Assembly: GCA_021202155.1 (NCBI GenBank)
Contig: JAJQDP010000033.1
Location: 62,001 to 126,000, forward strand
DNA from: Oscillospiraceae bacterium
GTDB lineage: Bacteria; Bacillota; Clostridia; Oscillospirales; Ruminococcaceae
Direction: 5' to 3'
DNA length: 64,000 bases
Each line of letters opens with the position of its first letter. Position 1 is the first letter of the stretch. The translations under genes were made by a program, and so were the position numbers. Below the pieces are notes generated by a model. It made no database searches. It saw only the letters and a list, made by a program, of their open reading frames with translations, and was not told where the DNA came from. This document shows positions 1 to 64,000 of the stretch, piece after piece.

Positions 1-887
1 GTTACATCAGCATAACAATTTGACACCGTTGCGTTGCAAATACTTCCACAAATGCCTCCTATATCATCGTTGCTACTCCCTGATATATAAATATTATGAG
101 TTGAACAATTAGTAATATTACCACGATCAGCACTTCCACAAATACCGCCAATTTCACTATCGTAATTTAAAATCACTGATTGAGCAACATGACAATTATC
201 AATCGTTGCATAGTATCCTAAACTCCTCGAAATCACTCCAAATACATAGATTGTAGTTTTTTCCAAATCATAGTTGAAGTATGAACAAACACAGTTAAGA
301 TTCGATACCGTTCCCGAAAAATCTTCATCCTGCGATATTGCGTAAAATAAGCCTTCACAGCTTCCGCATATGCCATAAATTGTATGTCCATTTCCGTCAA
401 AGCTTCCGGAAAACTTTCCTATAGAAGTCCATTCATTTGTCCAGTAATCGCCAATATTCTCGTTAGCTTTAAGGTCATCGAAATTCCAATAGCTAATATC
501 ATTTAACATAATGTCGTTAGTCAACTCAAAGTATACTCCGCTAAATGTTACACCATTATTTGTATCATACGAAAGCTTTGCTAACTGCTCTGCTGTTGCA
601 ATTTGATATGGGTTATCTATACTTCCATTACCACCGGCGTAACTCTCAGCAATACTGCCATCCCAAACATTCAGCGTTTCTATAGCTTCCTTTGCTTTTT
701 CTTCAACGCTCTTTTCCTCAGCAATAACTTCTTCATCTTCAACTACTGCTTCTATAGAATCGTTATTATCCTTCTTTTCATCGGATGTCGAACTTGTAAT
801 ATCCCCTGTTTCACTTTGCACTCCACATCCCACAAACATTGAAACCATAACTAAAACCACAAGCACCATTGCCAATAACTTTCTCAT
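1..887 (-). CDS. GLUG-motif surface lipoprotein (partial, 3' end outside window)
   Basis: This open frame has no stop and runs off the left edge, so only the N-terminal ~295 residues are visible. The start is the ATG at 887, nine bases after AGAAGG. The protein opens with a lipoprotein signal (MRKLLAMVLVVLVMVSMFVGC, Cys about residue 21), then an acidic Ser/Glu linker. Next comes the signature of secreted Clostridial repeat proteins: a W-D-G...NPYQIATAEQLAKLS segment, then GSFDGNGHTIYGI, then repeats of the form IGGICGS..N[IV][TS]NC spaced about 30 residues. These match the GLUG motif of adhesin-like proteins and predict a beta-helix. It is presumably anchored on the outer face of the membrane; ligand unknown. 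A structured leader with its own terminator precedes it (920-1110). Confidence 0.8.
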   Translation of the reverse strand, partial: MRKLLAMVLVVLVMVSMFVGCGVQSETGDITSSTSDEKKDNNDSIEAVVEDEEVIAEEKSVEEKAKEAIETLNVWDGSIAESYAGGNGSIDNPYQIATAEQLAKLSYDTNNGVTFSGVYFELTNDIMLNDISYWNFDDLKANENIGDYWTNEWTSIGKFSGSFDGNGHTIYGICGSCEGLFYAISQDEDFSGTVSNLNCVCSYFNYDLEKTTIYVFGVISRSLGYYATIDNCHVAQSVILNYDSEIGGICGSADRGNITNCSTHNIYISGSSNDDIGGICGSICNATVSNCYADV

Positions 888-919
888 AAACATCATCCTT
901 CTAATATATTTTTGCGCAA

Positions 920-1076
920 TAAAAAATGCGCCCCAATAAGAGACGCACGAAAAAGTGAATCCCTCATTGTTGCCACACAATCTCATAGCGTATAAACTGG
1001 AATGAGTAAAGAGAGACATCACCTTTTACCAAAGGTGGCATCCCAATTTATACGCAGACTATTAGATTATGTGGCA
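920..1076 (-). ncRNA. structured leader or small RNA upstream of the GLUG lipoprotein
   Basis: A consensus sigma-A promoter (1082-1110) predicts transcription starting near 1075 on the minus strand, exactly at the first base of a long hairpin. Arm 1039-1076 pairs with arm 971-1004 as an 18-bp helix, a 4-nt bulge and a 16-bp helix. A smaller hairpin (CACCTTT/AAAGGTG) sits in the apical part. Three of the four differences between the arms become G-U pairs only in the minus-strand RNA, which supports that strand. An intrinsic terminator follows at 921-947 and the lipoprotein ATG lies about 40 nt beyond. It could be an attenuating leader or an independent ~150-nt RNA. I do not recognise the family. 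Confidence 0.65.
921..947 (-). terminator. intrinsic terminator inside the leader of the GLUG lipoprotein gene
   Basis: In minus-strand RNA, TGCGTCTC pairs with GGGGCGCA around a TTATT loop, followed directly by six Us. The downstream TGCGC (about 913-917) could compete for the 3' arm GCGCA, a possible weak antiterminator. Confidence 0.75.
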
Positions 1077-1081
1077 CTTTT

Positions 1082-1110
1082 ATCATACCATAAAGGACTA
1101 ATTTTGTAAA
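1082..1110 (-). promoter_or_regulatory. sigma-A promoter for the 920-1076 RNA
   Basis: Minus-strand -35 TTTACA (1105-1110), 17-bp spacer, -10 TATGAT (1082-1087). The predicted start is at about 1075. Confidence 0.8.
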
Positions 1111-1131
1111 GGCTTTTTGAAAAAATCGCGT

Positions 1132-1160
1132 AAAAAAGAGCGACCCTCAACCGGTCGCTC
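1132..1160 (-). terminator. intrinsic terminator of cls
   Basis: Minus-strand GAGCGACC...GGGTCGCTC hairpin (1138-1160) followed by TTTTTT, 16 bases after the cls stop codon. Confidence 0.85.
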
Positions 1161-1175
1161 TAATTATATCCAACC

Positions 1176-2702
1176 TCACATCAACGGCGAGAATACTTTG
1201 AGTACTGCCTGCAACAGTTTATACGGTGCACCACGCTTATTGAGCCATTCAACAGTAACCTCTTCACTCTTATTCATCGTCTCAATGAAGTCCACCTCGG
1301 CGTCCTTGACACAGCTTGATTTATAGGTCAGGACACAGTTCTCAAAGTGGAGATAGAAGCTCCGGAAGTCGAAGTTGGCGGTGCCGACTACGCACATCTT
1401 CCCATCTGCACAGACGGTTTTCGCGTGGATGAAACCGGGGGTGTATTCGTAGATTCTGACGCCCGAATCGAGAAGCGTGCGGTAGTTTGAGCGTGTGACC
1501 GCAAAGACAAGCTTCTTGTCGGGAATTTTCGGAGTGATGATTCTCACGTCAACTCCGCTCTTTGCGGCGTGGCAGAGTGCTGTCGCCATCTCGCCGTCAA
1601 GTATGAGGTACGGCGTCATGACATAGAGATTCTTCGTGGCGCAGTTTATCATGCCCATGTAGCAGAGCTCAACCGTCAGGTCGTCCGACGACGGTCCGTC
1701 CGCAAACGGCTGGACATAGCCGTCCGACTCGCATTTCTGGGTGCTCTGGTATTCAGCATAGTCGACTGTCGATTCGCCACGGGAATAGTGCCAGAGCTGT
1801 AAAAACGTCTCGGTCATCTTTGTGACGGCGTCGCCCTTAATCATGATGCCAGTGTCCTTCCAGTGCCCGAACCTCTGCACCTCGTTAATATACTCATCAG
1901 CAAGGTTGATGCCGCCGGTGAAGGCGGTGTTCCCGTCGATGACGACAATCTTTCTGTGATCTCTGTAGTTGAGGAAGGTGTCCGGCGACGGTCGAATCCT
2001 GTTGAAGACCGAAACGCTGAACCCGAGCGACTGCAGATACTTCTCATAGTCCTTCGGAATCTTTGAAGCCGAGCCGAGGTCGTCATACATGAATCTCACT
2101 TCAATGCCCTCGGAGACCTTTTCTTTCAGGATGTCGATAACCGAGTCGAGCATCTTCCCGGGCTCGATGATGAAGTATTCGATGAATATGAACCTCTCCG
2201 CACGGTTGAGCTCCCTGAGGAGCTGAGCGTAATATTCTTCTCCAACGGAGAAGTATTTGGTAGATGTATTTTTGTAGACCGGGGCAAAAGCCGTTTTCTC
2301 GATGTATCTGAGATTTTTCGCAATTTCCGGGTCTTCCTCAGCAATCTCCGCGATGTTGTCCTCATCTGATGGCATAGCGTGTCTCATCATCTCGCGGTAG
2401 CTCTTGAAACGCTTTCCGATTCTGCGATTCTGCTTGGATTTTGAGAAGATAAGATAGAGCGGCGTTCCGAAGATAGGGAAGATAAGCACTGTTATCGTCC
2501 ACGCAAGTTTGAATGATGTATTCATGTTCGCATTCGTGATGTCCAACGCAACGATAACCGCAAGAGCGATAGAAAGCGCGTAGTACCACACGAACTTGTT
2601 CGCAAGATAGTTGACGAAGAAGAGAATAACAGCAAGCTGCAGGAGCACCAACAGTCCTGCAACGACTATTTTGGATTGAAAGAATTTCGCTATCTTCTTC
2701 AA
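1176..2702 (-). CDS. cls: cardiolipin synthase
   Basis: A membrane enzyme of the phospholipase D superfamily that makes cardiolipin from phosphatidylglycerol. About 508 residues, normal for the family. Two N-terminal transmembrane helices are followed by two HKD motifs, DHRKIVVIDG in the middle and IHAKTVCADG near the C-terminus, together forming the active site. The best start is the TTG at 2702, seven bases after a perfect AAAGGAGG. A GTG upstream at 2741 is in frame but has no good ribosome binding site. It is monocistronic, with its own promoter and terminator. Confidence 0.93.
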   Translation of the reverse strand: MKKIAKFFQSKIVVAGLLVLLQLAVILFFVNYLANKFVWYYALSIALAVIVALDITNANMNTSFKLAWTITVLIFPIFGTPLYLIFSKSKQNRRIGKRFKSYREMMRHAMPSDEDNIAEIAEEDPEIAKNLRYIEKTAFAPVYKNTSTKYFSVGEEYYAQLLRELNRAERFIFIEYFIIEPGKMLDSVIDILKEKVSEGIEVRFMYDDLGSASKIPKDYEKYLQSLGFSVSVFNRIRPSPDTFLNYRDHRKIVVIDGNTAFTGGINLADEYINEVQRFGHWKDTGIMIKGDAVTKMTETFLQLWHYSRGESTVDYAEYQSTQKCESDGYVQPFADGPSSDDLTVELCYMGMINCATKNLYVMTPYLILDGEMATALCHAAKSGVDVRIITPKIPDKKLVFAVTRSNYRTLLDSGVRIYEYTPGFIHAKTVCADGKMCVVGTANFDFRSFYLHFENCVLTYKSSCVKDAEVDFIETMNKSEEVTVEWLNKRGAPYKLLQAVLKVFSPLM

Positions 2703-2764
2703 AGCACTTGCCTCCTTTGTTGTAAATGAATTACTAGCCACTAATCACTGATCACTATCCGATT

Positions 2765-2793
2765 ATTATACACCAAAATATTATAAATTTCAA
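2765..2793 (-). promoter_or_regulatory. sigma-A promoter for cls
   Basis: Minus-strand -35 TTGAAA (2788-2793), 17-bp spacer, -10 TATAAT (2765-2770). Confidence 0.75.
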
Positions 2794-2877
2794 CCCCTCT
2801 GAGTGGGACAATAATCAGTAGCTGTGTTCAAATAGTTACAACTCGGTTACAACTGAGTGACAGTTTTAAAAACCTCA

Positions 2878-2906
2878 TTGACAAGTCGGGATTCTGTTGG
2901 TAAAAT
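2878..2906 (+). promoter_or_regulatory. sigma-A promoter for the kinase-like gene
   Basis: -35 TTGACA (2878-2883), 17-bp spacer, -10 TAAAAT (2901-2906). The predicted transcription start near 2913 coincides with an upstream in-frame ATG, so translation must begin further down, at 2964. Confidence 0.85.
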
Positions 2907-2963
2907 AATATCATGTATCATTGTGGACTTCCGTATAGGAGTCTGAAAGGAACGAATCAATTA

Positions 2964-4736
2964 ATGAGTGAGTATAAAACGCTGTGTATGGGCTGTATGG
3001 AGCCTTTGATGGAGGGTCAGGATGTCTGTCCGAACTGCGGACTTAGTGTCAATGCCGGTAATCTGCCCTCATATCTTCAGCCCAAGACAGTTTTGGATTC
3101 GAGATATATTGTAGGAAAGCTAATCAAGAGTAACGGCGAATCAGCCACCTATATCGGCTATGACAACGCCGAATCCCAGAAGGTCACGATAAAGGAATAC
3201 ATGCCCGACGTTATCTGCAGTCGTGCAAAGGGCGGCAGTGAGCTCATCGTCGACCAGAACTACGTCGTTCAGTACAAGAACTACATGTCTGAGTTTACCG
3301 AGCTCAATAAGTCTCTGGCAAGGCTCAGGACCATGTCTCATATCGTCGCACCAATCGACATGTTCGCCGCAAATAACACCGTTTATGCAGTATTCCCGAA
3401 TGTTGAGGGAATAACCCTCCGGCAGTACCTGCAGGACAACGCAGGCGAACTCAGTTGGGATCAGGTGAGAAAGCTCTTCCCTCCGCTTTTAACAACTCTG
3501 GCGTGCATACATAACGCCGGAATTCTGCACAGAGGAATCTGCCTTGACAACATCATAGTAACCGACCGCAATGAGCTCATGCTCACGGGCTTTGCAATCC
3601 CCGAAATAAGAACCGCCAACACCGACCTGGCTCCAGAGCTTTATGACGGCTTCTCTGCACCCGAGCAGTACTCCGCAAGCGAGTGGGAGGGGACATGGAC
3701 GGATGTCTACGCTGTAGCAGCGGTCATGTACAGGATTCTTACCGGCTGTATGCCTCCCGAACCGATGTCAAGAATCGGAAACGACTCTCTCATCGAGCCT
3801 AACAAGATCAATCCCCACGTTCCCGCGAACGTTTCAAAGGTCATAACCCAGGCTATGCGCCTTTCCTGCGAGCAGAGAATTCAGACAATAACCGACTTCG
3901 TCACAAAGCTCTTTGAACAGCCAAGCTATATGACTCAGCTCCCAAGGGGCTCAACCCAGACAATCCCGATTCAGGACACAAAAGACAGGCGTCAGACAAG
4001 TAGCAGTAAGAAGAAAAAGAAGAAGTCGAGTGGCGGAAATATTGCGATGATAATCGGCGCAGTTTTGCTCGTTGCAATTGTTGTAGCGGCCTTTCTGGCA
4101 CTGATTTCAATGCTTCTTCCAGAAAGCTCAAGCGACACCGAGACCACAACAGCTTCAACCTCCGCAACAACTGCCGCACCGGTTACAACCGCGGCGACAT
4201 CAGAGACTGAGACCACAGACGTCACCACCGTCTCTTCCGATGAAACCACAACCACAACCGCAACAAGCGGAACTCTCTTCGTAATGCCCAACCTTGTAGG
4301 CAAGAAGTACACCTCCGTTGCCGAAAGCGACACATGGAAGGGAAGACTCGAATTCGAGGTAATATACGACTATTCCGACGAATACGAACGCGGAATCATC
4401 TATGACCAGGACATCCCCGAGGGCACCGACCTCTATCCCGTAACAACAGTCAAGCTCTATGTAAGCCAGGGTCTTGCGGTTGTAGAAATCCCCGACTATA
4501 TGAACGAGGATGGCTCAAGGATGACCAAGGACGAGTACGTAGCACTCTTGGACGAACTCAACATCAAGTATGAGTGTAGAGACCTGGAGACTCCTGACAC
4601 CCTTTCCGGCTATGTCATGGACGTCTACTGCGCCCAGACCGGCGACGGCGTCGGCGGTGAGATAAATGTCAAGGAGGGCAACACTCTCTATGTCGACATA
4701 TCGGTATTTTCGCCTTTGGCTGATGCGGTGGGTTAG
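2964..4736 (+). CDS. zinc-ribbon, protein-kinase-fold, PASTA membrane protein (probable pseudokinase)
   Basis: About 590 residues. In order: an N-terminal zinc ribbon (CMGC...CPNC), a Ser/Thr protein-kinase fold (about 40-320), a Lys/Ser-rich stretch, one transmembrane helix (about 355-385), a Thr-rich linker and two PASTA-like domains (MPNLVGKKY at about 440, then IPDYMNEDG). The subdomain II lysine (TIKEYMP) is kept. The catalytic loop reads HRGICLDN instead of HRD..P.N and the DFG position reads LTGF, so both catalytic aspartates are missing and the glycine loop is eroded. A sensor or scaffold that binds cell-wall fragments outside and a partner inside is the likely role. The start at 2964 is chosen because the promoter places the upstream ATG at the transcription start. 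Confidence 0.8.
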   Translation: MSEYKTLCMGCMEPLMEGQDVCPNCGLSVNAGNLPSYLQPKTVLDSRYIVGKLIKSNGESATYIGYDNAESQKVTIKEYMPDVICSRAKGGSELIVDQNYVVQYKNYMSEFTELNKSLARLRTMSHIVAPIDMFAANNTVYAVFPNVEGITLRQYLQDNAGELSWDQVRKLFPPLLTTLACIHNAGILHRGICLDNIIVTDRNELMLTGFAIPEIRTANTDLAPELYDGFSAPEQYSASEWEGTWTDVYAVAAVMYRILTGCMPPEPMSRIGNDSLIEPNKINPHVPANVSKVITQAMRLSCEQRIQTITDFVTKLFEQPSYMTQLPRGSTQTIPIQDTKDRRQTSSSKKKKKKSSGGNIAMIIGAVLLVAIVVAAFLALISMLLPESSSDTETTTASTSATTAAPVTTAATSETETTDVTTVSSDETTTTTATSGTLFVMPNLVGKKYTSVAESDTWKGRLEFEVIYDYSDEYERGIIYDQDIPEGTDLYPVTTVKLYVSQGLAVVEIPDYMNEDGSRMTKDEYVALLDELNIKYECRDLETPDTLSGYVMDVYCAQTGDGVGGEINVKEGNTLYVDISVFSPLADAVG

Positions 4737-4829
4737 CCTTCGGAATGACACGCAGTATTGTTTGAAATTGCGGACAAAAAGCGGTCAAATCTCCGCCGGA
4801 AATATGATTTTGTACAGAATATCGGCTTG

Positions 4830-4857
4830 ATACGCACCTTTTTTTGGTGCGTATTTT
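4830..4857 (+). terminator. hairpin terminator after the kinase-like gene
   Basis: ATACGCACC (4830-4838) pairs with GGTGCGTAT (4846-4854) around a T-rich loop, followed by TTT. The downstream T tract is short. Confidence 0.6.
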
Positions 4858-4869
4858 GGCGCAAAATGA

Positions 4870-4898
4870 TTGACATCTCGCTCGTAAAATGGTATTCT
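4870..4898 (+). promoter_or_regulatory. sigma-A promoter for pfkA
   Basis: -35 TTGACA (4870-4875), 17-bp spacer, -10 TATTCT (4893-4898). Confidence 0.85.
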
Positions 4899-5071
4899 AT
4901 AAGGTGATAGTACAGTTGTGAAGTGGCTTTTTCGCTTCATAGCTGTCACATGCCCGGATGAGTGCTCCCGGAAAATATTGTGATGATATAAATATTTTCG
5001 CTGATTTCTGAAAGCTTCATTCTGTGCAACACAATATTTAATTTGCTTTGAATTGTTTTGGAGGTACTTGT

Positions 5072-6034
5072 ATGTCAAGAACAATCGGAATACTTACAAG
5101 CGGAGGAGACGCTCCCGGAATGAACGCCGCTATAAGAGCGGTAGTAAGAGCTTCAATAGCCAAGGGCTTCAAAGCCGTCGGCATCAGAAGAGGTTATCAG
5201 GGTCTAATCGACGGCGATATGTATGAGATGAACGCAAGAGACGTTTCGGATATTGTCCAGAGAGGCGGCACTATCCTCTACACTGCAAGAAGCAAGAAGT
5301 TCATGACCGAGGAAGGTCTTGATATAGCCAAGGAGAACTGCGACAAGTTCGGAATCGACAGCCTTGTCTGCATCGGCGGTGACGGAACCTTCAGAGGTGC
5401 ACTTGACCTTTCCAAGAAGGGTGTAAAGTGCATCGGAATCCCCGGCACGATCGACAACGACATCGCCTGCACCGATTACACCATCGGCTTCGACACCGCA
5501 CTCAACACCGCACTCGGCATGATTGACAAGATCAAGGACACCGAAATGTCCCACAGCCGTTGTTCGGTTGTCGAGGTTATGGGCAGACGTGCCGGTCATA
5601 TCGCTGTAAACGTCGGCGTCGCAACCGGTGCTACCGAGGTCATCACTGTCGAGAAGGAATTCAACCTTGCTGAGACCTGCGCTAAAATGCTTGAGCAGAA
5701 GAAGACCGGCAAGCGTCACTTTGAGATAGTCGTCGCCGAGGGTGTCGGACATTCCGAAGACATCGGTTCATATATCCAGGAGCACACCGGAATCGAGACA
5801 AGAGTAACTATACTCGGACATGTTCAGAGAGGTGGCGCACCCACCTGCACCGACAGAGTCATGGCGGCAAGAATGGGTTGCTATGCTGTCGACCTCCTTG
5901 CAAACGGTCTTACAAACAGAGTCGTTGCCTTAAAGAACGGTCACCTCGTCGATTACGATATAGTCGAGGCTCTCGGAATGAGAAAGAATTACGACGAGCA
6001 TCTACATAATCTTCTGAGCGACCTTTCTCTCTGA
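5072..6034 (+). CDS. pfkA: ATP-dependent 6-phosphofructokinase
   Basis: Phosphorylates fructose 6-phosphate to the 1,6-bisphosphate, the committed step of glycolysis, in the cytoplasm. 320 residues, the standard bacterial length. Visible motifs are GILTSGGDAPGMNAAIR at the N-terminus, the nucleotide loop GGDGTFRGA (about 103) and PGTIDNDI. Gly rather than Asp in GGDGT, and Gly before TIDND, indicate the ATP-dependent rather than the pyrophosphate-dependent subtype. The start is the ATG at 5072 after TTGGAGG; a TTG at 5048 is upstream of that site. It has its own promoter and long structured leader. Confidence 0.96.
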   Translation: MSRTIGILTSGGDAPGMNAAIRAVVRASIAKGFKAVGIRRGYQGLIDGDMYEMNARDVSDIVQRGGTILYTARSKKFMTEEGLDIAKENCDKFGIDSLVCIGGDGTFRGALDLSKKGVKCIGIPGTIDNDIACTDYTIGFDTALNTALGMIDKIKDTEMSHSRCSVVEVMGRRAGHIAVNVGVATGATEVITVEKEFNLAETCAKMLEQKKTGKRHFEIVVAEGVGHSEDIGSYIQEHTGIETRVTILGHVQRGGAPTCTDRVMAARMGCYAVDLLANGLTNRVVALKNGHLVDYDIVEALGMRKNYDEHLHNLLSDLSL

Positions 6035-6388
6035 TTTTTGAGCGTGTTCATCATTAACCCCAAAAGAGTAGGAAACCGAGCGTTATAGTGCCACAGGAAC
6101 GGGGAGTTGTCCTGCGGACGAAATGGCGTAGCCCTGCGGTTCGGTTTTCGCATCCCGCTTATTTGTGCAACAGGTTTGCAAGCAAACCTGCTCAAGTTCG
6201 CAAGCGAACTTGACGGGCTTGTAGACAAAGCTGAACAAGTTCGTAAATGAACTTGCAGGTTCGCAAGCAAAGCTGGACAAGTTCACGAGCGAACTTGACA
6301 GTATTGCAGACGAACCTGAGGAATCGCAAAAACAATAATCCTTCTGCACTATAAGTCAGCTTTAAAAATAGTGTAGGAGGATTTTATT
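6035..6388 (+). other. 354-bp non-coding region with palindromic repeats
   Basis: No intact gene. It contains the palindrome-rich block at 6083-6354 and, near 6374, the ribosome binding site TAGGAGGA of the next gene. No convincing promoter is seen. Confidence 0.6.
6083..6354. repeat. block of ~21-22-bp palindromic repeats bounded by a 9-bp inverted repeat
   Basis: TTATAGTGC (6083-6091) recurs inverted as GCACTATAA (6346-6354). Between them, from 6172 to about 6320, seven imperfect palindromes such as AAGTTCGCAAGCGAACTT and AAGTTCACGAGCGAACTT repeat every 20-22 bp. Read in the plus direction they encode coiled-coil-like heptads (KFASELDGLVDKAEQ, then after a +1 shift KFVNELAGSQAKLDKFTSELD). 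It is either a decayed coiled-coil gene fragment or a small non-autonomous mobile element. No clear target-site duplication was seen. Confidence 0.5.
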
Positions 6389-7168
6389 ATGAAAGGTTTT
6401 TTCCATCTGTTCGCTCGCTCTGCCAAAGAGCTCAAAAACGTCCGAAATCTCTGTGTAATTGCAATGCTGATAGCACTTGACTTAGTCCTGAAGCTCACAA
6501 TCAGCATCAAGGTCTCAAACTACATGACAATCTCGTTTGCGTTCATAGCGATGGCGGCGATTGGTATGCTCTATGGACCAACAGTCGGCTTCACCGCCGG
6601 AATGATAACTGACATCCTGGGCTACATCATCAAGCCTGACGGCGCATTCGACATCCGGTTCACACTTATCGAAGCCCTCGGCGGACTTCTCTATGGACTG
6701 TTTCTCTACAACGCCAAAAACGACAAGTGGCTCGTAGTCCGAATCGTCTCTGCGAAGGCGACCGTAATTGTAATCTGCAATCTATTACTGACGAACTGGG
6801 CGATTTCTGCTATCTACGGAAGCGGCTTCATGGCGATTTTGCCTGCAAGAATCATAAAGAACTTAGCCCAGTTTCCAGTCGATGTAATCCTCCTCTCAAT
6901 CTTCCTGCCTTTGGTCTTAAAAGCCTACACAAGCGCGTTCAAGGGCGCAAGGGTGGTGGACAAGGGCATTTTCAGCGATGAGAACTTCATCCTCGGAATG
7001 ACATATGTCGTGGTTCTGCTACTCCTTCTCATCGGTTGCACGGGAATCGCCGCACAGTATCTCAAGAATAAGTACGACGACCAGAGCGACATAATAGAAG
7101 CTCAGCAGGAGGAGATTGACTATCTCTACGAAATGCTGGAGCTTGAAAAGCCAACTGCGTCGGAATAA
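6389..7168 (+). CDS. folT: ECF transporter S component, FolT-like (folate)
   Basis: Substrate-binding membrane subunit of an energy-coupling-factor vitamin importer, which would pair with EcfA/EcfA'/EcfT encoded elsewhere. 259 residues, five to six transmembrane helices. The N-terminal SAKELKNVRNLCVIAMLIAL followed by a KVSNYMTISFAFIAMAAIGMLYGP segment resembles the FolT family of folate S components. A C-terminal helix and a charged coiled-coil tail (QEEIDYLYEMLELEK) make it longer than usual. The start follows TAGGAGGA. The substrate assignment rests on family resemblance only. Confidence 0.7.
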   Translation: MKGFFHLFARSAKELKNVRNLCVIAMLIALDLVLKLTISIKVSNYMTISFAFIAMAAIGMLYGPTVGFTAGMITDILGYIIKPDGAFDIRFTLIEALGGLLYGLFLYNAKNDKWLVVRIVSAKATVIVICNLLLTNWAISAIYGSGFMAILPARIIKNLAQFPVDVILLSIFLPLVLKAYTSAFKGARVVDKGIFSDENFILGMTYVVVLLLLLIGCTGIAAQYLKNKYDDQSDIIEAQQEEIDYLYEMLELEKPTASE

Positions 7169-7186
7169 TCATTTGGGCATAAAAAT

Positions 7187-7216
7187 CGTCGGGCGAACAA
7201 CCCGACGAAATTTTTT
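7187..7216. terminator. bidirectional intrinsic terminator
   Basis: CGTCGGG (7187-7193) pairs with CCCGACG (7201-7207). The plus strand continues AAATTTTTT and the minus strand ATTTTT, so it can end both the convergent folT-like gene and the 7223-7756 gene. Confidence 0.85.
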
Positions 7217-7222
7217 ACTCAA

Positions 7223-7756
7223 TCAGAATGCGTCAACCTCATACTCATACTCGCCATTCTCGAACTTGTGGAGATAAATCCTTCTTGCGATGACGTATGT
7301 GAGAATACAAAGCGCGACCCAGAAGATAGTTCCCAAAAGTGCATAGACCTCAAGCTGTTCGCTCACAAACGAGAGCCAGTAGCTGGTGAAGTAGATCCCG
7401 GTGATGGCTTCGACAGCTAAGTCTTCTGTCAGATACCCTGCGACCACAGCCGGAATGTAATAGATGATCCCGGTGACGAGCATGGTGCACGTAACAAACA
7501 GAGGTCTGTAGGCTCTGTAAGCCGTGTGCCTCTTGGCATCGTCCGCAAAAAGTGCTATTAACATAATTGCAGGAATGATGCAGGACAGCAGACTCAGAAG
7601 CTCCTCGTTGTCGTAAAGCCGAAGCCTCGGGATCAGCGTTCCGACAACGCCCAAAACGGCAGTTCTGCCCATGATAACCCCAAATACGCTTATAGCCCAG
7701 AACAGCCCGAACCGGCTGAGGCAGTATAGTAAATCCTTCAAGGAATCTCTTTCCAT
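7223..7756 (-). CDS. hypothetical integral membrane protein
   Basis: 177 residues, not recognised. Four or five hydrophobic segments span most of the protein (near residues 15-40, 55-72, 85-108, 120-135, 138-160), ending in an acidic tail (ENGEYEYEVDAF). The ATG at 7756 follows GAGGAGG with good spacing. It has its own promoter and shares a terminator with the convergent ECF gene. No functional clue is visible. Confidence 0.75.
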   Translation of the reverse strand: MERDSLKDLLYCLSRFGLFWAISVFGVIMGRTAVLGVVGTLIPRLRLYDNEELLSLLSCIIPAIMLIALFADDAKRHTAYRAYRPLFVTCTMLVTGIIYYIPAVVAGYLTEDLAVEAITGIYFTSYWLSFVSEQLEVYALLGTIFWVALCILTYVIARRIYLHKFENGEYEYEVDAF

Positions 7757-7795
7757 ATATTATCCTCCTCAGAGAGACAAAGTTTTCACACTCTT

Positions 7796-7824
7796 ATTAT
7801 CGTCTATTTTACCCTTTTTGTCAA
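7796..7824 (-). promoter_or_regulatory. sigma-A promoter for the 7223-7756 gene
   Basis: Minus-strand -35 TTGACA (7819-7824), 17-bp spacer, -10 GATAAT (7796-7801). Confidence 0.8.
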
Positions 7825-7838
7825 GTGAATTTGTATAG

Positions 7839-7869
7839 CAAAAACGCCCCGCTGTGAAAAACGGGACGT
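7839..7869 (-). terminator. intrinsic terminator of the small Cys-rich gene
   Basis: Minus-strand ACGTCCCG (7862-7869) pairs with CGGGGCGT (7844-7851), one G-U pair, followed by five Ts (7839-7843). Confidence 0.75.
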
Positions 7870-7899
7870 TTTTTAGTTCTTCCTCAGGACGAACCGTGG

Positions 7900-8034
7900 T
7901 CAGCATCCACAGCTGTTGCAGCTATTGCAGTTGTCACAGCTATTGCATCCGCCGTTGCCGCCGTAGGCGAAGAGGATGATAAGGATGAGGATGATAATCC
8001 ACCAGTAGCCACTGAAGCATGATGAGCAGTTCAT
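7900..8034 (-). CDS. 44-residue Cys-rich single-pass membrane peptide
   Basis: The ATG at 8034 sits eight bases after AAAGGAG and the frame closes at TGA 7900. The peptide starts MNCSSCFSGYWW, has one very hydrophobic helix (IIILILIILFAY) and ends in a glycine hinge and a cysteine array of CNSC/CDNC repeats, nine cysteines in 44 residues. It resembles in style, not in sequence, the small YjcZ-type spore peptides with one helix. It has its own terminator. A metal-binding or disulfide role is possible but unproven. Confidence 0.7.
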   Translation of the reverse strand: MNCSSCFSGYWWIIILILIILFAYGGNGGCNSCDNCNSCNSCGC

Positions 8035-8143
8035 TATTATGTCTCCTTTAAGAAGTATTAAAGCAAGCGTCTTGCTTATAGTTCAGTTTATTCGGGAATC
8101 CGGATTGTGTTACTGTTTATTGTCCCGCCGGCATATCTTTAAA

Positions 8144-8218
8144 ATGTCGGTTATGTATTCGCGGTGCAGACTTGTGCGCCGTGAATTGCCGAAATCGGCC
8201 GACATCGAATGAATAACC
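8144..8218 (+). promoter_or_regulatory. structured leader RNA of clpC with two alternative folds
   Basis: Fold A is a three-way junction: ATGTCGG (8144-8150) with CCGACAT (8199-8205), enclosing an 11-bp hairpin (8157-8167 with 8176-8186, all paired counting two G-U) and a small CCG-AAAT-CGG hairpin. Fold B pairs 8149-8161 with 8206-8218 (11 Watson-Crick pairs, one G-U, one mismatch), which breaks the outer helix and the base of the 11-bp hairpin. The G-U pairs work only on the plus strand, the sense of clpC. No terminator follows, so any control would be translational or on stability. Confidence 0.5.
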
Positions 8219-8275
8219 AAAGAAAAAACTGTCAAAGCTTGAAATGTAAATATCAGCGATAGTGAGGAATTTTTC

Positions 8276-10609
8276 GTGACTAATTTTGATAGAGCATACC
8301 CCGCGGCAGACTATACCGACGAAGCAATAAACGCAATAAGGCAGGCTGTGAAGATAGCCTCCGACCTCGGTCACACCTATGTCGGAACAGAGCATCTTCT
8401 TCTTTCTCTTCTCAAGGACATCCCCGCCCATGCCGCCGGCGAAATTCTCTCGAACTACGGCGTGAGCTACCAGTCGGTCAATAAGAAGATAATCGAGATG
8501 GCTGGCAAGGGCTCGAAGAAAACCAATTTGGACACCGATTCGTTCACCCCTGCGGCTAAACGTTGCCTTAAATTCGCAAAGAAGACGGCGATTGACCACG
8601 GCACCGACAAGGCCGGAACCGAGCATATCCTCTATGCCATCTTAGGTCAGCAGAACTCCACCGCCGGCTGTGTCTTAGGAGAACTCACCGGAAACTCTTC
8701 CAGAATATTCGCCGCAACTGCCGAAGTGATAGAGAGCGAGGGGAGGAGCCAGCCTGAACATCCATACCGAAGCCAGCCGAAAGCCCCGAACCTTGAGAAA
8801 TTCGGCTTTGATATGGTAAGAAAAGCTACCCTCGGCGAGTTCGACCCATGCGTCATGCGTGAAGCGGAGCTCGAAAGAATTGTGGGAATACTTCTCCGCC
8901 GGCAGAAAAACAATCCCTGTCTCATCGGCGAAGCAGGGGTGGGGAAGACGGCGGTTGTTGAAGCACTTGCCGGGAGAATCGCCGACGGAAACGTCCCGGA
9001 ACAGCTTCTGAACACGAGGATATATTCTCTAAGCCTCACCCAGCTTTTGGCTGGTGCAAAATATCGCGGAGATTTTGAGGAACGCCTCAAGTACTGCATC
9101 GACGAAGCCGCCACCATCGACGGTATAATCCTCTTCATCGACGAGATTCACATGCTCATCGGTGCAGGCGCGGCTGAGGGCGCAATAGATGCGGCGAACA
9201 TCCTGAAGCCGATGCTCGCACGTGGTGAAATCCGGGTAATCGGCGCGACGACCTATGACGAATACCGCAAGACCATTGAAAAGGACAAAGCACTTGACCG
9301 AAGATTTTCAACAGTCCGCATCGATGAGCCTGATGAAGCCACAGCAATATCTATGCTCATACGCCTGAAGCCGAAATACGAATCCCATCATAATGTCCGC
9401 ATATCCGACGAAGCGATAGAAAAGGCAGTCGAGCTCTCAAGCTACTGTATTCCTGACAGATACCTGCCAGATAAGGCGATAGATATTTTAGATGAAGCCT
9501 GTTCATCTGTAAAGCTGAATGCTTTTACAAAAAGCAGAAATAAGTCGAAGCTTGAGCCGAGCCTCACCGGATTAGCCACAGAGGGACTGTCTGAGAAGTA
9601 TCTCAGCGAACTGAGCAACCGTGTCGGCACACCAACAGTCACCGGCGCGGACATAGCAAGGTGCATAGCTTTACAGACCTCCATTCCCGATGAGCAGGAG
9701 CTTATCCGCAGTATCCCACATATCGAAAGCATCCTTAAATCCCGTATAATCGGTCAGGATGAAGCCATAGCTGAGGTCGTGAACGCTCTCCGCCGCTCGG
9801 GTTCTGGTCTCAGAGATAAGAGCCGCCCGATTGCAACTCTTCTGTTCTCAGGACCTACCGGAGTGGGGAAGACCTCACTTGCGAAAGCTGTTTCGGAGGC
9901 ACTTTTCGGCAGTGATGATAAGCTCATCCGCCTCGACATGTCCGAATTCTCCGAGAAGTATTCACTCTCCCGCCTCATCGGTTCTCCTCCTGGCTATGTC
10001 GGAAGCGAAAACGGCGGTGAGTTGACAGAGCGTGTGAGAAAATCTCCGTATAGTGTCGTCCTGTTCGACGAGCTCGAAAAGGCAGACAGAGACGTAATCT
10101 CAATCCTCCTCCAGATTTGCGATAACGGCAGTCTCACCGATTCTCAAGGCAGGCATGTCTCCTTCCGAAACACTGTCGTAATCATGACAACCAACATCGT
10201 CAGTTCTAAATCCACATCATGCGGTTTTATGTCAAGTGAAGTCTCAGACCGTTCTGCTATAGCAAAGCAGTTTTCAAGTGAGCTATTGAACCGGATTGAC
10301 GCTGTCTGCAATTTCAATCGTCTGTCAAGAGATTCCTGCTGTAAGCTGACAAGGCAAATGCTTTCACAGCTCAGTAGGCGTGCCGCAATCGCCGGCGTTC
10401 GCCTCAGCTATGCTGACGGAACGGAGGATCATATTCTTTCAAAGTCGAACACTCAGGAATTCGGCGCACGAGAGATCAAGCGTGTGATAGCTTCGGAAAT
10501 CGAGAATCCTCTTGCCTACGAGCTTTCACTCGGCAGAAGGGGAGAGCTCAGGTGTGAAATAAATAACGGGAAGGCTATGTTCAGAAGAAGCCTCACCATT
10601 TCGGCATAA
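8276..10609 (+). CDS. clpC: ATP-dependent Clp protease ATP-binding subunit ClpC
   Basis: AAA+ unfoldase that feeds proteins to ClpP. 777 residues: a Clp N-domain double repeat (about 1-150), a first AAA module with Walker A GEAGVGKT (about 218) and Walker B LFIDEIHML, a linker, and a second AAA module with Walker A GPTGVGKT (about 525) and VVLFDELEKAD. The start is GTG at 8276 after GTGAGGAA. The usual neighbours ctsR, mcsA and mcsB are absent here. The middle linker (about 410-480) is short and I do not see a clear UVR motif. It is the sole gene of its unit; radA lies convergent. Confidence 0.93.
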   Translation: MTNFDRAYPAADYTDEAINAIRQAVKIASDLGHTYVGTEHLLLSLLKDIPAHAAGEILSNYGVSYQSVNKKIIEMAGKGSKKTNLDTDSFTPAAKRCLKFAKKTAIDHGTDKAGTEHILYAILGQQNSTAGCVLGELTGNSSRIFAATAEVIESEGRSQPEHPYRSQPKAPNLEKFGFDMVRKATLGEFDPCVMREAELERIVGILLRRQKNNPCLIGEAGVGKTAVVEALAGRIADGNVPEQLLNTRIYSLSLTQLLAGAKYRGDFEERLKYCIDEAATIDGIILFIDEIHMLIGAGAAEGAIDAANILKPMLARGEIRVIGATTYDEYRKTIEKDKALDRRFSTVRIDEPDEATAISMLIRLKPKYESHHNVRISDEAIEKAVELSSYCIPDRYLPDKAIDILDEACSSVKLNAFTKSRNKSKLEPSLTGLATEGLSEKYLSELSNRVGTPTVTGADIARCIALQTSIPDEQELIRSIPHIESILKSRIIGQDEAIAEVVNALRRSGSGLRDKSRPIATLLFSGPTGVGKTSLAKAVSEALFGSDDKLIRLDMSEFSEKYSLSRLIGSPPGYVGSENGGELTERVRKSPYSVVLFDELEKADRDVISILLQICDNGSLTDSQGRHVSFRNTVVIMTTNIVSSKSTSCGFMSSEVSDRSAIAKQFSSELLNRIDAVCNFNRLSRDSCCKLTRQMLSQLSRRAAIAGVRLSYADGTEDHILSKSNTQEFGAREIKRVIASEIENPLAYELSLGRRGELRCEINNGKAMFRRSLTISA

Positions 10610-10651
10610 TAAAACAGGCGACTGTAAAGCCACCTGCCATTACAACTGTAT

Positions 10652-12031
10652 TCAATCCAAAGCCGCACTGAATGCCTGCCGGAGGTTTGATACCGGGACA
10701 ATCTGAATCTTGTGCCCGCCCTGGATTCCGCTCATGCCGCTCCTTGGAATGATGCACTTCTCAAATCCGAGCCTCTCTGCTTCTTTTATCCTCTGCTCAA
10801 GGTGGGAAACGCTTCTCAGCTCTCCTCCCAAGCCAATCTCCCCGAACGCTATAACATCGTCGCCAATCGGCTTGTCTTTGAGGGAAGAGTATAACGCCAA
10901 TGCAACCGGCAAATCTGCCGCCGGCTCGTTGATTCTGAGTCCGCCAACAATGTTGACGTAAATATCAAGGTTTCCGAAGTAGAACCCGATTCTCTTTTCG
11001 AGTACCGCCGTAATCAGCCAGACCCTGTTGTAGTCGAAACCAGATGCCGACCTCCTCGGAACCTGTAAGCCTGATTTAGTGACAAGTGCCTGAACCTCCG
11101 CCAAAATTGGGCGAGAGCCCTCCATAACACAAGCAACACAGCACCCTGAGACACCCGTCGGTCGCCCCTCAAGAAGCATCTGCGAAGGATTCTTGACCTC
11201 AACGAGCCCGGAATTCTGCATGTCAAACATTCCGATCTCATTGGTAGAGCCAAATCTGTTCTTTGCCGCACGAAGAATTCTGTATGAAAGATTTCTTTCT
11301 CCCTCAAAGTAGAGAACTGCGTCGACAATATGCTCCATGACCTTAGGACCGGCAATCGCGCCGTCCTTGTTGACGTGCCCGACGATGAAGAAGGGAATCT
11401 CCTCTGATTTCGCCGTTCTCATGAACAGAGATGTGCACTCCCTCACCTGCGTAATAGACCCTGCCGACGAGTTCAGGTCATTAATCGACATTGTCTGAAT
11501 CGAGTCGATGATGACAATATCCGGTTTGTTTTTTGATATGGTTTCGCAGATTGACCGCGCGTCCGATTCCGCCAAGAGATATAGATTCTCGGTAGTAACG
11601 CCTAAGCGTGAAGCCCTCAGCTTAATCTGCCTCACCGACTCCTCGCCAGAGACGTAAAGAATTTCTTTATCCCTGCCTAAGTATTCGCAAATCTGCAAGA
11701 GAAGCGTCGACTTTCCTATGCCCGGCTCGCCGCCGATGAGGACAACCGACCCTTTGACGAGACCTCCGCCCAGAACCCTGTCGAGTTCAGAAATTCCCGT
11801 GTGGTATCTCGTCTCGTTTTCCTTGTCGATAGGGTCTGAGAGATTTACAATCCTGTCGGCTAAATCCACTCCGCCGGGACTTCCCTTTGAAAAGCTTGAA
11901 GACTTTACAGCGGGCTGGAGCGTTACCTCTTCAAGAGAGTTCCACGCTCCACAGTTCGGGCATTTTCCGTTCCATTTCGGAGTTTCCGCGCCGCACTCGC
12001 GGCAGACATAGGCTGTGCTGGATTTAGCCAA
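10652..12031 (-). CDS. radA: DNA repair protein RadA
   Basis: Branch-migration ATPase in recombinational repair. 459 residues, matching B. subtilis RadA. Visible are the N-terminal zinc finger (CREC...CPNC), Walker A GGEPGIGKS, the RadA-specific KNRFG motif and a C-terminal Lon-like domain. The start is the TTG at 12031, nine bases after GAAAGGA; it gives MAKSSTAYVCREC, the expected family N-terminus. Upstream TTG and ATG at 12049 and 12040 overlap the ribosome binding site. It lies 26 bp after cwlD, probably co-transcribed. Confidence 0.95.
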   Translation of the reverse strand: MAKSSTAYVCRECGAETPKWNGKCPNCGAWNSLEEVTLQPAVKSSSFSKGSPGGVDLADRIVNLSDPIDKENETRYHTGISELDRVLGGGLVKGSVVLIGGEPGIGKSTLLLQICEYLGRDKEILYVSGEESVRQIKLRASRLGVTTENLYLLAESDARSICETISKNKPDIVIIDSIQTMSINDLNSSAGSITQVRECTSLFMRTAKSEEIPFFIVGHVNKDGAIAGPKVMEHIVDAVLYFEGERNLSYRILRAAKNRFGSTNEIGMFDMQNSGLVEVKNPSQMLLEGRPTGVSGCCVACVMEGSRPILAEVQALVTKSGLQVPRRSASGFDYNRVWLITAVLEKRIGFYFGNLDIYVNIVGGLRINEPAADLPVALALYSSLKDKPIGDDVIAFGEIGLGGELRSVSHLEQRIKEAERLGFEKCIIPRSGMSGIQGGHKIQIVPVSNLRQAFSAALD

Positions 12032-12057
12032 TTTAAACATTCCTTTCAATACCCGGA

Positions 12058-12795
12058 CTATACCCCATAGTCCGAGAATACATATTCGCAGATACCGGAG
12101 AAGAGAGTGAACGCCACCTCGCTCTGGTATTCGTCAGTTTCCAATTTATCCGCTTCCTCCTGATTCGACAGGAAGCCGCACTCTGCCATAATTGCCGGAC
12201 AATTTGCAAAGTGCAGAAGGTATATCTCGCTCCCGACCGGCTTTGTCTCACGCTCGTTGTCGGGCTGTAGGTACTTGACAAAGCTACTCTGCAGAATCCC
12301 CGCTAATTTCGCGCTCTCCGAGCTTTCAGCAGTGTAAAACATCTGCGCACCCGAATATTTTGAATCGGTGTATGTATTCTGGTGAACCGAGATGAAGATT
12401 GCGTTGTCGACCGAGTTCACAATAGCGAGACGGTTTTCCATGTCTGATTTTTTCTGATTCCCGAGCCCTGTAATTCCCGGGTCGTGGATGGAGGTATCGG
12501 TCGAGCGCGTGACGACAGTCTCAAACCCTGCCGCTTCAAGCATCCCTTGAAGCTTCAGCATGATACTTAAGTTTATATCCTTCTCCTCGATGCCGTTGAT
12601 GCTCACGCACCCGCTGTCGATTCCGCCGTGACCGGCGTCCAAGATTATAGTCGGGTAGACGCTTTCAGTCTCCGCATCAACAGGAATAACGGCAATCGGC
12701 TCGTCAGCCATATTTATAAACCCGAAAACCAAAAGGAAAGCGCAGAGCATCACAATAAGCGCGCCAACCCGGTTAGTCCAAAGCCTTTTCAACAT
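12058..12795 (-). CDS. cwlD: N-acetylmuramoyl-L-alanine amidase CwlD
   Basis: Zinc amidase needed to make muramic delta-lactam in the spore cortex. 245 residues: an N-terminal signal-anchor (VGALIVMLCAFLLVFGFI) then an Amidase_3 domain with ILDAGHGGIDSG (zinc His), the catalytic-domain segment FISVHQN (zinc His) and AECGFLSN with the catalytic Glu. The ATG at 12795 follows GGAGG. With spoIIR in the same window it supports a spore-forming host. radA follows at once. Confidence 0.92.
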   Translation of the reverse strand: MLKRLWTNRVGALIVMLCAFLLVFGFINMADEPIAVIPVDAETESVYPTIILDAGHGGIDSGCVSINGIEEKDINLSIMLKLQGMLEAAGFETVVTRSTDTSIHDPGITGLGNQKKSDMENRLAIVNSVDNAIFISVHQNTYTDSKYSGAQMFYTAESSESAKLAGILQSSFVKYLQPDNERETKPVGSEIYLLHFANCPAIMAECGFLSNQEEADKLETDEYQSEVAFTLFSGICEYVFSDYGV

Positions 12796-12809
12796 AAGAA
12801 AACCTCCGA

Positions 12810-12855
12810 AAGTTGTTTTTACAAAACTTGTTTTCTACAAAACTTGTTTTGTATA
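12810..12855. repeat. tandem ACAAAAC-TT-GTTTTGT palindromes upstream of cwlD
   Basis: ACAAAACTTGTTTT occurs twice in tandem, about 21 bp apart; the distal copy is the full near-palindrome ACAAAACTTGTTTTGT. They lie 15-60 bp upstream of the cwlD ATG and could be a double operator or simple RNA hairpins. No clear sigma-A promoter was found here. Confidence 0.4.
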
Positions 12856-12909
12856 GACTTATGAGGTTGTCTTACGATTTATGCGACGGAAACTCTTGCG
12901 TTTCCGTAT

Positions 12910-13476
12910 TTATTTGCCGTATACAATCTTTGCCTTCATGTCGTAGTTCTTGTAGCCGACATAAAATGCAATGTAGCAGGTAGCAAGGAAGGTGAGCGGA
13001 AGTATAGTCATAATGAGAAGCCCGTACCACGGCAAATCAACCGCCGCCATGGTTGTGCTCACCCCGTCAACCATCGTGTTCGGAGCAAAGAGGTAAGTCC
13101 ACGGCATAAAGTAAAATGTCAGTGTCTTGTACCACGGATAGAAGTCATATGAAACAACTCCGAACTTCGAGAGATAGACGAGTATTACGAAGATGTAGTT
13201 GATTCCGGTCGGAATCAGCCCCATAATAAATCCGAAGTATGAGTTGTCGACTCCTTCGAGCCTTGCATCCTTCACGCCGGCTTTTCTTCCTGCTTTGTGA
13301 GCGAAATCACCATAGAGGCAGACACACGCGCCAGTCGAGCAGATTCCGAACACAATGCTCATGCCAACTCCGATGCTCTGATAAGCCATAGGGAAGAACA
13401 TGACAATTACAAACGCGGCAAGCTCGCACACGATAAGATAAAGTGCCGATTGAACTAAAAGCTTAGGTTTATTCAT
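12910..13476 (-). CDS. hypothetical polytopic membrane protein
   Basis: 188 residues, not recognised. Four or five transmembrane segments (about 8-28, 35-52, 82-102, 120-135, 150-175) with a short basic loop (HKAGRKAGVKDARLEG) after the second. The ATG at 13476 follows AAGGATG. It has a plausible promoter of its own. A hairpin (ACGGAAAC/GTTTCCGT, 12886-12907) lies just past the stop, without a T tract. Confidence 0.7.
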   Translation of the reverse strand: MNKPKLLVQSALYLIVCELAAFVIVMFFPMAYQSIGVGMSIVFGICSTGACVCLYGDFAHKAGRKAGVKDARLEGVDNSYFGFIMGLIPTGINYIFVILVYLSKFGVVSYDFYPWYKTLTFYFMPWTYLFAPNTMVDGVSTTMAAVDLPWYGLLIMTILPLTFLATCYIAFYVGYKNYDMKAKIVYGK

Positions 13477-13510
13477 GGTATCATCATCCTTGAGAAAAAG
13501 TTGTACCTAC

Positions 13511-13539
13511 ATTATATATCATTTTCCCGAAAAGCACAA
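13511..13539 (-). promoter_or_regulatory. probable promoter for the 12910-13476 gene
   Basis: Minus-strand -10 TATAAT (13511-13516), 17-bp spacer, weak -35 TTGTGC (13534-13539). Confidence 0.55.
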
Positions 13540-13612
13540 TCCACAAATAGAATTTTTCTGTTCCAAATGGGTAGAATAGCCGTAGAAATCTGAAATTATG
13601 GAGGCTTGAACC

Positions 13613-13792
13613 ATGAAGAAAACCAAAAAAGGCGACACAGTTAAAATCTACCGACCCAAAGGCGAGGTAATCCCGGTCTTCAAAGAAAACACGATAGTGG
13701 ATAACTACACCGCCGAAAACGGAAGGGTATATAATCGCTCTGAGGAAAATATACTTCTTGCCCGTGATGAGGTCGACGCAAACAAAAAGTGA
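13613..13792 (+). CDS. 59-residue basic hypothetical protein
   Basis: The ATG at 13613 lies eight bases after GGAGG and the frame closes at TGA 13792. The product is soluble and highly charged (MKKTKKGDTVKIYRPKGEV...ARDEVDANKK), with no signal or membrane segment. Codon use resembles its neighbours. I do not recognise it; the first half could form a small beta-rich fold. The next gene has its own promoter directly after this stop, so this is a separate unit. Confidence 0.6.
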   Translation: MKKTKKGDTVKIYRPKGEVIPVFKENTIVDNYTAENGRVYNRSEENILLARDEVDANKK

Positions 13793-13821
13793 TTGCAAAC
13801 CCGAGCACAAAGTAGTATAAT
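13793..13821 (+). promoter_or_regulatory. sigma-A promoter for the 13879-18138 gene group
   Basis: -35 TTGCAA (13793-13798), 17-bp spacer, -10 TATAAT (13816-13821). Confidence 0.8.
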
Positions 13822-13878
13822 CACAGTATCGGCTTTTCCAGCATATTCTGAATAAAAATGCTGTTTGGAGGAGTCAGG

Positions 13879-14181
13879 ATGATATTGATTAAACTTGTAA
13901 TAGGGCTACTGTTTGTGCTGGCGGTATTTTTGGGCGTAGAACTCATCAACGCCCATTACAGCCGGGAAAAAGAAACACTAAAGCCCCAGGCAGAGCTAAG
14001 GATATATTATGAATCGGACAGCGAGTGCTTTGAATGGCTTGTAGAAAAGCTGAAGGAATCAAAAGCCGTCCGCGACTGCAAAGCCCGGCTGATAGTAGTC
14101 GATACAGTAAGAACGGAAGAATCAAGGATGTGGCTTCTGAGCCTTCAGAAAAAGCTCGGCGGCGCATTCGATATTGAGTAA
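13879..14181 (+). CDS. small membrane-anchored hypothetical protein
   Basis: 100 residues with one N-terminal transmembrane helix (LVIGLLFVLAVFLGVELI) and a cytoplasmic or extracellular alpha/beta tail containing a conserved-looking ARLIVVDTVRTEESRMWL segment. The ATG at 13879 is five bases after GGAGGAG; an upstream in-frame ATG at 13858 precedes that site. It is the first gene of a unit that continues into recD2, 20 bp on. Function unknown. Confidence 0.7.
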   Translation: MILIKLVIGLLFVLAVFLGVELINAHYSREKETLKPQAELRIYYESDSECFEWLVEKLKESKAVRDCKARLIVVDTVRTEESRMWLLSLQKKLGGAFDIE

Positions 14182-14201
14182 TCAGGTGAGGAAGTGATGA
14201 T

Positions 14202-16439
14202 ATGGCAAAGCAGGATGAAGTGAAGATTTCGGGAACCGTTGACAGCGTTACTTATCGCAACGACAATAGTGGCTTTGCCGTCATCACCCTTGACCTCGGC
14301 GACGAGCTCCTGACAGTGGTCGGAGACCTCGGAAACGTCGACGAGGGAGAAGAGCTTGAACTCACCGGCACCTTCTCCGAACATCCGAAGTTCGGTCATC
14401 AGTTCAAGGCGGCAAGCTGTGTCCGCTCACTCCCCGTCGAGGTCTCTCAAATCCAGAGATACTTAGCGAGCGGAGTTGTCAAGGGCATAGGACCCGTCAC
14501 CGCAAAAGCTCTCGTCAAAAAGTTCGGCGAGGAAACCCTTGACATCTTGGAGAATCACCCCGAACGCCTGACCGAAGTCAACGGCGTAACGGAAGCCAAA
14601 GCCAAGAAATATTCGGAAGAATTCTTAAAAGTCATCGGCTTCCGGAACGTAATCGGATACTTCTCAAAGCTTGGAACGCCGACAATGTACGGCGTCAAGG
14701 CATGGAAAAAGTATGGCAACAAGACCATTTCACTCATCGAACATAACCCCTATATCCTTTGCGGAGCAGGCGTCGAAATCCCCTTCATGACAGCGGAGGA
14801 AATAGCCAAAGACAAGGGAATCGCTCCTGATAACTACCTGAGGCTTTCAGCCGGAATCAAGTATGTTCTAAGCGAAAATGCCTACTCCGGGCACACCTGC
14901 CTCCCAAAGGACAAGCTCATCGAAACAGCTTCAAGCTTTCTCAATTGCGACAAAGAGCTCATAAATAAAACGATAATCTCCGAGGCGGAGGACGAATATC
15001 TCTACATATACGAGAAAAAGGGCAAGCAGTATGTCATGCTCAAGGAGTACTTCACTGCAGAGGATTACATCTCCCGCCGCCTTTCCATCATGAATTCCCT
15101 TGCATTCGACACCGGAATCAACTATGATGAGGTAATAGATCTTGCCGAGGAAGAGTTTGACATTACATATGAGGAGAAGCAACGCCTCGCCATCAATACG
15201 GCACTTTCAAAGGGCTTTATGATTCTGACCGGCGGTCCCGGAACAGGTAAGACAACCACCCTCAACGCTATAATCTCGCTCTTGGAACAGCAGGGCGACG
15301 AGGTCTATATTTGCGCCCCCACCGGCAGAGCCGCAAAGAGGGCATCTGAGCTCACCGGCAGGGAAGCGATGACTATCCACCGACTCCTGGGAGTGATCCC
15401 CTCGGTTGACGGTCAGTTCAGATTTGAACACGACGAAAACAACCTCCTTGACTGCGACGCGCTCGTAATCGACGAGATGTCGATGGTCGATGTCCTGCTT
15501 TTTGAGTCACTTCTCAGGGCTATCAAGATTAACTGCAAGCTCATCATGGTCGGCGACAGCGACCAGCTCCCGAGCGTGGGTGCGGGAAACCTTCTTCACG
15601 ACATCATCAGGAGCGGGACTGTCCCCGTAATCGCTTTGACCGAGATTTTCCGCCAGGCGAGCGAAAGTGCAATTGTAACGAACGCCCATAAGATAGTCCG
15701 TGGCGAGATGCCAGACCTCAGCCGAAACAACAGCGATTTCTTCTTCATGCAACGCCTTGATTTTGAGTCCTGCGCTGAGCTGACGGTCGACCTCTGCTTA
15801 AGCCGTCTCCCGAAAACCTACGGCTTCTCGCCGATAGACGATATTCAGGTTTTAACTCCCACAAGAAAGGGACCTCTCGGCACGGTGGAGCTCAACAAGC
15901 TCCTCCAGGCAAAGCTCAACCCTCCGTCCTACGAAAAGTCAGAGATAAAAACTCCGCAGTACACCTTCCGCCTCGGCGACAAGGTCATGCAGGTCAAAAA
16001 CGACTACGATTTGGAGTGGAAGAAGGGCAAGGAGGAAGGCTCCGGCATCTTCAACGGCGACATCGGCGTGATAACCAAGCTGAACGGCATCTTAGGCATC
16101 ATGGAGATAGATTTCGACGGCAGAATCTGCAAGTATGACACCAAAAACTTAGACAATTTGGAACTTTCCTATGCCGCGACAGTGCATAAGAGCCAGGGCT
16201 GTGAGTTTGACGCAGTCATAATCCCCATCCTTGGCGGCTATGACCGGCTCTACTTCAGAAATCTTCTCTACACAGCCGTCACCCGTGCGAAAAAGCTCCT
16301 TGTCATCGTCGGCTCGGCAAAGAGGCTCGAATTCATGATAAATAACAACATAAGAATGTTCCGCTACACCTGCCTCGAGGACATGCTCCGCAAGGACAGC
16401 TTCAAAAACGGCGAGGAAGAGGATAAACCGGATGAATAA
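14202..16439 (+). CDS. recD2: ATP-dependent RecD-like DNA helicase (RecD2)
   Basis: 5'-3' superfamily 1B helicase of the RecBC-independent RecD2 type. 745 residues: an N-terminal OB-like domain and helix-hairpin-helix region (GIGPVTAKALVKKFG), then the motor with Walker A GGPGTGKTTT (about 343), VIDEMSMVD, GDSDQLPSVG and the C-terminal YAATVHKSQGCEFD motif. Length and order match B. subtilis YrrC. Its 3' end overlaps comF by 8 bp, so the two are co-translated. Confidence 0.94.
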   Translation: MAKQDEVKISGTVDSVTYRNDNSGFAVITLDLGDELLTVVGDLGNVDEGEELELTGTFSEHPKFGHQFKAASCVRSLPVEVSQIQRYLASGVVKGIGPVTAKALVKKFGEETLDILENHPERLTEVNGVTEAKAKKYSEEFLKVIGFRNVIGYFSKLGTPTMYGVKAWKKYGNKTISLIEHNPYILCGAGVEIPFMTAEEIAKDKGIAPDNYLRLSAGIKYVLSENAYSGHTCLPKDKLIETASSFLNCDKELINKTIISEAEDEYLYIYEKKGKQYVMLKEYFTAEDYISRRLSIMNSLAFDTGINYDEVIDLAEEEFDITYEEKQRLAINTALSKGFMILTGGPGTGKTTTLNAIISLLEQQGDEVYICAPTGRAAKRASELTGREAMTIHRLLGVIPSVDGQFRFEHDENNLLDCDALVIDEMSMVDVLLFESLLRAIKINCKLIMVGDSDQLPSVGAGNLLHDIIRSGTVPVIALTEIFRQASESAIVTNAHKIVRGEMPDLSRNNSDFFFMQRLDFESCAELTVDLCLSRLPKTYGFSPIDDIQVLTPTRKGPLGTVELNKLLQAKLNPPSYEKSEIKTPQYTFRLGDKVMQVKNDYDLEWKKGKEEGSGIFNGDIGVITKLNGILGIMEIDFDGRICKYDTKNLDNLELSYAATVHKSQGCEFDAVIIPILGGYDRLYFRNLLYTAVTRAKKLLVIVGSAKRLEFMINNNIRMFRYTCLEDMLRKDSFKNGEEEDKPDE

Positions 16440-17115
16440 AGTTCTATCGCGCCTCATAAGCCTCGTCTACCCGAACCGCTGTGGCTTCTGCGGGACAGTC
16501 ATCCGGCATGACAAGCTTGTTTGTGCAAGATGCTCAGGACGCGTCGACAGAGAAATTGAACGCTCGAAAACTCAGTTTCCACTTTACCTCAGCGTCGGCG
16601 AGGTGAGCTTTTCCGGTTGTTCTGCCGCCGGAAGCTATGACGGAGTCATCCGCGACGGAGTCCTGAGGCTCAAGTATCACTACGGAGACAACGCCGCAAA
16701 ATATCTCTGTCCGGAGCTTCGGGACAACCTTCTGAGAAGTGGAATAGTCTCCCAGTGCGACCTGATAACGTTCGTCCCGATGTCAAGAACCCGCAAAAAT
16801 AAGTACGGCTACAACCAGGCAGAAATAATCGCAAAGCTTCTATCAAAAGAATTGGGAATTCCGGTCGCGAAAAATCTCATAAAAAAGAAGCACACCCGCA
16901 AGGCTCAGCATGAGCAGTCGCTCGAACAGCGGCAGATTCTTGCATCAAAAGTATATAAAACAGGCAGAAACAGAACAGATATAACCGGCAAAACGATTCT
17001 CCTCTGCGACGACATCATCACGAGCGGGAGCACTCTCAATGAGTGTGCGAAGGTGCTCAAGAGTCGTGGAGCTGAAAAGGTCTACTGCGCAGTTTTGGCG
17101 CAGTTGGCGGACTGA
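16432..17115 (+). CDS. comF: ComF family phosphoribosyltransferase-like protein
   Basis: ComFC homologue associated with natural transformation. 227 residues: an N-terminal zinc finger (CGFCGT...CARC) and a C-terminal type I phosphoribosyltransferase fold with the PRPP loop ILLCDDIITSGSTLNEC. It overlaps the end of recD2 and is followed after 15 bp by the mreB-type gene. With dprA and a comEA-like gene in the window it suggests some DNA-uptake capacity. Confidence 0.9.
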   Translation: MNKVLSRLISLVYPNRCGFCGTVIRHDKLVCARCSGRVDREIERSKTQFPLYLSVGEVSFSGCSAAGSYDGVIRDGVLRLKYHYGDNAAKYLCPELRDNLLRSGIVSQCDLITFVPMSRTRKNKYGYNQAEIIAKLLSKELGIPVAKNLIKKKHTRKAQHEQSLEQRQILASKVYKTGRNRTDITGKTILLCDDIITSGSTLNECAKVLKSRGAEKVYCAVLAQLAD

Positions 17116-17130
17116 AAAGGAGGTGTCCCG

Positions 17131-18138
17131 GTGTCGAGGCTTGACTTGGGAATAGATCTCGGAACAGCAAACATAATAATCATGACCGGCGGCAGGGCAG
17201 TCCTCAACGAGCCGACGGTAATTGCCTTCAACAGAAATACAGAAGAAGTAGTCGCTTTCGGCAACGATGCCTACAAGATGATAGGAAGAAATCCCCCGCA
17301 CATTGCAGTTATAAAGCCTCTCAAGGACGGCGTAATCTCGAACAACGACATGGCACAGGAGCTCATCAGGCTCTGCATCCTGAAGGTCATCGGGCATCGC
17401 CTTATCAATCCCCGGATTGTCATGTGTGTCCCGTCCGGTATAACCACGGTTGAGAGAAAAGCCGTCGTCGAAAGCGCAGTTTCTGCGGGAGCCAGAACCG
17501 TCTATCTCATCGAAGAACCCGTTGCCGCCCTCTTGGGCGCAGGTGCAGATATATTGAAGCCCTACGGTCAGATGGTCGTCGACATCGGAGGAGGTACAAC
17601 CGACATCGCTGTGACATCTCTTGGAGGAGTAGTCGCCTCCGCCTCGGTAAAGTGTGCCGGAAACACCCTCGACAAGTCGATAGCCAAATACCTCGCCGAT
17701 AAATATCGCCTTCTGATAGGAGAGAAAGCCGCCGAGGAGCTGAAAAAGAGCACCGCCAACATCTTCTGGTCATCGGACGAGCCGACCGCAACCGTCACCG
17801 GCAGAAGCCTTATCACCGGACTCCCGGCGTCAATAAAGCTGAGTGAACTTGACCTGACGATGGCAATCCAGGAGAATATCGACACGATAGTTTCTGCAAT
17901 AATGTCGGTATTCGAGAAGACTCCTCCCGAGCTCGCGGGAGACATAATAGAATCGGGAATTATCCTGACCGGCGGAGGAGCAATGATTCGTGGTTTAGAC
18001 CTGTACATAACCCGGGAAACGGGCGTAAAGTGCCATATAGCCGACGCCCCCCTCGGCTGTGTCGCAAGGGGGACATATCGCGTCTTTTCGATTCAGGATA
18101 AACTCCGCAACGGTTTTGAGAAAGTCTCTGTCTTCTGA
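17131..18138 (+). CDS. mreB: MreB/Mbl family actin-like cell-shape protein
   Basis: Bacterial actin that positions the elongation cell-wall machinery. 335 residues. Visible phosphate-binding loops are GIDLGTANIII (phosphate 1) and VVDIGGGTTDIAV (phosphate 2), and the C-terminal ILTGGGAMIRGLD segment. The start is GTG at 17131 after a perfect AGGAGG. It could be MreB, Mbl or MreBH; mreC and mreD are not adjacent. An intrinsic terminator overlaps its stop codon. Confidence 0.88.
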   Translation: MSRLDLGIDLGTANIIIMTGGRAVLNEPTVIAFNRNTEEVVAFGNDAYKMIGRNPPHIAVIKPLKDGVISNNDMAQELIRLCILKVIGHRLINPRIVMCVPSGITTVERKAVVESAVSAGARTVYLIEEPVAALLGAGADILKPYGQMVVDIGGGTTDIAVTSLGGVVASASVKCAGNTLDKSIAKYLADKYRLLIGEKAAEELKKSTANIFWSSDEPTATVTGRSLITGLPASIKLSELDLTMAIQENIDTIVSAIMSVFEKTPPELAGDIIESGIILTGGGAMIRGLDLYITRETGVKCHIADAPLGCVARGTYRVFSIQDKLRNGFEKVSVF

Positions 18139-18161
18139 CCCGCAACCCAAGCGGGTCTTTT
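18137..18161 (+). terminator. intrinsic terminator after mreB
   Basis: GACCCGC (18137-18143) pairs with GCGGGTC (18151-18157), followed by TTTT. Confidence 0.75.
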
Positions 18162-18234
18162 ACTGTGCAAATGCAATTTGCATGAATAACATTCCAATTC
18201 CTGCCAATAATTCTTCAAGAAAGGCAGGGATAGC

Positions 18235-18837
18235 ATGAAGAAAATCACAATAAGCATCCTTCTTGCGCTGATATTGTCCATAATAACTCGCGGAGTGACC
18301 GGTGCTGTGGAAGTCGAAACCACCACCTCAAAGCTCATCCGCCTCCACGTCGTCGCCAACTCCAACAGTGAGGAAGACCAGGCGGAAAAGCTCGTAATCC
18401 GTGATGCAGTCTTAACCTACGTCAGTGAACTCACATGTGAGTGCCAATCAAAATCCGAAGCCGTCGACCTGATAACCTCCCACTTGGATGAAATCACCGA
18501 GGTGGCGCAGTCAATAACCGACCTCACCGTCCTGGTATCTTATGAAACAGTCTTAGTTGATGAGCGAGTCTACGACGATTTCACCCTCCCCGCCGGCTAC
18601 TACGACGCCCTCTGCGTCATGATAGGAAAAGCCCAGGGCAAAAACTGGTGGTGCGTCCTCTATCCCTCCCTCTGCGTCTCGGGAGCAATCACGATAGACG
18701 ACTGCGAAACCCTTGACGATGGTGACCTACTCATCATCAAAGAGCCGGAAAAAGTGAAATACAAGCTCTTCTGCTACGAACTCTGGCAGAAGGTGAAGAG
18801 GATGTTTAGCGATAGAAAGAGTTTAGTGGGGACGTAG
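18235..18837 (+). CDS. spoIIR: stage II sporulation protein R
   Basis: Secreted forespore signal that triggers SpoIIGA to process pro-sigma-E in the mother cell. 200 residues: a signal peptide (ISILLALILSIITRGVTG), then the family hallmark LIRLHVVANSNSEEDQ and AGYYDALCVMIGKAQGKNWW with VLYPSLC. The length is typical. The start follows GGCAGGG. In the SpoIIR family this gene is under forespore sigma-F control; no sigma-F promoter was resolved here. Confidence 0.93.
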   Translation: MKKITISILLALILSIITRGVTGAVEVETTTSKLIRLHVVANSNSEEDQAEKLVIRDAVLTYVSELTCECQSKSEAVDLITSHLDEITEVAQSITDLTVLVSYETVLVDERVYDDFTLPAGYYDALCVMIGKAQGKNWWCVLYPSLCVSGAITIDDCETLDDGDLLIIKEPEKVKYKLFCYELWQKVKRMFSDRKSLVGT

Positions 18838-18854
18838 TAACGCTCCCTCTGGTC

Positions 18855-18981
18855 GCGCCCTCTCAGTCGCGCCTACGGCGCGCCAGCTCCCCCAATGGGG
18901 GAGCCGAGATTTGTGATAGTCTAACTACTTGGCTCTCCCTTTGGGAGAGCTGTCAGCCCAAAGGGCTGACTGAGAGGGCGC
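18855..18981. repeat. 127-bp MITE-like palindromic element
   Basis: Ends GCGCCCTCTCAGTC (18855-18868) and GACTGAGAGGGCGC (18968-18981) are perfect inverted repeats. The arms continue to match for about 50 bp, each holding two small hairpins (for example AGCTCCCCC/GGGGGAGC on the left and GGCTCTCCC/GGGAGAGC on the right). No open frame is inside. From memory, very similar palindromes are scattered through many gut Oscillospirales genomes. The addB promoter starts 12 bp past its right end. Confidence 0.8.
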
Positions 18982-18992
18982 AAATCGCAATG

Positions 18993-19021
18993 TTGACAAC
19001 CCCCGCTTTCTGCTGTAAAAT
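18993..19021 (+). promoter_or_regulatory. sigma-A promoter for addBA
   Basis: -35 TTGACA (18993-18998), 17-bp spacer, -10 TAAAAT (19016-19021). The start is near 19028, which rules out upstream start codons for addB. Confidence 0.85.
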
Positions 19022-19049
19022 AGTAATAACACCGAAAGGAGCGAGAACT

Positions 19050-22000
19050 ATGCTAAGGATAGTAACCGGCGGTTATCCGGACGAAAAAGTGGTCATGTAT
19101 GCTAAAGAAATCAGGACGCTGTTGCAGGATGGCAGGGACGTCCTCTGTGTCATTCCCGACCAGTTCTCGTTCGAGTTCGACAAGAAGCTTTATGATGAGC
19201 TCGGCGCGAAAGCCTTCAACAGGGTAGAAGTCAAGAGCTTCCGCCGCCTTTCGGACGATATTCTGTCCAAGAGCCCGCAACCCGGCGGCTCACTCATGCG
19301 CAGTGAAGAGAAAATCCCGATAATCTATCTCACGTTGAAGGAAGTCCGCCGCAAGAAGACTCTCAAAGCCCTTGCAAGATTTCTGGACAAGCCAGCGTTT
19401 ATAGCCGAGATCGGAACGGTTTTAGAGTCACTAATCCGCTCAGAAACCACTGTCGAAGCCCTCTATCAGGGCGCAGAGCGAATCGAGGGCACAGCCGGCG
19501 ACAAGCTTTACGACATTGCCGTGATTTTCGAGGAGTATCTTCGCAAGCTCTCCGAGCGAGGTCTGCGGGACGAAAGCGGAGTAATCTCCGCGGGAGCGGT
19601 CTCGGCAGATGAGATGGGAACCTTCAAGGGCAAATATATCTATGTCGACCGTTTCAACAACTTCTCCCAGGACGAGCTCTCGATGATACGCTATATGATT
19701 CGCGATTCCGTCGAGGTAAGCGTCTCTGTGACCCTTCCGATGGGAGAAAAGCGCGCACCGACTTCCGTCTATTCCCAGTCGTTCGAGACCGAGGACAGCC
19801 TTATAAACCTCTGCAAAACCCTTGATATAAGCTACCGACATGCCACATGCACAAGCAAACCTGTAAAGCAAAAAGGCATTACAGACCTTGCGGACTGCGT
19901 CGCCGGAAAGAACCGCATTTTCTCCGAACCCGACGGCAGTGTTAAGATATATTCCTGCCGCTCAATCTATGATGAAGCGGACTTCGTCGCCGCAAGCATC
20001 AGGGAGCTTGTATCAAGCGGAAAGTATACATATAACGATATTTCGGTCATCGCAAGCGATATTTCCTCGTATGAGGACGCGATAGAGGCGTCTTTCGAGA
20101 AGTACGACGTGCCATATTTCCTTGATCAGAAGCACAAGGCATCAGACATGTCTGTAATGCTTTTCGCCTTTGCACTAATCGACGCCGCCTCCGCCCGCAA
20201 GCCGGATACCGACAGGATAATGAAGTATGTCCGCTCGCCATTTTCCGAGTTCGATGAGCTCGAAACCTCCCTCATCGAGGATTACACCGTCCGCTGGAAC
20301 GTCGACGGCGAGATGTGGCTTTCCGACTTCACGGTAGGAGAGGAAAAAGAACTTGAACGCCTCAATTCCCTCAGACTGAGGATTATTGAGCCACTGAGGA
20401 AGCTCCACGACGCCTGCAAGTCGGCTGATGCCAGGACGGTCGCCTCTGCGTTCAGCGACTGCCTTGAGGAAAGCCACCTCACAAAGCGCGCACGGGACAT
20501 CATAGACAGCTACTATGACGAGGACGAGAAATTGGAAGCCGCAAGGCAGTTCAAACAGCTCTGGAATGCACTCATGAACTCGGTCGCCGCAGTCTACAAC
20601 ACAATCGGCGACGACAAGCTTACCTTGAAAGAATTCGGCGAGCTCCTGAAGCTCTCTCTTTCCGACAGCGGAATCTCAAACCCTCCGCAGAAGCTTTCAT
20701 GCGTGGTAATTTCCGACTTGTCGCGTTCAGTCATAACCTCCCCAAAGGTCGCTTTTACAATGGGTGCTAACGATGGCATCTTCCCGAACGATTCAAAGAA
20801 AACCGGCATTTTCAGTGGGAAGGATGCCGAACTCTTGGAAAGGGAAGGGCTCAGGTTCGATACAGGAGACGAGCGTCGCCTGTCTGGCGGCAGATTCGAC
20901 TGTTATACAGTCCTCACCTGCCCGAGCGAGCTTCAGGTCGTCTCCTACACCGTCTCCGACACCACCGGAAGACACCTCCGCCCGTCAATCACGGTAACAC
21001 GAGCCATCAGGCACCTCGGCATCGAGCCTGTAAAGGCTGAGAGCTTGCCACTATCGTTCTACTGCTCATCCCCGGAAGCGGCGTTCTATCGATTCTGCGT
21101 CGGTGAAAGTAACGATGAAAAGGAGCTCGCGGCAATCGAACAATCCCTCAAAACCCTGCCGGAATTTGAGGAAAGACTCTCGCGCCTTGACGCCTCAAAA
21201 AATTCGCGAGGACATCGCCTGTCACCGCCGGTTGCAAAGTCGGTCTTCGCCTCCCACGATATAAACGTCACCGCCAGCCGGATTGATACATATAACCACT
21301 GCCCGTTCAGCTATTTCATCCGCTATGGCTTGGGAATTGAGCCTGTGGAGCCGATGACCATCGACCCTGCCAGCCGCGGCTCGGTCATGCACTTTGTTTT
21401 CGAGAATGTTTTGGAACGTTTCGGCGACAATTTCGATAAAGCCACTGACGACGAGATAAAATCCGCAGTCGACGAGCTCCTTGTTACCTACGAAAAAGAG
21501 AATTTAGGCGGCGACTTCGGCAAGAACTACAAGTTCAAGGCTGACTACGATCGCCTTGCTCCTGCATGTTGTGAGATTCTTTTCAACATCAGGGAGGAAT
21601 ATCAGGTGTCAAGGTTCAGACCTGTACGCTTTGAGTATGACCTCTCCCGCGAAAACGGCGAGAGCGTCCTCTCAATTCCGATAAATCAGAACCTAAAGGT
21701 AAACATCCGCGGAATAGTCGACCGAATCGATGCCTGCGAGTCGGATGATGGTAAGAAATATATCCGCGTCGTCGACTACAAGACCGGCACAAAGGATTTC
21801 AGATTTGAAGACATCTATAACGGTCTCAACCTCCAGCTCCTTCTCTATATGGTCGCCCTGACAGAGGGGACGGACGAGAGCTTCCGTGACTGCGTCCCCT
21901 CCGGAATCTTTTACATGAAAGCCGGTTTCCTTGAGTGCGCGGACGACTATTCGCCACTTTCTGATAACGCAGAAGCACGCCTCAAACGCCGTGCCAGACA

Positions 22001-22388
22001 GTTGAAACGCTCCGGACTCATCGTAGAGGACGATGAGGCGGTCACCGCCATGGATGAAAACGTTTCCGGAGTATATATCCCCGTCAAGAAGAACCGGGAC
22101 GGAAGCTATGCCAAGGCTTCCTGCCTGATTTCCGAGAAGAGCTTTAAGCTCCTCCGCGACTTTGCCAAAGGTAAAACCGCACAGTTCGGAAATGATTTGT
22201 TGAATGGCAAGATAGACGCCCTTCCCGCTGGGACGGACGCCGAGCACGTGAGGTGCTCTCACTGCGGCTATGATACCGTCTGCGCCCGCCTCGGCTACAT
22301 GTATAAGCCGGTAACAAAAGATGATGGAGAAGCACTCAAAAAAGCGATAAATTTCGGAGGTGAGCAAGATGCCGAACTGGACTCATGA
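19050..22388 (+). CDS. addB: ATP-dependent helicase/deoxyribonuclease subunit B
   Basis: Partner of AddA in the Chi-regulated nuclease that processes double-strand breaks. About 1112 residues. The C-terminal nuclease motif RVVDYKTG (about 908) is intact. The four iron-sulfur cysteines are present: one in YNHCPFSYF (about 750) and three in CSHCGYDTVC (about 1069). The N-terminus reads LRIVTGGYPDEK where AddB normally has a GxxGSGK[ST] P-loop, so the Walker A site appears lost. The ATG at 19050 follows AAAGGAG. It overlaps addA by 20 bp. Confidence 0.9.
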   Translation: MLRIVTGGYPDEKVVMYAKEIRTLLQDGRDVLCVIPDQFSFEFDKKLYDELGAKAFNRVEVKSFRRLSDDILSKSPQPGGSLMRSEEKIPIIYLTLKEVRRKKTLKALARFLDKPAFIAEIGTVLESLIRSETTVEALYQGAERIEGTAGDKLYDIAVIFEEYLRKLSERGLRDESGVISAGAVSADEMGTFKGKYIYVDRFNNFSQDELSMIRYMIRDSVEVSVSVTLPMGEKRAPTSVYSQSFETEDSLINLCKTLDISYRHATCTSKPVKQKGITDLADCVAGKNRIFSEPDGSVKIYSCRSIYDEADFVAASIRELVSSGKYTYNDISVIASDISSYEDAIEASFEKYDVPYFLDQKHKASDMSVMLFAFALIDAASARKPDTDRIMKYVRSPFSEFDELETSLIEDYTVRWNVDGEMWLSDFTVGEEKELERLNSLRLRIIEPLRKLHDACKSADARTVASAFSDCLEESHLTKRARDIIDSYYDEDEKLEAARQFKQLWNALMNSVAAVYNTIGDDKLTLKEFGELLKLSLSDSGISNPPQKLSCVVISDLSRSVITSPKVAFTMGANDGIFPNDSKKTGIFSGKDAELLEREGLRFDTGDERRLSGGRFDCYTVLTCPSELQVVSYTVSDTTGRHLRPSITVTRAIRHLGIEPVKAESLPLSFYCSSPEAAFYRFCVGESNDEKELAAIEQSLKTLPEFEERLSRLDASKNSRGHRLSPPVAKSVFASHDINVTASRIDTYNHCPFSYFIRYGLGIEPVEPMTIDPASRGSVMHFVFENVLERFGDNFDKATDDEIKSAVDELLVTYEKENLGGDFGKNYKFKADYDRLAPACCEILFNIREEYQVSRFRPVRFEYDLSRENGESVLSIPINQNLKVNIRGIVDRIDACESDDGKKYIRVVDYKTGTKDFRFEDIYNGLNLQLLLYMVALTEGTDESFRDCVPSGIFYMKAGFLECADDYSPLSDNAEARLKRRARQLKRSGLIVEDDEAVTAMDENVSGVYIPVKKNRDGSYAKASCLISEKSFKLLRDFAKGKTAQFGNDLLNGKIDALPAGTDAEHVRCSHCGYDTVCARLGYMYKPVTKDDGEALKKAINFGGEQDAELDS

Positions 22389-25300
22389 ACAGCTTGAAGC
22401 GATAAATGCCATTGGTGAGCCTGTCATAGTCTCCGCGGCGGCAGGAAGCGGCAAGACAGCGGTTCTTGTCGAGCGCACAATCCGCCTTCTTTGCGACGAG
22501 GAAAAGCGGATCCCAGCCGACAGGCTTCTTGCGGTAACGTTCACGAACGACGCCGCCTCTCAAATGCGCGAAAAGCTCTCCGACGCCCTTGAGAAGAAGG
22601 CGACAGAAGAGCCGGACAACGCCTGGATTCAGAAACAGCAGTCGCTTCTCAAGCTTGCAGACATCTGCACCATCAACTCCTTCTGCTTTGACATGGTGAG
22701 AAATCACCTCGAAGAGACAAGCTTCCAGAGCGGTGTTCGCATCATGGAGGAAAACGAGTCAAAGATGCTCACCGAGCGCGCCCTGACCGCAGTTTTGGAG
22801 AATTCATATCGCGACCGTCCCGAGGAAACTGAACGCCTCATCTCGCTCTTCTGCAAGGAAAACGACTCCTCCCTCCGCGCAATAATCCTCAAGCTCTACG
22901 ATTTCCTGAGAACCCTACCGTTCAAGGACGTCTGGGCTGATAAAATACTGCAATCCTTCAGAGACGGTACTGCTGTCGAAAGCGTCATCAAGGGCAGAAC
23001 CCAGGATGCAATAAATCTCTGCAAAAACCTCAGAACCGTCAGCCAGAGGCTTCGTAGCCTTGCTGAAAGCCTTTCCTGCCATAAATCTGCGCAGGAGGTC
23101 TTTATCAGTGCTTGCGACCAGGCGGAAGCACTTTGTGAAATCCCTGAAAGCCACGGCTGGGACGAGTGCCGGGAGCTATTTCAGAATATTTCCTGGAAAA
23201 GTCTCCAATCCGCCCGCCAGACCAAGGCCGAAAAGATGGAGAGCACCGCCGCTGAGGACGAGCTCTATCAGTCCGCAAAGGACTGCTACGCCCGCCTGAA
23301 AGATGTCGCCGCCGGAATCGCGAAAATCTACTTCTGCACAGTTGAGGAAGCAGGGAAGGATGCCGAGCTTTCCGCCGAATGCTTTGAGTCTCTCATGAAG
23401 CTCACAAACGAACTATGGGACGAAGTTTTAAGTATGAAGGTCGAGAAGAACGCCGTAGATTTCGCCGACACCGAACTGATCACCGTCCACCTTCTTGCAG
23501 AATGCGACCCGGACGGAAAAATACACAGAACCAGGCTTTCAGATGAAATCCGTAATAGCGGCAGATACGCCCTCATCCTCATCGATGAATTCCAGGATGT
23601 CAACAATTTACAGGAAGTCATCTTCAAGGCAATTTCCGACACCGATAATCTCGGCGAAATCGGCTCGAACGTATTTGTTGTAGGCGACGTCAAGCAGGCT
23701 ATTTACCGCTTCCGCCAGGCAAACCCGATGATTTTCATGAACACAAGGCTCCAGGGCAAATCCCCCGAAAGCCCGGTGCGTGAAATCATTCTGTCCCGTA
23801 ACTTCCGAAGCCGGAATTCTGTCCTTGACTTCTCGAACTACATCTTCTCGTCCCTCATGACCAACGATTTGGGCGAGGTTGACTACACCAAAGAGGAAGA
23901 GCTCGTCTGTGGAGCTGAGTATCAGGGAGATGACCAGCCCTGTACCATCATAGAAGTCGATTGCGAGGGCAAAAATTCCGCTGAAACCGAGGAGCTTGAG
24001 TATACCGCCATAGCCAGAAGAATCCGTAAGATGATTAACGACGGAGTGAAGGTCGCCGACGGCGGAGTGCAGAGACCCTGCCGTGCAGGCGATTTCTGTG
24101 TACTTTCACGCAACAATCCCAATGGCGAACTGGCTGTAGAATGCTTTGAAGCAGAAGGACTAAAGATAGCCTCAACCAGTGTTTCCGGCTACTTGGGTTC
24201 GCGTGAAATTTCGCTTCTCATAAACCTTCTCTCAATCACAGTAAGCCCGATGCGTGACATCCCTATGTCAAGCATCATGCTCTCGCCGATAATGGGATTT
24301 TCAGATGATGAGCTCGCCAAAGTCAAGCTCTATGACAAGAAACGCAGGCTCTACCGTAACATGTTAGATATATCCGAGGACTGTTCTGACCCAATTTTGC
24401 AGGGCAAATGCCTTGCGGCTGTGGCTCTCATAAAGAAACTCAGACTTTATTCGTCAAGCATGACGCTCACCCGCCTGATAAAGAAAATTTATGACATCAC
24501 CGACCTCATCAGCCTTGCGGCATCCTATGAAGACGGCGACAAGAAGTGTGCGAATCTCTACCTCATGCTCGAATACGCCAAGAGCTATGAGGAATCATCA
24601 AAAGATGGTCTCAACGGCTTCCTCCGCTATATCGACTACATCTCCCAGAACGGCGGCGACTTCAACGAAGCGGTTACTGTCACAGAGTCGCAGGATGCAG
24701 TCAGCTTCAAGACAATCCACAAGTCAAAGGGTCTTGAGTACCCGTTCGTCTTCATCTGCCGCCTTTCAAAGCAGTTCAACAAGACCGACCTCTACGGCAG
24801 ACTTCTCCTGAACACCGACGCCGGAGTGGGAGTGAGCTTCCTTGACTACGGAAGTCTCACCAAGCGCAAAACCATCTTTTCAGAGTATGTCGGAGCGAAA
24901 AACCTCTCAGAAATGCTCTCGGAGGAGCTCCGCCTCCTCTATGTTGCAATGACCCGTGCAAAAGAGCAACTTTTCATAGTTTACGACATAGACGAGAAGA
25001 CCGCCGAGCGCGCCGCTCAGTTCTCATATGAGATTGACGGCTCAAAGATTCCATCATCACTTTCAAGCCGGGCTCAGTGTATGCAGGACTGGCTCACAAT
25101 GGCGATGTGCAAGCACCCGAAGTTCCATCTTCTGAGGGAGGCATTGCCGGATGACGCCTACATAGATGCCGGGCACGTCCCCGATATTTCCGAGGAAATA
25201 CCTCTTGAAGAAAGCCAGCTCAGCTATGACGACAGTGCCCAAAGAGAAGTCCAGCCGGACGAAAATCTCAGGGAAAAGCTTCTTGAGGTCTTCCGATTCA

Positions 25301-25932
25301 GGAACGACCCGGTTCTCACCTCAACTGAGGCAAAGGTCACCGTTTCTGAACTTGCCGCCGACGACCCGGTAACCTTCTTCCCAAAGGTTCCAAGGCTCAA
25401 GGAGACCGTAACCGAACTCACCGCCGCGCAGAAGGGAACGCTCATGCACCGTTTCATGCAGTGTGCCGACTATTCTCTTGCCGCCAATGACGTGGCAGGG
25501 GAGGTAAGAAGGCTCACGGAAGCCGGAATTTTCAGCGAGCATGAGGCGAAATCACTCGATATAACTTCACTTACGTCCTTCTTTGAGAGCGACATATACC
25601 ACAGAATGAGCCGTAGCCATGACGTCAGCCGTGAAAGAAGCTTCATAGTAAAGTTCACCGACATAGAGGCGACCTATGACATCACCGCCGCCTATGGTGG
25701 AACGGATGGCATGATGCAGGGAATTGCCGACTGCATTTTCGAGGAGCCTGACGGCTACGTAATTGTCGACTACAAGACCGACAAGGTGAAGACTGTTGAA
25801 GAGCTTGCAGAGCGTTACTCGATGCAGTTGTCGCTCTATAAGGCGGCATTCGACGTGCTCCTTGACAAGCCGGTCAAGTCCTGCTATATCTACTCACTGA
25901 GGCTCGCCAAGGGTTCAGAAATCCCGATGTAA
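22369..25932 (+). CDS. addA: ATP-dependent helicase/nuclease subunit A
   Basis: UvrD-family helicase and nuclease subunit of AddAB. About 1187 residues, the usual size. Visible are the Q-motif THEQLEAINA, Walker A SAAAGSGKTAVLVER (about 25), Walker B ALILIDEFQDVN, VVGDVKQAIYRFRQA, LRLLYVAMTRAKEQL and the C-terminal RecB nuclease motif VIVDYKTDKV (about 1133). The start is the ATG at 22369, eight bases after GGAGG; a GTG at 22360 touches that site. Translation is coupled to addB. Confidence 0.95.
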   Translation: MPNWTHEQLEAINAIGEPVIVSAAAGSGKTAVLVERTIRLLCDEEKRIPADRLLAVTFTNDAASQMREKLSDALEKKATEEPDNAWIQKQQSLLKLADICTINSFCFDMVRNHLEETSFQSGVRIMEENESKMLTERALTAVLENSYRDRPEETERLISLFCKENDSSLRAIILKLYDFLRTLPFKDVWADKILQSFRDGTAVESVIKGRTQDAINLCKNLRTVSQRLRSLAESLSCHKSAQEVFISACDQAEALCEIPESHGWDECRELFQNISWKSLQSARQTKAEKMESTAAEDELYQSAKDCYARLKDVAAGIAKIYFCTVEEAGKDAELSAECFESLMKLTNELWDEVLSMKVEKNAVDFADTELITVHLLAECDPDGKIHRTRLSDEIRNSGRYALILIDEFQDVNNLQEVIFKAISDTDNLGEIGSNVFVVGDVKQAIYRFRQANPMIFMNTRLQGKSPESPVREIILSRNFRSRNSVLDFSNYIFSSLMTNDLGEVDYTKEEELVCGAEYQGDDQPCTIIEVDCEGKNSAETEELEYTAIARRIRKMINDGVKVADGGVQRPCRAGDFCVLSRNNPNGELAVECFEAEGLKIASTSVSGYLGSREISLLINLLSITVSPMRDIPMSSIMLSPIMGFSDDELAKVKLYDKKRRLYRNMLDISEDCSDPILQGKCLAAVALIKKLRLYSSSMTLTRLIKKIYDITDLISLAASYEDGDKKCANLYLMLEYAKSYEESSKDGLNGFLRYIDYISQNGGDFNEAVTVTESQDAVSFKTIHKSKGLEYPFVFICRLSKQFNKTDLYGRLLLNTDAGVGVSFLDYGSLTKRKTIFSEYVGAKNLSEMLSEELRLLYVAMTRAKEQLFIVYDIDEKTAERAAQFSYEIDGSKIPSSLSSRAQCMQDWLTMAMCKHPKFHLLREALPDDAYIDAGHVPDISEEIPLEESQLSYDDSAQREVQPDENLREKLLEVFRFRNDPVLTSTEAKVTVSELAADDPVTFFPKVPRLKETVTELTAAQKGTLMHRFMQCADYSLAANDVAGEVRRLTEAGIFSEHEAKSLDITSLTSFFESDIYHRMSRSHDVSRERSFIVKFTDIEATYDITAAYGGTDGMMQGIADCIFEEPDGYVIVDYKTDKVKTVEELAERYSMQLSLYKAAFDVLLDKPVKSCYIYSLRLAKGSEIPM

Positions 25933-25952
25933 AAATTTTTTTGAAAAAACGC

Positions 25953-25981
25953 TTGACAAACCGACACCGGCGGTATATAAT
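25953..25981 (+). promoter_or_regulatory. sigma-A promoter for infC-rpmI-rplT
   Basis: Perfect -35 TTGACA (25953-25958), 17-bp spacer, perfect -10 TATAAT (25976-25981). Confidence 0.92.
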
Positions 25982-25987
25982 GTCAAC

Positions 25988-26120
25988 CGTAAAGAAAGTA
26001 GCAACGTTTACGTTCTCACCTCAAGCTACTGCGAAGAGGTCAATAAGGTTTATTTTCGGAGAGGGAATTCCCGAGCCGTCAGTGATTTTATGAGCGTAAA
26101 CCATGTGTTTGCGCTTTTTT
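25988..26120 (+). promoter_or_regulatory. infC leader attenuator (L20-leader type)
   Basis: A long leader ends in an intrinsic terminator: GCGTAAAC (26094-26101) with GTTTGCGC (26107-26114), then TTTTTT (26115-26120). An upstream segment GTTTACG (26006-26012) is complementary to the terminator's 5' arm CGTAAAC and can act as antiterminator. In B. subtilis the equivalent leader is bound by ribosomal protein L20, which promotes termination. The same logic is likely here because rplT is the last gene of the operon. Confidence 0.8.
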
Positions 26121-26162
26121 GTTGGGTTTTCCCACTGAAATTATTTTTGGAGGTGTTGCGCC

Positions 26163-26687
26163 ATAGCCAACATAGCTCATCAGATCAATGAAGAAATCCG
26201 TGACCCCAAGGTCAGAGTCATCGACTCGGACGGCACACAATTAGGGATCATCTCCTCAAAGGACGCACAGAAGCTTGCGAACCAGAAGGAGCTTGATCTT
26301 GTTAAGATTGCGCCTACGGCAAATCCGCCGGTCTGCAAAATCATGGATTACGGCAAGTACTGCTTCGAGCAGTCCAAGCGTGAAAAGGAAGCCAAGAAGA
26401 ACCAGAAGATAGTTGAAATCAAGGAAGTCAGAATGACATCCAAGATTGACTCTAACGATTTCAACACCAAGGTCAATCAGGCAATTAAGTTCCTTAAAGG
26501 CGGAGACAAGGTTAAGGTGTCCGTCCGGCTTCAATTCCGCAAGGGAGTTCCGCTTCATTCGGAGCTGAGCGACAAGCTTCTTAATCAGTTCAAGGAAGCG
26601 GTCGCGGAATATGGCACATTCGATAAGCCCAGCAAGGTCGAGGGCAGAAACATCACCCTGATGATTTCTCCCAAAGCAAGTAAATAA
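26163..26687 (+). CDS. infC: translation initiation factor IF-3
   Basis: Binds the 30S subunit and checks start-codon selection. 174 residues when started at ATA 26163, nine bases after GGAGG, giving (M)ANIAHQINEEIRDPKVRVID, the expected N-domain. No ATG, GTG or TTG lies in frame between the preceding region and ATG 26343, and starting there would delete the N-domain. Rare AUU/AUA-type starts are the known autoregulatory device of infC. The C-terminal part holds the linker EVRMTSKIDSNDF and a KVSVRLQFRKG core. rpmI and rplT follow. Confidence 0.93.
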   Translation: MANIAHQINEEIRDPKVRVIDSDGTQLGIISSKDAQKLANQKELDLVKIAPTANPPVCKIMDYGKYCFEQSKREKEAKKNQKIVEIKEVRMTSKIDSNDFNTKVNQAIKFLKGGDKVKVSVRLQFRKGVPLHSELSDKLLNQFKEAVAEYGTFDKPSKVEGRNITLMISPKASK

Positions 26688-26768
26688 AGTGTGAAGAATG
26701 AAGTGTGAAGATAACTCCACACCCCGCTCTTCAGACTCCAAACTAAATCAAGAGGAGGACATCCAAAA

Positions 26769-26972
26769 ATGGCAAAGAATAAGATTAAGACCCATTCTGG
26801 TTCAAAGAAGCGTTTCAGCCTCACCGGAACCGGCAAGGTAAAGTTCCAGCACGCTAACAAGAGACATCGTCTTGTTTCAAAGGATCATAAGGCAAAGAGA
26901 ATCGCCAGAGGCACGGCTTACGCTTCAAGCGCAAATGTCGAAGCACTCAAGAAGACCATTCCTTACAAATAA
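26769..26972 (+). CDS. rpmI: 50S ribosomal protein L35
   Basis: 67 residues, basic, with the family signature KIKTHSGSKKRFSLTGTGKV and a C-terminal DHKAKRIARG. The start follows AGAGGAGG. It sits between infC and rplT as in most Bacillota. Confidence 0.96.
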   Translation: MAKNKIKTHSGSKKRFSLTGTGKVKFQHANKRHRLVSKDHKAKRIARGTAYASSANVEALKKTIPYK

Positions 26973-26998
26973 TAGGATAATACTGGAGGTAAATAGAT

Positions 26999-27355
26999 AT
27001 GGCTCGTGTAAAGGGCGCAATGATGACCCGTAAGAGAAGAAACGCGACCTTGAAGCTCGCAAAGGGCTACTGGGGTTCAAAGAGCACACACTTCAAGATG
27101 GCTAAGCAGGCTGTCATGAAGAGTGGCAACTATGCATATATCGGAAGAAAGCAGAAGAAGCGTCAGTTCAGACAGCTTTGGATAGCAAGAATTTCCGCCG
27201 CCGCAAAGGCAAACGGAATGAACTACTCCACTTTGATGAACGGTCTCAAGAAGGCTGGAATCACCATCAACAGAAAGATGCTTTCCGAAATCGCAATCAA
27301 CGACCCTGCCGGCTTCACCGCAATCACCGAAAAGGCAAAGGCTGCACTCAACTAA
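26999..27355 (+). CDS. rplT: 50S ribosomal protein L20
   Basis: 118 residues with [29 protein letters not shown] and [18 protein letters not shown], all typical. It is an early 23S rRNA assembly protein and the probable repressor of its own operon through the infC leader. A strong hairpin follows at 27367-27394. Confidence 0.97.
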
Positions 27356-27366
27356 TTAAAAATCTG

Positions 27367-27404
27367 TAACCACGCTCCCACGCGGGCGTGGTTATATTTG
27401 CTTT
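27367..27404 (+). terminator. terminator of infC-rpmI-rplT
   Basis: TAACCACGC (27367-27375) pairs with GCGTGGTTA (27386-27394), followed by a T-rich stretch that is interrupted (TATTTGCTTTT). Confidence 0.7.
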
Positions 27405-27434
27405 TAGCAAAGTAATTTTGGAGTACTGAAAAAT

Positions 27435-28238
27435 TTGACGAAAATGGAATTCAAGTTTATAACAAGCAGGGATAACCCTCTCATAAAAGAATATATTAAG
27501 CTCCGTGACAATAAGAAATATCGCACCCAGGAGCATAAATTCGTCCTTGAAGGCGCAAGACTCACAATTGATGCCGCAAAGTCGGGAGTCTCGCTTGTCG
27601 GCGTTTTCATAACCGAGGAGGCTCTGGAAAAGTACTACGAGTATATAGAACTGCTCAAAGAAAGCTCCGGCGAGAGAATTTATCTTATTTCAGACAAGCT
27701 TGCAGGGATGATTGAGGACACGAAAAGCCCCCAAGGTATTTTTTCTGTTGCAACAGTACTTGACAAAAATCTCAGCGTTGGTAAAATAAAAAGCGGGAGT
27801 CGTTTTGCAGTCTTGGACGGACTTCAGGACCCCGGCAATGTCGGAACCATTCTGAGGGTTTCCGATGCCGTCGGATTGGACGGCGTTTTCCTCTGCAACT
27901 GCTGTGACGTCTATAACCCGAAAACCATCCGCTCGACAATGGGCTCTATCTTCAGAGTCCCGTTCATCGACGACCTGAGCTTCCCTGAAGCGGCACAGCT
28001 TCTTCACGATTGCGGAGTTGTTCTTTATGCCGCAGTTGTCGACAAGGACGCAGAGAGCATCAGGGAAACAGTTTTCTGCGGTAGCTCCTGCGTTGTAATC
28101 GGAAATGAGGGCAATGGTCTCTCAGAAGAGGACGTCTCGCTCTGCAACAAGAAAATTACAATCAGGATGAACGGCAGTATTGAATCACTTAACGCGGCAA
28201 CAGCCGCCGCAATAACACTCTGGGAAATGACCAAATAA
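27435..28238 (+). CDS. SpoU-family RNA 2'-O-ribose methyltransferase
   Basis: TrmH/RlmB-type SPOUT enzyme methylating a ribose of rRNA or tRNA. 267 residues: an N-terminal L30e-like substrate-binding domain (ITSRDNPLIKEYIKLRDNKK), then the knotted SAM domain with DGLQDPGNVGTILR (motif 1), STMGSIFRVPF and VIGNEGNGLSEE (motif 2), SLNAATAAAI (motif 3). The start is TTG at 27435, 11 bases after GGAG; an ATG at 27444 is the alternative. It resembles B. subtilis YsgA; the exact target is unknown. Confidence 0.88.
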   Translation: MTKMEFKFITSRDNPLIKEYIKLRDNKKYRTQEHKFVLEGARLTIDAAKSGVSLVGVFITEEALEKYYEYIELLKESSGERIYLISDKLAGMIEDTKSPQGIFSVATVLDKNLSVGKIKSGSRFAVLDGLQDPGNVGTILRVSDAVGLDGVFLCNCCDVYNPKTIRSTMGSIFRVPFIDDLSFPEAAQLLHDCGVVLYAAVVDKDAESIRETVFCGSSCVVIGNEGNGLSEEDVSLCNKKITIRMNGSIESLNAATAAAITLWEMTK

Positions 28239-28269
28239 ACTCAAGATAAACCTGAGAGGAGAATGCATC

Positions 28270-29493
28270 ATGACGGAATCTGCAAAATATTGGCTCTGGC
28301 TCACATTAGCCTATGGTCCCGCAAACTCAAGGAAGTGGAACTTCATGTCCCACTATAATTCCGTCGATGAAGCCTATAAGCACGTCTCCTCCGGCGACTT
28401 CACCAACGTCCTTCCTCAGGACAGAAGGTCGATGGAGCTCGCCACAATGGAAAAGGTCGACGAGCTTATCTCGGAGTGTGAGAAGCAAAGAATCACAATC
28501 TATTCCTATGATGACCCCGATTTCCCCGACAGACTCCGGGAAATCTACAACCCGCCGTCGGTCATATTCACACTTGGCAGGCTTGACGCTGTCGATGAAA
28601 CGGTCATAATCACAGCAGTCGGCACAAGAAAGCCGGACGACTATTCAAGAGCCATCTCCTCAAAGTTGATTGGCGAACTCGCAAACGCAGGAGTTACGAT
28701 AGCAAGCGGATGTGCATCAGGACTCGATTCAGTCTCGCTCGTCTCCGCAATCAAGGGCGGTGGAAGGGTCTATTCTGTCATGCCATGCGGACTCCTTTAT
28801 GACTATCCGAAGAATTCCTCAGCCATGAAGAGGGCTGTTTCCTCGCACGGAGCCGTCATCAGCGAATATCTTCCGCATTCGGGAACGACAGCACTCAATT
28901 TCAGAATGAGAAACAGAATCCTATCGGGTATCGGCTTAGGAACGCTCATTCTGCAGGCAGGCTCATCAAGCGGCTCACTCAGCACAGCCGCATTCGCACT
29001 TTCCCAGGGCAAGGACATTTTCTGCATCCCTCCGCATAACCTGTATGATGACTCCTATTCCGGCGTCGTCTCACTATTGCGTGATGGCGCAATCCCGGTG
29101 TTTGACTCAAGGGACATCTTAAACGAGTACTACAGCGTCTATGCCCACAGACTTAATTACAGCGCAGATGTCTTCTCCCGCAGAAGCGAAAGCGGACTTT
29201 TCGGAATCAATAAGAACCAGGAACCAACCCCAATAAGACAATCACGAAAGAAATCCCGACCTGAATCATCAGAACCGGCAGAGCAGAAAATAGAGCCAAG
29301 ACCGACACCCGATTTATCCGGACTTTCGGATGAAAGGCGCAAGATTGTTGAATATATCCTTGCAAACGGAATCGTTCTGTTTGATGAGATAGCCGAGAAT
29401 GTCGAGGGCACGATAGACCTTGAAATGGCTCTCACGGAGCTTGAATTGGACGGAATCATCCGCTCGCTCTCCGGTAACAGATACACAGTCTGA
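28270..29493 (+). CDS. dprA: DNA-processing protein DprA
   Basis: Loads RecA onto incoming single-stranded DNA in transformation. 407 residues: an N-terminal SAM-like region, the Rossmann core with VGTRKPDDYS, IASGCASGLDSVS, PCGLLYDYP, GAVISEYLPHS, FRMRNRILSGI and the SSGSLSTA loop, a Pro/Ser/Glu-rich linker (about 310-340) and a C-terminal winged helix. It sits before topA, as in many Bacillota. Confidence 0.92.
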   Translation: MTESAKYWLWLTLAYGPANSRKWNFMSHYNSVDEAYKHVSSGDFTNVLPQDRRSMELATMEKVDELISECEKQRITIYSYDDPDFPDRLREIYNPPSVIFTLGRLDAVDETVIITAVGTRKPDDYSRAISSKLIGELANAGVTIASGCASGLDSVSLVSAIKGGGRVYSVMPCGLLYDYPKNSSAMKRAVSSHGAVISEYLPHSGTTALNFRMRNRILSGIGLGTLILQAGSSSGSLSTAAFALSQGKDIFCIPPHNLYDDSYSGVVSLLRDGAIPVFDSRDILNEYYSVYAHRLNYSADVFSRRSESGLFGINKNQEPTPIRQSRKKSRPESSEPAEQKIEPRPTPDLSGLSDERRKIVEYILANGIVLFDEIAENVEGTIDLEMALTELELDGIIRSLSGNRYTV

Positions 29494-29527
29494 TTCAGGC
29501 TGAATACAGAAAGGCAAAATATCACCA

Positions 29528-31609
29528 ATGGCAGATTTAATTATAGTAGAGTCGCCCTCGAAGATTCACACAGTCAAGGGAACCTTGGGGAGCGGCTACG
29601 ATGTGGTTGCATGTGTTGGACATGTAAGAGACCTCCCCAAGTCAAAGCTTGGCGTGGACATAGAGCACGGCTTTGAGCCGACATATGTCGACATCAAGGG
29701 CAAGGAGAAGGTCATCGACGACATAAAGAAACGTGCCAGAAAAGCCGAGCACGTCTATTTTGCAACCGACCCTGACCGTGAGGGCGAAGCAATTTCATGG
29801 CATCTTGCCAATATTTTGGGCTTCAACCCGGGCGAAAAGAACAGAATAACATTTAACGAGATAACAAAAACCGGTGTAGAAGCTGGAATTGCCTCTCCTC
29901 GCTGTATAGATATGAATATAGTGAACGCCCAGCAGACGAGAAGAATTTTAGATCGAATCGTTGGCTACAAGCTCTCTCCGTTCCTTTGGAGAAAGGTTCG
30001 CAAGGGTCTTTCAGCAGGACGCGTCCAGTCGGTCGCCGTCAGGATGATAGTCGACCGCGAGGAGGAGATAAAGAAATTCGTCCCGGAGGAATACTGGACA
30101 GTCGAGGCGAAGCTCTTAGGCAAATCCTCAAAAAGGGCGTTTACAGCACGTCTTACAGCCGTTGATGGCAAGAAGGCTGAGCTCAAAACCAAAGAGGAAA
30201 CCGACGCAGTATTAGCCAAGATTGACGGCGGAGATTTCGTCGTGACTGCTCTCAGAAAGGGCACGCGCTCAAAGTCACCTGCCGCGCCGTTCTCGACAGC
30301 ATCGCTTCTTCAGGACACCGCACAGCGTTACGGCTTCAGCTCAAGAAGAACCATGAGCGTCGCTCAGGAGCTCTATGAGGGCGTTGAAATTGAAGGCTTG
30401 GGCGCAGTAGGTCTTATCACCTATATGCGTACTGACTCCCTGAGAATCTCCGATGAGGCGAAGGCGTCTGCAAAGCAGTTCATAACCAGTAATTTCGGCA
30501 CACAGTATCTTCCCGAAAAGCCACGTAACTATAAATCCGGCGGCAACAACGTCCAGGACGCTCACGAAGCCATCAGACCGACAATGATTGAGCTCACCCC
30601 CGAAAAGGCGAAGCCCAGTCTTACGAATGACCAATACAAGCTTTATAAGCTCATCTGGTCAAGATATCTTGCGAGCCAGATGGCAGACTGCCTTATGGAC
30701 ACGCAGAGCGTCACAATTGAAGTGAACGGCTGTACCTTCAAAGCTTCCGGATTTGCAGTCAAATTTGACGGCTTCACGGTTTTGTATGAAGAATCAAAGG
30801 ACGACGACTCGGAGAAGATTCCGATTTTAGCAAAGGGCGACGTTCTCAAGGTGAAATCCCTTGACGGACTCCAGCACTTCACCCAGCCTCCGGCGAGGTA
30901 TACAGAAGCAACTTTAATCAAAGCCTTCAAGGAGTACGGTATCGCCAGACCGTCCACATATGCGACTACGATAACGACCATACTACAGCGTTCCTATGTT
31001 GAGCGCGAGGGCAAACAGCTCAAGCCGACTGCTCTTGGAGAGGTAACAACGGAGCTCATGAAGGAGCACTTTGAGGACATAGTCGACGTCGATTTTACAG
31101 CTCAGATGGAGTCAAACCTTGACGACATCGAGCTCGGAAAAGCCGACTGGCGGGAGACTCTTGAGACCTTCTATGAAGGCTTCGACAAAGACCTCCAGCA
31201 GGCAGAAAAAGACCTTGACGGCAAGCGAATCAAAGTACCCGACGAGCCGACCGACCAGATATGCGAGCTCTGCGGCAAGCCAATGGTCATAAAAATAGGA
31301 AAATACGGCAAGTTCCTGGCTTGCTCCGGTTTCCCGGAGTGCACCAACACCAAAACCATTGTGATAGAAGCTCCCGGAAAGTGCCCCTACTGCGGCAAGA
31401 AGCTTCTACAGAAGAAGACACAGAAGGGCAAGAAGTATTTTGGCTGTGAGAATAATCCCGCCTGCGAATTCATGACCTGGGACACACCCACGTCGGAACT
31501 CTGCCCGAAGTGCGGTTCAACCCTCTTCCAGAAGGGCGGGGCAAAGACCGGTAAGCTCATCTGCCACCAGAAAAACTGCGATTATGAAAAGGAATTGAGC
31601 GGTGAATAA
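29528..31609 (+). CDS. topA: DNA topoisomerase I
   Basis: Type IA enzyme that relaxes negative supercoils. 693 residues: an N-terminal TOPRIM domain (IIVESPSKIHTVKG, ATDPDREGEA), the catalytic-tyrosine motif ITYMRTDSLRIS (about 299), and three C-terminal zinc ribbons (CELCGKPM from about 578, CPYCGKK, CPKCGST). Its last 8 bp overlap the GTG start of trmFO. Confidence 0.97.
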   Translation: MADLIIVESPSKIHTVKGTLGSGYDVVACVGHVRDLPKSKLGVDIEHGFEPTYVDIKGKEKVIDDIKKRARKAEHVYFATDPDREGEAISWHLANILGFNPGEKNRITFNEITKTGVEAGIASPRCIDMNIVNAQQTRRILDRIVGYKLSPFLWRKVRKGLSAGRVQSVAVRMIVDREEEIKKFVPEEYWTVEAKLLGKSSKRAFTARLTAVDGKKAELKTKEETDAVLAKIDGGDFVVTALRKGTRSKSPAAPFSTASLLQDTAQRYGFSSRRTMSVAQELYEGVEIEGLGAVGLITYMRTDSLRISDEAKASAKQFITSNFGTQYLPEKPRNYKSGGNNVQDAHEAIRPTMIELTPEKAKPSLTNDQYKLYKLIWSRYLASQMADCLMDTQSVTIEVNGCTFKASGFAVKFDGFTVLYEESKDDDSEKIPILAKGDVLKVKSLDGLQHFTQPPARYTEATLIKAFKEYGIARPSTYATTITTILQRSYVEREGKQLKPTALGEVTTELMKEHFEDIVDVDFTAQMESNLDDIELGKADWRETLETFYEGFDKDLQQAEKDLDGKRIKVPDEPTDQICELCGKPMVIKIGKYGKFLACSGFPECTNTKTIVIEAPGKCPYCGKKLLQKKTQKGKKYFGCENNPACEFMTWDTPTSELCPKCGSTLFQKGGAKTGKLICHQKNCDYEKELSGE

Positions 31610-32927
31610 CGTAACAGTAATCGGAGCGGGACTCGCCGGCTGTGAGGCGGCGTGGACGCTCGCAAATATGGGAATCCAAGTCAGGCTTTACGACATGAAG
31701 CCGGAAAAATTCACTCCCGCGCACAAATACACCGGTCTTTGCGAGCTCGTCTGCTCAAACTCCCTCAAAGCCGAAAGACCCGATTCAGCGGCAGGGCTTT
31801 TAAAGCTTGAAATGCGCCGGCTTGGCTCGGTCACAATGCCGGTAGCCGATGAGACGAGAGTCCCCGCAGGCGGCGCGCTCGCCGTCTCAAGAAAGGACTT
31901 TTCCGACAAAGTAACCGAGAAAATTCTCAGCCATCCGAGTATAGAATTCATCTCAGGCGAGATAACCTCCATCCCCGACGGCTACGTCATAGTCGCGACA
32001 GGACCGCTCACAAGCGACGCTTTATCAGAAAGCATAAAATCCATCATCGGCGAGGACTATCTCTACTTCCACGATGCCGCGGCACCGATTGTGACGCGTG
32101 ACAGTCTTGATATGTCCCGAGTGTTCGAGGCTTCAAGATACGACAAGGGCGAGGCTGACTATCTCAACTGCCCGATGGATAAAGAGGAATACCTGGCGTT
32201 CTATAACGAGCTAATCTCGGCTGAAACCGCGCCGCTCCATGATTTCGAGAAGTCCGGCAGTGATAGCTATAAGGTTTACGAAGGCTGTATGCCGATTGAG
32301 GCACTCGCCAAACGCGGCGAGGACACAATGCGTTTCGGACCATTGAAGCCGGTAGGCTTAATCGACCCGAATACAGGCAGAAGACCCTATGCTGTTGTCC
32401 AATTAAGAAAAGAGAATGTCGAAGGCACGATGTTCAATCTTGTTGGATTCCAGACTAACCTCAAATTCGGCGAGCAGAAGCGCGTCTTCTCGATGATACC
32501 GGGACTTGGGAATGCCGAATTCATGCGCTATGGCGTCATGCACAGAAACACCTACCTCAATTCCCCGATGCTGCTTGACAAGCACTTCTGTCTGAAAAAA
32601 GACCCAAGAATCTATTTTGCGGGTCAGATGACCGGCGTCGAGGGCTACACCGAGTCCGCGGCAAGCGGAATCTATGCCGCTCTCAGCCTCGGAAGAAAGC
32701 TTCTTGGGCTTCCCGAGATAACTCTTCCCGCGGAAACGATGATTGGTGCACTTGCAAACTACGTCGAAACCGGTTCACCCTCCGGCTTCCAGCCGATGGG
32801 CGCGAATATGGGAATACTTCCGGAGCTTCCGGAGAGGATAAAAAACAAACAGCTTAAGTATCAGATGCTTTCCGAGCGCGCTATGAACGCACTTGAGAAG
32901 GCATTGGCGGAGAATCAGGAGGCTTAG
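31602..32927 (+). CDS. trmFO: methylenetetrahydrofolate-tRNA-(uracil-5-)-methyltransferase TrmFO
   Basis: Folate- and FAD-dependent enzyme making ribothymidine-54 in tRNA. 441 residues: a dinucleotide-binding VIGAGLAGCEAAW at the N-terminus, VCSNSLKAE, and the C-terminal FAGQMTGVEGYTESAASG. The GTG start overlaps topA; plsX begins two bases after its stop. Confidence 0.96.
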   Translation: MNNVTVIGAGLAGCEAAWTLANMGIQVRLYDMKPEKFTPAHKYTGLCELVCSNSLKAERPDSAAGLLKLEMRRLGSVTMPVADETRVPAGGALAVSRKDFSDKVTEKILSHPSIEFISGEITSIPDGYVIVATGPLTSDALSESIKSIIGEDYLYFHDAAAPIVTRDSLDMSRVFEASRYDKGEADYLNCPMDKEEYLAFYNELISAETAPLHDFEKSGSDSYKVYEGCMPIEALAKRGEDTMRFGPLKPVGLIDPNTGRRPYAVVQLRKENVEGTMFNLVGFQTNLKFGEQKRVFSMIPGLGNAEFMRYGVMHRNTYLNSPMLLDKHFCLKKDPRIYFAGQMTGVEGYTESAASGIYAALSLGRKLLGLPEITLPAETMIGALANYVETGSPSGFQPMGANMGILPELPERIKNKQLKYQMLSERAMNALEKALAENQEA

Positions 32928-32928
32928 T

Positions 32929-33960
32929 ATGGCTGAAAAAATTCGTGTAATTGTTGACGCATTCGGCGGGGACAACGCCCCTCTTGAAGTAATCAAGGGC
33001 GCAATCAGGGCTGTGGATGAACTCGGCGTCGACATAACCCTTGTCGGCGACGAGGAGAAAGTCCGCAAGTGCGCCGCCGATAATCAGCTCGACATCTCGG
33101 GCGTCGCCATTCATCACGCACCGCTCGTCATGGCGGTTGAAACCGAGCCCACCAAGATTCTCAAGGAATATTCAGAAAGCTCAATGGCAGTGGGGCTCAG
33201 GATGCTCCATGATGGCGAGGGAGATGCTTTCGTCTCCGCCGGTTCAACGGGTGCTCTGACAGTCGGAGCCACGTTCATCGTGAAGCGAATGAAAGGCATC
33301 AAGCGTTGTGCCATTGGAATGGTTCTCCCGACGACAAAGGAGCCGTGCATGGTTTTAGACATCGGCGCGAACTCCGAATGCCGCCCCGATATGCTCGTGC
33401 AGTTTGCGGTAATGGGCTCAGCCTATATGAATAAGCTCCAGGGAGTTGAAAATCCGCGCACAGCACTCATAAATATCGGCGCAGAGCCAACTAAAGGCAG
33501 AGACCAGGAGGTCGAGACCTATAAGCTTCTTGGAAACGCTCCCGTCAACTTCATCGGAAACATCGAAGCCCGTGAGATACCCTTGGGAGGCGCAGATGTC
33601 GCCGTAACCGACGGCTTCTCGGGAAATCTTGTACTTAAAACCTACGAGGGAATGGGCAAACTCATCTCGGCATACTTAAAAGACATGTTTGGTGGCGTTA
33701 CCGGTAAAATTGCCGGACTATTCGTCCTGAAGAGAATCAACGCAATGAGAAAGAAGCTTGACTACTCGGAGTATGGCGGAGCACCGCTATTGGGTGCGGC
33801 GAAGCCGGTAATCAAGGCTCACGGCTCGTCGAACGCGAACGCCTTCTTCAACGCCATCCGCCAGGCAAAGCTGTATATTGAAAACAACGTAATTACAGAA
33901 ATCGCAACCGCCCTTGAAGAGATAAAGGCGCGGTCGTCAGAGGAAAATAATAATGGATAG
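32929..33960 (+). CDS. plsX: phosphate acyltransferase PlsX
   Basis: Makes acyl-phosphate from acyl-ACP for phospholipid synthesis. 343 residues with VDAFGGDNAPLEVIKGA, ESSMAVGL, SAGSTGALTVGA and VLDIGANSE. The ATG at 32929 follows AGGAGG. acpP, often found between plsX and rnc, is absent; rnc overlaps by 8 bp. Confidence 0.95.
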   Translation: MAEKIRVIVDAFGGDNAPLEVIKGAIRAVDELGVDITLVGDEEKVRKCAADNQLDISGVAIHHAPLVMAVETEPTKILKEYSESSMAVGLRMLHDGEGDAFVSAGSTGALTVGATFIVKRMKGIKRCAIGMVLPTTKEPCMVLDIGANSECRPDMLVQFAVMGSAYMNKLQGVENPRTALINIGAEPTKGRDQEVETYKLLGNAPVNFIGNIEAREIPLGGADVAVTDGFSGNLVLKTYEGMGKLISAYLKDMFGGVTGKIAGLFVLKRINAMRKKLDYSEYGGAPLLGAAKPVIKAHGSSNANAFFNAIRQAKLYIENNVITEIATALEEIKARSSEENNNG

Positions 33961-34651
33961 ATTAGAAGAATTTGAAGAAAAGCTCGGCTACCATTTCAAG
34001 GACAAAGACCTCCTCATCGAGGCTCTCACCCACTCCTCCTACGCTAACGAATCCCATCATACGAGAAATTCAAATGAACGTCTCGAATTTTTGGGGGATT
34101 CCGTTTTGTCGATAGTTGTGTCTGAGTACCTTTTTGAAGAGTGCCAGGACTACCCCGAGGGCGAGCTGAGTAAGACAAGAGCGACTCTTGTCTGCGAGAA
34201 ATCATTGGCGAAATTCGCCGAGCAGATTGATCTGAACGAATATATTTACCTTGGCAAGGGCGAGCTTTCAAACGGCGGCAAATATCGCCCGTCGATAATT
34301 TCCGACGCTTTCGAGGCGGTAATCGCCGCAGTATATCTTGACGGCGGATTTGAAGCCGCAAAGAAGTATGTCCTTCGGTTTATCCCCGAGAACGTCGAGG
34401 AGGTCGCCGCCAAGGAGTATGACGACTACAAGACCGTCCTGCAGGAGATAATCCAGAAGAACCCGGAGGAATCTGTCGAGTATGAGCTTGTTTCCGAGTC
34501 TGGACCTGCGCACAGACGCTCGTTCACCGTCGACGTCATGCTCAACTCGAACGTCATCGGCACCGGAACTGCGAGCTCCAAGAAGCGCGCAGAGCAGTTG
34601 GCGGCAAAGGAAGCCCTCAAGCTTATGGGAGCACTTCCTGATGTCAAGTAA
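33953..34651 (+). CDS. rnc: ribonuclease III
   Basis: Double-strand RNA endonuclease for rRNA and mRNA processing. 232 residues: a catalytic domain with the signature NERLEFLGDSVLS and the metal residues in FEAVIAAVYLDGG, then a C-terminal dsRNA-binding domain (about 155-225, ending GSSKKRAEQLAAKEAL-like). It overlaps plsX upstream and the radical SAM gene downstream. Confidence 0.96.
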   Translation: MDRLEEFEEKLGYHFKDKDLLIEALTHSSYANESHHTRNSNERLEFLGDSVLSIVVSEYLFEECQDYPEGELSKTRATLVCEKSLAKFAEQIDLNEYIYLGKGELSNGGKYRPSIISDAFEAVIAAVYLDGGFEAAKKYVLRFIPENVEEVAAKEYDDYKTVLQEIIQKNPEESVEYELVSESGPAHRRSFTVDVMLNSNVIGTGTASSKKRAEQLAAKEALKLMGALPDVK

Positions 34652-35627
34652 TCACGCGAATCTGAGCATTTTTGTCCCGCATATCGGCTGTCCGCATAAG
34701 TGCTCATTCTGCAACCAGAACACCATAACCGGGCAGACCTTCATTCCACATGCCAAGGATGTAGTGGAAACCTGCGAAAAGGCTCTTTCTGACGGAGTAG
34801 ATGTCGCCAACACCGAAATCGCCTTTTTCGGAGGAAGCTTTACCGCAATCCCGATTAACTACATGGTAGAGCTCCTGGAGACGGCAAGGCGATATGTGAG
34901 AAGAGGCTTCCGTGGAATCCGCGTCTCGACCAGACCTGACGCCATTAACCATTCGATTCTCTCGACGCTCTACAGGCATGGCGTCAGCACAATCGAGCTC
35001 GGTGCTCAGTCGATGTTTGACGATGTCCTTACACTCAACGAGCGCGGACATACAGCACAGGACGTTGTGAACGCTTCCCGGATGATTAGTGACTACGGTT
35101 TCAACCTGGGGCTACAGATGATGCTCGGTCTCTACGGTTCGACGATAGAGAAAGATTATGAAACCGCACTCAAAATAGCGGACTTAGAGCCGAATGAAGT
35201 CAGAATTTACCCGACAGTAGTCCTGAAAGACACAAAGTTGGGCGAGCTCTACTTGGAGGGCAAATATAGAACCTATGAGCTTTCAGAGGCAGTCGAACTC
35301 TCTGCAAGACTTCTTGATCTGTTCGAGAGCAGGGGAATAACAGTCATCAAGCTCGGACTCCATTCGTCAACTGATGTTGAGGAGTCGATGCTCGGCGGAA
35401 TCTACCATCCCGCGTTCAGAGAGCTCTGTGAGGGCGTTCGTGCAAGAAACGCTATGGAAAAATATGTGGGCGAAGCAAAGTCCTGTACATTCACCGTTCG
35501 ACCCGACTATCTCTCAAAGGCACTTGGTCACAAGAAAAGCAACATAGAATATTTCCGCACGAAGGGGATAGAGGTAACCATAAAGCCTGACTCATCACAA
35601 GCGGAAAATATTCTCATTAAGGAATGA
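34641..35627 (+). CDS. radical SAM protein (Elp3-like core)
   Basis: 328 residues with the iron-sulfur motif HIGCPHKCSFCNQ near the N-terminus, then EIAFFGGSFTAI and RVSTRPDAI, typical of the Elp3-type radical SAM fold. The acetyltransferase domain of full Elp3 is missing. The start is the ATG at 34641, eight bases after GGGAG, overlapping the end of rnc. Its steady place between rnc and smc suggests an RNA-modification or housekeeping role; the substrate is unknown. Confidence 0.85.
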   Translation: MSSNHANLSIFVPHIGCPHKCSFCNQNTITGQTFIPHAKDVVETCEKALSDGVDVANTEIAFFGGSFTAIPINYMVELLETARRYVRRGFRGIRVSTRPDAINHSILSTLYRHGVSTIELGAQSMFDDVLTLNERGHTAQDVVNASRMISDYGFNLGLQMMLGLYGSTIEKDYETALKIADLEPNEVRIYPTVVLKDTKLGELYLEGKYRTYELSEAVELSARLLDLFESRGITVIKLGLHSSTDVEESMLGGIYHPAFRELCEGVRARNAMEKYVGEAKSCTFTVRPDYLSKALGHKKSNIEYFRTKGIEVTIKPDSSQAENILIKE

Positions 35628-35634
35628 TAAAAGC

Positions 35635-38600
35635 GTGTATTTGAAATCTATTGAGCTTCACGGCTTCAAATCCTTCCCCGACAAGGTCAAGCTTGAATTC
35701 GGAAAGGGCTTGACGGCTGTTGTAGGTCCAAACGGAAGCGGAAAAAGCAATATAGGCGACGCCGTCAGATGGGTTTTGGGGGAGCAGTCCTCAAAGACTC
35801 TCCGCGGCGGCAAGATGGAGGACGTAATTTTCGGTGGAACCGAGAAGAGAAGCCCGATGAGCTTTGCCTCCGTAACCTTGAATATATCAAACGAAGACCG
35901 CACTTTGGAGATTGATTCCGATGATGTCAGCGTCATGCGCCGCCTCTGGCGCAGTGGTGAGAGCGAATATCTCCTGAACGGCGCGCAGGTCAGGCTCAAG
36001 GACATCGTCGAGCTTTTCATGGACACGGGTCTGGGTCGCGACGGCTACTCGATAATCGGTCAGGGCAAGGTCGCCGACATAGTCAGCTCAAAGTCGGGCG
36101 ACCGCAGAGAGATTTTCGACGAAGCCGCCGGAATCTCGAAGTTCCGCTATAAAAAAGCTGAATCTGAGCGCAGACTCGCATCAGCAGAAGACAATATTTT
36201 AAGATTAAAGGACATACTTTCTGAATTAGAGGGAAGAGTAGAGCCCTTAAGAATACAATCCGAAAAGGCAAAAAAATATCTCAAGTTAGCCGACGAAAGA
36301 AAGACTCTCGAACTCTCGGTCTGGACAAATAAGCTTGAAGAGCTCCGTGCGAGCGAAACCGAAACCGGAAATCTCCTCTTGTCATCTCAGGGCGAATATG
36401 AGCACCTCACTAACGAGATTTCACAGTGCGAAGCGGAAATAGAGGAGCTTGCCGCAAAGCGCAGGCAGTCTGCCGCGGCGGCAGAGGAATACAGAGCCAA
36501 AATAGCGGAGCTCAATTCCCGCAGTGCAGAGGCGGCATCCGACATCGCCGTCTACAAAAACAACATCATGCATTATGAGTCCGAGATAGCGGAAGCCGAG
36601 AAAAAGCGTCAGGAGCTGTTGTCGGCTGAAAAAGAGGTCGAGAAGAGCATTTCTGAGAGGCTTGCAGAATCAGAGCGAATCAGGCTTGATTTGCAAAAGC
36701 TCAACGACGAAGTAACCTCCCTTGAACAGGAGCTCACCGGCTTGAACCTTGAAGAAAACGAGCATGAGAGCGATCTCAGCAGCTCCCGCGAAAAGTTAAA
36801 CCGCTCCTATGTCGAGCGTTCGGAGCTCAAGTTCGCAATCGCGAATTCTCTCAGAGAGAAGGGCGAGGCAGAGTCCGAAATCAAGGACGCCTCCGCACAG
36901 ATTGACAGCTTAAAACTACAGATAACAAAAACGGAGCTCGACCAGAAGTCGGCTATTGACGGCGTTTCGGACATACTCAAGCAGATTTCCGAGCATCAGA
37001 ACCGCATGACCGGCTTCAACATGCTCTACCAGAAGAAAACCGAGCTCCAAAAGAAGCTCTCGGCAGAATATAACGATGCTGAGTTAAATAAGCGAGCTCT
37101 CGAATCCCGCAGGCAGATGCTTATTGACCTCGAAAACAGCATGGAGGGCTTCGCAGGAAGCGTCAGGAGCGTCGTAAAAGCAGGCAAATCGGGAAGGCTA
37201 CAGGGCGTCCGGGGAACTGTGTCGCAACTCGTCTCTGCCGACTCAAAATATAGCCTTGCGATTGAGACAGCTCTCGGCGGTGCCATGCAGAATGTCGTCG
37301 TCTCGAATGAGGAGTCGGCGAAGGCTTGCATACGCTACTTAAAAGAAACCAACGGCGGCAGAGCGACATTTCTTCCGATAACCTCAGTCAAGGGAAACGT
37401 CCTCAATGAGCGTGGACTCGACATGGAGGAGGGCTTCGTCGCGATGGCGTATGAGCTCCTTGACTGCGACGAGGAATATTCCGGAATCATACGCTCGCTC
37501 CTCGGCAGAACTGCAGTCGCCGAGAATATCGACCTTGCCGCGAACATCGCAAAGAAGCACGGATATAGATTCAAGATAGTGACCCTTGACGGTCAGGTCA
37601 TAAATTCGGGCGGCTCATTTACCGGAGGAAGCACCGCAAAAAACTCCGGCGTCCTCTCAAGAAAGAACGAAATCGCAAAGCTTGGGACACAGCTTGACAA
37701 GCTTGAAGGTGACCTCTCCCGCCTCAAGGAACGCCTCACCGCCGCCAACGCAGAAGCTGAAAAGTTGGGCTATGACTTAGAGGGCGAGCGCGACACCATC
37801 TCCACGATGGAAGCCGACAGGATAAGATTTGAGAGCGAAGCAGAGCGGCTGAGACTCCTGGCGGAACAGCTCAAGGAGCGCGTCTCGGATGTTGAGAAAT
37901 CGGTTCTCGCAAACAAAAACAAGATTTCAGCCTCCGAGGAGACCAAGACCTCATCTGAACTGAGGCTTGCCGAGCTCGAAGCGGAAATCTCCGCTGTAGA
38001 GGCGAGTATCAGTGCCGCAGGCGAGGAAACCGCCGCCCTCAGAAACCGTCGCGAGGAGATTTCAAACGAAATCTCCGGGAAGCGTCTTCACGCAACGGAG
38101 CTTGCAAAGGACATCGAAGCGGCGAACCAGTTTATAGAACAGTTGAGGTCGGGAATTGAAAGCTCGCACGCTTCTGCGGCAGAATATCTTGACAGAAAAG
38201 CCGAGCTTGAGCGCGCAATAGCCTCTGAAAACGAGAATATCGCCGAGCGCGAGCGCGAAGCCTCTGAATCGAAGCAGACAGCAGAAAGATATTCCGAGAG
38301 AATCCGCCAGGAAACCGACGGCTCACTTGAGTACGAGCGGAAAGAAAATCTTGCTCGTGCCAAATCGAAAGAAACATCATCTCTGAAAGAGTCTGTGATG
38401 GGCGAAATCTCCCGGCTTTCTGAACGGCTTGAAACGATAAGGCGCGACAGCTCCGACATAATCGGAAGCCTCTGGGAGTCCTACTCAATGACCGCCGATG
38501 AGGCGGCATCCCAGGCAGAACCTCTGACCGACGTCTCAGAAGCGAACAAGCACTTAACCGAAATCAAGAACAAGATTCGCGCACTCGGCTCGGTCAACAC

Positions 38601-39207
38601 CGACGCAGTCGACGAATACAAGGAAGTCTCCGAACGCTACGAGTTCTTGTCCAAGCAACTTGCAGACGTCACGAAGTCGAAGTCCGAGCTCGAAAGCCTC
38701 ATCGACGACCTCACGGTGAACATGAAGAGGATGTTCTCGGAGAGCTTTGAGAAGATAAACGAGAACTTCAAGCTCACCTTCTCCGAGCTTTTCGGAGGCG
38801 GCAGGGGAGAACTCATCCTCACCGACCCGGACAACATCTTGGAGTCAGGAATCGAGATAAACGTTGCACCTCCCGGCAAGGTTATAAAGAACCTCTCGCT
38901 CCTTTCGGGCGGCGAGCAGGCTTTCGTGGCAATAGCGATATATTTCGCGATACTGATGCTCCGTCCGTCGCCCTTCTGCATCCTTGATGAGATTGAAGCG
39001 GCACTTGACGACGTGAACGTCACAAAATACGCGCAGTACCTCAGGCACTTCACCGACACAACGCAGTTTATACTTATCACCCACCGTCGCGGCACAATGG
39101 AGGAAGCAGACGTCCTCTATGGCGTCACCATGCAGGAAAAGGGAGTCTCAAAACTCCTAAAGATGGACGTCCACGACGTAAGCTTCAGCGACGACGAGAT
39201 TAACTAA
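35635..39207 (+). CDS. smc: chromosome partition protein SMC
   Basis: Condensin ATPase that compacts and separates the chromosome. 1190 residues: Walker A VVGPNGSGKSNIGDAVRW (about 32), a long coiled coil, a hinge (about 515-665, with GTVSQLVSADSKYSLAIE and GSFTGGSTAKNSG), a second coiled coil, ABC signature SLLSGGEQAFVA (about 1086) and Walker B FCILDEIEAALDD. The start is GTG at 35635. ScpA and ScpB are not in the window. ftsY follows 22 bp on. Confidence 0.97.
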   Translation: MYLKSIELHGFKSFPDKVKLEFGKGLTAVVGPNGSGKSNIGDAVRWVLGEQSSKTLRGGKMEDVIFGGTEKRSPMSFASVTLNISNEDRTLEIDSDDVSVMRRLWRSGESEYLLNGAQVRLKDIVELFMDTGLGRDGYSIIGQGKVADIVSSKSGDRREIFDEAAGISKFRYKKAESERRLASAEDNILRLKDILSELEGRVEPLRIQSEKAKKYLKLADERKTLELSVWTNKLEELRASETETGNLLLSSQGEYEHLTNEISQCEAEIEELAAKRRQSAAAAEEYRAKIAELNSRSAEAASDIAVYKNNIMHYESEIAEAEKKRQELLSAEKEVEKSISERLAESERIRLDLQKLNDEVTSLEQELTGLNLEENEHESDLSSSREKLNRSYVERSELKFAIANSLREKGEAESEIKDASAQIDSLKLQITKTELDQKSAIDGVSDILKQISEHQNRMTGFNMLYQKKTELQKKLSAEYNDAELNKRALESRRQMLIDLENSMEGFAGSVRSVVKAGKSGRLQGVRGTVSQLVSADSKYSLAIETALGGAMQNVVVSNEESAKACIRYLKETNGGRATFLPITSVKGNVLNERGLDMEEGFVAMAYELLDCDEEYSGIIRSLLGRTAVAENIDLAANIAKKHGYRFKIVTLDGQVINSGGSFTGGSTAKNSGVLSRKNEIAKLGTQLDKLEGDLSRLKERLTAANAEAEKLGYDLEGERDTISTMEADRIRFESEAERLRLLAEQLKERVSDVEKSVLANKNKISASEETKTSSELRLAELEAEISAVEASISAAGEETAALRNRREEISNEISGKRLHATELAKDIEAANQFIEQLRSGIESSHASAAEYLDRKAELERAIASENENIAEREREASESKQTAERYSERIRQETDGSLEYERKENLARAKSKETSSLKESVMGEISRLSERLETIRRDSSDIIGSLWESYSMTADEAASQAEPLTDVSEANKHLTEIKNKIRALGSVNTDAVDEYKEVSERYEFLSKQLADVTKSKSELESLIDDLTVNMKRMFSESFEKINENFKLTFSELFGGGRGELILTDPDNILESGIEINVAPPGKVIKNLSLLSGGEQAFVAIAIYFAILMLRPSPFCILDEIEAALDDVNVTKYAQYLRHFTDTTQFILITHRRGTMEEADVLYGVTMQEKGVSKLLKMDVHDVSFSDDEIN

Positions 39208-39229
39208 TAAAAAAACTAAGGAGAAAACT

Positions 39230-40150
39230 ATGGGCTTTTTTGACAAGCTGAAAGCAGGGCTTTCAAAAACAAAATCGGGACTGATGAGCGGCATAAACCG
39301 GCTGTTCTCAGGAGGAAAACTCGACGACGACTTCTATGACGAGCTCGAAGAGCTACTGATTCTTTCCGATTTGGGAGGAAAGACCTCGGAGGAAATCGTA
39401 ACATCCCTAAGAGAAAGAGTAAAAGAGAATAAAATCAAAGACCCGATGGAAGCCCGGCAGGCTTTGAAGGACATCATAACCGAAATGTTAGGCGAAGATG
39501 TTCCCCTCGGCCTCTCCACCAAGCCGTCGGTAATCCTCGTCATAGGAGTAAACGGCGCAGGAAAGACCACTACAATCGGCAAGCTCTCGAATCAGCTCAA
39601 GAACGAGGGCAAGAAGGTACTTGTAGCGGCGGCTGACACGTTCAGAGCCGCGGCAGTCGACCAGCTCCAGGTCTGGTGCGACCGTGCAGGAGTCGACATC
39701 ATCAAGCACGCCGAGGGAAGCGACCCTGCGGCAGTGGTCTTTGACGCAATGGATGCCGCAAAAGCCCGCAACGTCGATGTCGTAATAGTCGACACAGCCG
39801 GCAGACTCCAGACCAAGAAAAATCTGATGGCGGAGCTCTCTAAGATTTCAAGAATCGTCCACACCAAAGCTGAGGGCTGTGCTCTTGAAGTGCTCATAGC
39901 ACTTGATGCCACAACCGGTCAGAACGCCGTCAACCAGGCTCGTGAATTCAATGAAGCCGCCGATATAACCGGAATAATCCTTACAAAGCTTGACAGCACC
40001 GCCAAGGGCGGAATCGTCATCCCAATAGTGAATGAGCTGAAGGTACCAGTTAAGCTTGTGACCGTCGGCGAGAAGATTGACGACATCCAGCCTTTCGTTG
40101 CCAAGGACTTTGTCGACGCACTCTTTGACGAGGGAGGGGAAGAGCAATGA
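39230..40150 (+). CDS. ftsY: signal recognition particle receptor FtsY
   Basis: GTPase that docks SRP-ribosome complexes at the membrane. 306 residues: a short N domain, then the G domain with GVNGAGKTTTIGKL (about 106), DTFRAAAVDQL, VDTAGRLQTKKNLM and TKLDSTAKGG. The acidic A domain of proteobacteria is absent, as usual in Bacillota. Its TGA overlaps the ATG of the next gene. Confidence 0.97.
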   Translation: MGFFDKLKAGLSKTKSGLMSGINRLFSGGKLDDDFYDELEELLILSDLGGKTSEEIVTSLRERVKENKIKDPMEARQALKDIITEMLGEDVPLGLSTKPSVILVIGVNGAGKTTTIGKLSNQLKNEGKKVLVAAADTFRAAAVDQLQVWCDRAGVDIIKHAEGSDPAAVVFDAMDAAKARNVDVVIVDTAGRLQTKKNLMAELSKISRIVHTKAEGCALEVLIALDATTGQNAVNQAREFNEAADITGIILTKLDSTAKGGIVIPIVNELKVPVKLVTVGEKIDDIQPFVAKDFVDALFDEGGEEQ

Positions 40151-41040
40151 AGATGATACTTGCTTCAAACAATCCCGAAAAGCTCCGTGAAGTAAGAGAA
40201 ATACTCACACCCTACGGAATATCCGTCATCTCCCAGTCGGAAGCCGGAATCAAGATTGAGGTTGAGGAAACCGGCACGACTTTCGCCGAGAACTCTGAGC
40301 TCAAGGCAAAAGCCGTCTATGACTTGACCCACATGCCAGTCATCGCCGATGACTCGGGAATCGCAGTCGACGCTCTTAACGGTGAGCCGGGAATCTACTC
40401 CGCAAGATACGGCGGGAAGGGTCTTGACGATGTCGACAGATGCCATCTGCTTCTCAAGAACATGGAAGGCGTCCCGGACGAGGACAGAACCGCGCGGTTC
40501 GTCTGCGTGATAACCTATTTCGACGAAAACGGTACTTCGCATCAGTTCGACGGCAAGATAGAGGGCAAAATCGGCTATGAGATGATTGGTTCTAATGGCT
40601 TCGGATATGATCCACTCTTCATGGTCGGCGACCGTTCACTTGCGGAGTACACCGAAGACGAAAAGAACAGCGTCAGCCACCGCGGCAACGCTTTAAGAAA
40701 GTTGGAAGCCTACTTGAAAGAAACCCAGAAGCCAAAGAGAGTATCTAAGCTTAATTCCAGACAGAGAAGCTACCTTAAAGCCTACGCTGCAAATATCGAG
40801 CCTTCCTTCCAGATTGGAAAAGGCGGAATAAGCGACGCACAGGTGAAGTCAATCGACGACTATCTCACAGCCCACGAGATTATAAAAATCAAGTGCCTCG
40901 AAAACTCGCTCTATACGGCAAGAGAAGCGGCTGAGGAATTAGCCGACAGAACCAATTCAGAAGTAGTGATAACCATCGGCTCCAAGGCGGTTTTATACCG
41001 CAAAAACCCGAAGAAGCCGGTTATAGATTTGAAATCATGA
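40147..41040 (+). CDS. XTP/dITP pyrophosphatase fused to a YhbY RNA-binding domain
   Basis: 297 residues in one frame. Residues 1 to about 195 are RdgB: ILASNNPEKLREVREIL, the EVEETGTTFAENSELKA signature, ADDSGIAVDAL, GSNGFGYDPLF and SHRGNALRKL. It removes non-canonical purine triphosphates. From about 200 on is a CRS1-YhbY domain: LNSRQRSYLKAYAANIEP, the GKGG loop IGKGGISDAQV and a C-terminal GSKAVLYRKNP; YhbY binds pre-50S ribosomes. No stop or plausible internal start separates them. The YhbY gene normally precedes nadD on its own; here it is fused to its upstream neighbour. Confidence 0.92.
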   Translation: MKMILASNNPEKLREVREILTPYGISVISQSEAGIKIEVEETGTTFAENSELKAKAVYDLTHMPVIADDSGIAVDALNGEPGIYSARYGGKGLDDVDRCHLLLKNMEGVPDEDRTARFVCVITYFDENGTSHQFDGKIEGKIGYEMIGSNGFGYDPLFMVGDRSLAEYTEDEKNSVSHRGNALRKLEAYLKETQKPKRVSKLNSRQRSYLKAYAANIEPSFQIGKGGISDAQVKSIDDYLTAHEIIKIKCLENSLYTAREAAEELADRTNSEVVITIGSKAVLYRKNPKKPVIDLKS

Positions 41041-42230
41041 GGATAGCAATATTCGGGGGCACATTCAACCCCATTCATAACGGACACCTGAATGTCATCG
41101 AAAATGTACAGAAGACTCTGAACCCTGACAAGCTGATACTCATGCCAACCCATATTCCTCCGCACAAAGCGGTGAAGGACTTGGCGTCGGACGAAGCGCG
41201 CCTTGAAATGTGCCGGCTTGTAGCGCAGATGTATCATGGCGTCGAGGTCAGCGACTTTGAGCTTAAGTCAGAGGGCAAGAGCTACACCGTTACGACGATG
41301 GAGAATCTTCACAGCACCTATCCCGACGATGAGCTATATTTCGTAATGGGAAGCGACATGTTCCACACGTTTTTGACATGGGTCAAGCCGCACAGAATAA
41401 TGGAGCTCTGCACCCTCGTCTGCGTCTGCCGCTCGGATGATGACAGAAAGCGGGCTGAATCGGATGCAGTGGAAATCAGGCTTGCCGGCGGCAACTGTAT
41501 TCTCATCGACTGCGAAGCTGTCGAGGCATCCTCAACCGAAATCCGGGCTGACGTGATAGCCTACAACAGTACTTTCGGACAGGTTCCCGAGAATGTTGAA
41601 CGCTATATTCTGGAAAAAAGCCTTTATAATTTTGACAAAACGAAGTATAATAGCTACAGAGAATATTTAGCGGGAATTCTCTCTGAAAAGCGGTTCAACC
41701 ACTCCCTCAATGTTGCCGATGAAGCTCTCAAGCTTGCGGTTTTGTATGACTGCGACCGCGAGAAAGCCTATTTTGCGGGGCTCGTCCACGACATCTGCAA
41801 GGAAATTCCGACCAGCGAGCAGTACGCACTGACACTGCGAAGCCCTCTTGATGTCACCGATGTCGAGCTTAATGCTCCCAAGACCTATCACGGCATCGCC
41901 GGGTCTGTATTTCTGGAAGAGCATTTCGGGATAACCGACCCTGACATCCTCTCAGCCGTCCGCTATCACACAGTAGCAAAAGGCGGGATGAACCTTCTTG
42001 AGAAGATAATCTACATGGCGGATTTGATCTCGAAAGAGCGTCACTATCCCGATGTTGAGTACTACCGCGATGTCACCCATAAGGATCTGAATCTTGGTCT
42101 TTATGAGGCGATGAAGTTCTCGATTGAGGATTCCATCTCGAAGACCCGAACCATCCCGACTCTTACGCTCGACGCGTACAACGAATACACCCTCTATAAG
42201 CTGAGCCTTAAGGGCAAGACGGAAAAGTAG
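41037..42230 (+). CDS. nicotinate-nucleotide adenylyltransferase fused to YqeK HD-domain hydrolase
   Basis: 397 residues. The N-terminal ~195 are NadD, which makes deamido-NAD: IFGGTFNPIHNGHL, MPTHIPPHK and SSTEIRADV. The C-terminal ~190 are a YqeK HD-domain protein, in Bacillota a symmetric Ap4A hydrolase: RFNHSLNVADEALKLA, the metal motif GLVHDICKE (about 248), YHGIAGSVF and ISAVRYHT-like segments, ending IPTLTLDAYNEY. The genes are separate but adjacent in B. subtilis. The ATG overlaps the stop of the previous fusion. Confidence 0.93.
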   Translation: MRIAIFGGTFNPIHNGHLNVIENVQKTLNPDKLILMPTHIPPHKAVKDLASDEARLEMCRLVAQMYHGVEVSDFELKSEGKSYTVTTMENLHSTYPDDELYFVMGSDMFHTFLTWVKPHRIMELCTLVCVCRSDDDRKRAESDAVEIRLAGGNCILIDCEAVEASSTEIRADVIAYNSTFGQVPENVERYILEKSLYNFDKTKYNSYREYLAGILSEKRFNHSLNVADEALKLAVLYDCDREKAYFAGLVHDICKEIPTSEQYALTLRSPLDVTDVELNAPKTYHGIAGSVFLEEHFGITDPDILSAVRYHTVAKGGMNLLEKIIYMADLISKERHYPDVEYYRDVTHKDLNLGLYEAMKFSIEDSISKTRTIPTLTLDAYNEYTLYKLSLKGKTEK

Positions 42231-42265
42231 GAATCAAAGGATTCAACGCCCTTTTGTGAGTGAAC

Positions 42266-43117
42266 ATGAAAGAGCTACTGAAGAAAATCCTGTCCAAATT
42301 TGAGAGAGAAGAACGCCCTCGCCTGAAATTCCGCCGTGGAGACAAGCTCCCGCTTATGATGGCGATAGCCTGCATCATAACAGCAACGGCGACCTATATG
42401 GTTCTGAGCGGAACTGCGGCATACGCGAAAAAGCTTGCGGCATTGCGAGCCATAACCCCGGAAATTCAGGACTATGAGCTTGGAGACTACTCTTTTGAAC
42501 CGGTCACCACAAAGAGAAATATTCTCTTCTCGATAACCAGTGAGGGAGAACTGTGCCGTGTTCATGTTCTCACTTTCGACGAGGACAAGCACACCCTTGA
42601 CATTATGGACATCCCGCCAGATACCTTTGTCTCCTGCGGAGGCTTTGAAGGAACACTTTCGGAAGCCTACGAGACTGAGGTTTATACCGAAATAGTTTCG
42701 ATGGCACTGAGCATCCATCTTGACGGAAGCGTGTCAACTGACGTGAAAGCTATCTCAGATTGCGTAAATCTTCTTGGCGGAGTGAAATTAACACTTGACA
42801 AAGAGCTGAAAATCGGCGAAAATATTCTTAGTAAAGGCGAGAGAACTGTTTTAGGCAGTGTGGCTTCCATTATCATCTCTGACAGGGAAGCCTATACTGA
42901 TGGCGACACTGACAGAATTACAGCCTACCACCGGCTTCTTATGTCACTTATCCAGACGCTTAAGGACAAAGGCGCGGTAGAGTGGGTGAGTCTCACACTC
43001 AACATCATAGTAAACAAAGTCGAAACCGACATGACTGTCAGCGAGATTATAGAGCTTATAAATCTCCTGAACGAGACAAACGCAGAGAACATTAATATCC
43101 AACTTTTAACAATATAA
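42266..43117 (+). CDS. divergent LytR-CpsA-Psr (LCP) domain-like membrane protein
   Basis: About 283 residues: a basic cytoplasmic N-terminus, one transmembrane helix (about 34-52), then an extracellular domain. Segments LTFDEDKHTLDIMDIPPDT, CVNLLGGVKLTLDKE and DREAYTDGDTDRITAYHRLL follow the LCP outline. The canonical SiPRD reads DIPPD and the yvRxR arginines are replaced, so transferase activity is doubtful. Start is ATG 42266 or GTG 42260; the ribosome binding site is weak. An LCP-like gene between nadD/yqeK and rsfS is seen in other Clostridia, to my recollection. Confidence 0.7.
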   Translation: MKELLKKILSKFEREERPRLKFRRGDKLPLMMAIACIITATATYMVLSGTAAYAKKLAALRAITPEIQDYELGDYSFEPVTTKRNILFSITSEGELCRVHVLTFDEDKHTLDIMDIPPDTFVSCGGFEGTLSEAYETEVYTEIVSMALSIHLDGSVSTDVKAISDCVNLLGGVKLTLDKELKIGENILSKGERTVLGSVASIIISDREAYTDGDTDRITAYHRLLMSLIQTLKDKGAVEWVSLTLNIIVNKVETDMTVSEIIELINLLNETNAENINIQLLTI

Positions 43118-43140
43118 AACTCAAAGTAAAGGAGCAAGAA

Positions 43141-43509
43141 ATGACAGAATTAGAGAAAATCACGGCAATCGTAAAAGCACTCGACTCAAAGAAGGCTGAG
43201 GACATCCGGGTTATCAAGATAACCGATCTGACCATCATTGCGGACTATTTCGTTATCGCCGGCGGCACTTCCACGACCCACACAAAGGCTCTTGCTGACG
43301 AGACAGAGTTCAAGCTTGGAGAGCTTGGCATCAAGCCCGACCATATCGAAGGCGTCGACGGCGCAAGCTGGATAGCAATGGATTTCGGCGACATCATTGT
43401 GCATGTATTTTGCAGCCCGTCTACGGGTGTGGATACAAGGGCACAATACTCGCTTGAAAAGCTATGGAGCGACGGCGAGGTTATTGACATCTCGGGAATG
43501 TTGTGCTAA
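43141..43509 (+). CDS. rsfS: ribosomal silencing factor RsfS
   Basis: Binds L14 and blocks subunit joining under starvation. 122 residues, with ALDSKKAEDIRVIKI, YFVIAGGTSTTHTKALAD, GVDGASWIAMDFGDIIVHVF and the terminal YSLEKLW. The start follows AAAGGAGC. Last gene of the long cluster beginning upstream; leuS has its own promoter. Confidence 0.95.
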   Translation: MTELEKITAIVKALDSKKAEDIRVIKITDLTIIADYFVIAGGTSTTHTKALADETEFKLGELGIKPDHIEGVDGASWIAMDFGDIIVHVFCSPSTGVDTRAQYSLEKLWSDGEVIDISGMLC

Positions 43510-43525
43510 AATTAACCGCAACGAA

Positions 43526-43553
43526 TTGACAAAAGGGTCACACCAAGTAAAAT
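43526..43553 (+). promoter_or_regulatory. promoter for leuS
   Basis: -35 TTGACA (43526-43531), 16-bp spacer, -10 TAAAAT (43548-43553). The leader is too short for a T-box. Confidence 0.75.
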
Positions 43554-43569
43554 ATAAGGACTGATAACA

Positions 43570-45972
43570 ATGAAATATGATTTCGCGGCTGTCGAGAAAA
43601 AATGGCAGGACTATTGGGAAGAAAACCACACTTTTGATGCCAAAATAGACCACTCAAAGAAGAAGTTCTATGCTCTCGTAGAGTTCCCGTACCCGTCAGG
43701 AGCAGGGCTTCACGTCGGACATGTCAAGGCATTTTCCGGACTCGAAGTAGTCTGCCGCAAGAAGAGACTTGAGGGCTATAACGTCCTCTTCCCGATTGGC
43801 TTTGATGCATTCGGACTTCCGGCTGAGAATTATGCCATCAAGACCGGAGTACACCCAAGAATCTCCACCGACCAGAATATCCACCACTTCTCAGAGCAGT
43901 TAAAGAAGGTCGGCTTCTCGTTCGACTGGTCACGCACCGTCGACACAACCGACGAGGACTACTACAAGTGGACGCAGTGGATATTCCTCAAGATGTTCGA
44001 GCACGGTCTTGCATTCAGAGACAAGACCCTCGTCAACTACTGCCCGAGCTGTAAGGTAGTACTCTCGAATGAGGACTCCCAGGGCGGCAAGTGCGACGTC
44101 TGCCATAGCGACGTAATCCAGAAGCCGAAAGACGTCTGGTATCTTAGAATCACTGATTATTGCGATAAGCTCTTGGAGGGTTTGGAGGAGGTCGACTATC
44201 TCCCAAACATCAAGCTCCAACAGCAGAACTGGATTGGAAAGTCCACAGGTGCATTCGTCAACTTTGAGCTCAAGGATATTCCCGAGAAGCTCAGAATCTA
44301 TACAACCCGTCCCGACACTCTCTATGGCGTCACCTTCATGGTAATGGCACCCGAGCACCCGATTATCGATCAGTACGCAGATAAGATAACCAATTTTGAT
44401 GCTGTCAAGGCATATCGCGACGAGTGCGCAAAGAAGACCGAGTTCGAGAGAACACAGCTCGTCAAGGACAAGACCGGCGTCAAGCTTGAGGGCATTTCCG
44501 CCATCAATCCCGTAAACGGCACCGAGATTCCCGTCTACATATCCGACTATGTAATGATGGGCTACGGCACCGGTGCCATCATGGCAGTTCCCGCACATGA
44601 CCAGAGAGACTATGAATTTGCAAAAAAGTTCGGCATCGATATAATCGAAGTCATCAAGGGCGGCGACATCTCAAAGGAAGCCTACACCGGCGACGGCGAG
44701 ATGGTCAACTCAGGCGAGCTCAACGGTCTTACGAACAAGAAAGATTCCATCGAAAAGATGATTGAAGTCTTAGAGGCGAAAGGCGTAGGCGAGAAGGGCG
44801 TTCAGTACAAGATGAAGGACTGGGCATTCAACCGTCAGCGTTATTGGGGAGAACCCATCCCGATTGTATACTGTGAGCACTGCGGAATGGTTGCTGTTCC
44901 GTATGACGAGTTGCCTCTTAAGTTGCCTGAAGTCGAGAATTTCGTCCCCGGCTCTGACGGCGAAAGCCCGCTTGCCAAGATTGACAGCTTTGTAAACTGC
45001 ACCTGCCCGAAGTGCCATAGACCCGCAAAGAGAGAAACCGACACTATGCCTCAGTGGGCTGGTTCGTCGTGGTACTATCTCCGCTACTGCGACCCGCATA
45101 ATTCCGAAGCTCTTGCTTCCAAGGAAGCATTGGACTATTGGATGCCGGTAGACTGGTACAACGGCGGCATGGAGCATGTCACCCGACACCTAATCTATTC
45201 AAGATTCTGGCACAAGTTCCTCTATGACATCGGAGCTGTCAACACCCCCGAGCCGTATATCAAGCGCACAGCTCAGGGACTCGTTTTAGGTCTCGATGGC
45301 GAGAAGATGAGTAAATCAAAGGGCAACGTTGTCGACCCGCTCGATGTTATAGGCGAGTACGGCGCAGACGTCCTGAGAGTCTACACCCTCTTCATGGGCG
45401 ACTACGAAAAGGCGGCTCCCTGGAGCGAATCGAGTGTCCGCGGCTGTAAGAGATTCTTGGAGCGCGTCTGGGCACTGCAGGACACACTCATTGACGGTGA
45501 CTCCTACAAACCCGAGTTCACATCGAAGATGCATAAGCTCATCAAGAAGGTTTCCTCCGACATAGACACGATGAAGTATAACACCGCAATCGCCGCGATG
45601 ATGACAATTCTGAACGACTTTGCGGCGGCAGGTTCAATCAACCGCGCCGAGCTCAGGGATTTCCTAATCATGCTCTATCCGTTCGCTCCCCACATCACCG
45701 AGGAGATGTATCTTGCAAACTATGGCGAGTATATCCATGACGCAAAGTGGTGCACCTATGACGAAGCTCTCTGCAAGGATTCAAAGGTCGAGATAGCCGT
45801 TCAGATAAACGGCAAGATCAAGGACAAGGCTATGGTTCAGACGGAAGCTACTTCCGATGAGGTCTTAGCTCAGGTCAAGAGCATGGACAAGATAGCGAGT
45901 GAGCTTGCTGGCAAAAACATTGTCAAGGAAATCTACGTCAAGGGCAAACTTGTCAACATCGTCGCAAAATAA
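43570..45972 (+). CDS. leuS: leucyl-tRNA synthetase
   Basis: Class I synthetase, 800 residues. HIGH-type motif PSGAGLHVGHVKAF near residue 40, a CP1 editing domain (about 220-400, with TTRPDTLYGVTFM), zinc-binding cysteines (CPSC...CDVC and CEHC...CPKC), and KMSKS motif GEKMSKSKGNVV (about 577). The C-terminal anticodon-binding region ends ...KEIYVKGKLVNIV. Confidence 0.97.
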   Translation: MKYDFAAVEKKWQDYWEENHTFDAKIDHSKKKFYALVEFPYPSGAGLHVGHVKAFSGLEVVCRKKRLEGYNVLFPIGFDAFGLPAENYAIKTGVHPRISTDQNIHHFSEQLKKVGFSFDWSRTVDTTDEDYYKWTQWIFLKMFEHGLAFRDKTLVNYCPSCKVVLSNEDSQGGKCDVCHSDVIQKPKDVWYLRITDYCDKLLEGLEEVDYLPNIKLQQQNWIGKSTGAFVNFELKDIPEKLRIYTTRPDTLYGVTFMVMAPEHPIIDQYADKITNFDAVKAYRDECAKKTEFERTQLVKDKTGVKLEGISAINPVNGTEIPVYISDYVMMGYGTGAIMAVPAHDQRDYEFAKKFGIDIIEVIKGGDISKEAYTGDGEMVNSGELNGLTNKKDSIEKMIEVLEAKGVGEKGVQYKMKDWAFNRQRYWGEPIPIVYCEHCGMVAVPYDELPLKLPEVENFVPGSDGESPLAKIDSFVNCTCPKCHRPAKRETDTMPQWAGSSWYYLRYCDPHNSEALASKEALDYWMPVDWYNGGMEHVTRHLIYSRFWHKFLYDIGAVNTPEPYIKRTAQGLVLGLDGEKMSKSKGNVVDPLDVIGEYGADVLRVYTLFMGDYEKAAPWSESSVRGCKRFLERVWALQDTLIDGDSYKPEFTSKMHKLIKKVSSDIDTMKYNTAIAAMMTILNDFAAAGSINRAELRDFLIMLYPFAPHITEEMYLANYGEYIHDAKWCTYDEALCKDSKVEIAVQINGKIKDKAMVQTEATSDEVLAQVKSMDKIASELAGKNIVKEIYVKGKLVNIVAK

Positions 45973-45995
45973 TTTCAGAAAGTTGCAAATTTCTC

Positions 45996-46024
45996 TTGAC
46001 TTCCGCTTGCATTTGTTCTATAAT
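45996..46024 (+). promoter_or_regulatory. sigma-A promoter for rpsU
   Basis: -35 TTGACT (45996-46001), 17-bp spacer, -10 TATAAT (46019-46024). Confidence 0.85.
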
Positions 46025-46030
46025 GTAAGA

Positions 46031-46129
46031 AGTTACATTGTGCGTAAATGTAAAATAACCTCAGCCAGGTGCAGATACCGGGCTTCCCGGTGAACATTCT
46101 GTCCAAGTGGCAAAGGGAGGGAACATCAA
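46031..46129 (+). promoter_or_regulatory. structured leader of rpsU
   Basis: A ~100-nt untranslated leader with a weak ACATT/AATGT hairpin (about 46034-46051) and a perfect ACCGGG-CTT-CCCGGT hairpin (46077-46091) nested in CAGA/TCTG. It ends with the ribosome binding site AGGGAGGG. Possibly an autoregulatory site for S21; the family is not recognised. Confidence 0.4.
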
Positions 46130-46303
46130 ATGGCAGAAATACACGTCGGTAAAAACGAATCTTTGGACACCGCTCTGAAACGCTTCAAGAGATCATGCGC
46201 TCGTGACGGTGTTATCGCCGAGGTACGTAAAAGAGAACACTACGAAAAGCCTTCTGTAAAGCGTAAAAAGAAGTCGGAAGCTGCTCGTAAGCGTAAGTAC
46301 TAA
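46130..46303 (+). CDS. rpsU: 30S ribosomal protein S21
   Basis: 57 residues, starting [20 protein letters not shown] and ending in the basic tail [14 protein letters not shown], both typical of bS21. The ATG at 46130 follows AAAGGGAGGG. Flanked by its own promoter and terminator. Confidence 0.95.
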
Positions 46304-46346
46304 TCAGTTGTGAGAATAGCAACTGTAGCTACAACTAAAATCAAAG

Positions 46347-46376
46347 GCGAGCAGTTTTCTGCCCGCTTTTGTTTTT
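46347..46376 (+). terminator. intrinsic terminator after rpsU
   Basis: GCGAGCAG pairs with CTGCCCGC (one mismatch) around TTTT, followed by TTTTGTTTTT. Confidence 0.75.
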
Positions 46377-46390
46377 GATTGGTGATTTCA

Positions 46391-46885
46391 ATGCTTTTTA
46401 AACCGAAATACGTTTTCAACTCCATCGCCGACATTGACCCGGAATTCCTGAGACGTGAGAATATCAAAGCTCTCATCTTAGATTTAGACAACACTCTGAC
46501 GACCCACAACAACCCGATTCCGAATGAAAGAATCACCGGATGGCTGGAACAGATGAAGGCTGAGGGTGTCCCTATGCTCATCATGTCGAACAACCACTAT
46601 GAGCGTGTGAAGCCGTTCTCGGAGTCCTTAGGACTCGATTTCGTCTGCGATGCCGGAAAACCATTAGGCAAGGGCTATAGGGAAGCAGTGGAACGCCTGG
46701 GACTCAGTAAAAAAGAGGTTGCCACCGTCGGAGACCAGATATATACCGATGTCTTAGGCTCGAATCTCCACGGCATCCGAGTCATATTCACGTTTCCGAT
46801 GGTCTATGAAACCGGCTTCTGGTTCAGGGTCAAAAGAACCCTTGAAAAGCCATTACTGCCAAAGAAAGAGAGGGCACTCAAATGA
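46391..46885 (+). CDS. yqeG: YqeG family HAD phosphatase
   Basis: 164 residues of the HAD superfamily, subfamily IIIA. Motif I is LILDLDNTLTTHNNP, motif II MLIMSNN, motif IV VGDQIYTDVLGS. Related to the mitochondrial phosphatidylglycerophosphate phosphatase family. The ATG at 46391 gives the normal MLFKPKYVFNSI start; a TTG at 46379 is possible but lies in the terminator. Overlaps the next gene. Confidence 0.88.
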   Translation: MLFKPKYVFNSIADIDPEFLRRENIKALILDLDNTLTTHNNPIPNERITGWLEQMKAEGVPMLIMSNNHYERVKPFSESLGLDFVCDAGKPLGKGYREAVERLGLSKKEVATVGDQIYTDVLGSNLHGIRVIFTFPMVYETGFWFRVKRTLEKPLLPKKERALK

Positions 46886-47745
46886 CAGCAATTTTCGGAC
46901 CTGCCGGCAGTTCCGATGCATTCTCAAAGAAATACAAGAAATCATCCGACATGCCAAAGTACCTGAGCGAAATGGGTCTTGATGCCTTTGAATATCAGTG
47001 CGGACAGGGAGTAAGAGTCAGCGAACAATCGGGACTTGCACTCAAAGCCGAAGCAGAAAAGTGGGGAGTAAGACTTTCGCTCCACGCGCCTTACTTCATC
47101 TCGCTTTCGAGTGTTGAGCCCGAGAAGCGGGACAAGAGCATCGACTACATACTGCAGTCCTGCCGCGCGGCAAGACTTATCGGAGCTGACAGAATCGTCA
47201 TCCACTCCGGCTCATGTGCCAAAATATCCCGCGAATACGCACTTGAGCTCGCCTGCGAAACTCTCTCAAGAGCAAGACAGGCGGCAATCGCTGAGGGCTA
47301 TGAAGACATCCACTTCTGCCCGGAAACTATGGGCAAGGTGAACCAGCTTGGAACACTTGATGAAGTTCTGACTCTTTGCAAGCTTGACGACACTTTCCTG
47401 CCGACGGTCGATTTCGGACACCTGAATGCAAGAACCTTCGGAGCAGTCAACTCGCACGAGGCGTTCTCGGAAATCTTGGATAAAATAGAAAACGAGCTCG
47501 GAAGCGACCGCCTGAAGGTCTTCCACTCCCACTTCTCAAAGATCGAGTACACCACTCCGGGAGGCGAGAAGAAGCACCTTACGTTCGAGGACACCACCTA
47601 TGGTCCCGATTGCGAGCCGCTTATGGAACTGATAGCAAAGAGAGGCTTGACTCCTACGTTCATCTGCGAAAGCGCAGGAACGCAGGACATCGACGCCCTC
47701 ACAATGAAACAAGTCTACAATAATTATTTATCGGGAGGAAAATAA
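46882..47745 (+). CDS. endonuclease IV-like TIM-barrel protein
   Basis: 287 residues of the AP endonuclease 2 / sugar-isomerase fold. Metal-ligand-like positions are visible in order: LSLHAPY, IVIHSGS, CPETMG, VDFGHLNA, VFHSHFSK, GEKKHL and ICESAG. The GEKKHL segment replaces the DRHxxIG of E. coli Nfo and looks like the archaeal-type form. Probably a DNA-repair AP endonuclease, but a sugar isomerase cannot be excluded. ATG overlaps the stop of yqeG. Confidence 0.8.
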   Translation: MTAIFGPAGSSDAFSKKYKKSSDMPKYLSEMGLDAFEYQCGQGVRVSEQSGLALKAEAEKWGVRLSLHAPYFISLSSVEPEKRDKSIDYILQSCRAARLIGADRIVIHSGSCAKISREYALELACETLSRARQAAIAEGYEDIHFCPETMGKVNQLGTLDEVLTLCKLDDTFLPTVDFGHLNARTFGAVNSHEAFSEILDKIENELGSDRLKVFHSHFSKIEYTTPGGEKKHLTFEDTTYGPDCEPLMELIAKRGLTPTFICESAGTQDIDALTMKQVYNNYLSGGK

Positions 47746-47747
47746 AC

Positions 47748-48815
47748 ATGAGCAAATTTGAAAAACTGTTTGAAGTTCTGCCCTCCGGTATCGACTGCGC
47801 ACTCATCACCGCAGACGTCAACCGCAGATACTTCACCGGCATGAAGTCTTCCGCCGGAACGATTCTTGCATTCAAGGACAAGGCATACCTCATCATCGAC
47901 TCAAGATATTTCGAGGTCGCATCGCTTACTGTCAAGGATGCAGAGGTAATTCTCCAGGGCAAGCTTTACGAGCAGGTTAACGAGCTTTTAACCAAGCACG
48001 GTGCCAAGAACGTCGCCATCGAAAGCGACTGGGTAACCGTTTCTCAACTGAATTCGTTCAAGGAAAAGATTACAGCCGCGGAGGTTCTTTCTTCAAACGA
48101 CCTGAGCAAGGCTATAGGCGAACTCAGAATCGTCAAGACACAGGATGAAATTGACCGCATGATCAAGGCTCAGAGAATCGCCGAGAAGGCTTTCGAGAAC
48201 GTTTTAAACTTCATCAAGGTCGGCGTCACCGAAAAGGAAATCGGGCTCTGCCTCGATTACTACATGCTCAATAACGGCGCAGAGGAGCTCTCGTTCGAGA
48301 CTATCGCCTTGACCGGCGCGAACACCTCCCGCCCTCACGGCGTTGGCGGCGATACCAAGGTCACGGAGCACAGCTTTGTTCTCATGGACTACGGCGCAAC
48401 CTATGACGGCTACCACAGCGACATGACCCGTACTGTCTGCGTAGGAACTCCTACCGACAAGATGGCAGAGGTCTACAACATCGTTCTCAAGGCTCAGCTT
48501 GAAGCAATGAAGCACATCAAGGCTGGCGTAAAGGCGAGTGATGTCGACAAAGTCGCAAGAGACATTATCACCGAAGCCGGCTATGGCGAGAATTTCGGAC
48601 ACTCCCTTGGTCACGGCGTCGGTCTTGAGATTCATGAAGCTCCCGCATGTGCGTCCACAAGCAAGCACGTTTTCAAGGAGAACATGATTGTTACCGATGA
48701 GCCGGGAATCTATCTCCCCGGAGAGTTTGGCGTCAGAATCGAAGATTTTGTAATTGTCAAGAATGACGGTTGCATCGACATGACAGAGGCTCCGAAGTCG
48801 CTCATCATACTCTAA
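47748..48815 (+). CDS. Xaa-Pro aminopeptidase (M24B family)
   Basis: 355 residues: an N-terminal creatinase-like domain and a pita-bread metalloprotease domain with the two-metal ligands in LMDYGATYDGYHSDMTRT, the His in GHSLGHGVGLEIHE, and Glu in VTDEPGIY and GVRIEDF. Cleaves N-terminal residues before proline. Starts after GGGAGG, three bases past the endonuclease IV-like gene. In many Bacillota it sits directly before efp, as here. Confidence 0.93.
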   Translation: MSKFEKLFEVLPSGIDCALITADVNRRYFTGMKSSAGTILAFKDKAYLIIDSRYFEVASLTVKDAEVILQGKLYEQVNELLTKHGAKNVAIESDWVTVSQLNSFKEKITAAEVLSSNDLSKAIGELRIVKTQDEIDRMIKAQRIAEKAFENVLNFIKVGVTEKEIGLCLDYYMLNNGAEELSFETIALTGANTSRPHGVGGDTKVTEHSFVLMDYGATYDGYHSDMTRTVCVGTPTDKMAEVYNIVLKAQLEAMKHIKAGVKASDVDKVARDIITEAGYGENFGHSLGHGVGLEIHEAPACASTSKHVFKENMIVTDEPGIYLPGEFGVRIEDFVIVKNDGCIDMTEAPKSLIIL

Positions 48816-48872
48816 AAAAGCGAATTTCGGCATAAAATAATCGTGATATTGCACATAATTTGATTATACCCC

Positions 48873-48901
48873 TTGCATTATTGGCGATTATCGGTTAAAA
48901 T
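48873..48901 (+). promoter_or_regulatory. sigma-A promoter for efp
   Basis: -35 TTGCAT (48873-48878), 17-bp spacer, -10 TAAAAT (48896-48901). Confidence 0.75.
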
Positions 48902-48971
48902 AGAATTACTAAAGACAGAACTATCCTTTGGACTCTTCATCAGTGTCCGAAAGAATTGGAGGAAAATTTAA

Positions 48972-49529
48972 ATGATTTCAGCAGGTGAATTCAGAAACGG
49001 CGTAACCTTTGAAGAAGATGGCAACGTCATGCAGGTCATAGAGTTCCAGCACGTAAAGCCCGGTAAAGGTGCGGCTTTCGTAAGAACCAAGACCAAGAAC
49101 GTACTTACAGGCGCAGTAGTTGAGAAGTCCTACAACCCCACCGCCAAGTTCCCGACAGCATACATCGAGAGAAGAGACATGGAATACTCCTACTCTGATG
49201 GCGAGCTCTACTACTTCATGGACTCCGAAACCTATGAGCAGATTCCCGTAAGCCCGAACGATGTCGGCGACAACTTCAAGTTTGTCAAAGAGAACATGGT
49301 CTGCACCATCCTTTCCTATAAGGGAAAAGTCTTCGGCGTAGAGCCCCCGTTCTTTGTAGATTTGGTTGTAACCCAGACCGACCCCGGTTTTGCTGGCAAC
49401 ACAGCAACTAACGCCCAGAAGCCCGCAACCCTCGAAACCGGAGCAGAGATAAAAGTACCGCTATTTATCAACGAAGGCGAGACTATCCGCATCGACACCC
49501 GTACCGGCGAATATATGGGACGCGCTTAA
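48972..49529 (+). CDS. efp: elongation factor P
   Basis: Relieves ribosome stalling at polyprolines. 185 residues, three beta-barrel domains, with [32 protein letters not shown] (Lys at the loop tip) and the C-terminal signature [19 protein letters not shown]. Start follows TTGGAGG. Its His-rich neighbour itself carries proline-rich stretches. Confidence 0.97.
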
Positions 49530-49574
49530 TCTCTTATCAACAATACTAAAATTCAAATTAGAGGAGGATTTGTT

Positions 49575-50114
49575 ATGAATTTATCAGAAAAGGTACAGTA
49601 TCTGAGCGGTCTTATGGACGGCTTGGGAATTGACGACTCAACCGACACCGGAAAGGTTCTTCTTGCAATGAAGGACATTTTAGACGAGGTATGCGAGGCT
49701 GTTGACGGAATTGACAGCGATGTCGACGACATTGTCGATTTCTGCAACGCCATGGACGAGGATCTCCACCACGTGGAGGAAGCGGTTTTTGATGAACCTC
49801 ATGACGAGCCGCCTCATCACCATCCACACCCTCATGGTGAGCCTCCATGCGGTCACCACGGTCCTCATGGTCCACATGATCCACACGGTCCTCACGATCC
49901 GCACGACCCACATGATCCGCATCATCACGAGCATTGCTGCCACCATCACAAGGAAGATGATATGCTCCCTTTCCTTGATGACTGGGATTTCGACGAGGAC
50001 GAGGATTTGCTTCCTCCACTCTGGAAAGACGACGAGGAGGAAGTCGATATACCCGACGAAACAGACGCAGACGAGGCTCCTGAAGCGGGCAACGAGGACA
50101 ATACCGAAGAGTAA
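49575..50114 (+). CDS. CD1247-type N-terminal domain protein with His/Pro/Asp-rich tract
   Basis: 179 residues, very acidic. The N-terminal ~75 (EKVQYLSGLMDGLGIDDSTD...DFCNAMDEDLHHVEEAV) match the coiled-coil domain found at the N-terminus of C. difficile CD1247-like proteins. The middle (about 76-128) is a run of HGPHDPH-type repeats with over 25 histidines plus cysteines (EHCCHHHK), then a Glu/Asp-rich tail. The usual zinc ribbon of the family seems replaced by this tract. Metal storage or a metal-dependent scaffold is plausible. Start follows GAGGAGG, 45 bp after efp. Confidence 0.75.
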   Translation: MNLSEKVQYLSGLMDGLGIDDSTDTGKVLLAMKDILDEVCEAVDGIDSDVDDIVDFCNAMDEDLHHVEEAVFDEPHDEPPHHHPHPHGEPPCGHHGPHGPHDPHGPHDPHDPHDPHHHEHCCHHHKEDDMLPFLDDWDFDEDEDLLPPLWKDDEEEVDIPDETDADEAPEAGNEDNTEE

Positions 50115-50140
50115 TTCTCACAAAAAGCAGAACGCGTATT

Positions 50141-50171
50141 TTGCTCTCCTGTAAATTTTGCAGGGGAGCAA
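50141..50171 (+). other. stable hairpin downstream of the His-rich gene
   Basis: TTGCTCTCCTG (50141-50151) pairs over all 11 bases, one G-U, with CAGGGGAGCAA (50161-50171). There is no T tract after it, so it may stabilise or end the transcript inefficiently. Confidence 0.5.
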
Positions 50172-50175
50172 GTAT

Positions 50176-50207
50176 TGTGCACAATAGCTATTTAATATAC
50201 TAAATAG
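50176..50207. promoter_or_regulatory. candidate operator/promoter region of ribU
   Basis: Two palindromes lie close together: TTGTGCACAA (50176-50185) and CTATTTA/TAAATAG (50188-50194, 50201-50207). A TATACT (-10-like) lies inside the second. No FMN riboswitch is present. Confidence 0.4.
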
Positions 50208-50234
50208 TGACTCAAGAAAGAATATAGGTGACAT

Positions 50235-50921
50235 ATGTCCACTCAGACTCAGACTAAAAACAGACAAATCGACACAAAGAAGCTTGTTTTGGCGGCACTT
50301 TTTTCCGCACTTGCTTATCTTGTTTCATTAGTATTCAGAATACCATTCGTCCCGGCTGTCAGTTTCCTAAAGTATGACGCCAAGGACGTTATCATAGCCC
50401 TTGAGGGCTTCATCTTGGGACCGTGGTACTCGGTCGCAACTTCTGTTATTGTCTCGCTTATCGAGATGGTGACGGTCAGCTCAACTGGAATCATCGGAGC
50501 GGTTATGAACGTTCTCTCAACCCTCTCGTTCGTAGTTCCGGCAACAGTAATCTACAAGTACAACCGCAAGGTTTCCGGTGCTGTTATGGGACTCGCGGTC
50601 GGAGTATTGGCTATGACCGGCTGTATGCTCCTCTGGAACTACTTCATCACGCCTCTCTATATGGGAGTTTCAAGAGAAGCTGTCGCGGCACTACTTCTTC
50701 CCGCGTTCTTCCCGTTCAACTTCATAAAGGGCTTGATAAATGCCTGCCTTACATTCATCCTATATAAGCCGATAATGACAGCTCTGAGACACGCGAAGGT
50801 ACTTCCGGCGTCGTCGGGAAGTGCACCGAAGAAGGGAACTGCAGTCGCAATCAATATCGCGATGGTAGCAGTGCTTGCATGTGCACTTGGTATAGCAATC
50901 TGGCTCAGCACAAGAGGCTGA
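50235..50921 (+). CDS. ribU: ECF transporter S component, RibU-like (riboflavin)
   Basis: 228 residues with about six transmembrane helices. The FLKYDAKDVIIALEGFILGP segment, following a first helix with ALFSALAYLVSLV, is characteristic of RibU/FmnP riboflavin-binding S components. It would dock to a shared ECF module not in the window. The C-terminus adds an extra transmembrane helix (ALGIAIWL). The start is the ATG at 50235 after an ATAGGTG site. Substrate is assigned by family resemblance. Confidence 0.75.
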   Translation: MSTQTQTKNRQIDTKKLVLAALFSALAYLVSLVFRIPFVPAVSFLKYDAKDVIIALEGFILGPWYSVATSVIVSLIEMVTVSSTGIIGAVMNVLSTLSFVVPATVIYKYNRKVSGAVMGLAVGVLAMTGCMLLWNYFITPLYMGVSREAVAALLLPAFFPFNFIKGLINACLTFILYKPIMTALRHAKVLPASSGSAPKKGTAVAINIAMVAVLACALGIAIWLSTRG

Positions 50922-50959
50922 TATAACAGTAAATCAAAAAGATGGATAGGTGATACATA

Positions 50960-52171
50960 ATGCTTACACTTGATAAGTTTGAAGAGGCGTCAGAGGTAGT
51001 CAAACAGGCTACACAGGAGACAAAGCTCGTCTACAGCCCCTATTTCAGCGAAAGAACCGGCAACAAGGTATATCTCAAGCCTGAGAATATGCAGGTCACG
51101 GGAGCTTACAAGGTCAGAGGTGCTTACTATAAGATAAGCACACTTTCCCAGGAGGAGCGCGACAAGGGCTTGATAACCGCTTCCGCCGGAAACCACGCCC
51201 AGGGCGTAGCGTACGCGGCAAAAGTCTATGGCTGTAAAGCTGTGATAGTCATGCCGACGACAACTCCGCTTATCAAGGTAAACCGCACCAAAAGCTATGG
51301 CGCAGAGGTCGTCCTTTATGGCAACGTCTATGATGAAGCCTGCGAATATGCTCTCAAGCTTGCTGAAGAAGAGGGCTATACCTTCATCCACCCGTTCGAC
51401 GACCTGACAGTTGCAACCGGACAGGGCACAATCGCGATGGAAATCGTGAAGGAGCTCCCGCTTGTTGACTGCATCCTGGTTCCAATCGGAGGCGGCGGAC
51501 TCGCTACCGGTGTTTCAACCCTTGCAAAGCTTTTGAACCCGAATATCCACGTAATCGGCGTTGAGCCCGCAGGAGCGGCTTGCCTGACCGCTTCGTTTAA
51601 AGCAGGAGAGGTCGTAACCCTGCCGACCGTCAGCACAATAGCCGACGGCACAGCAGTCAAGACCCCCGGTAAGGAGATATTCCCGTATCTCCAGAAAAAT
51701 CTTGACGACATCATCGCTGTCGAGGATGACGAGCTCATAGTTGCGTTCCTTGACATGGTCGAGAACCACAAGATGATAGTCGAGAATTCAGGACTCCTGT
51801 CTGTAGCGGCACTAAATCATCTTGGCTTCAAGGGCAAGAAGGTCGTCTCAGTCCTCAGCGGCGGCAACATGGACGTCATCACGATGTCCTCAGTAGTCCA
51901 GCACGGTCTTATTCAAAGAGACAGAATCTTCACCGTTTCCGTTCTTCTCCCCGACCGCGCAGGCGAGCTTGTCAGAGTCGCAACGGTCATCGCAAACGAG
52001 CAGGGCAACGTCATCAAGCTTGACCATAACCAGTTTGTCAGCACGAACCGCAATGCGGCAGTAGAGCTGAAGATAACGATGGAAGCTTTCGGCACAGACC
52101 ACAAGCAGAGGATAGTAAAAGCCCTCGAAGACGGCGGCTTCAACCCGAAGGTCATCACACCTAATCTTTAA
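50960..52171 (+). CDS. ilvA: threonine ammonia-lyase (threonine deaminase)
   Basis: PLP enzyme turning threonine to 2-oxobutyrate. 403 residues: the PLP lysine in MQVTGAYKVRGAYYKI, the SAGNHAQGVAYAAK loop, the PIGGGGLATG phosphate-binding loop, and a C-terminal ACT domain (about 330-400, FTVSVLLPDRAGELVRVA). One short ACT domain points to the catabolic-like single-ACT form rather than the two-domain biosynthetic IlvA. It sits before the metK unit. Confidence 0.9.
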   Translation: MLTLDKFEEASEVVKQATQETKLVYSPYFSERTGNKVYLKPENMQVTGAYKVRGAYYKISTLSQEERDKGLITASAGNHAQGVAYAAKVYGCKAVIVMPTTTPLIKVNRTKSYGAEVVLYGNVYDEACEYALKLAEEEGYTFIHPFDDLTVATGQGTIAMEIVKELPLVDCILVPIGGGGLATGVSTLAKLLNPNIHVIGVEPAGAACLTASFKAGEVVTLPTVSTIADGTAVKTPGKEIFPYLQKNLDDIIAVEDDELIVAFLDMVENHKMIVENSGLLSVAALNHLGFKGKKVVSVLSGGNMDVITMSSVVQHGLIQRDRIFTVSVLLPDRAGELVRVATVIANEQGNVIKLDHNQFVSTNRNAAVELKITMEAFGTDHKQRIVKALEDGGFNPKVITPNL

Positions 52172-52209
52172 TTTGTGACAAAGTATGAAGTTTGTCCATG
52201 ATTTAAGTC

Positions 52210-52238
52210 TTGACAAGCCCCGAATAGCTCGCTATAAT
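52210..52238 (+). promoter_or_regulatory. sigma-A promoter for the SAM riboswitch-metK unit
   Basis: -35 TTGACA (52210-52215), 17-bp spacer, -10 TATAAT (52233-52238). Confidence 0.9.
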
Positions 52239-52255
52239 CAAAATATAATAAAACC

Positions 52256-52400
52256 CTTATCAAGAGCGGTGGAGGAATCTGGTCCTATGAAGCCCGGCAA
52301 CCTGTTTTCAAGGTGCATAGTTGCGTAGCAACTGTATCCAGCGGTTTAACCGAAAGATGAGGAAACTGAGATTTTTCCGCACCCGGTTATCCGAGTGCGG
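52256..52400 (+). promoter_or_regulatory. SAM-I (S-box) riboswitch with terminator
   Basis: The aptamer (52256-52362) carries the S-box core: CTTATCAAGAGCGGTGGAGG, then TGAAGCCCGGCAACC, and closes with GATGAG. The expression platform is a strong terminator hairpin, CCGCACCCGG (52377-52386) with CCGAGTGCGG (52391-52400), then TTCTT. SAM binding should turn metK off. Confidence 0.96.
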
Positions 52401-52433
52401 TTCTTGTATAGAAATTATGAAAGGACAATACAT

Positions 52434-53606
52434 ATGAGAAGTTTATTCACTTCCGAATCAGTTACCGAGGGACATCCCGATAAAATCTGTGACCAGATTT
52501 CCGATGCCGTCCTCGATGAGTGCCTCAGGCAGGACTCCGACTCAAGGGTTGCCTGCGAAACTACATGCGCATCAAGCCTTGTAATGTGCGTGGGTGAGAT
52601 AACCACAAACGCCACAATTGACATTCAGAGTATCGCCCGTGGTGTTATCAGCGACATAGGCTACAACAAGCCGGAATACGGTTTCGACTCTGAGGGCTGT
52701 ACAATCTTAACATCAATCAGAAAGCAGTCTCCCGATATAGCGATGGGTGTCGACAACTCCCTTGAGGGAAGAGATAATGATGAAGTCGATATAGGCGCAG
52801 GCGACCAGGGCATGATGTTCGGCTATGCCTGTGACGAGACACCCGTCCTTATGCCAATGCCAATCTACTACGCCCATAAGCTCACCAGCAAGCTTGCAGA
52901 CTTAAGAAAGACTGGCGAGCTCCCGTATCTCAGACCAGACGGAAAGAGCCAGGTCACAGTTGAGTACGAGGATGGCAGACCGGTAAGAATCCACACCGTC
53001 GTCATCTCCACACAGCACGACCCGGATGTATCTCAGGAGCAGATTCACGCCGATATAATCGAAAAGTGCATAAAATCAGTAATCCCTGCGTCGCTCATGG
53101 ACGATAAAACCGTCTTCTATGTCAACCCGACCGGACGCTTTGTAATCGGCGGATCAGTCGGCGATAGCGGACTCACCGGCAGAAAGATAATCGTCGATAC
53201 CTATGGAGGCTACTCCCGCCACGGCGGAGGCTGTTTCAGTGGTAAAGACCCGACCAAGGTCGACCGCTCTGCGGCATATGCGGCAAGATACGCGGCAAAG
53301 AATGTCGTAGCGGCAGGATTGGCATCCAAGTGCGAAATCCAAATAGCCTACGCAATAGGCGTTGCGAAGCCGGTTTCTCTTTATGTCGATACATTCGGCA
53401 CAGGAAAAGTCAGCGATGATATACTTGCAAAGATAATCGGAGATGTATTCGATTTCCGTCCGTCGCACATAATCAGCGAGCTTGATTTGCGCAAGCCTAT
53501 CTATCGCAGTATTTCCGCCTATGGACATATGGGCAGAGAGGATCTGGAATTACCGTGGGAAAGAACCGACAAAAAAGAGGCACTCCTTCAGGCATTGAAG
53601 CAGTAG
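52434..53606 (+). CDS. metK: S-adenosylmethionine synthetase
   Basis: Makes SAM from methionine and ATP. 390 residues with [54 protein letters not shown] and [19 protein letters not shown], all standard. ATG 52434 follows AAAGGA and the riboswitch terminator. Its last 52 bp overlap the next gene in another frame. Confidence 0.97.
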
Positions 53607-53998
53607 ACCTCAGTGTAAATTCGCTGGAAGAGGACAAGTCCTTAAAGCTCAGGGAGAAGCTATACATAGCGGTAGCTGTTGTACTCATCATAGCCTTGGT
53701 CATCGGGATTTTCGCTGTGAGAACCCATAATTCCGGCACGTTCAGCGTCCTTATAGCAGACGAAATTGAGCTCTATGACCTCAGTATCATCAACTCCGCA
53801 ACAGTGGAGGATTTCATGGAGGTTAGCGGAATAGGCGAAGTGAGGGCAAATGCCATCGTAAACTTCCGCGAGTCAGTCGGCGGCTTCACCGACATAAACC
53901 AGATAACCTATATCGACGGAATATCCGACAAAATACTTGAGAGCATCATCGAGTATTTCTACGGCGAGGAAACGGTAAGCGAAGAAGCAGAAGAATAA
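53555..53998 (+). CDS. ComEA-like helix-hairpin-helix membrane protein
   Basis: 147 residues: a basic N-terminus, one transmembrane helix (about 35-54), a short extracellular SLBB-like strand ([13 protein letters not shown]), then a double helix-hairpin-helix ([38 protein letters not shown]). ComEA binds incoming DNA outside the membrane. The only usable start is GTG 53555, inside metK, 12 bases after GAGAGGA, so translation is probably coupled. comEC is not in the window. Confidence 0.8.
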
Positions 53999-54008
53999 AG
54001 GCATAACA

Positions 54009-54043
54009 AAAATCGCTCTTTCAGAAAATGAAAGGGCGATTTT
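54009..54043. terminator. bidirectional terminator between comEA-like gene and tRNA-Thr
   Basis: A 14-bp stem, AAAATCGCTCTTTC (54009-54022) with GAAAGGGCGATTTT (54030-54043). The minus strand continues with a T-rich run (TTTTTG), ending the tRNA transcript; the plus side has TTTT in the stem. Confidence 0.75.
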
Positions 54044-54075
54044 GCAATGCTTAGGAGACTCTTCAAGATAAAAAG

Positions 54076-54151
<76 letters not shown>

Positions 54152-54257
54152 ACCATCCGACACGATTCATCCGTGCCACGATTTGATATTATAGACCATT
54201 CGAGTCGGTTTGTCAAGAGCTTTTTTGAAATTTTTTTGAGAATCGGGATATTAACTT

Positions 54258-55541
54258 TTACTCCTCACCTGAAGCGTCTTTTTCATCGCCTACAGCTTCG
54301 CTTTCCGTGACCTTATTCTCAGAAGCCTCCACAGCCGGAATAATAGTGCTGTCTGAGCCTATTTTCACCCCTGCCATCGAGTAATAGGAGGTTTCCGTCG
54401 GCATATTTTTTCTTGTGAGGTTTCTTTTCACGATAGCGGAGAGAATGTCGAATACGACTGCAAAGAGTGGTACTCCGATAATCATTCCGACGATTCCGAA
54501 GAGATTTCCGCATACTATGATAGAAATCAGAACCCAGAAGGATGAAATTCCGATCCTGTTGCCTAAAATCTTTGGACCGATGATGTTGCCGTCAATCTGC
54601 TGGAGAACGAGGATGAATATCACGAACCAGATGACCTTTCGAGGCTCAGCAATGAGAACTAATATTGCCGAGGGAATGGCTCCAATAAACGGACCAAATA
54701 TCGGGATGATGTTCGTGATTCCTACTATGATGGATATAATCATGCCATAAGGCATCTGGAGTATAAGCATTCCAACCGCGCAAAGGCAACCCATTATGAT
54801 GGAATCCAAAATCTTTCCGTAGATGAACCCTAAGAGTGCGTGATTGGTGCTCGAAGTAAATGTAAATATCGGATGATAGATTCTTTCGGGGAAGAGCGCG
54901 ACGATGAGCTTCTTTGCCTGCATCTGGAGAAGTTCTTTACTCGCCATGAAGTAAATCGCTACAAAGAAACCTATGATAAAGTTCAGGACTGAGTTTGCAA
55001 AGCTGAGAAGGCTCGTGAGCATAGTAGACAACTGAGAAGCAAGATTTGACAGCAGAGAGCTCAGATAAGTCGTCAGGTTTTCAAGTTCACTGTTGACGGC
55101 TGATGCAATACTCGGATAGTCGTCCAGGAGCTTAGTAAGCCAGGTTTCAACAGCCGGGTAGACTTCGTTTACAAGACCGTCGTATATTCCGGGAATACTC
55201 GTTATAATCTGCGGGATAACCGCCATTATGACAAGCGTGATAACCGCAATTATGATAATAGAGGCGACCGCAATTCCTATGGCTCTCGATGTCTTAGGGT
55301 GAGGTTTCTTATGGAAGATAGTTTTCCCAAGGATAATCTCCGTCCTCTTTACCATAGAATTCATGATGAATGCGATGACGAGCCCCCATATCACCGGCTC
55401 AAGGACGTTAAGAATATTTCCGAAAAATGAGCTCACCGTGTCCCACTGGAACAGGAACAGCACCACCAATAGCACAACCGTAATGAAGGCGAAGCAGTAG
55501 CCGAATATCTTGTTATATCGTTTGTTGTCAAAGAATCTCAA
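54258..55541 (-). CDS. AI-2E family transporter (PerM-like permease)
   Basis: About 427 residues, seven to eight transmembrane helices. The family core is visible: GLVIAFIMNSMV, an amphipathic periplasmic region (about 130-190), FIGFFVAIYFMASKELL-like helix, GFIYGKILDSIIMG and IVGITNIIPIFGPFIGAIP, then IDGNIIGPKILGNRIG. The start is TTG 55541, seven bases after GGAGG; the upstream ATG 55559 precedes that site. The family includes exporters and ion antiporters; the substrate is unknown. A ~55-residue cytoplasmic tail is acidic. Confidence 0.88.
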   Translation of the reverse strand: MRFFDNKRYNKIFGYCFAFITVVLLVVLFLFQWDTVSSFFGNILNVLEPVIWGLVIAFIMNSMVKRTEIILGKTIFHKKPHPKTSRAIGIAVASIIIIAVITLVIMAVIPQIITSIPGIYDGLVNEVYPAVETWLTKLLDDYPSIASAVNSELENLTTYLSSLLSNLASQLSTMLTSLLSFANSVLNFIIGFFVAIYFMASKELLQMQAKKLIVALFPERIYHPIFTFTSSTNHALLGFIYGKILDSIIMGCLCAVGMLILQMPYGMIISIIVGITNIIPIFGPFIGAIPSAILVLIAEPRKVIWFVIFILVLQQIDGNIIGPKILGNRIGISSFWVLISIIVCGNLFGIVGMIIGVPLFAVVFDILSAIVKRNLTRKNMPTETSYYSMAGVKIGSDSTIIPAVEASENKVTESEAVGDEKDASGEE

Positions 55542-55755
55542 ATTAATTCCTCCAGGCATTCAGGATTACATATTTTTCGCTGAAAATTGCTGAGAAACTC
55601 AGCTCTTAACTAAGTATAAACCATAATGGGGTGAAAAGTCTATACCCAAAAGTGAAATTTTTAGAAAAAGATAAAAATCGTCTTCCCGGTATTTTCTTTT
55701 TCAGGAGTTTGTGGTATACTTAACAGGTGCAGATTTTGAACACGGAGGAAAGAAA

Positions 55756-58122
55756 GTGGCAGACAATTTTATCAGAAGTGACTTCTGTGAGCTTAAAAGA
55801 AAGGCTCTCACAAAATATTTTTCGCACCTTAACGACATGCAAAGGGAAGCAGTCTTCACGGTCGACGGTCCTGTCCTGATTTTAGCGGGAGCCGGAAGCG
55901 GAAAGACGACAGTACTCGTCAATCGCGTCGCCAACATGATTTATTTCGGCAACGCATATCATGATACCTACAGATATTCGGGAGTAACTCCCGACGATGA
56001 GAAGTTCCTTCAGGATTTCGCCGACGGCAAGACTGACGACAGTGAACGCTTAAGAACTATCACAGCCGTCAACTGCGTCAACCCCTGGAACATCTTGGCG
56101 ATAACCTTTACAAACAAAGCGGCAGGGGAGCTCAAGGAAAGACTTCACCAGATGTTAGGCTCAGTCGCTGACGGCATAACAGCCGCAACCTTCCATTCAG
56201 CTTGCGTGAGAATCCTAAGAAGAGAGATTGACAAGCTTGGCTATTCAAGTAGCTTCACAATCTACGACACCGACGACAGCCAGAGAGTGATAAAAGGAGT
56301 CCTTCAGGACTATAATATCTCAGATAAGAGATTCCCGCCGAAGGAGATTATGCGCGAGATTTCCTCCTCCAAGGAGTCTCAGGTCGACGAAAACGAGTAT
56401 GCAAAGCTCTCTGTGGGCGACTATCGCAAGCAGACAATAGCGAAGGTCTATTCCGAGTACCAGCACAGGCTTAGAACCGCAAACGCCCTCGACTTTGACG
56501 ACATAATACTTCTCACAGTCAGGCTTTTCGAGGACTTCCCGGACGTCCTGGAGCACTATCAGAATCTCTATAAATACATACTTGTCGATGAGTACCAGGA
56601 CACCAACATGGTGCAGTACCGCCTTATATCAATGCTCAGCGCGAAGAGAAAGAACCTCTGCGTAGTCGGAGACGATGACCAGTCAATCTACAAATTCAGA
56701 GGTGCTACAATCGAGAATATCCTCTCGTTCGAGCACCAGTACGAAAACGCAAAGGTCATCCGACTTGAGCAGAACTACCGTTCAACACAGAATATTCTGA
56801 CATGTGCAAACGAGGTCATCAGGCACAACCGCAGTCGTAAGGGCAAGAAGCTCTGGACATCCGCCGGCGACGGGGAAAAGGTTACAGTCTACAGCGCGTC
56901 AACCGAATCGAGCGAGTCAAAATACGTCGCCGAGACAGTCTTAGGCTACATCAAGGACGGCGGCAAATATTCCGATAACGCAGTCCTGTATCGCATGAAC
57001 GCGCAGTCAAACTCGATTGAGAACACCTTCATGCGGAGCGGAATCCCCTATAAGGTCATCGGTGGGCTCAAGTTCTTTGACAGAAAGGAAGTCAAGGACA
57101 TCGTCGCCTACCTCTCAGTCCTCAATAACGAGAACGATTTATTCCGGCTCAAGCGCATCATCAACGAGCCAAAGCGAGGCATAGGAGCGGCAACGGTCGA
57201 CGCCCTCGAAAGCATTTCAAGAGACTTAGGCGAATCGCCGCTTCAGGTCATGAGAATGGCTAAAGATTACCCGATACTCTCCCGTTCAGCTCCGAAGCTT
57301 ATGAGCTTAGCCAACATGTTTGACGAGCTGAGGGAACATGCTGACCTGATCCCTCTACCTGACCTCTTGGACGAACTGATGAGCCAATCCGGCTATCAGG
57401 CTTTCCTTGAAACCCAGGGCGACGAGGGCATAACCCGTCTTGAAAACATCAACGAGCTCAAATCCACGATGGTGAACTATATCGATGAAGCAGAAGAGCC
57501 GTCTCTGTCGGGGTTCCTTGAGGACGTTGCCCTCATCTCCGATATTGACTCGATGGACTCCTCCGACAGCGTAACGCTTATGACCGTTCACTCCGCCAAG
57601 GGACTCGAATTCAACAACGTATTTGTAGTCGGAATGGAGGAGAACATCTTCCCGAGCTCCCGTAGTATGGACTCAGAGGAGGACGTGGAGGAGGAGAGAA
57701 GACTTGCGTATGTGGCAATAACCAGAGCACGTAAGCATCTGAGCCTCAGTCACGCCCGCCAACGCCTACTGTTTGGTTCAACCAACTTCAACCGTCCGTC
57801 AAGGTTTTTGAGTGAGCTTCCCGATAGTGCGATCGAGAAGCAGTCTGAGAGAACCCCAGACGACTACCGGAGGAGAACTGTTCCGCAGAGCCGCGCTTCA
57901 ACTGCTCCGTCGTATCTACAGCAAGCCACAAAGAAGCCCCAGACTCCAAAGCCTGCGGGAATCGACTTCTCCGTAGGAGAGCGAGTCCACCACAACGTTT
58001 TCGGCGACGGAACTGTTTTAAAGGTTACCAAGATGTCAAACGACAGCCTCCTTGAGGTTGCATTCGACACAGTCGGCACAAAGAAGATAATGGCGGCATT
58101 CGCCAAAATAACCAAGTTATAA
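55756..58122 (+). CDS. pcrA: ATP-dependent DNA helicase PcrA/UvrD
   Basis: 3'-5' SF1A helicase for repair and replication fork clearance. About 788 residues: Q-motif LNDMQREAVF, Walker A LAGAGSGKTTVLVNRV (about 43), LVDEYQDTN, GDDDQSIYKFRGA, TVHSAKGLEF and YVAITRARKHL; a C-terminal Tudor-like domain (VGERVHHNVFGDGTVLKV). The stretch after Walker A (about 60-105) is longer than usual. The start is GTG 55756 after GGAGG; the upstream in-frame start precedes that site. Confidence 0.94.
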   Translation: MADNFIRSDFCELKRKALTKYFSHLNDMQREAVFTVDGPVLILAGAGSGKTTVLVNRVANMIYFGNAYHDTYRYSGVTPDDEKFLQDFADGKTDDSERLRTITAVNCVNPWNILAITFTNKAAGELKERLHQMLGSVADGITAATFHSACVRILRREIDKLGYSSSFTIYDTDDSQRVIKGVLQDYNISDKRFPPKEIMREISSSKESQVDENEYAKLSVGDYRKQTIAKVYSEYQHRLRTANALDFDDIILLTVRLFEDFPDVLEHYQNLYKYILVDEYQDTNMVQYRLISMLSAKRKNLCVVGDDDQSIYKFRGATIENILSFEHQYENAKVIRLEQNYRSTQNILTCANEVIRHNRSRKGKKLWTSAGDGEKVTVYSASTESSESKYVAETVLGYIKDGGKYSDNAVLYRMNAQSNSIENTFMRSGIPYKVIGGLKFFDRKEVKDIVAYLSVLNNENDLFRLKRIINEPKRGIGAATVDALESISRDLGESPLQVMRMAKDYPILSRSAPKLMSLANMFDELREHADLIPLPDLLDELMSQSGYQAFLETQGDEGITRLENINELKSTMVNYIDEAEEPSLSGFLEDVALISDIDSMDSSDSVTLMTVHSAKGLEFNNVFVVGMEENIFPSSRSMDSEEDVEEERRLAYVAITRARKHLSLSHARQRLLFGSTNFNRPSRFLSELPDSAIEKQSERTPDDYRRRTVPQSRASTAPSYLQQATKKPQTPKPAGIDFSVGERVHHNVFGDGTVLKVTKMSNDSLLEVAFDTVGTKKIMAAFAKITKL

Positions 58123-58150
58123 ACTTGAAGCTATAAAGAGATGAAATACA

Positions 58151-58747
58151 ATGGCATATACATATGATGATTACCTGACAGAAGACATGCTGAGCCTCCA
58201 CGACGAAATGGCGGTAAAGATTCTCATCTGCTACTTCTTAAGACAGATTAACCGCCCGATTACTCCCACTCAGCTTGCCGAGATAGCCACCTCCGACGGC
58301 ATAGTGAACTACTTCACCTATTCGTCGGTGGTTGAGAGTATGCTCGAAAGCGGAATGCTCACCCTCAGGCAGGATGGAGACGAGGAGTACTACGTCCTCT
58401 CAGAAGCGGCAAGAGCCGGAGCAGACAGCTTCAAACAGCAGGTACCGCAGAGATTCCGCAACAAGATACTCTCGGCAGGGCTCAAATTCTTCGCCAGACT
58501 CAAGAACGAAAACGATGTGAAAATATCGATCTCCGAACAGGATAAAGGCTACCTCGTCGGCGTCACCTGCACCGATATGGGCATTGTTCTGATGGATTTG
58601 AAGATTTATGCCCCTGACGAGGAGCAGGCAAAGCTCCTTGCCGACAAAATCAGGCTGAACCCGACCGATTTCTATGCGAAAGTTATAGATTTCGCAACCG
58701 AAAACGAGGAATACCAGCCGGAAGTAAAGGAGGTCGACGACCTTTGA
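58151..58747 (+). CDS. DUF4364 family protein
   Basis: 198 residues. The N-terminal half is a winged-helix-like fold (AVKILICYFLRQINRPITPTQ...VNYFTYSSVVESMLESGML), the C-terminal half a mixed alpha/beta domain. This matches the DUF4364 family of Clostridia, which is uncharacterised; a transcription-regulator role has been guessed from the fold. Its stop overlaps the TTG of yfbR. Confidence 0.8.
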   Translation: MAYTYDDYLTEDMLSLHDEMAVKILICYFLRQINRPITPTQLAEIATSDGIVNYFTYSSVVESMLESGMLTLRQDGDEEYYVLSEAARAGADSFKQQVPQRFRNKILSAGLKFFARLKNENDVKISISEQDKGYLVGVTCTDMGIVLMDLKIYAPDEEQAKLLADKIRLNPTDFYAKVIDFATENEEYQPEVKEVDDL

Positions 58748-59331
58748 GCAAAACTGAGAACAACAGCTTCTTCGCACTCACATCCCGAATGAAGTACATA
58801 AACCGCTGGGGACTCATGCGCAACACCCGCAACGAAAATATCGCCGAGCACTCCTTGGACACCGCAATCATAGCGCACCTTCTGTGCGTTCTCCGGAACG
58901 ACCGCTTTGGCGGAAGCGTTGACCCTGACCGTGCGGCAGTTTTAGCCATCTTCCACGACACGACAGAAATTATAACCGGCGACCTTCCGACGCCTGTCAA
59001 GTACCTTAATCCCGAGATAAGAACCGCCTATAAGGACGTTGAAGCCGCGGCAGTTGAAAAGCTTCTTGGCTGTATTCCGGAGGACATCAGGGAAGAGTAT
59101 GACGGCATATTCAAGTGCGAGGACAAAGAGCTCCTTAAGCTCGTCAAAGCCGCCGACAAGATTTCAGCACTGATAAAGTGCATCGAGGAGAGAAAGTCCG
59201 GAAACCGCGATTTCGAGGAAGCAGAACGGCAGACCTACGACTCCATCAGGGCTATGGGAATTCCCGAGGCTGATATGTTCCTTGACGAATTCCTCCCCGC
59301 ATACGAGCTTACTCTTGACGAGCAGGCATAA
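58744..59331 (+). CDS. yfbR: 5'-deoxynucleotidase YfbR-like HD hydrolase
   Basis: 195 residues. Dephosphorylates deoxynucleoside monophosphates. The YfbR signature is complete: SRMKYINRWGLMRNTRNEN, EHSLDTAIIAHLL, and the HD pair in LAIFHDTTEIITGDLPTPVKY. The TTG start overlaps the upstream stop and follows AAAGGAGG. Confidence 0.92.
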   Translation: MSKTENNSFFALTSRMKYINRWGLMRNTRNENIAEHSLDTAIIAHLLCVLRNDRFGGSVDPDRAAVLAIFHDTTEIITGDLPTPVKYLNPEIRTAYKDVEAAAVEKLLGCIPEDIREEYDGIFKCEDKELLKLVKAADKISALIKCIEERKSGNRDFEEAERQTYDSIRAMGIPEADMFLDEFLPAYELTLDEQA

Positions 59332-59352
59332 CCGTCACAAAGGGTGATTTTA

Positions 59353-60519
59353 TTGCTTAAGAAGCTTTTTATCAGGGACTATCAAAATACCTCCGATCCC
59401 GAAGTCAGGATAAGATACGGCACTGTAGCCGGAGTTTTCGGACTGCTGACAAACGTAGTCCTCTTCCTCTTCAAGCTTTTGGTAGGACTGATGTCGCACA
59501 GTATCACCGTCATCGCCGACGCCGTCAACAACCTGTCCGACGCATGTTCGTCGATACTCACGATGATAGGCTTCAAGCTTTCAAGCCGCCCTGCGGATAA
59601 GGACCATCCCTACGGTCACGCAAGATACGAGGAGATAACCGCCCTCATCGTGGCACTATTGGTTCTCTGCGTCGGTGTCCTATTCGCGAAAAGCTCTATT
59701 GATAAGATAATCACGCCAAGTGATCTCGAAATCAGCGTCGTAACCTATGTCGTCCTGATAGCCGCAGTAGCCGTCAAGCTCTGGCAGTACTTCACATATC
59801 TTGACTTCTCGAAAGCCATCGACTCGGACGCACTGAAAGCTGATGCAGTCGATTCAAGAAACGACATCATCACCACATCATCCGTAATCTTAAGCATGGC
59901 AGTCATGCAGATTTTTGAGGTCAATCTTGACGGCTGGTTCGGACTCATAATCTCGGTATTCGTGATAATCTCAGCCGTGAGAACCCTTTCAGAGGTCATA
60001 AGCCCGATGCTCGGCGAGCATCCTGACGAAAAGCTGGTTAAATCCATCTATTCGCTTGTCCGGGGCAGGGAAAATGTCGTCGGTTATCACGACCTCATCA
60101 TCCACAGCTACGGGGCAGGGAAGTGCTATGCCTCCCTCCACGTCGAGGTAGACGCCTCGCAGGATATTTTCCACCTCCACGATATGATAGACACAATCGA
60201 GCGTGAGGCTCATGAAAAGCTTGGAATCCTCCTCACCATCCACATGGACCCGGTCGACATGCACGACCCGCACAGAGCCAAGCTTCACGACATAACCGTT
60301 GAAGCCCTCAGGGACGAATTCGGAAGTGACCTTGGAATCCACGATTTCAGAATCGTCGCAGGTCCGACGCACACCAACATTTTATTTGACATTGTAGAGC
60401 CGTTCGGAGAACACTATGACATATCCCGCATCGAAACCCTTTTGACCGAGAAGTATCTTGAGGCGCATGACCCCACACAATACTACTTTGTCATCAACGT
60501 TGATAAGAAGATGGACTGA
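59353..60519 (+). CDS. cation diffusion facilitator family transporter
   Basis: About 388 residues. Divalent-metal/proton antiporter in the membrane. Six transmembrane helices with metal-site motifs HSITVIADAVNNLSDACSS (helix II) and DSRNDIITTSSVI (helix V), plus HPYGHARYE at the start of helix III, and a C-terminal cytoplasmic ferredoxin-like domain. A further ~80 residues extend the C-terminus. TTG 59353 is preferred over GTG 59344, which lies in the ribosome binding site. Metal unknown (Zn, Fe or Mn). Confidence 0.9.
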   Translation: MLKKLFIRDYQNTSDPEVRIRYGTVAGVFGLLTNVVLFLFKLLVGLMSHSITVIADAVNNLSDACSSILTMIGFKLSSRPADKDHPYGHARYEEITALIVALLVLCVGVLFAKSSIDKIITPSDLEISVVTYVVLIAAVAVKLWQYFTYLDFSKAIDSDALKADAVDSRNDIITTSSVILSMAVMQIFEVNLDGWFGLIISVFVIISAVRTLSEVISPMLGEHPDEKLVKSIYSLVRGRENVVGYHDLIIHSYGAGKCYASLHVEVDASQDIFHLHDMIDTIEREAHEKLGILLTIHMDPVDMHDPHRAKLHDITVEALRDEFGSDLGIHDFRIVAGPTHTNILFDIVEPFGEHYDISRIETLLTEKYLEAHDPTQYYFVINVDKKMD

Positions 60520-61658
60520 TGAAAAAATCTAAGCTCAAAAAATCCGACATCGCACTCATAGTCGTTTTCGTCCTGGCGATTTTATTTAACGTAATCGCCC
60601 GGCTGTCGACCACTATCTCCGACTTCTATGTGCAGAAAATCTACCCTGTATTATCTACCCCGTTCATCTGGCTCTCGGGACTTTTCCCGTTCTCGGTGGG
60701 CGAGGTTATGATAGTCTTAGCTGTGCTCCTGGTCGTCATCGGACTCCCGGCGTTTATTATCTTCATGATAGTGAAGCGAAAAGATAAGAAGCTCACTTCA
60801 AAAGTGAGCCGCTTCTCCCTCAGGTTCATCGCCTGGATAGTGGCGTATGTCCTCATGACAGAGACGCTCAACTGCTTCATAATGTATCAGTGCACTCCGT
60901 TTTCTGAGAGATATTTTGAAGAGACCGAGCACACCGAAGAGCTCCTGATAGAGACAATTGGCGCAGTAGCCGACGGTCTTGCAGAGCTCTATACAGAGTT
61001 TGACAGGGGAGACGACGGCTACATAGTCCTTGATGACAACTACATAGACGAGTGCAAGGAAGCCCTCACAGCGATTTCTGAGGACTATTCCCAGCTTTCC
61101 GGCTACTACCCGAATCCAAAGGGCATCTTCTTCTCCTACTTCATGTCACAGGAAAGCATTATCGGCTTATATATCCCGTTCGCTTTTGAAGCTACATATA
61201 ACCGCGACACCCAGGACATCTCGAAACCCGCAACCATCTGCCACGAGCTTGCCCACCTGAAGGGCATAATCCAGGAGGACGAAGCAAGCTTTGTCGCTAT
61301 GGTCGCCTGCTTCAGTTCCGATTGCGCCGCCGTCCGCTATAGCGGGCTTCTGGACGCGTTCTACTATCTTTACTCCGACGCAAGCGAGCTAATCGGCACT
61401 TCCTATGAAGATGCTCTGAGAGAGGCAATTGCCAACGTCCCATCAGAGGTCTGGGACTACGACCTTTACTCCTTCAAATCCAACTATTGGGAGGAAAACG
61501 AGGACAAGGAAATAATCCCGACCGAAACGGTACAAGCCGTCTCGGAAGCCCTGACAGACGCGAACCTCAAATTCAATGAGGTTGAAGAGGGAATAGAGAT
61601 ATATTACGAAGTTACCAAGCTCCTAATGGATTACTACGCCTCAGGAGGCACTATTTAA
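60519..61658 (+). CDS. DUF3810 family membrane protein with HExxH motif
   Basis: 379 residues. Three N-terminal transmembrane helices, then an extracellular domain containing CHELAHLKGIIQEDEASF: the HELAH zinc motif plus a downstream Glu (EDE) typical of gluzincin-like proteases. Family DUF3810, function unknown, perhaps a membrane-anchored peptidase. It overlaps the CDF gene by one base and is probably co-transcribed with it. Confidence 0.82.
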   Translation: MKKSKLKKSDIALIVVFVLAILFNVIARLSTTISDFYVQKIYPVLSTPFIWLSGLFPFSVGEVMIVLAVLLVVIGLPAFIIFMIVKRKDKKLTSKVSRFSLRFIAWIVAYVLMTETLNCFIMYQCTPFSERYFEETEHTEELLIETIGAVADGLAELYTEFDRGDDGYIVLDDNYIDECKEALTAISEDYSQLSGYYPNPKGIFFSYFMSQESIIGLYIPFAFEATYNRDTQDISKPATICHELAHLKGIIQEDEASFVAMVACFSSDCAAVRYSGLLDAFYYLYSDASELIGTSYEDALREAIANVPSEVWDYDLYSFKSNYWEENEDKEIIPTETVQAVSEALTDANLKFNEVEEGIEIYYEVTKLLMDYYASGGTI

Positions 61659-61720
61659 CCTGTTTCTCAGCGGTTCATTTACCCGCTTTGAAAATAATCT
61701 CTTTCAGGGAGGAACATTAA

Positions 61721-62950
61721 ATGAAAATGAAGCAACTTCTTTCCGCTTTGCTTGCCTTCGCAGTTCTGTTTTCTGTGATGACGGCATGTGGAAACACCTC
61801 GACGGACGAGCTCAGTTCCGGCGAAGGAACAGCCTCAGGTGAGACCGCCGGTGACGACACCGCAACGTACGTCAACCGCGACAATGTCTACGCCTACGAC
61901 GAGGAAGCACCATCACTCTATGAAGCCTTTTCTCAGTGGTTCAAGGTAGGAACAGCCATGAACCCGAGCGACTTAGTGGAGGGCACAGAGGAATTTGAAA
62001 TTCTCGTCAAACAGTATAACATCTTCACTTTGGAAAACGGTTCAAAGCCGGACGCCATGCACCCGTCGGAGGATGTCTACAATTTTACCCAGCTTGAGCA
62101 ACTGGTTGAGTTCGCCAACGAGTATGACAAATCTGTCCGCGGTCACACCCTCGTCTGGCACTCCCAGTGTCCCGACTGGTTCTTTTATGATGACGACGGC
62201 AACACTGTTTCAGCAGATGTTCTCGTCGAACGCCTCATCGAGCATGTCACCACGATAGTAAGTCACTTTAAAGGCGAGGTTGACGTGTGGGACGTTGTCA
62301 ATGAAGTTTTGGGCGACTCAGGCGGACTCCGCGACTCAATGTGGTATCAGATTATCGGCGACTATGACGGCGACGGTGACAGCTACGACTACATCGAAAT
62401 CGCCTTCACTGCCGCTCACGAAGCCGACCCTGACGCCCGTCTCATCATCAACGACTACAGCCTTGAATCCTCCGAGTCAAAAGCCATCACTATGTATATG
62501 ATGGTAAAGAGTATGCTTGAAGAGGGAATTCCGATTGACGGAATCGGTCTTCAGATGCACGTTGATTACACTGTAGACGTCGATACAGTCAGGAGCAATA
62601 TCGAAATTCTCCTGAAGCTAAGAAATATCGACCCTGACTTTGTCATTGAAATCACCGAGCTCGACATGTCCTGCTTCACCTGGAGCGACACCTCAACTGA
62701 GGTTGAACTTACAGATGAATTTGTAGAGCAGTTTGACACGAAGTACACCGAGCTTTTTGAACTGTTCATTGAGCTTGCGGAAGAGGGCACACTTGATTCA
62801 GTAGTCTTCTGGGGCTATAACGACGGCGCAACCTGGCTCAATAGCTACCCCGTCTCCGGCAGAACCAACCACCCACTTCTGATTGACAGCGACTATAAAC
62901 TCAAATCCGCCTACTGGAGTCTTATTGACTTAGCGGAGTCAAAGTCCTGA
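61721..62950 (+). CDS. GH10 endo-1,4-beta-xylanase lipoprotein
   Basis: 409 residues. A lipoprotein signal (LLSALLAFAVLFSVMTAC, Cys about 22) anchors it outside. The GH10 barrel shows VRGHTLVWHSQCPDWFF, the acid/base Glu in VWDVVNEVLGD (about 193), GLQMHVDY and the nucleophile Glu in IEITELDMS (about 310), with GYNDGATW near the end. No carbohydrate-binding module is seen. It presumably digests xylan at the cell surface. The start follows CAGGGAGG. Confidence 0.94.
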   Translation: MKMKQLLSALLAFAVLFSVMTACGNTSTDELSSGEGTASGETAGDDTATYVNRDNVYAYDEEAPSLYEAFSQWFKVGTAMNPSDLVEGTEEFEILVKQYNIFTLENGSKPDAMHPSEDVYNFTQLEQLVEFANEYDKSVRGHTLVWHSQCPDWFFYDDDGNTVSADVLVERLIEHVTTIVSHFKGEVDVWDVVNEVLGDSGGLRDSMWYQIIGDYDGDGDSYDYIEIAFTAAHEADPDARLIINDYSLESSESKAITMYMMVKSMLEEGIPIDGIGLQMHVDYTVDVDTVRSNIEILLKLRNIDPDFVIEITELDMSCFTWSDTSTEVELTDEFVEQFDTKYTELFELFIELAEEGTLDSVVFWGYNDGATWLNSYPVSGRTNHPLLIDSDYKLKSAYWSLIDLAESKS

Positions 62951-62953
62951 CAT

Positions 62954-62983
62954 AAAAAACGACCCGGCATCATCCGCCGGGTC
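62954..62983 (-). terminator. intrinsic terminator of the 62994-63185 gene
   Basis: GACCCGGC/GCCGGGTC stem (62961-62983). The minus strand continues GTTTTTT, so it ends the minus gene; it may also stop the convergent xylanase transcript less well. Confidence 0.8.
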
Positions 62984-62993
62984 AATTCGTTAT

Positions 62994-63185
62994 TCAAGCT
63001 TGATTTCCTGCTGCCATCCGTCTGTTTCTCTGAGCTACGAAGCACTGGAAAGCCTTTATCATCGCAGGTGAAAGCTCCGGGCAGTCCTCATCGAACACAA
63101 TCGGCTTTCGAGCCGCCGCCCTGATTTCCTCTCTCTGCTCGTCAGTCAACGGAGTCAATTCTTCAAGAGTTACTGTTTTAATCAT
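62994..63185 (-). CDS. 63-residue BrnA/antitoxin-like small protein
   Basis: MIKTVTLEELTPLTDEQREE, then an acidic FDEDCPELSPAMIKAF segment and a basic tail (RNRRMAAG). The layout resembles CopG/BrnA-type antitoxins common in gut Firmicutes: a TPLTxEQ start and a DxDxPELT turn before a ribbon-helix-helix. No toxin gene is adjacent; a terminator follows at once. The ATG at 63185 follows AGAGGAGA; an upstream frame extension starts before that site. Confidence 0.55.
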   Translation of the reverse strand: MIKTVTLEELTPLTDEQREEIRAAARKPIVFDEDCPELSPAMIKAFQCFVAQRNRRMAAGNQA

Positions 63186-63352
63186 GTCGAAGTCTCCTCT
63201 CTTACACAAATATTGTACATCGTTTTCTGACAAAAATCAACCCTCATTTCTTCTTTCTACGTTTCTCAATAAGTTCGTTTCAAAAAATCATATTCAGTCG
63301 CGCTTTACGAAAAATTTCACAAAACTTTTCCCGAAAAAAGTCCCCTTATCGG

Positions 63353-63381
63353 TTGACAAATTGGCGGGTTAGTGCTAACAT
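63353..63381 (+). promoter_or_regulatory. sigma-A promoter for the 63423 gene
   Basis: -35 TTGACA (63353-63358), 17-bp spacer, -10 TAACAT (63376-63381). Confidence 0.8.
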
Positions 63382-63422
63382 AGAATAGGTTTTATACCAA
63401 AATATATTTTGGAGGAATTCAA

Positions 63423-64000
63423 ATGAAGAAATTTGTATCAATCGCAATTGCTCTCGTCATGGTTCTCTCTTTGACTGTATGCGCAATTGCAGACGATGCT
63501 CTCCTTTCGGAGGACACCATGTTCTGGTCAAATGGCAACTGGAGTGACTACACTCTTGATGACATCACTATGCCTGCATTGCTTGAAGCTCTTCAGACCG
63601 AAGGTGCTTGCCTCGTTCTCACCAGAGACACTGAGTCTACCATCGAATTTGGTGATGGCACCTGGGAAAAGTTCTGCATCCTCGACTCCTGGTGGAGTGG
63701 TTCTGACGTAACTACAGGCAATAGCTGGGTTGTTCTCGGTACTGGTAAGAGCACCTCTGAGGATGAGCCCGGTACTGGTATCATCGATTGCGTCTATGAT
63801 GACGGCATAACCATTATGTGGGATGGCGCAACTGTTGCTCAGGCTTTGATCGACGGTGGCTTCAATTCTGAGGGCGGCGTTACCATTATCAGCAACAGCT
63901 CCAACGATGGTGCTTACAAGATCATCAACGTTTCCGTTGTAATCTCTGAGTACGCTTCTTCTGCTTCTACTGAGGAAGAGTCTGCTGAGGAAGAGACCAC
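63423..64000 (+). CDS. secreted protein of unknown function (partial, 3' end outside window)
   Basis: At least 192 residues, open to the window edge. A signal peptide (KKFVSIAIALVMVLSLTVCAIA) is cut probably before DDALL. The mature part shows two related stretches, MFWSNGNWSDYTLDDITMPA and GITIMWDGATVAQALIDGGF, each followed by a beta-rich segment, so it may be a two-repeat jelly-roll or carbohydrate-binding-like fold. A Glu/Ser/Thr linker starts at the edge. T-ending codons (GGT, GCT, TCT, ACT) are far commoner than in neighbours, suggesting high expression. Start follows TTGGAGGAA. Confidence 0.75.
   Translation, partial: MKKFVSIAIALVMVLSLTVCAIADDALLSEDTMFWSNGNWSDYTLDDITMPALLEALQTEGACLVLTRDTESTIEFGDGTWEKFCILDSWWSGSDVTTGNSWVVLGTGKSTSEDEPGTGIIDCVYDDGITIMWDGATVAQALIDGGFNSEGGVTIISNSSNDGAYKIINVSVVISEYASSASTEEESAEEET

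Follow-up and report, generated by a model that had tools for sequence, protein, structure and literature searches.

The RNA encoded on the minus strand from about position 1075 to position 921 of the window (the whole stretch of 64,000 nucleotides of Oscillospiraceae contig JAJQDP010000033.1 that was analyzed) is, in our judgment, probably the 5' leader of the mRNA of a lipoprotein gene, and a member of a large and apparently uncatalogued family of transcription attenuation leaders of Clostridia. That these RNAs are terminator/antiterminator leaders is well supported by sequence comparison, and through this switch they probably turn the downstream genes on or off. The comparison lends support to the stem P1, the stem V, the two alternative pairings of a switch strand (D), the terminator, the promoter, and the location immediately upstream of a gene; what we infer is the direction in which the switch acts, a trigger and its nature, and expression. 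The RNA runs through P1, V, an apical hairpin, a linker, D and the terminator, and its parts are as follows, in the order of transcription.

1105 to 1110, minus strand: -35 box, TTTACA
1082 to 1087, minus strand: -10 box, TATGAT, with TGG just before it and a spacer of 17 nt from the -35 box
1063 to 1075, minus strand: 5' arm of P1, its first base at about the transcription start; pairs with 985-972
1039 to 1055, minus strand: 5' arm of stem V, variable in sequence; pairs with 1004-988
1031 to 1037, minus strand: A5, the 5' strand of the apical hairpin (-8.9 kcal/mol); pairs with 1026-1020
1011 to 1027, minus strand: A3, made up of the 3' side of the apical hairpin and of the UCUCUC after it; alternative partner of D
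988 to 1004, minus strand: 3' arm of stem V; pairs with 1055-1039
972 to 985, minus strand: 3' arm of P1; pairs with 1075-1063
967 to 971, minus strand: linker, AACAA (family consensus AgCAAt)
950 to 966, minus strand: D, the switch strand; its partner is A3 or the 5' half of the terminator
940 to 948, minus strand: T5, the 5' half of the terminator and the partner of D in the antiterminator
927 to 934, minus strand: T3, the 3' half of the terminator
921 to 926, minus strand: U-run of the terminator (U6); the terminator itself spans 948-927
897 to 902, minus strand: ribosome binding site, AGAAGG, read from the sequence
3 to 893, minus strand: GLUG-type lipoprotein gene behind the RNA, extending past the left end of the window

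A sequence-only reading of this DNA had proposed a minus-strand promoter that starts transcription at a two-part helix, a capping hairpin, and a terminator shortly before a lipoprotein gene. All of these parts were recovered: both promoter boxes are present, and the first base of P1 (1075) lies at the transcription start expected from its position relative to them. The two-part helix corresponds to P1 plus V; V has 17 pairs by eye, two of them G-U. By eye we also found three G-U pairs and one mismatch among the four arm differences, in agreement with the proposal that three of them are G-U compatible on the minus strand. The distance of 40 nt between terminator and start codon had to be corrected, as the first ATG (MFM) at 893 lies 27 nt past the U-run. 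Folding of the minus-strand RNA yielded -74.1 kcal/mol, compared with -37.8 +/- 4.0 for shuffled sequences (z = -9.05; none of 200 shuffles as good). The plus strand also folds better than its shuffles because the repeat is inverted (-52.1 versus -28.7; 0/200 as good), but more weakly than the minus strand. The pairing energies in the window are -17.6 kcal/mol for the A3:D duplex, -16.6 kcal/mol for the antiterminator hairpin, -13.4 kcal/mol for the terminator and -8.9 kcal/mol for the apical hairpin. The encoded lipoprotein has a lipobox read by eye as FVGC, and the protein downstream of the RNA at locus L024, which falls into the same cluster, matches Pfam Glug.

Elsewhere in the window, we noted a THF riboswitch (6062-6162, plus strand; Rfam RF01831, 80.9 bits), a SAM riboswitch (52254-52363, plus strand; RF00162, 52.7 bits), and a gene for a 607-aa protein (2913-4736, plus strand) whose start resembles a zinc ribbon (MGCMEPLMEGQDVCPNCG) and which by eye also has parts resembling a kinase and PASTA.

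The RNA is one of many. BLAST found a 78% copy at another place in the same genome, and 13 of 60 genomes (its own included) had matches; 12 of these belong to the genus and one to a different family. Eighteen BLAST sites, two of them from the window's own genome, were aligned (alignment A1; L018 was left out because its RNA equals that of L010). This alignment, with P1 and the terminator as its structure, served to build the covariance model R1. RNAalifold recovered P1 and the antiterminator from A1; it missed V, which misaligns. R1 matched 20 of 31 genus genomes (E <= 0.01; the list includes seven weak antisense matches, which mirror real sites), 101 of 295 order genomes (E <= 0.01; six of them with a best E above 1e-5), and 82 of 341 class genomes (E <= 0.001), each count including the window's own genome. 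A sample of 348 genomes from the phylum gave no match in the 347 others at E <= 1e-5, only that in the own genome; this sample includes 11 or more members of the class, all without a match, and large samples are searched with stricter filters. Per-genome counts in the large samples are capped by the scoring; a fuller search of eight genomes chosen for having reached this cap returned 8 to 24 matches each, the weakest near E = 1e-3. As 11 of 31 genus genomes and 194 of 295 order genomes had no R1 match, the RNA is not essential in these groups. A pattern that extends from the 3' half of P1 through the linker and the U-run of D into the beginning of the terminator matched at least 117 stretches of named genomes; in loci found in this way, the conservation of all these parts is partly by construction. 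Among the 80 pattern matches listed, the titles are mostly of Clostridia, Oscillospiraceae, Ruminococcus and similar names, with many gut or rumen samples, and two read only 'bacterium' or 'Bacillota bacterium'.

The sequence-only reading had been unable to place the RNA in any common class, and this view was borne out. No Rfam 15 family reached its gathering cut-off at the window site, where weak hits scored at most 17.7 bits versus 72, and none exceeded it at the RNA in 40 further loci. Gut-1 (RF01706) was found in locus L258; it lies at 1200-1276 in a separate upstream array of short hairpins, and the family unit starts at 1501. Weak hits of microRNA models over the L258 unit (31 bits versus 139.7) were taken as chance. 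DNA searches of phage and plasmid record collections gave no match for the window RNA, and the phage record collection gave none for L265:8000-8700. A literature search covering titles and the beginnings of abstracts retrieved no description of the motif, and the passages concerned of PMC11109978 do not describe it. Fremin and Bhatt (2021; PMC8040213) report 3161 intergenic candidate structured RNAs of human microbiomes; no passage of the article text considered describes the motif, and their candidate list may contain the RNA unrecognized. The terminator switch is of a known kind; what appears to be new, within Rfam and the literature searched, is this family, the cassette form it takes and its connection with exchangeable cargo. 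Matched in roughly one in four sampled genomes of the class, with up to 24 matches per genome and no Rfam family, such an RNA would be one of the more frequent regulatory RNAs of gut Clostridia that have yet to be catalogued.

For a comparison of structures, we collected sites from 57 of the 59 loci L024-L082 (L028 and L048 were left out; 61 matches) and from 80 named loci (92 matches). Removal of duplicates left 143 sites and the dropping of one antisense match 142; 111 of these remained without near-duplicates, 109 could be re-segmented (L066 and L043 could not), and 102 were classed as clean, a selection that requires an AAAA partner of D. In a covariation alignment of 92 rows, one of them antisense (alignment A3), which was fitted to the structure under test, 12 of the 13 pairs of P1 carry compensatory changes; P1 and the terminator are 97.3% paired, a value not reached by any of 500 shuffles and compared with 18-61% in slid registers. 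By the R1 matches and these changes, the helix is conserved in relatives. The sequence-only reading had named a lack of such conservation and an Rfam hit as refutations; neither was found, and we regard its observation as confirmed and its interpretation as a structured RNA as supported.

Each pairing was also scored, ungapped, at the 102 clean sites between a site's own partners and those of up to 40 sampled other sites. P1 gave -17.7 with its own partner versus -10.7 with others, A3:D -16.0 versus -10.4 (own partner better than at least 95% of the others in 32/102), and A5:A3 -8.0 versus -5.9 (15/102); in this test, the 3' arm of P1 was located by pairing and A3 by its pairing with D, which favors the own partner for P1 and for A3:D. 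The corresponding values are -14.4 versus -10.5 for D:T5 (21/102) and -16.9 versus -13.1 for T5:T3. Stem V was assessed by rank only, because infinite values spoiled the mean against other partners; its own partner surpassed at least 95% of the sampled others at 97 of 101 sites. A comparison of D with the whole loop region at 111 sites, some of them mis-set, is less biased with respect to A3:D, because the clean set selects for the AAAA partner: here, the own D scored -15.2, the D of other sites -10.5, and shuffled D -7.6, the own D being within the best 5% at 36 of 111 sites. The own loop region was better for D than all 30 of its own shuffles at 88 of 109 sites, and the best partner of D within it holds a run of AAAA at 107 of 109. 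The antiterminator hairpin D:T5 reaches -6 kcal/mol or lower at 101 of the 102 clean sites. Since the pairing with A3 and that with T5 are both kept, D has two exclusive partners. At the same 102 sites, the -10 box matches TATAAT at five or six of six positions in 89 (versus 26 when shuffled) and lies at the same offset in 84, and a -35 box matching TTGACA equally well, 16-18 nt from the -10 box, is present in 60.

These pairings suggest the following course of events. Transcription would start at P1, and the RNA would fold into P1, V and the apical hairpin A5:A3; strand D would be made as RNA polymerase leaves P1. If D captures A3, through some 12-16 bp of putative pseudoknot-like pairing, T5 and T3 would be free to form the terminator and transcription would stop after about 155 nt. 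If A3 is kept in the apical hairpin, D would pair with T5, no terminator would form, and the gene would be transcribed. A factor recognizing the apical GGUAAAA loop and the linker along with the conserved parts of P1 could bias this choice, and it might be a small ligand or a protein.

The position of the units relative to genes fits a leader. We searched for open reading frames with a Shine-Dalgarno (SD)-like motif, a start codon and at least 40 codons; the first start lies at a median of 25 nt past the terminator (123 sites). A same-strand frame of this kind begins within 45 nt of the terminator at 94 of 131 non-tandem sites, compared with 207 of 1967 random positions, and at 8 of the 131 this rule found none downstream. 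A gap of 25 nt leaves no space for a second promoter, and expression should therefore need read-through. Two marks of an attenuation leader are found in this family: a terminator just ahead of a co-oriented gene, and a competing antiterminator kept by own-specific pairing. Counting against a leader are the lack of a common pathway among the downstream genes, the graded nature of the differences between own and other partners, the genomes without a match and the eight non-tandem sites without a frame, and some tandem units with their own full promoter count against a single-transcript leader. The units occur in arrays of two or three; 11 of the 142 sites have a same-strand unit downstream, at gaps of 40-137 nt, and in six of these 11 adjacent pairs the downstream unit has both promoter boxes with five or six of six positions matched (less well in the other five). 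Such complete promoter-to-terminator units would also be expected of a free-standing small RNA gene, whose terminated transcript of about 155 nt would act in trans, with incidental read-through and with tandem copies raising the dose. We consider this improbable; the same-strand starts within 45 nt at 94 of 131 sites speak against it, and the D/T5 complementarity kept at 101 of 102 sites would be needless for a plain small RNA. Attenuation by ribosome stalling on a leader peptide is another way in which a terminator ahead of a gene could be controlled, and an ATG is indeed present between P1 and the U-run of D at 59 of 102 sites. Short frames with an SD motif, a start and at least eight codons occur at 31 of 102 sites, versus 21-32 in ten sets of shuffles; at this chance level we rejected the leader peptide, which we rate as very improbable.

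The genes behind the RNA are diverse. Of the 84 non-redundant downstream proteins with 100 aa or more, 52 are hydrophobic at the N-terminus, compared with 68 of 280 other frames, and 15 have a lipobox, compared with 12 of 280; both calls follow rules of thumb, and the control frames were taken under a stricter SD rule. For database scans, we used 116 of 119 non-redundant downstream proteins, leaving out one of low complexity and two that are very long. These 116 proteins matched 85 Pfam families (LRR_5, 12; Zn_Ribbon_1, 7; HTH_3, 6; DUF6591, 4), among which no common pathway was evident. The downstream proteins matched 134 PHROGs families, headed by two unnamed ones and then by transcription regulators, and the 116 proteins matched 63 PADLOC families, of which the best 25 are headed by HTH-type models but also include strong single hits; PDC-S30 is among the models matched. 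In single PADLOC scans of 20 downstream proteins, 15 were without a hit. As single hits, from which no enrichment is claimed, the defense matches include PD-Lambda-1 for the gene behind the RNA in L058 (186-1475, minus strand; 6.4e-161), the candidate model PDC-S29 for L113 (6.5e-74), and mad3 for L033 (4.2e-24), an ABC-type ATPase by its start; the protein of L081 matched HTH models and that of L142, weakly, a methyltransferase. The RNA often stands ahead of genes for envelope or secreted proteins and of accessory genes without an assigned role, and its trigger would help to show when those genes are used.

A trigger in the form of a trans-acting RNA-binding protein or antiterminator (of the ANTAR, LoaP or another type) instead of a small ligand is possible, if somewhat doubtful; this reading overlaps with our preferred one and differs from it in the trigger alone. 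Patches of conserved sequence in P1, the GGUAAAA loop and the linker are in keeping with it, as are downstream genes without a coherent pathway, and an ANTAR protein is encoded in 29 of the 31 genus genomes. ANTAR proteins are also encoded in 9 of the 11 genus genomes without an RNA match, and their presence does not discriminate genomes with the RNA from those without. ANTAR targets consist of two hairpins with A1/G4 hexaloops, and such a two-hexaloop motif was not seen by eye in the family sequences inspected. LoaP-dependent antitermination was rejected for the genus, as LoaP exceeded the NCBIfam cut-off in none of the 31 genomes and weaker hits also occurred in 13 of 14 control genomes.

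Several known systems resemble the attenuation leader proposed here. Terminating riboswitches have a structured 5' leader with a terminator and a competing antiterminator ahead of the start codon and occur in several copies per genome, and the genes controlled by most metabolite riboswitches share a pathway. With the former, our RNA has in common the structured 5' leader, the terminator/antiterminator near the start codon and the multiple copies; it differs in having neither an Rfam class nor a common gene pathway, in that some tandem units have their own promoter, and in that the gene changes at one locus. T-box leaders are likewise multi-copy terminator/antiterminator leaders of Bacillota, but no T-box hit was obtained at the scanned sites, and the Pfam families listed contain no common amino-acid genes. 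Tandem arrangements of riboswitches are the subject of a review (PMC9481103).

The change of gene at one locus was seen in nine genomes of the genus, in which the RNA lies between the same left-hand genes (a lipoprotein cluster and, in eight of the nine, a PAS-like cluster; named by eye) and, in convergent orientation, the same HAD-like gene, a marker present in 11 of the 31 genus genomes. Across these nine genomes, the gene after the RNA belongs to five clusters, with the RNA and the flanks kept. The RNAs of genomes G006 and G025 are identical and that of G029 is the same at 152 of 157 positions, yet their genes fall into three clusters. In two genomes, G002 and G027, which carry the RNA at other loci, the promoter of this slot leads straight into a gene that clusters with a phage PASTA family, and the RNA is absent there. 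A varying gene between constant flanks, the same or nearly the same RNA ahead of different genes, and two slots with the promoter, another gene and no RNA would all suit an element acting primarily as DNA, with the long inverted repeat as a site of recombination or cassette exchange and the folding as a by-product. We find this distinctly improbable. The minus strand folds better, promoter and terminator are in register, P1 covaries, and the antiterminator pairing is own-specific; the nine aligned right-hand boundaries of the slot show a terminator-like hairpin and no second repeat by eye, and ordinary homologous recombination in the conserved flanks would explain the exchange.

The terminator/antiterminator leader also occurs in phages. 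Nineteen IMG/VR contigs contain the pattern, and R1 confirmed all 19; several of the contigs are near-identical, so they do not represent 19 lineages. A gene follows the RNA in 16 of the 17 viral contigs compared (two identical contigs were left out). Loci L090 and L115 share thousands of bases with viral contigs and are thus phage-like; they were left out of the comparison between phages and hosts. A DUF4839 family is found behind the RNA in the viral contigs L268 and L273 and in L028, which is a chromosomal copy in the slot and has 430 bases in common with L268; a DUF6591 family in the viral contig L272, in the chromosomal slot L027, and in L074, L080 and L161; and the family of L124 in this locus and in the viral contig L278. 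Eight viral contigs have the PASTA family, whose host members are confined to the two slots that lack the RNA. Phage copies ahead of gene families that also stand behind chromosomal copies tie the RNA to an exchange of cargo between phages and hosts. Together with the multiple copies, the competing pairings of the terminator and the site just ahead of gene starts, this occurrence in phages goes beyond the sequence-only reading. Phage morons are cargo genes that are transcribed independently, and the viral contigs resemble them in that one accessory gene, led by a promoter of its own, lies amid phage genes; they differ in the conserved regulatory RNA, found in host chromosomes too, between promoter and cargo gene. 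One may go further and regard the unit of promoter, sensor and terminator as a portable cassette of about 200 bp for the gated expression of mobile single-gene cargo in Clostridia and their phages, a proposal that we think unlikely, though conceivable. If it were true, genes of the envelope, exclusion or defense type would stay silent until read-through is favored by a cell-wide cue, such as a change in nucleotides or in RNA polymerase linked to infection.

In the viral contig L275, a gene of an endonuclease family comes after the RNA and the gene it leads, and then a gene matching phrog_4291, annotated 'RNA-dependent RNA polymerase'. The latter protein (9020-11896), encoded two small genes away from the RNA-led gene, also matches the Pfam RdRP model weakly. 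Finally, seven sites of the family are at least 200 nt long (207-226 nt; L151, L091, L110, L100 at 4012-4225, L123, L095 and L146) and have a longer V region, which by eye often contains an extra hairpin. Those of L151, L100 and L123 precede a small Cys-rich protein (DITGVELTPG...CCCDECDY), and the same protein is also encoded after four units of normal length.
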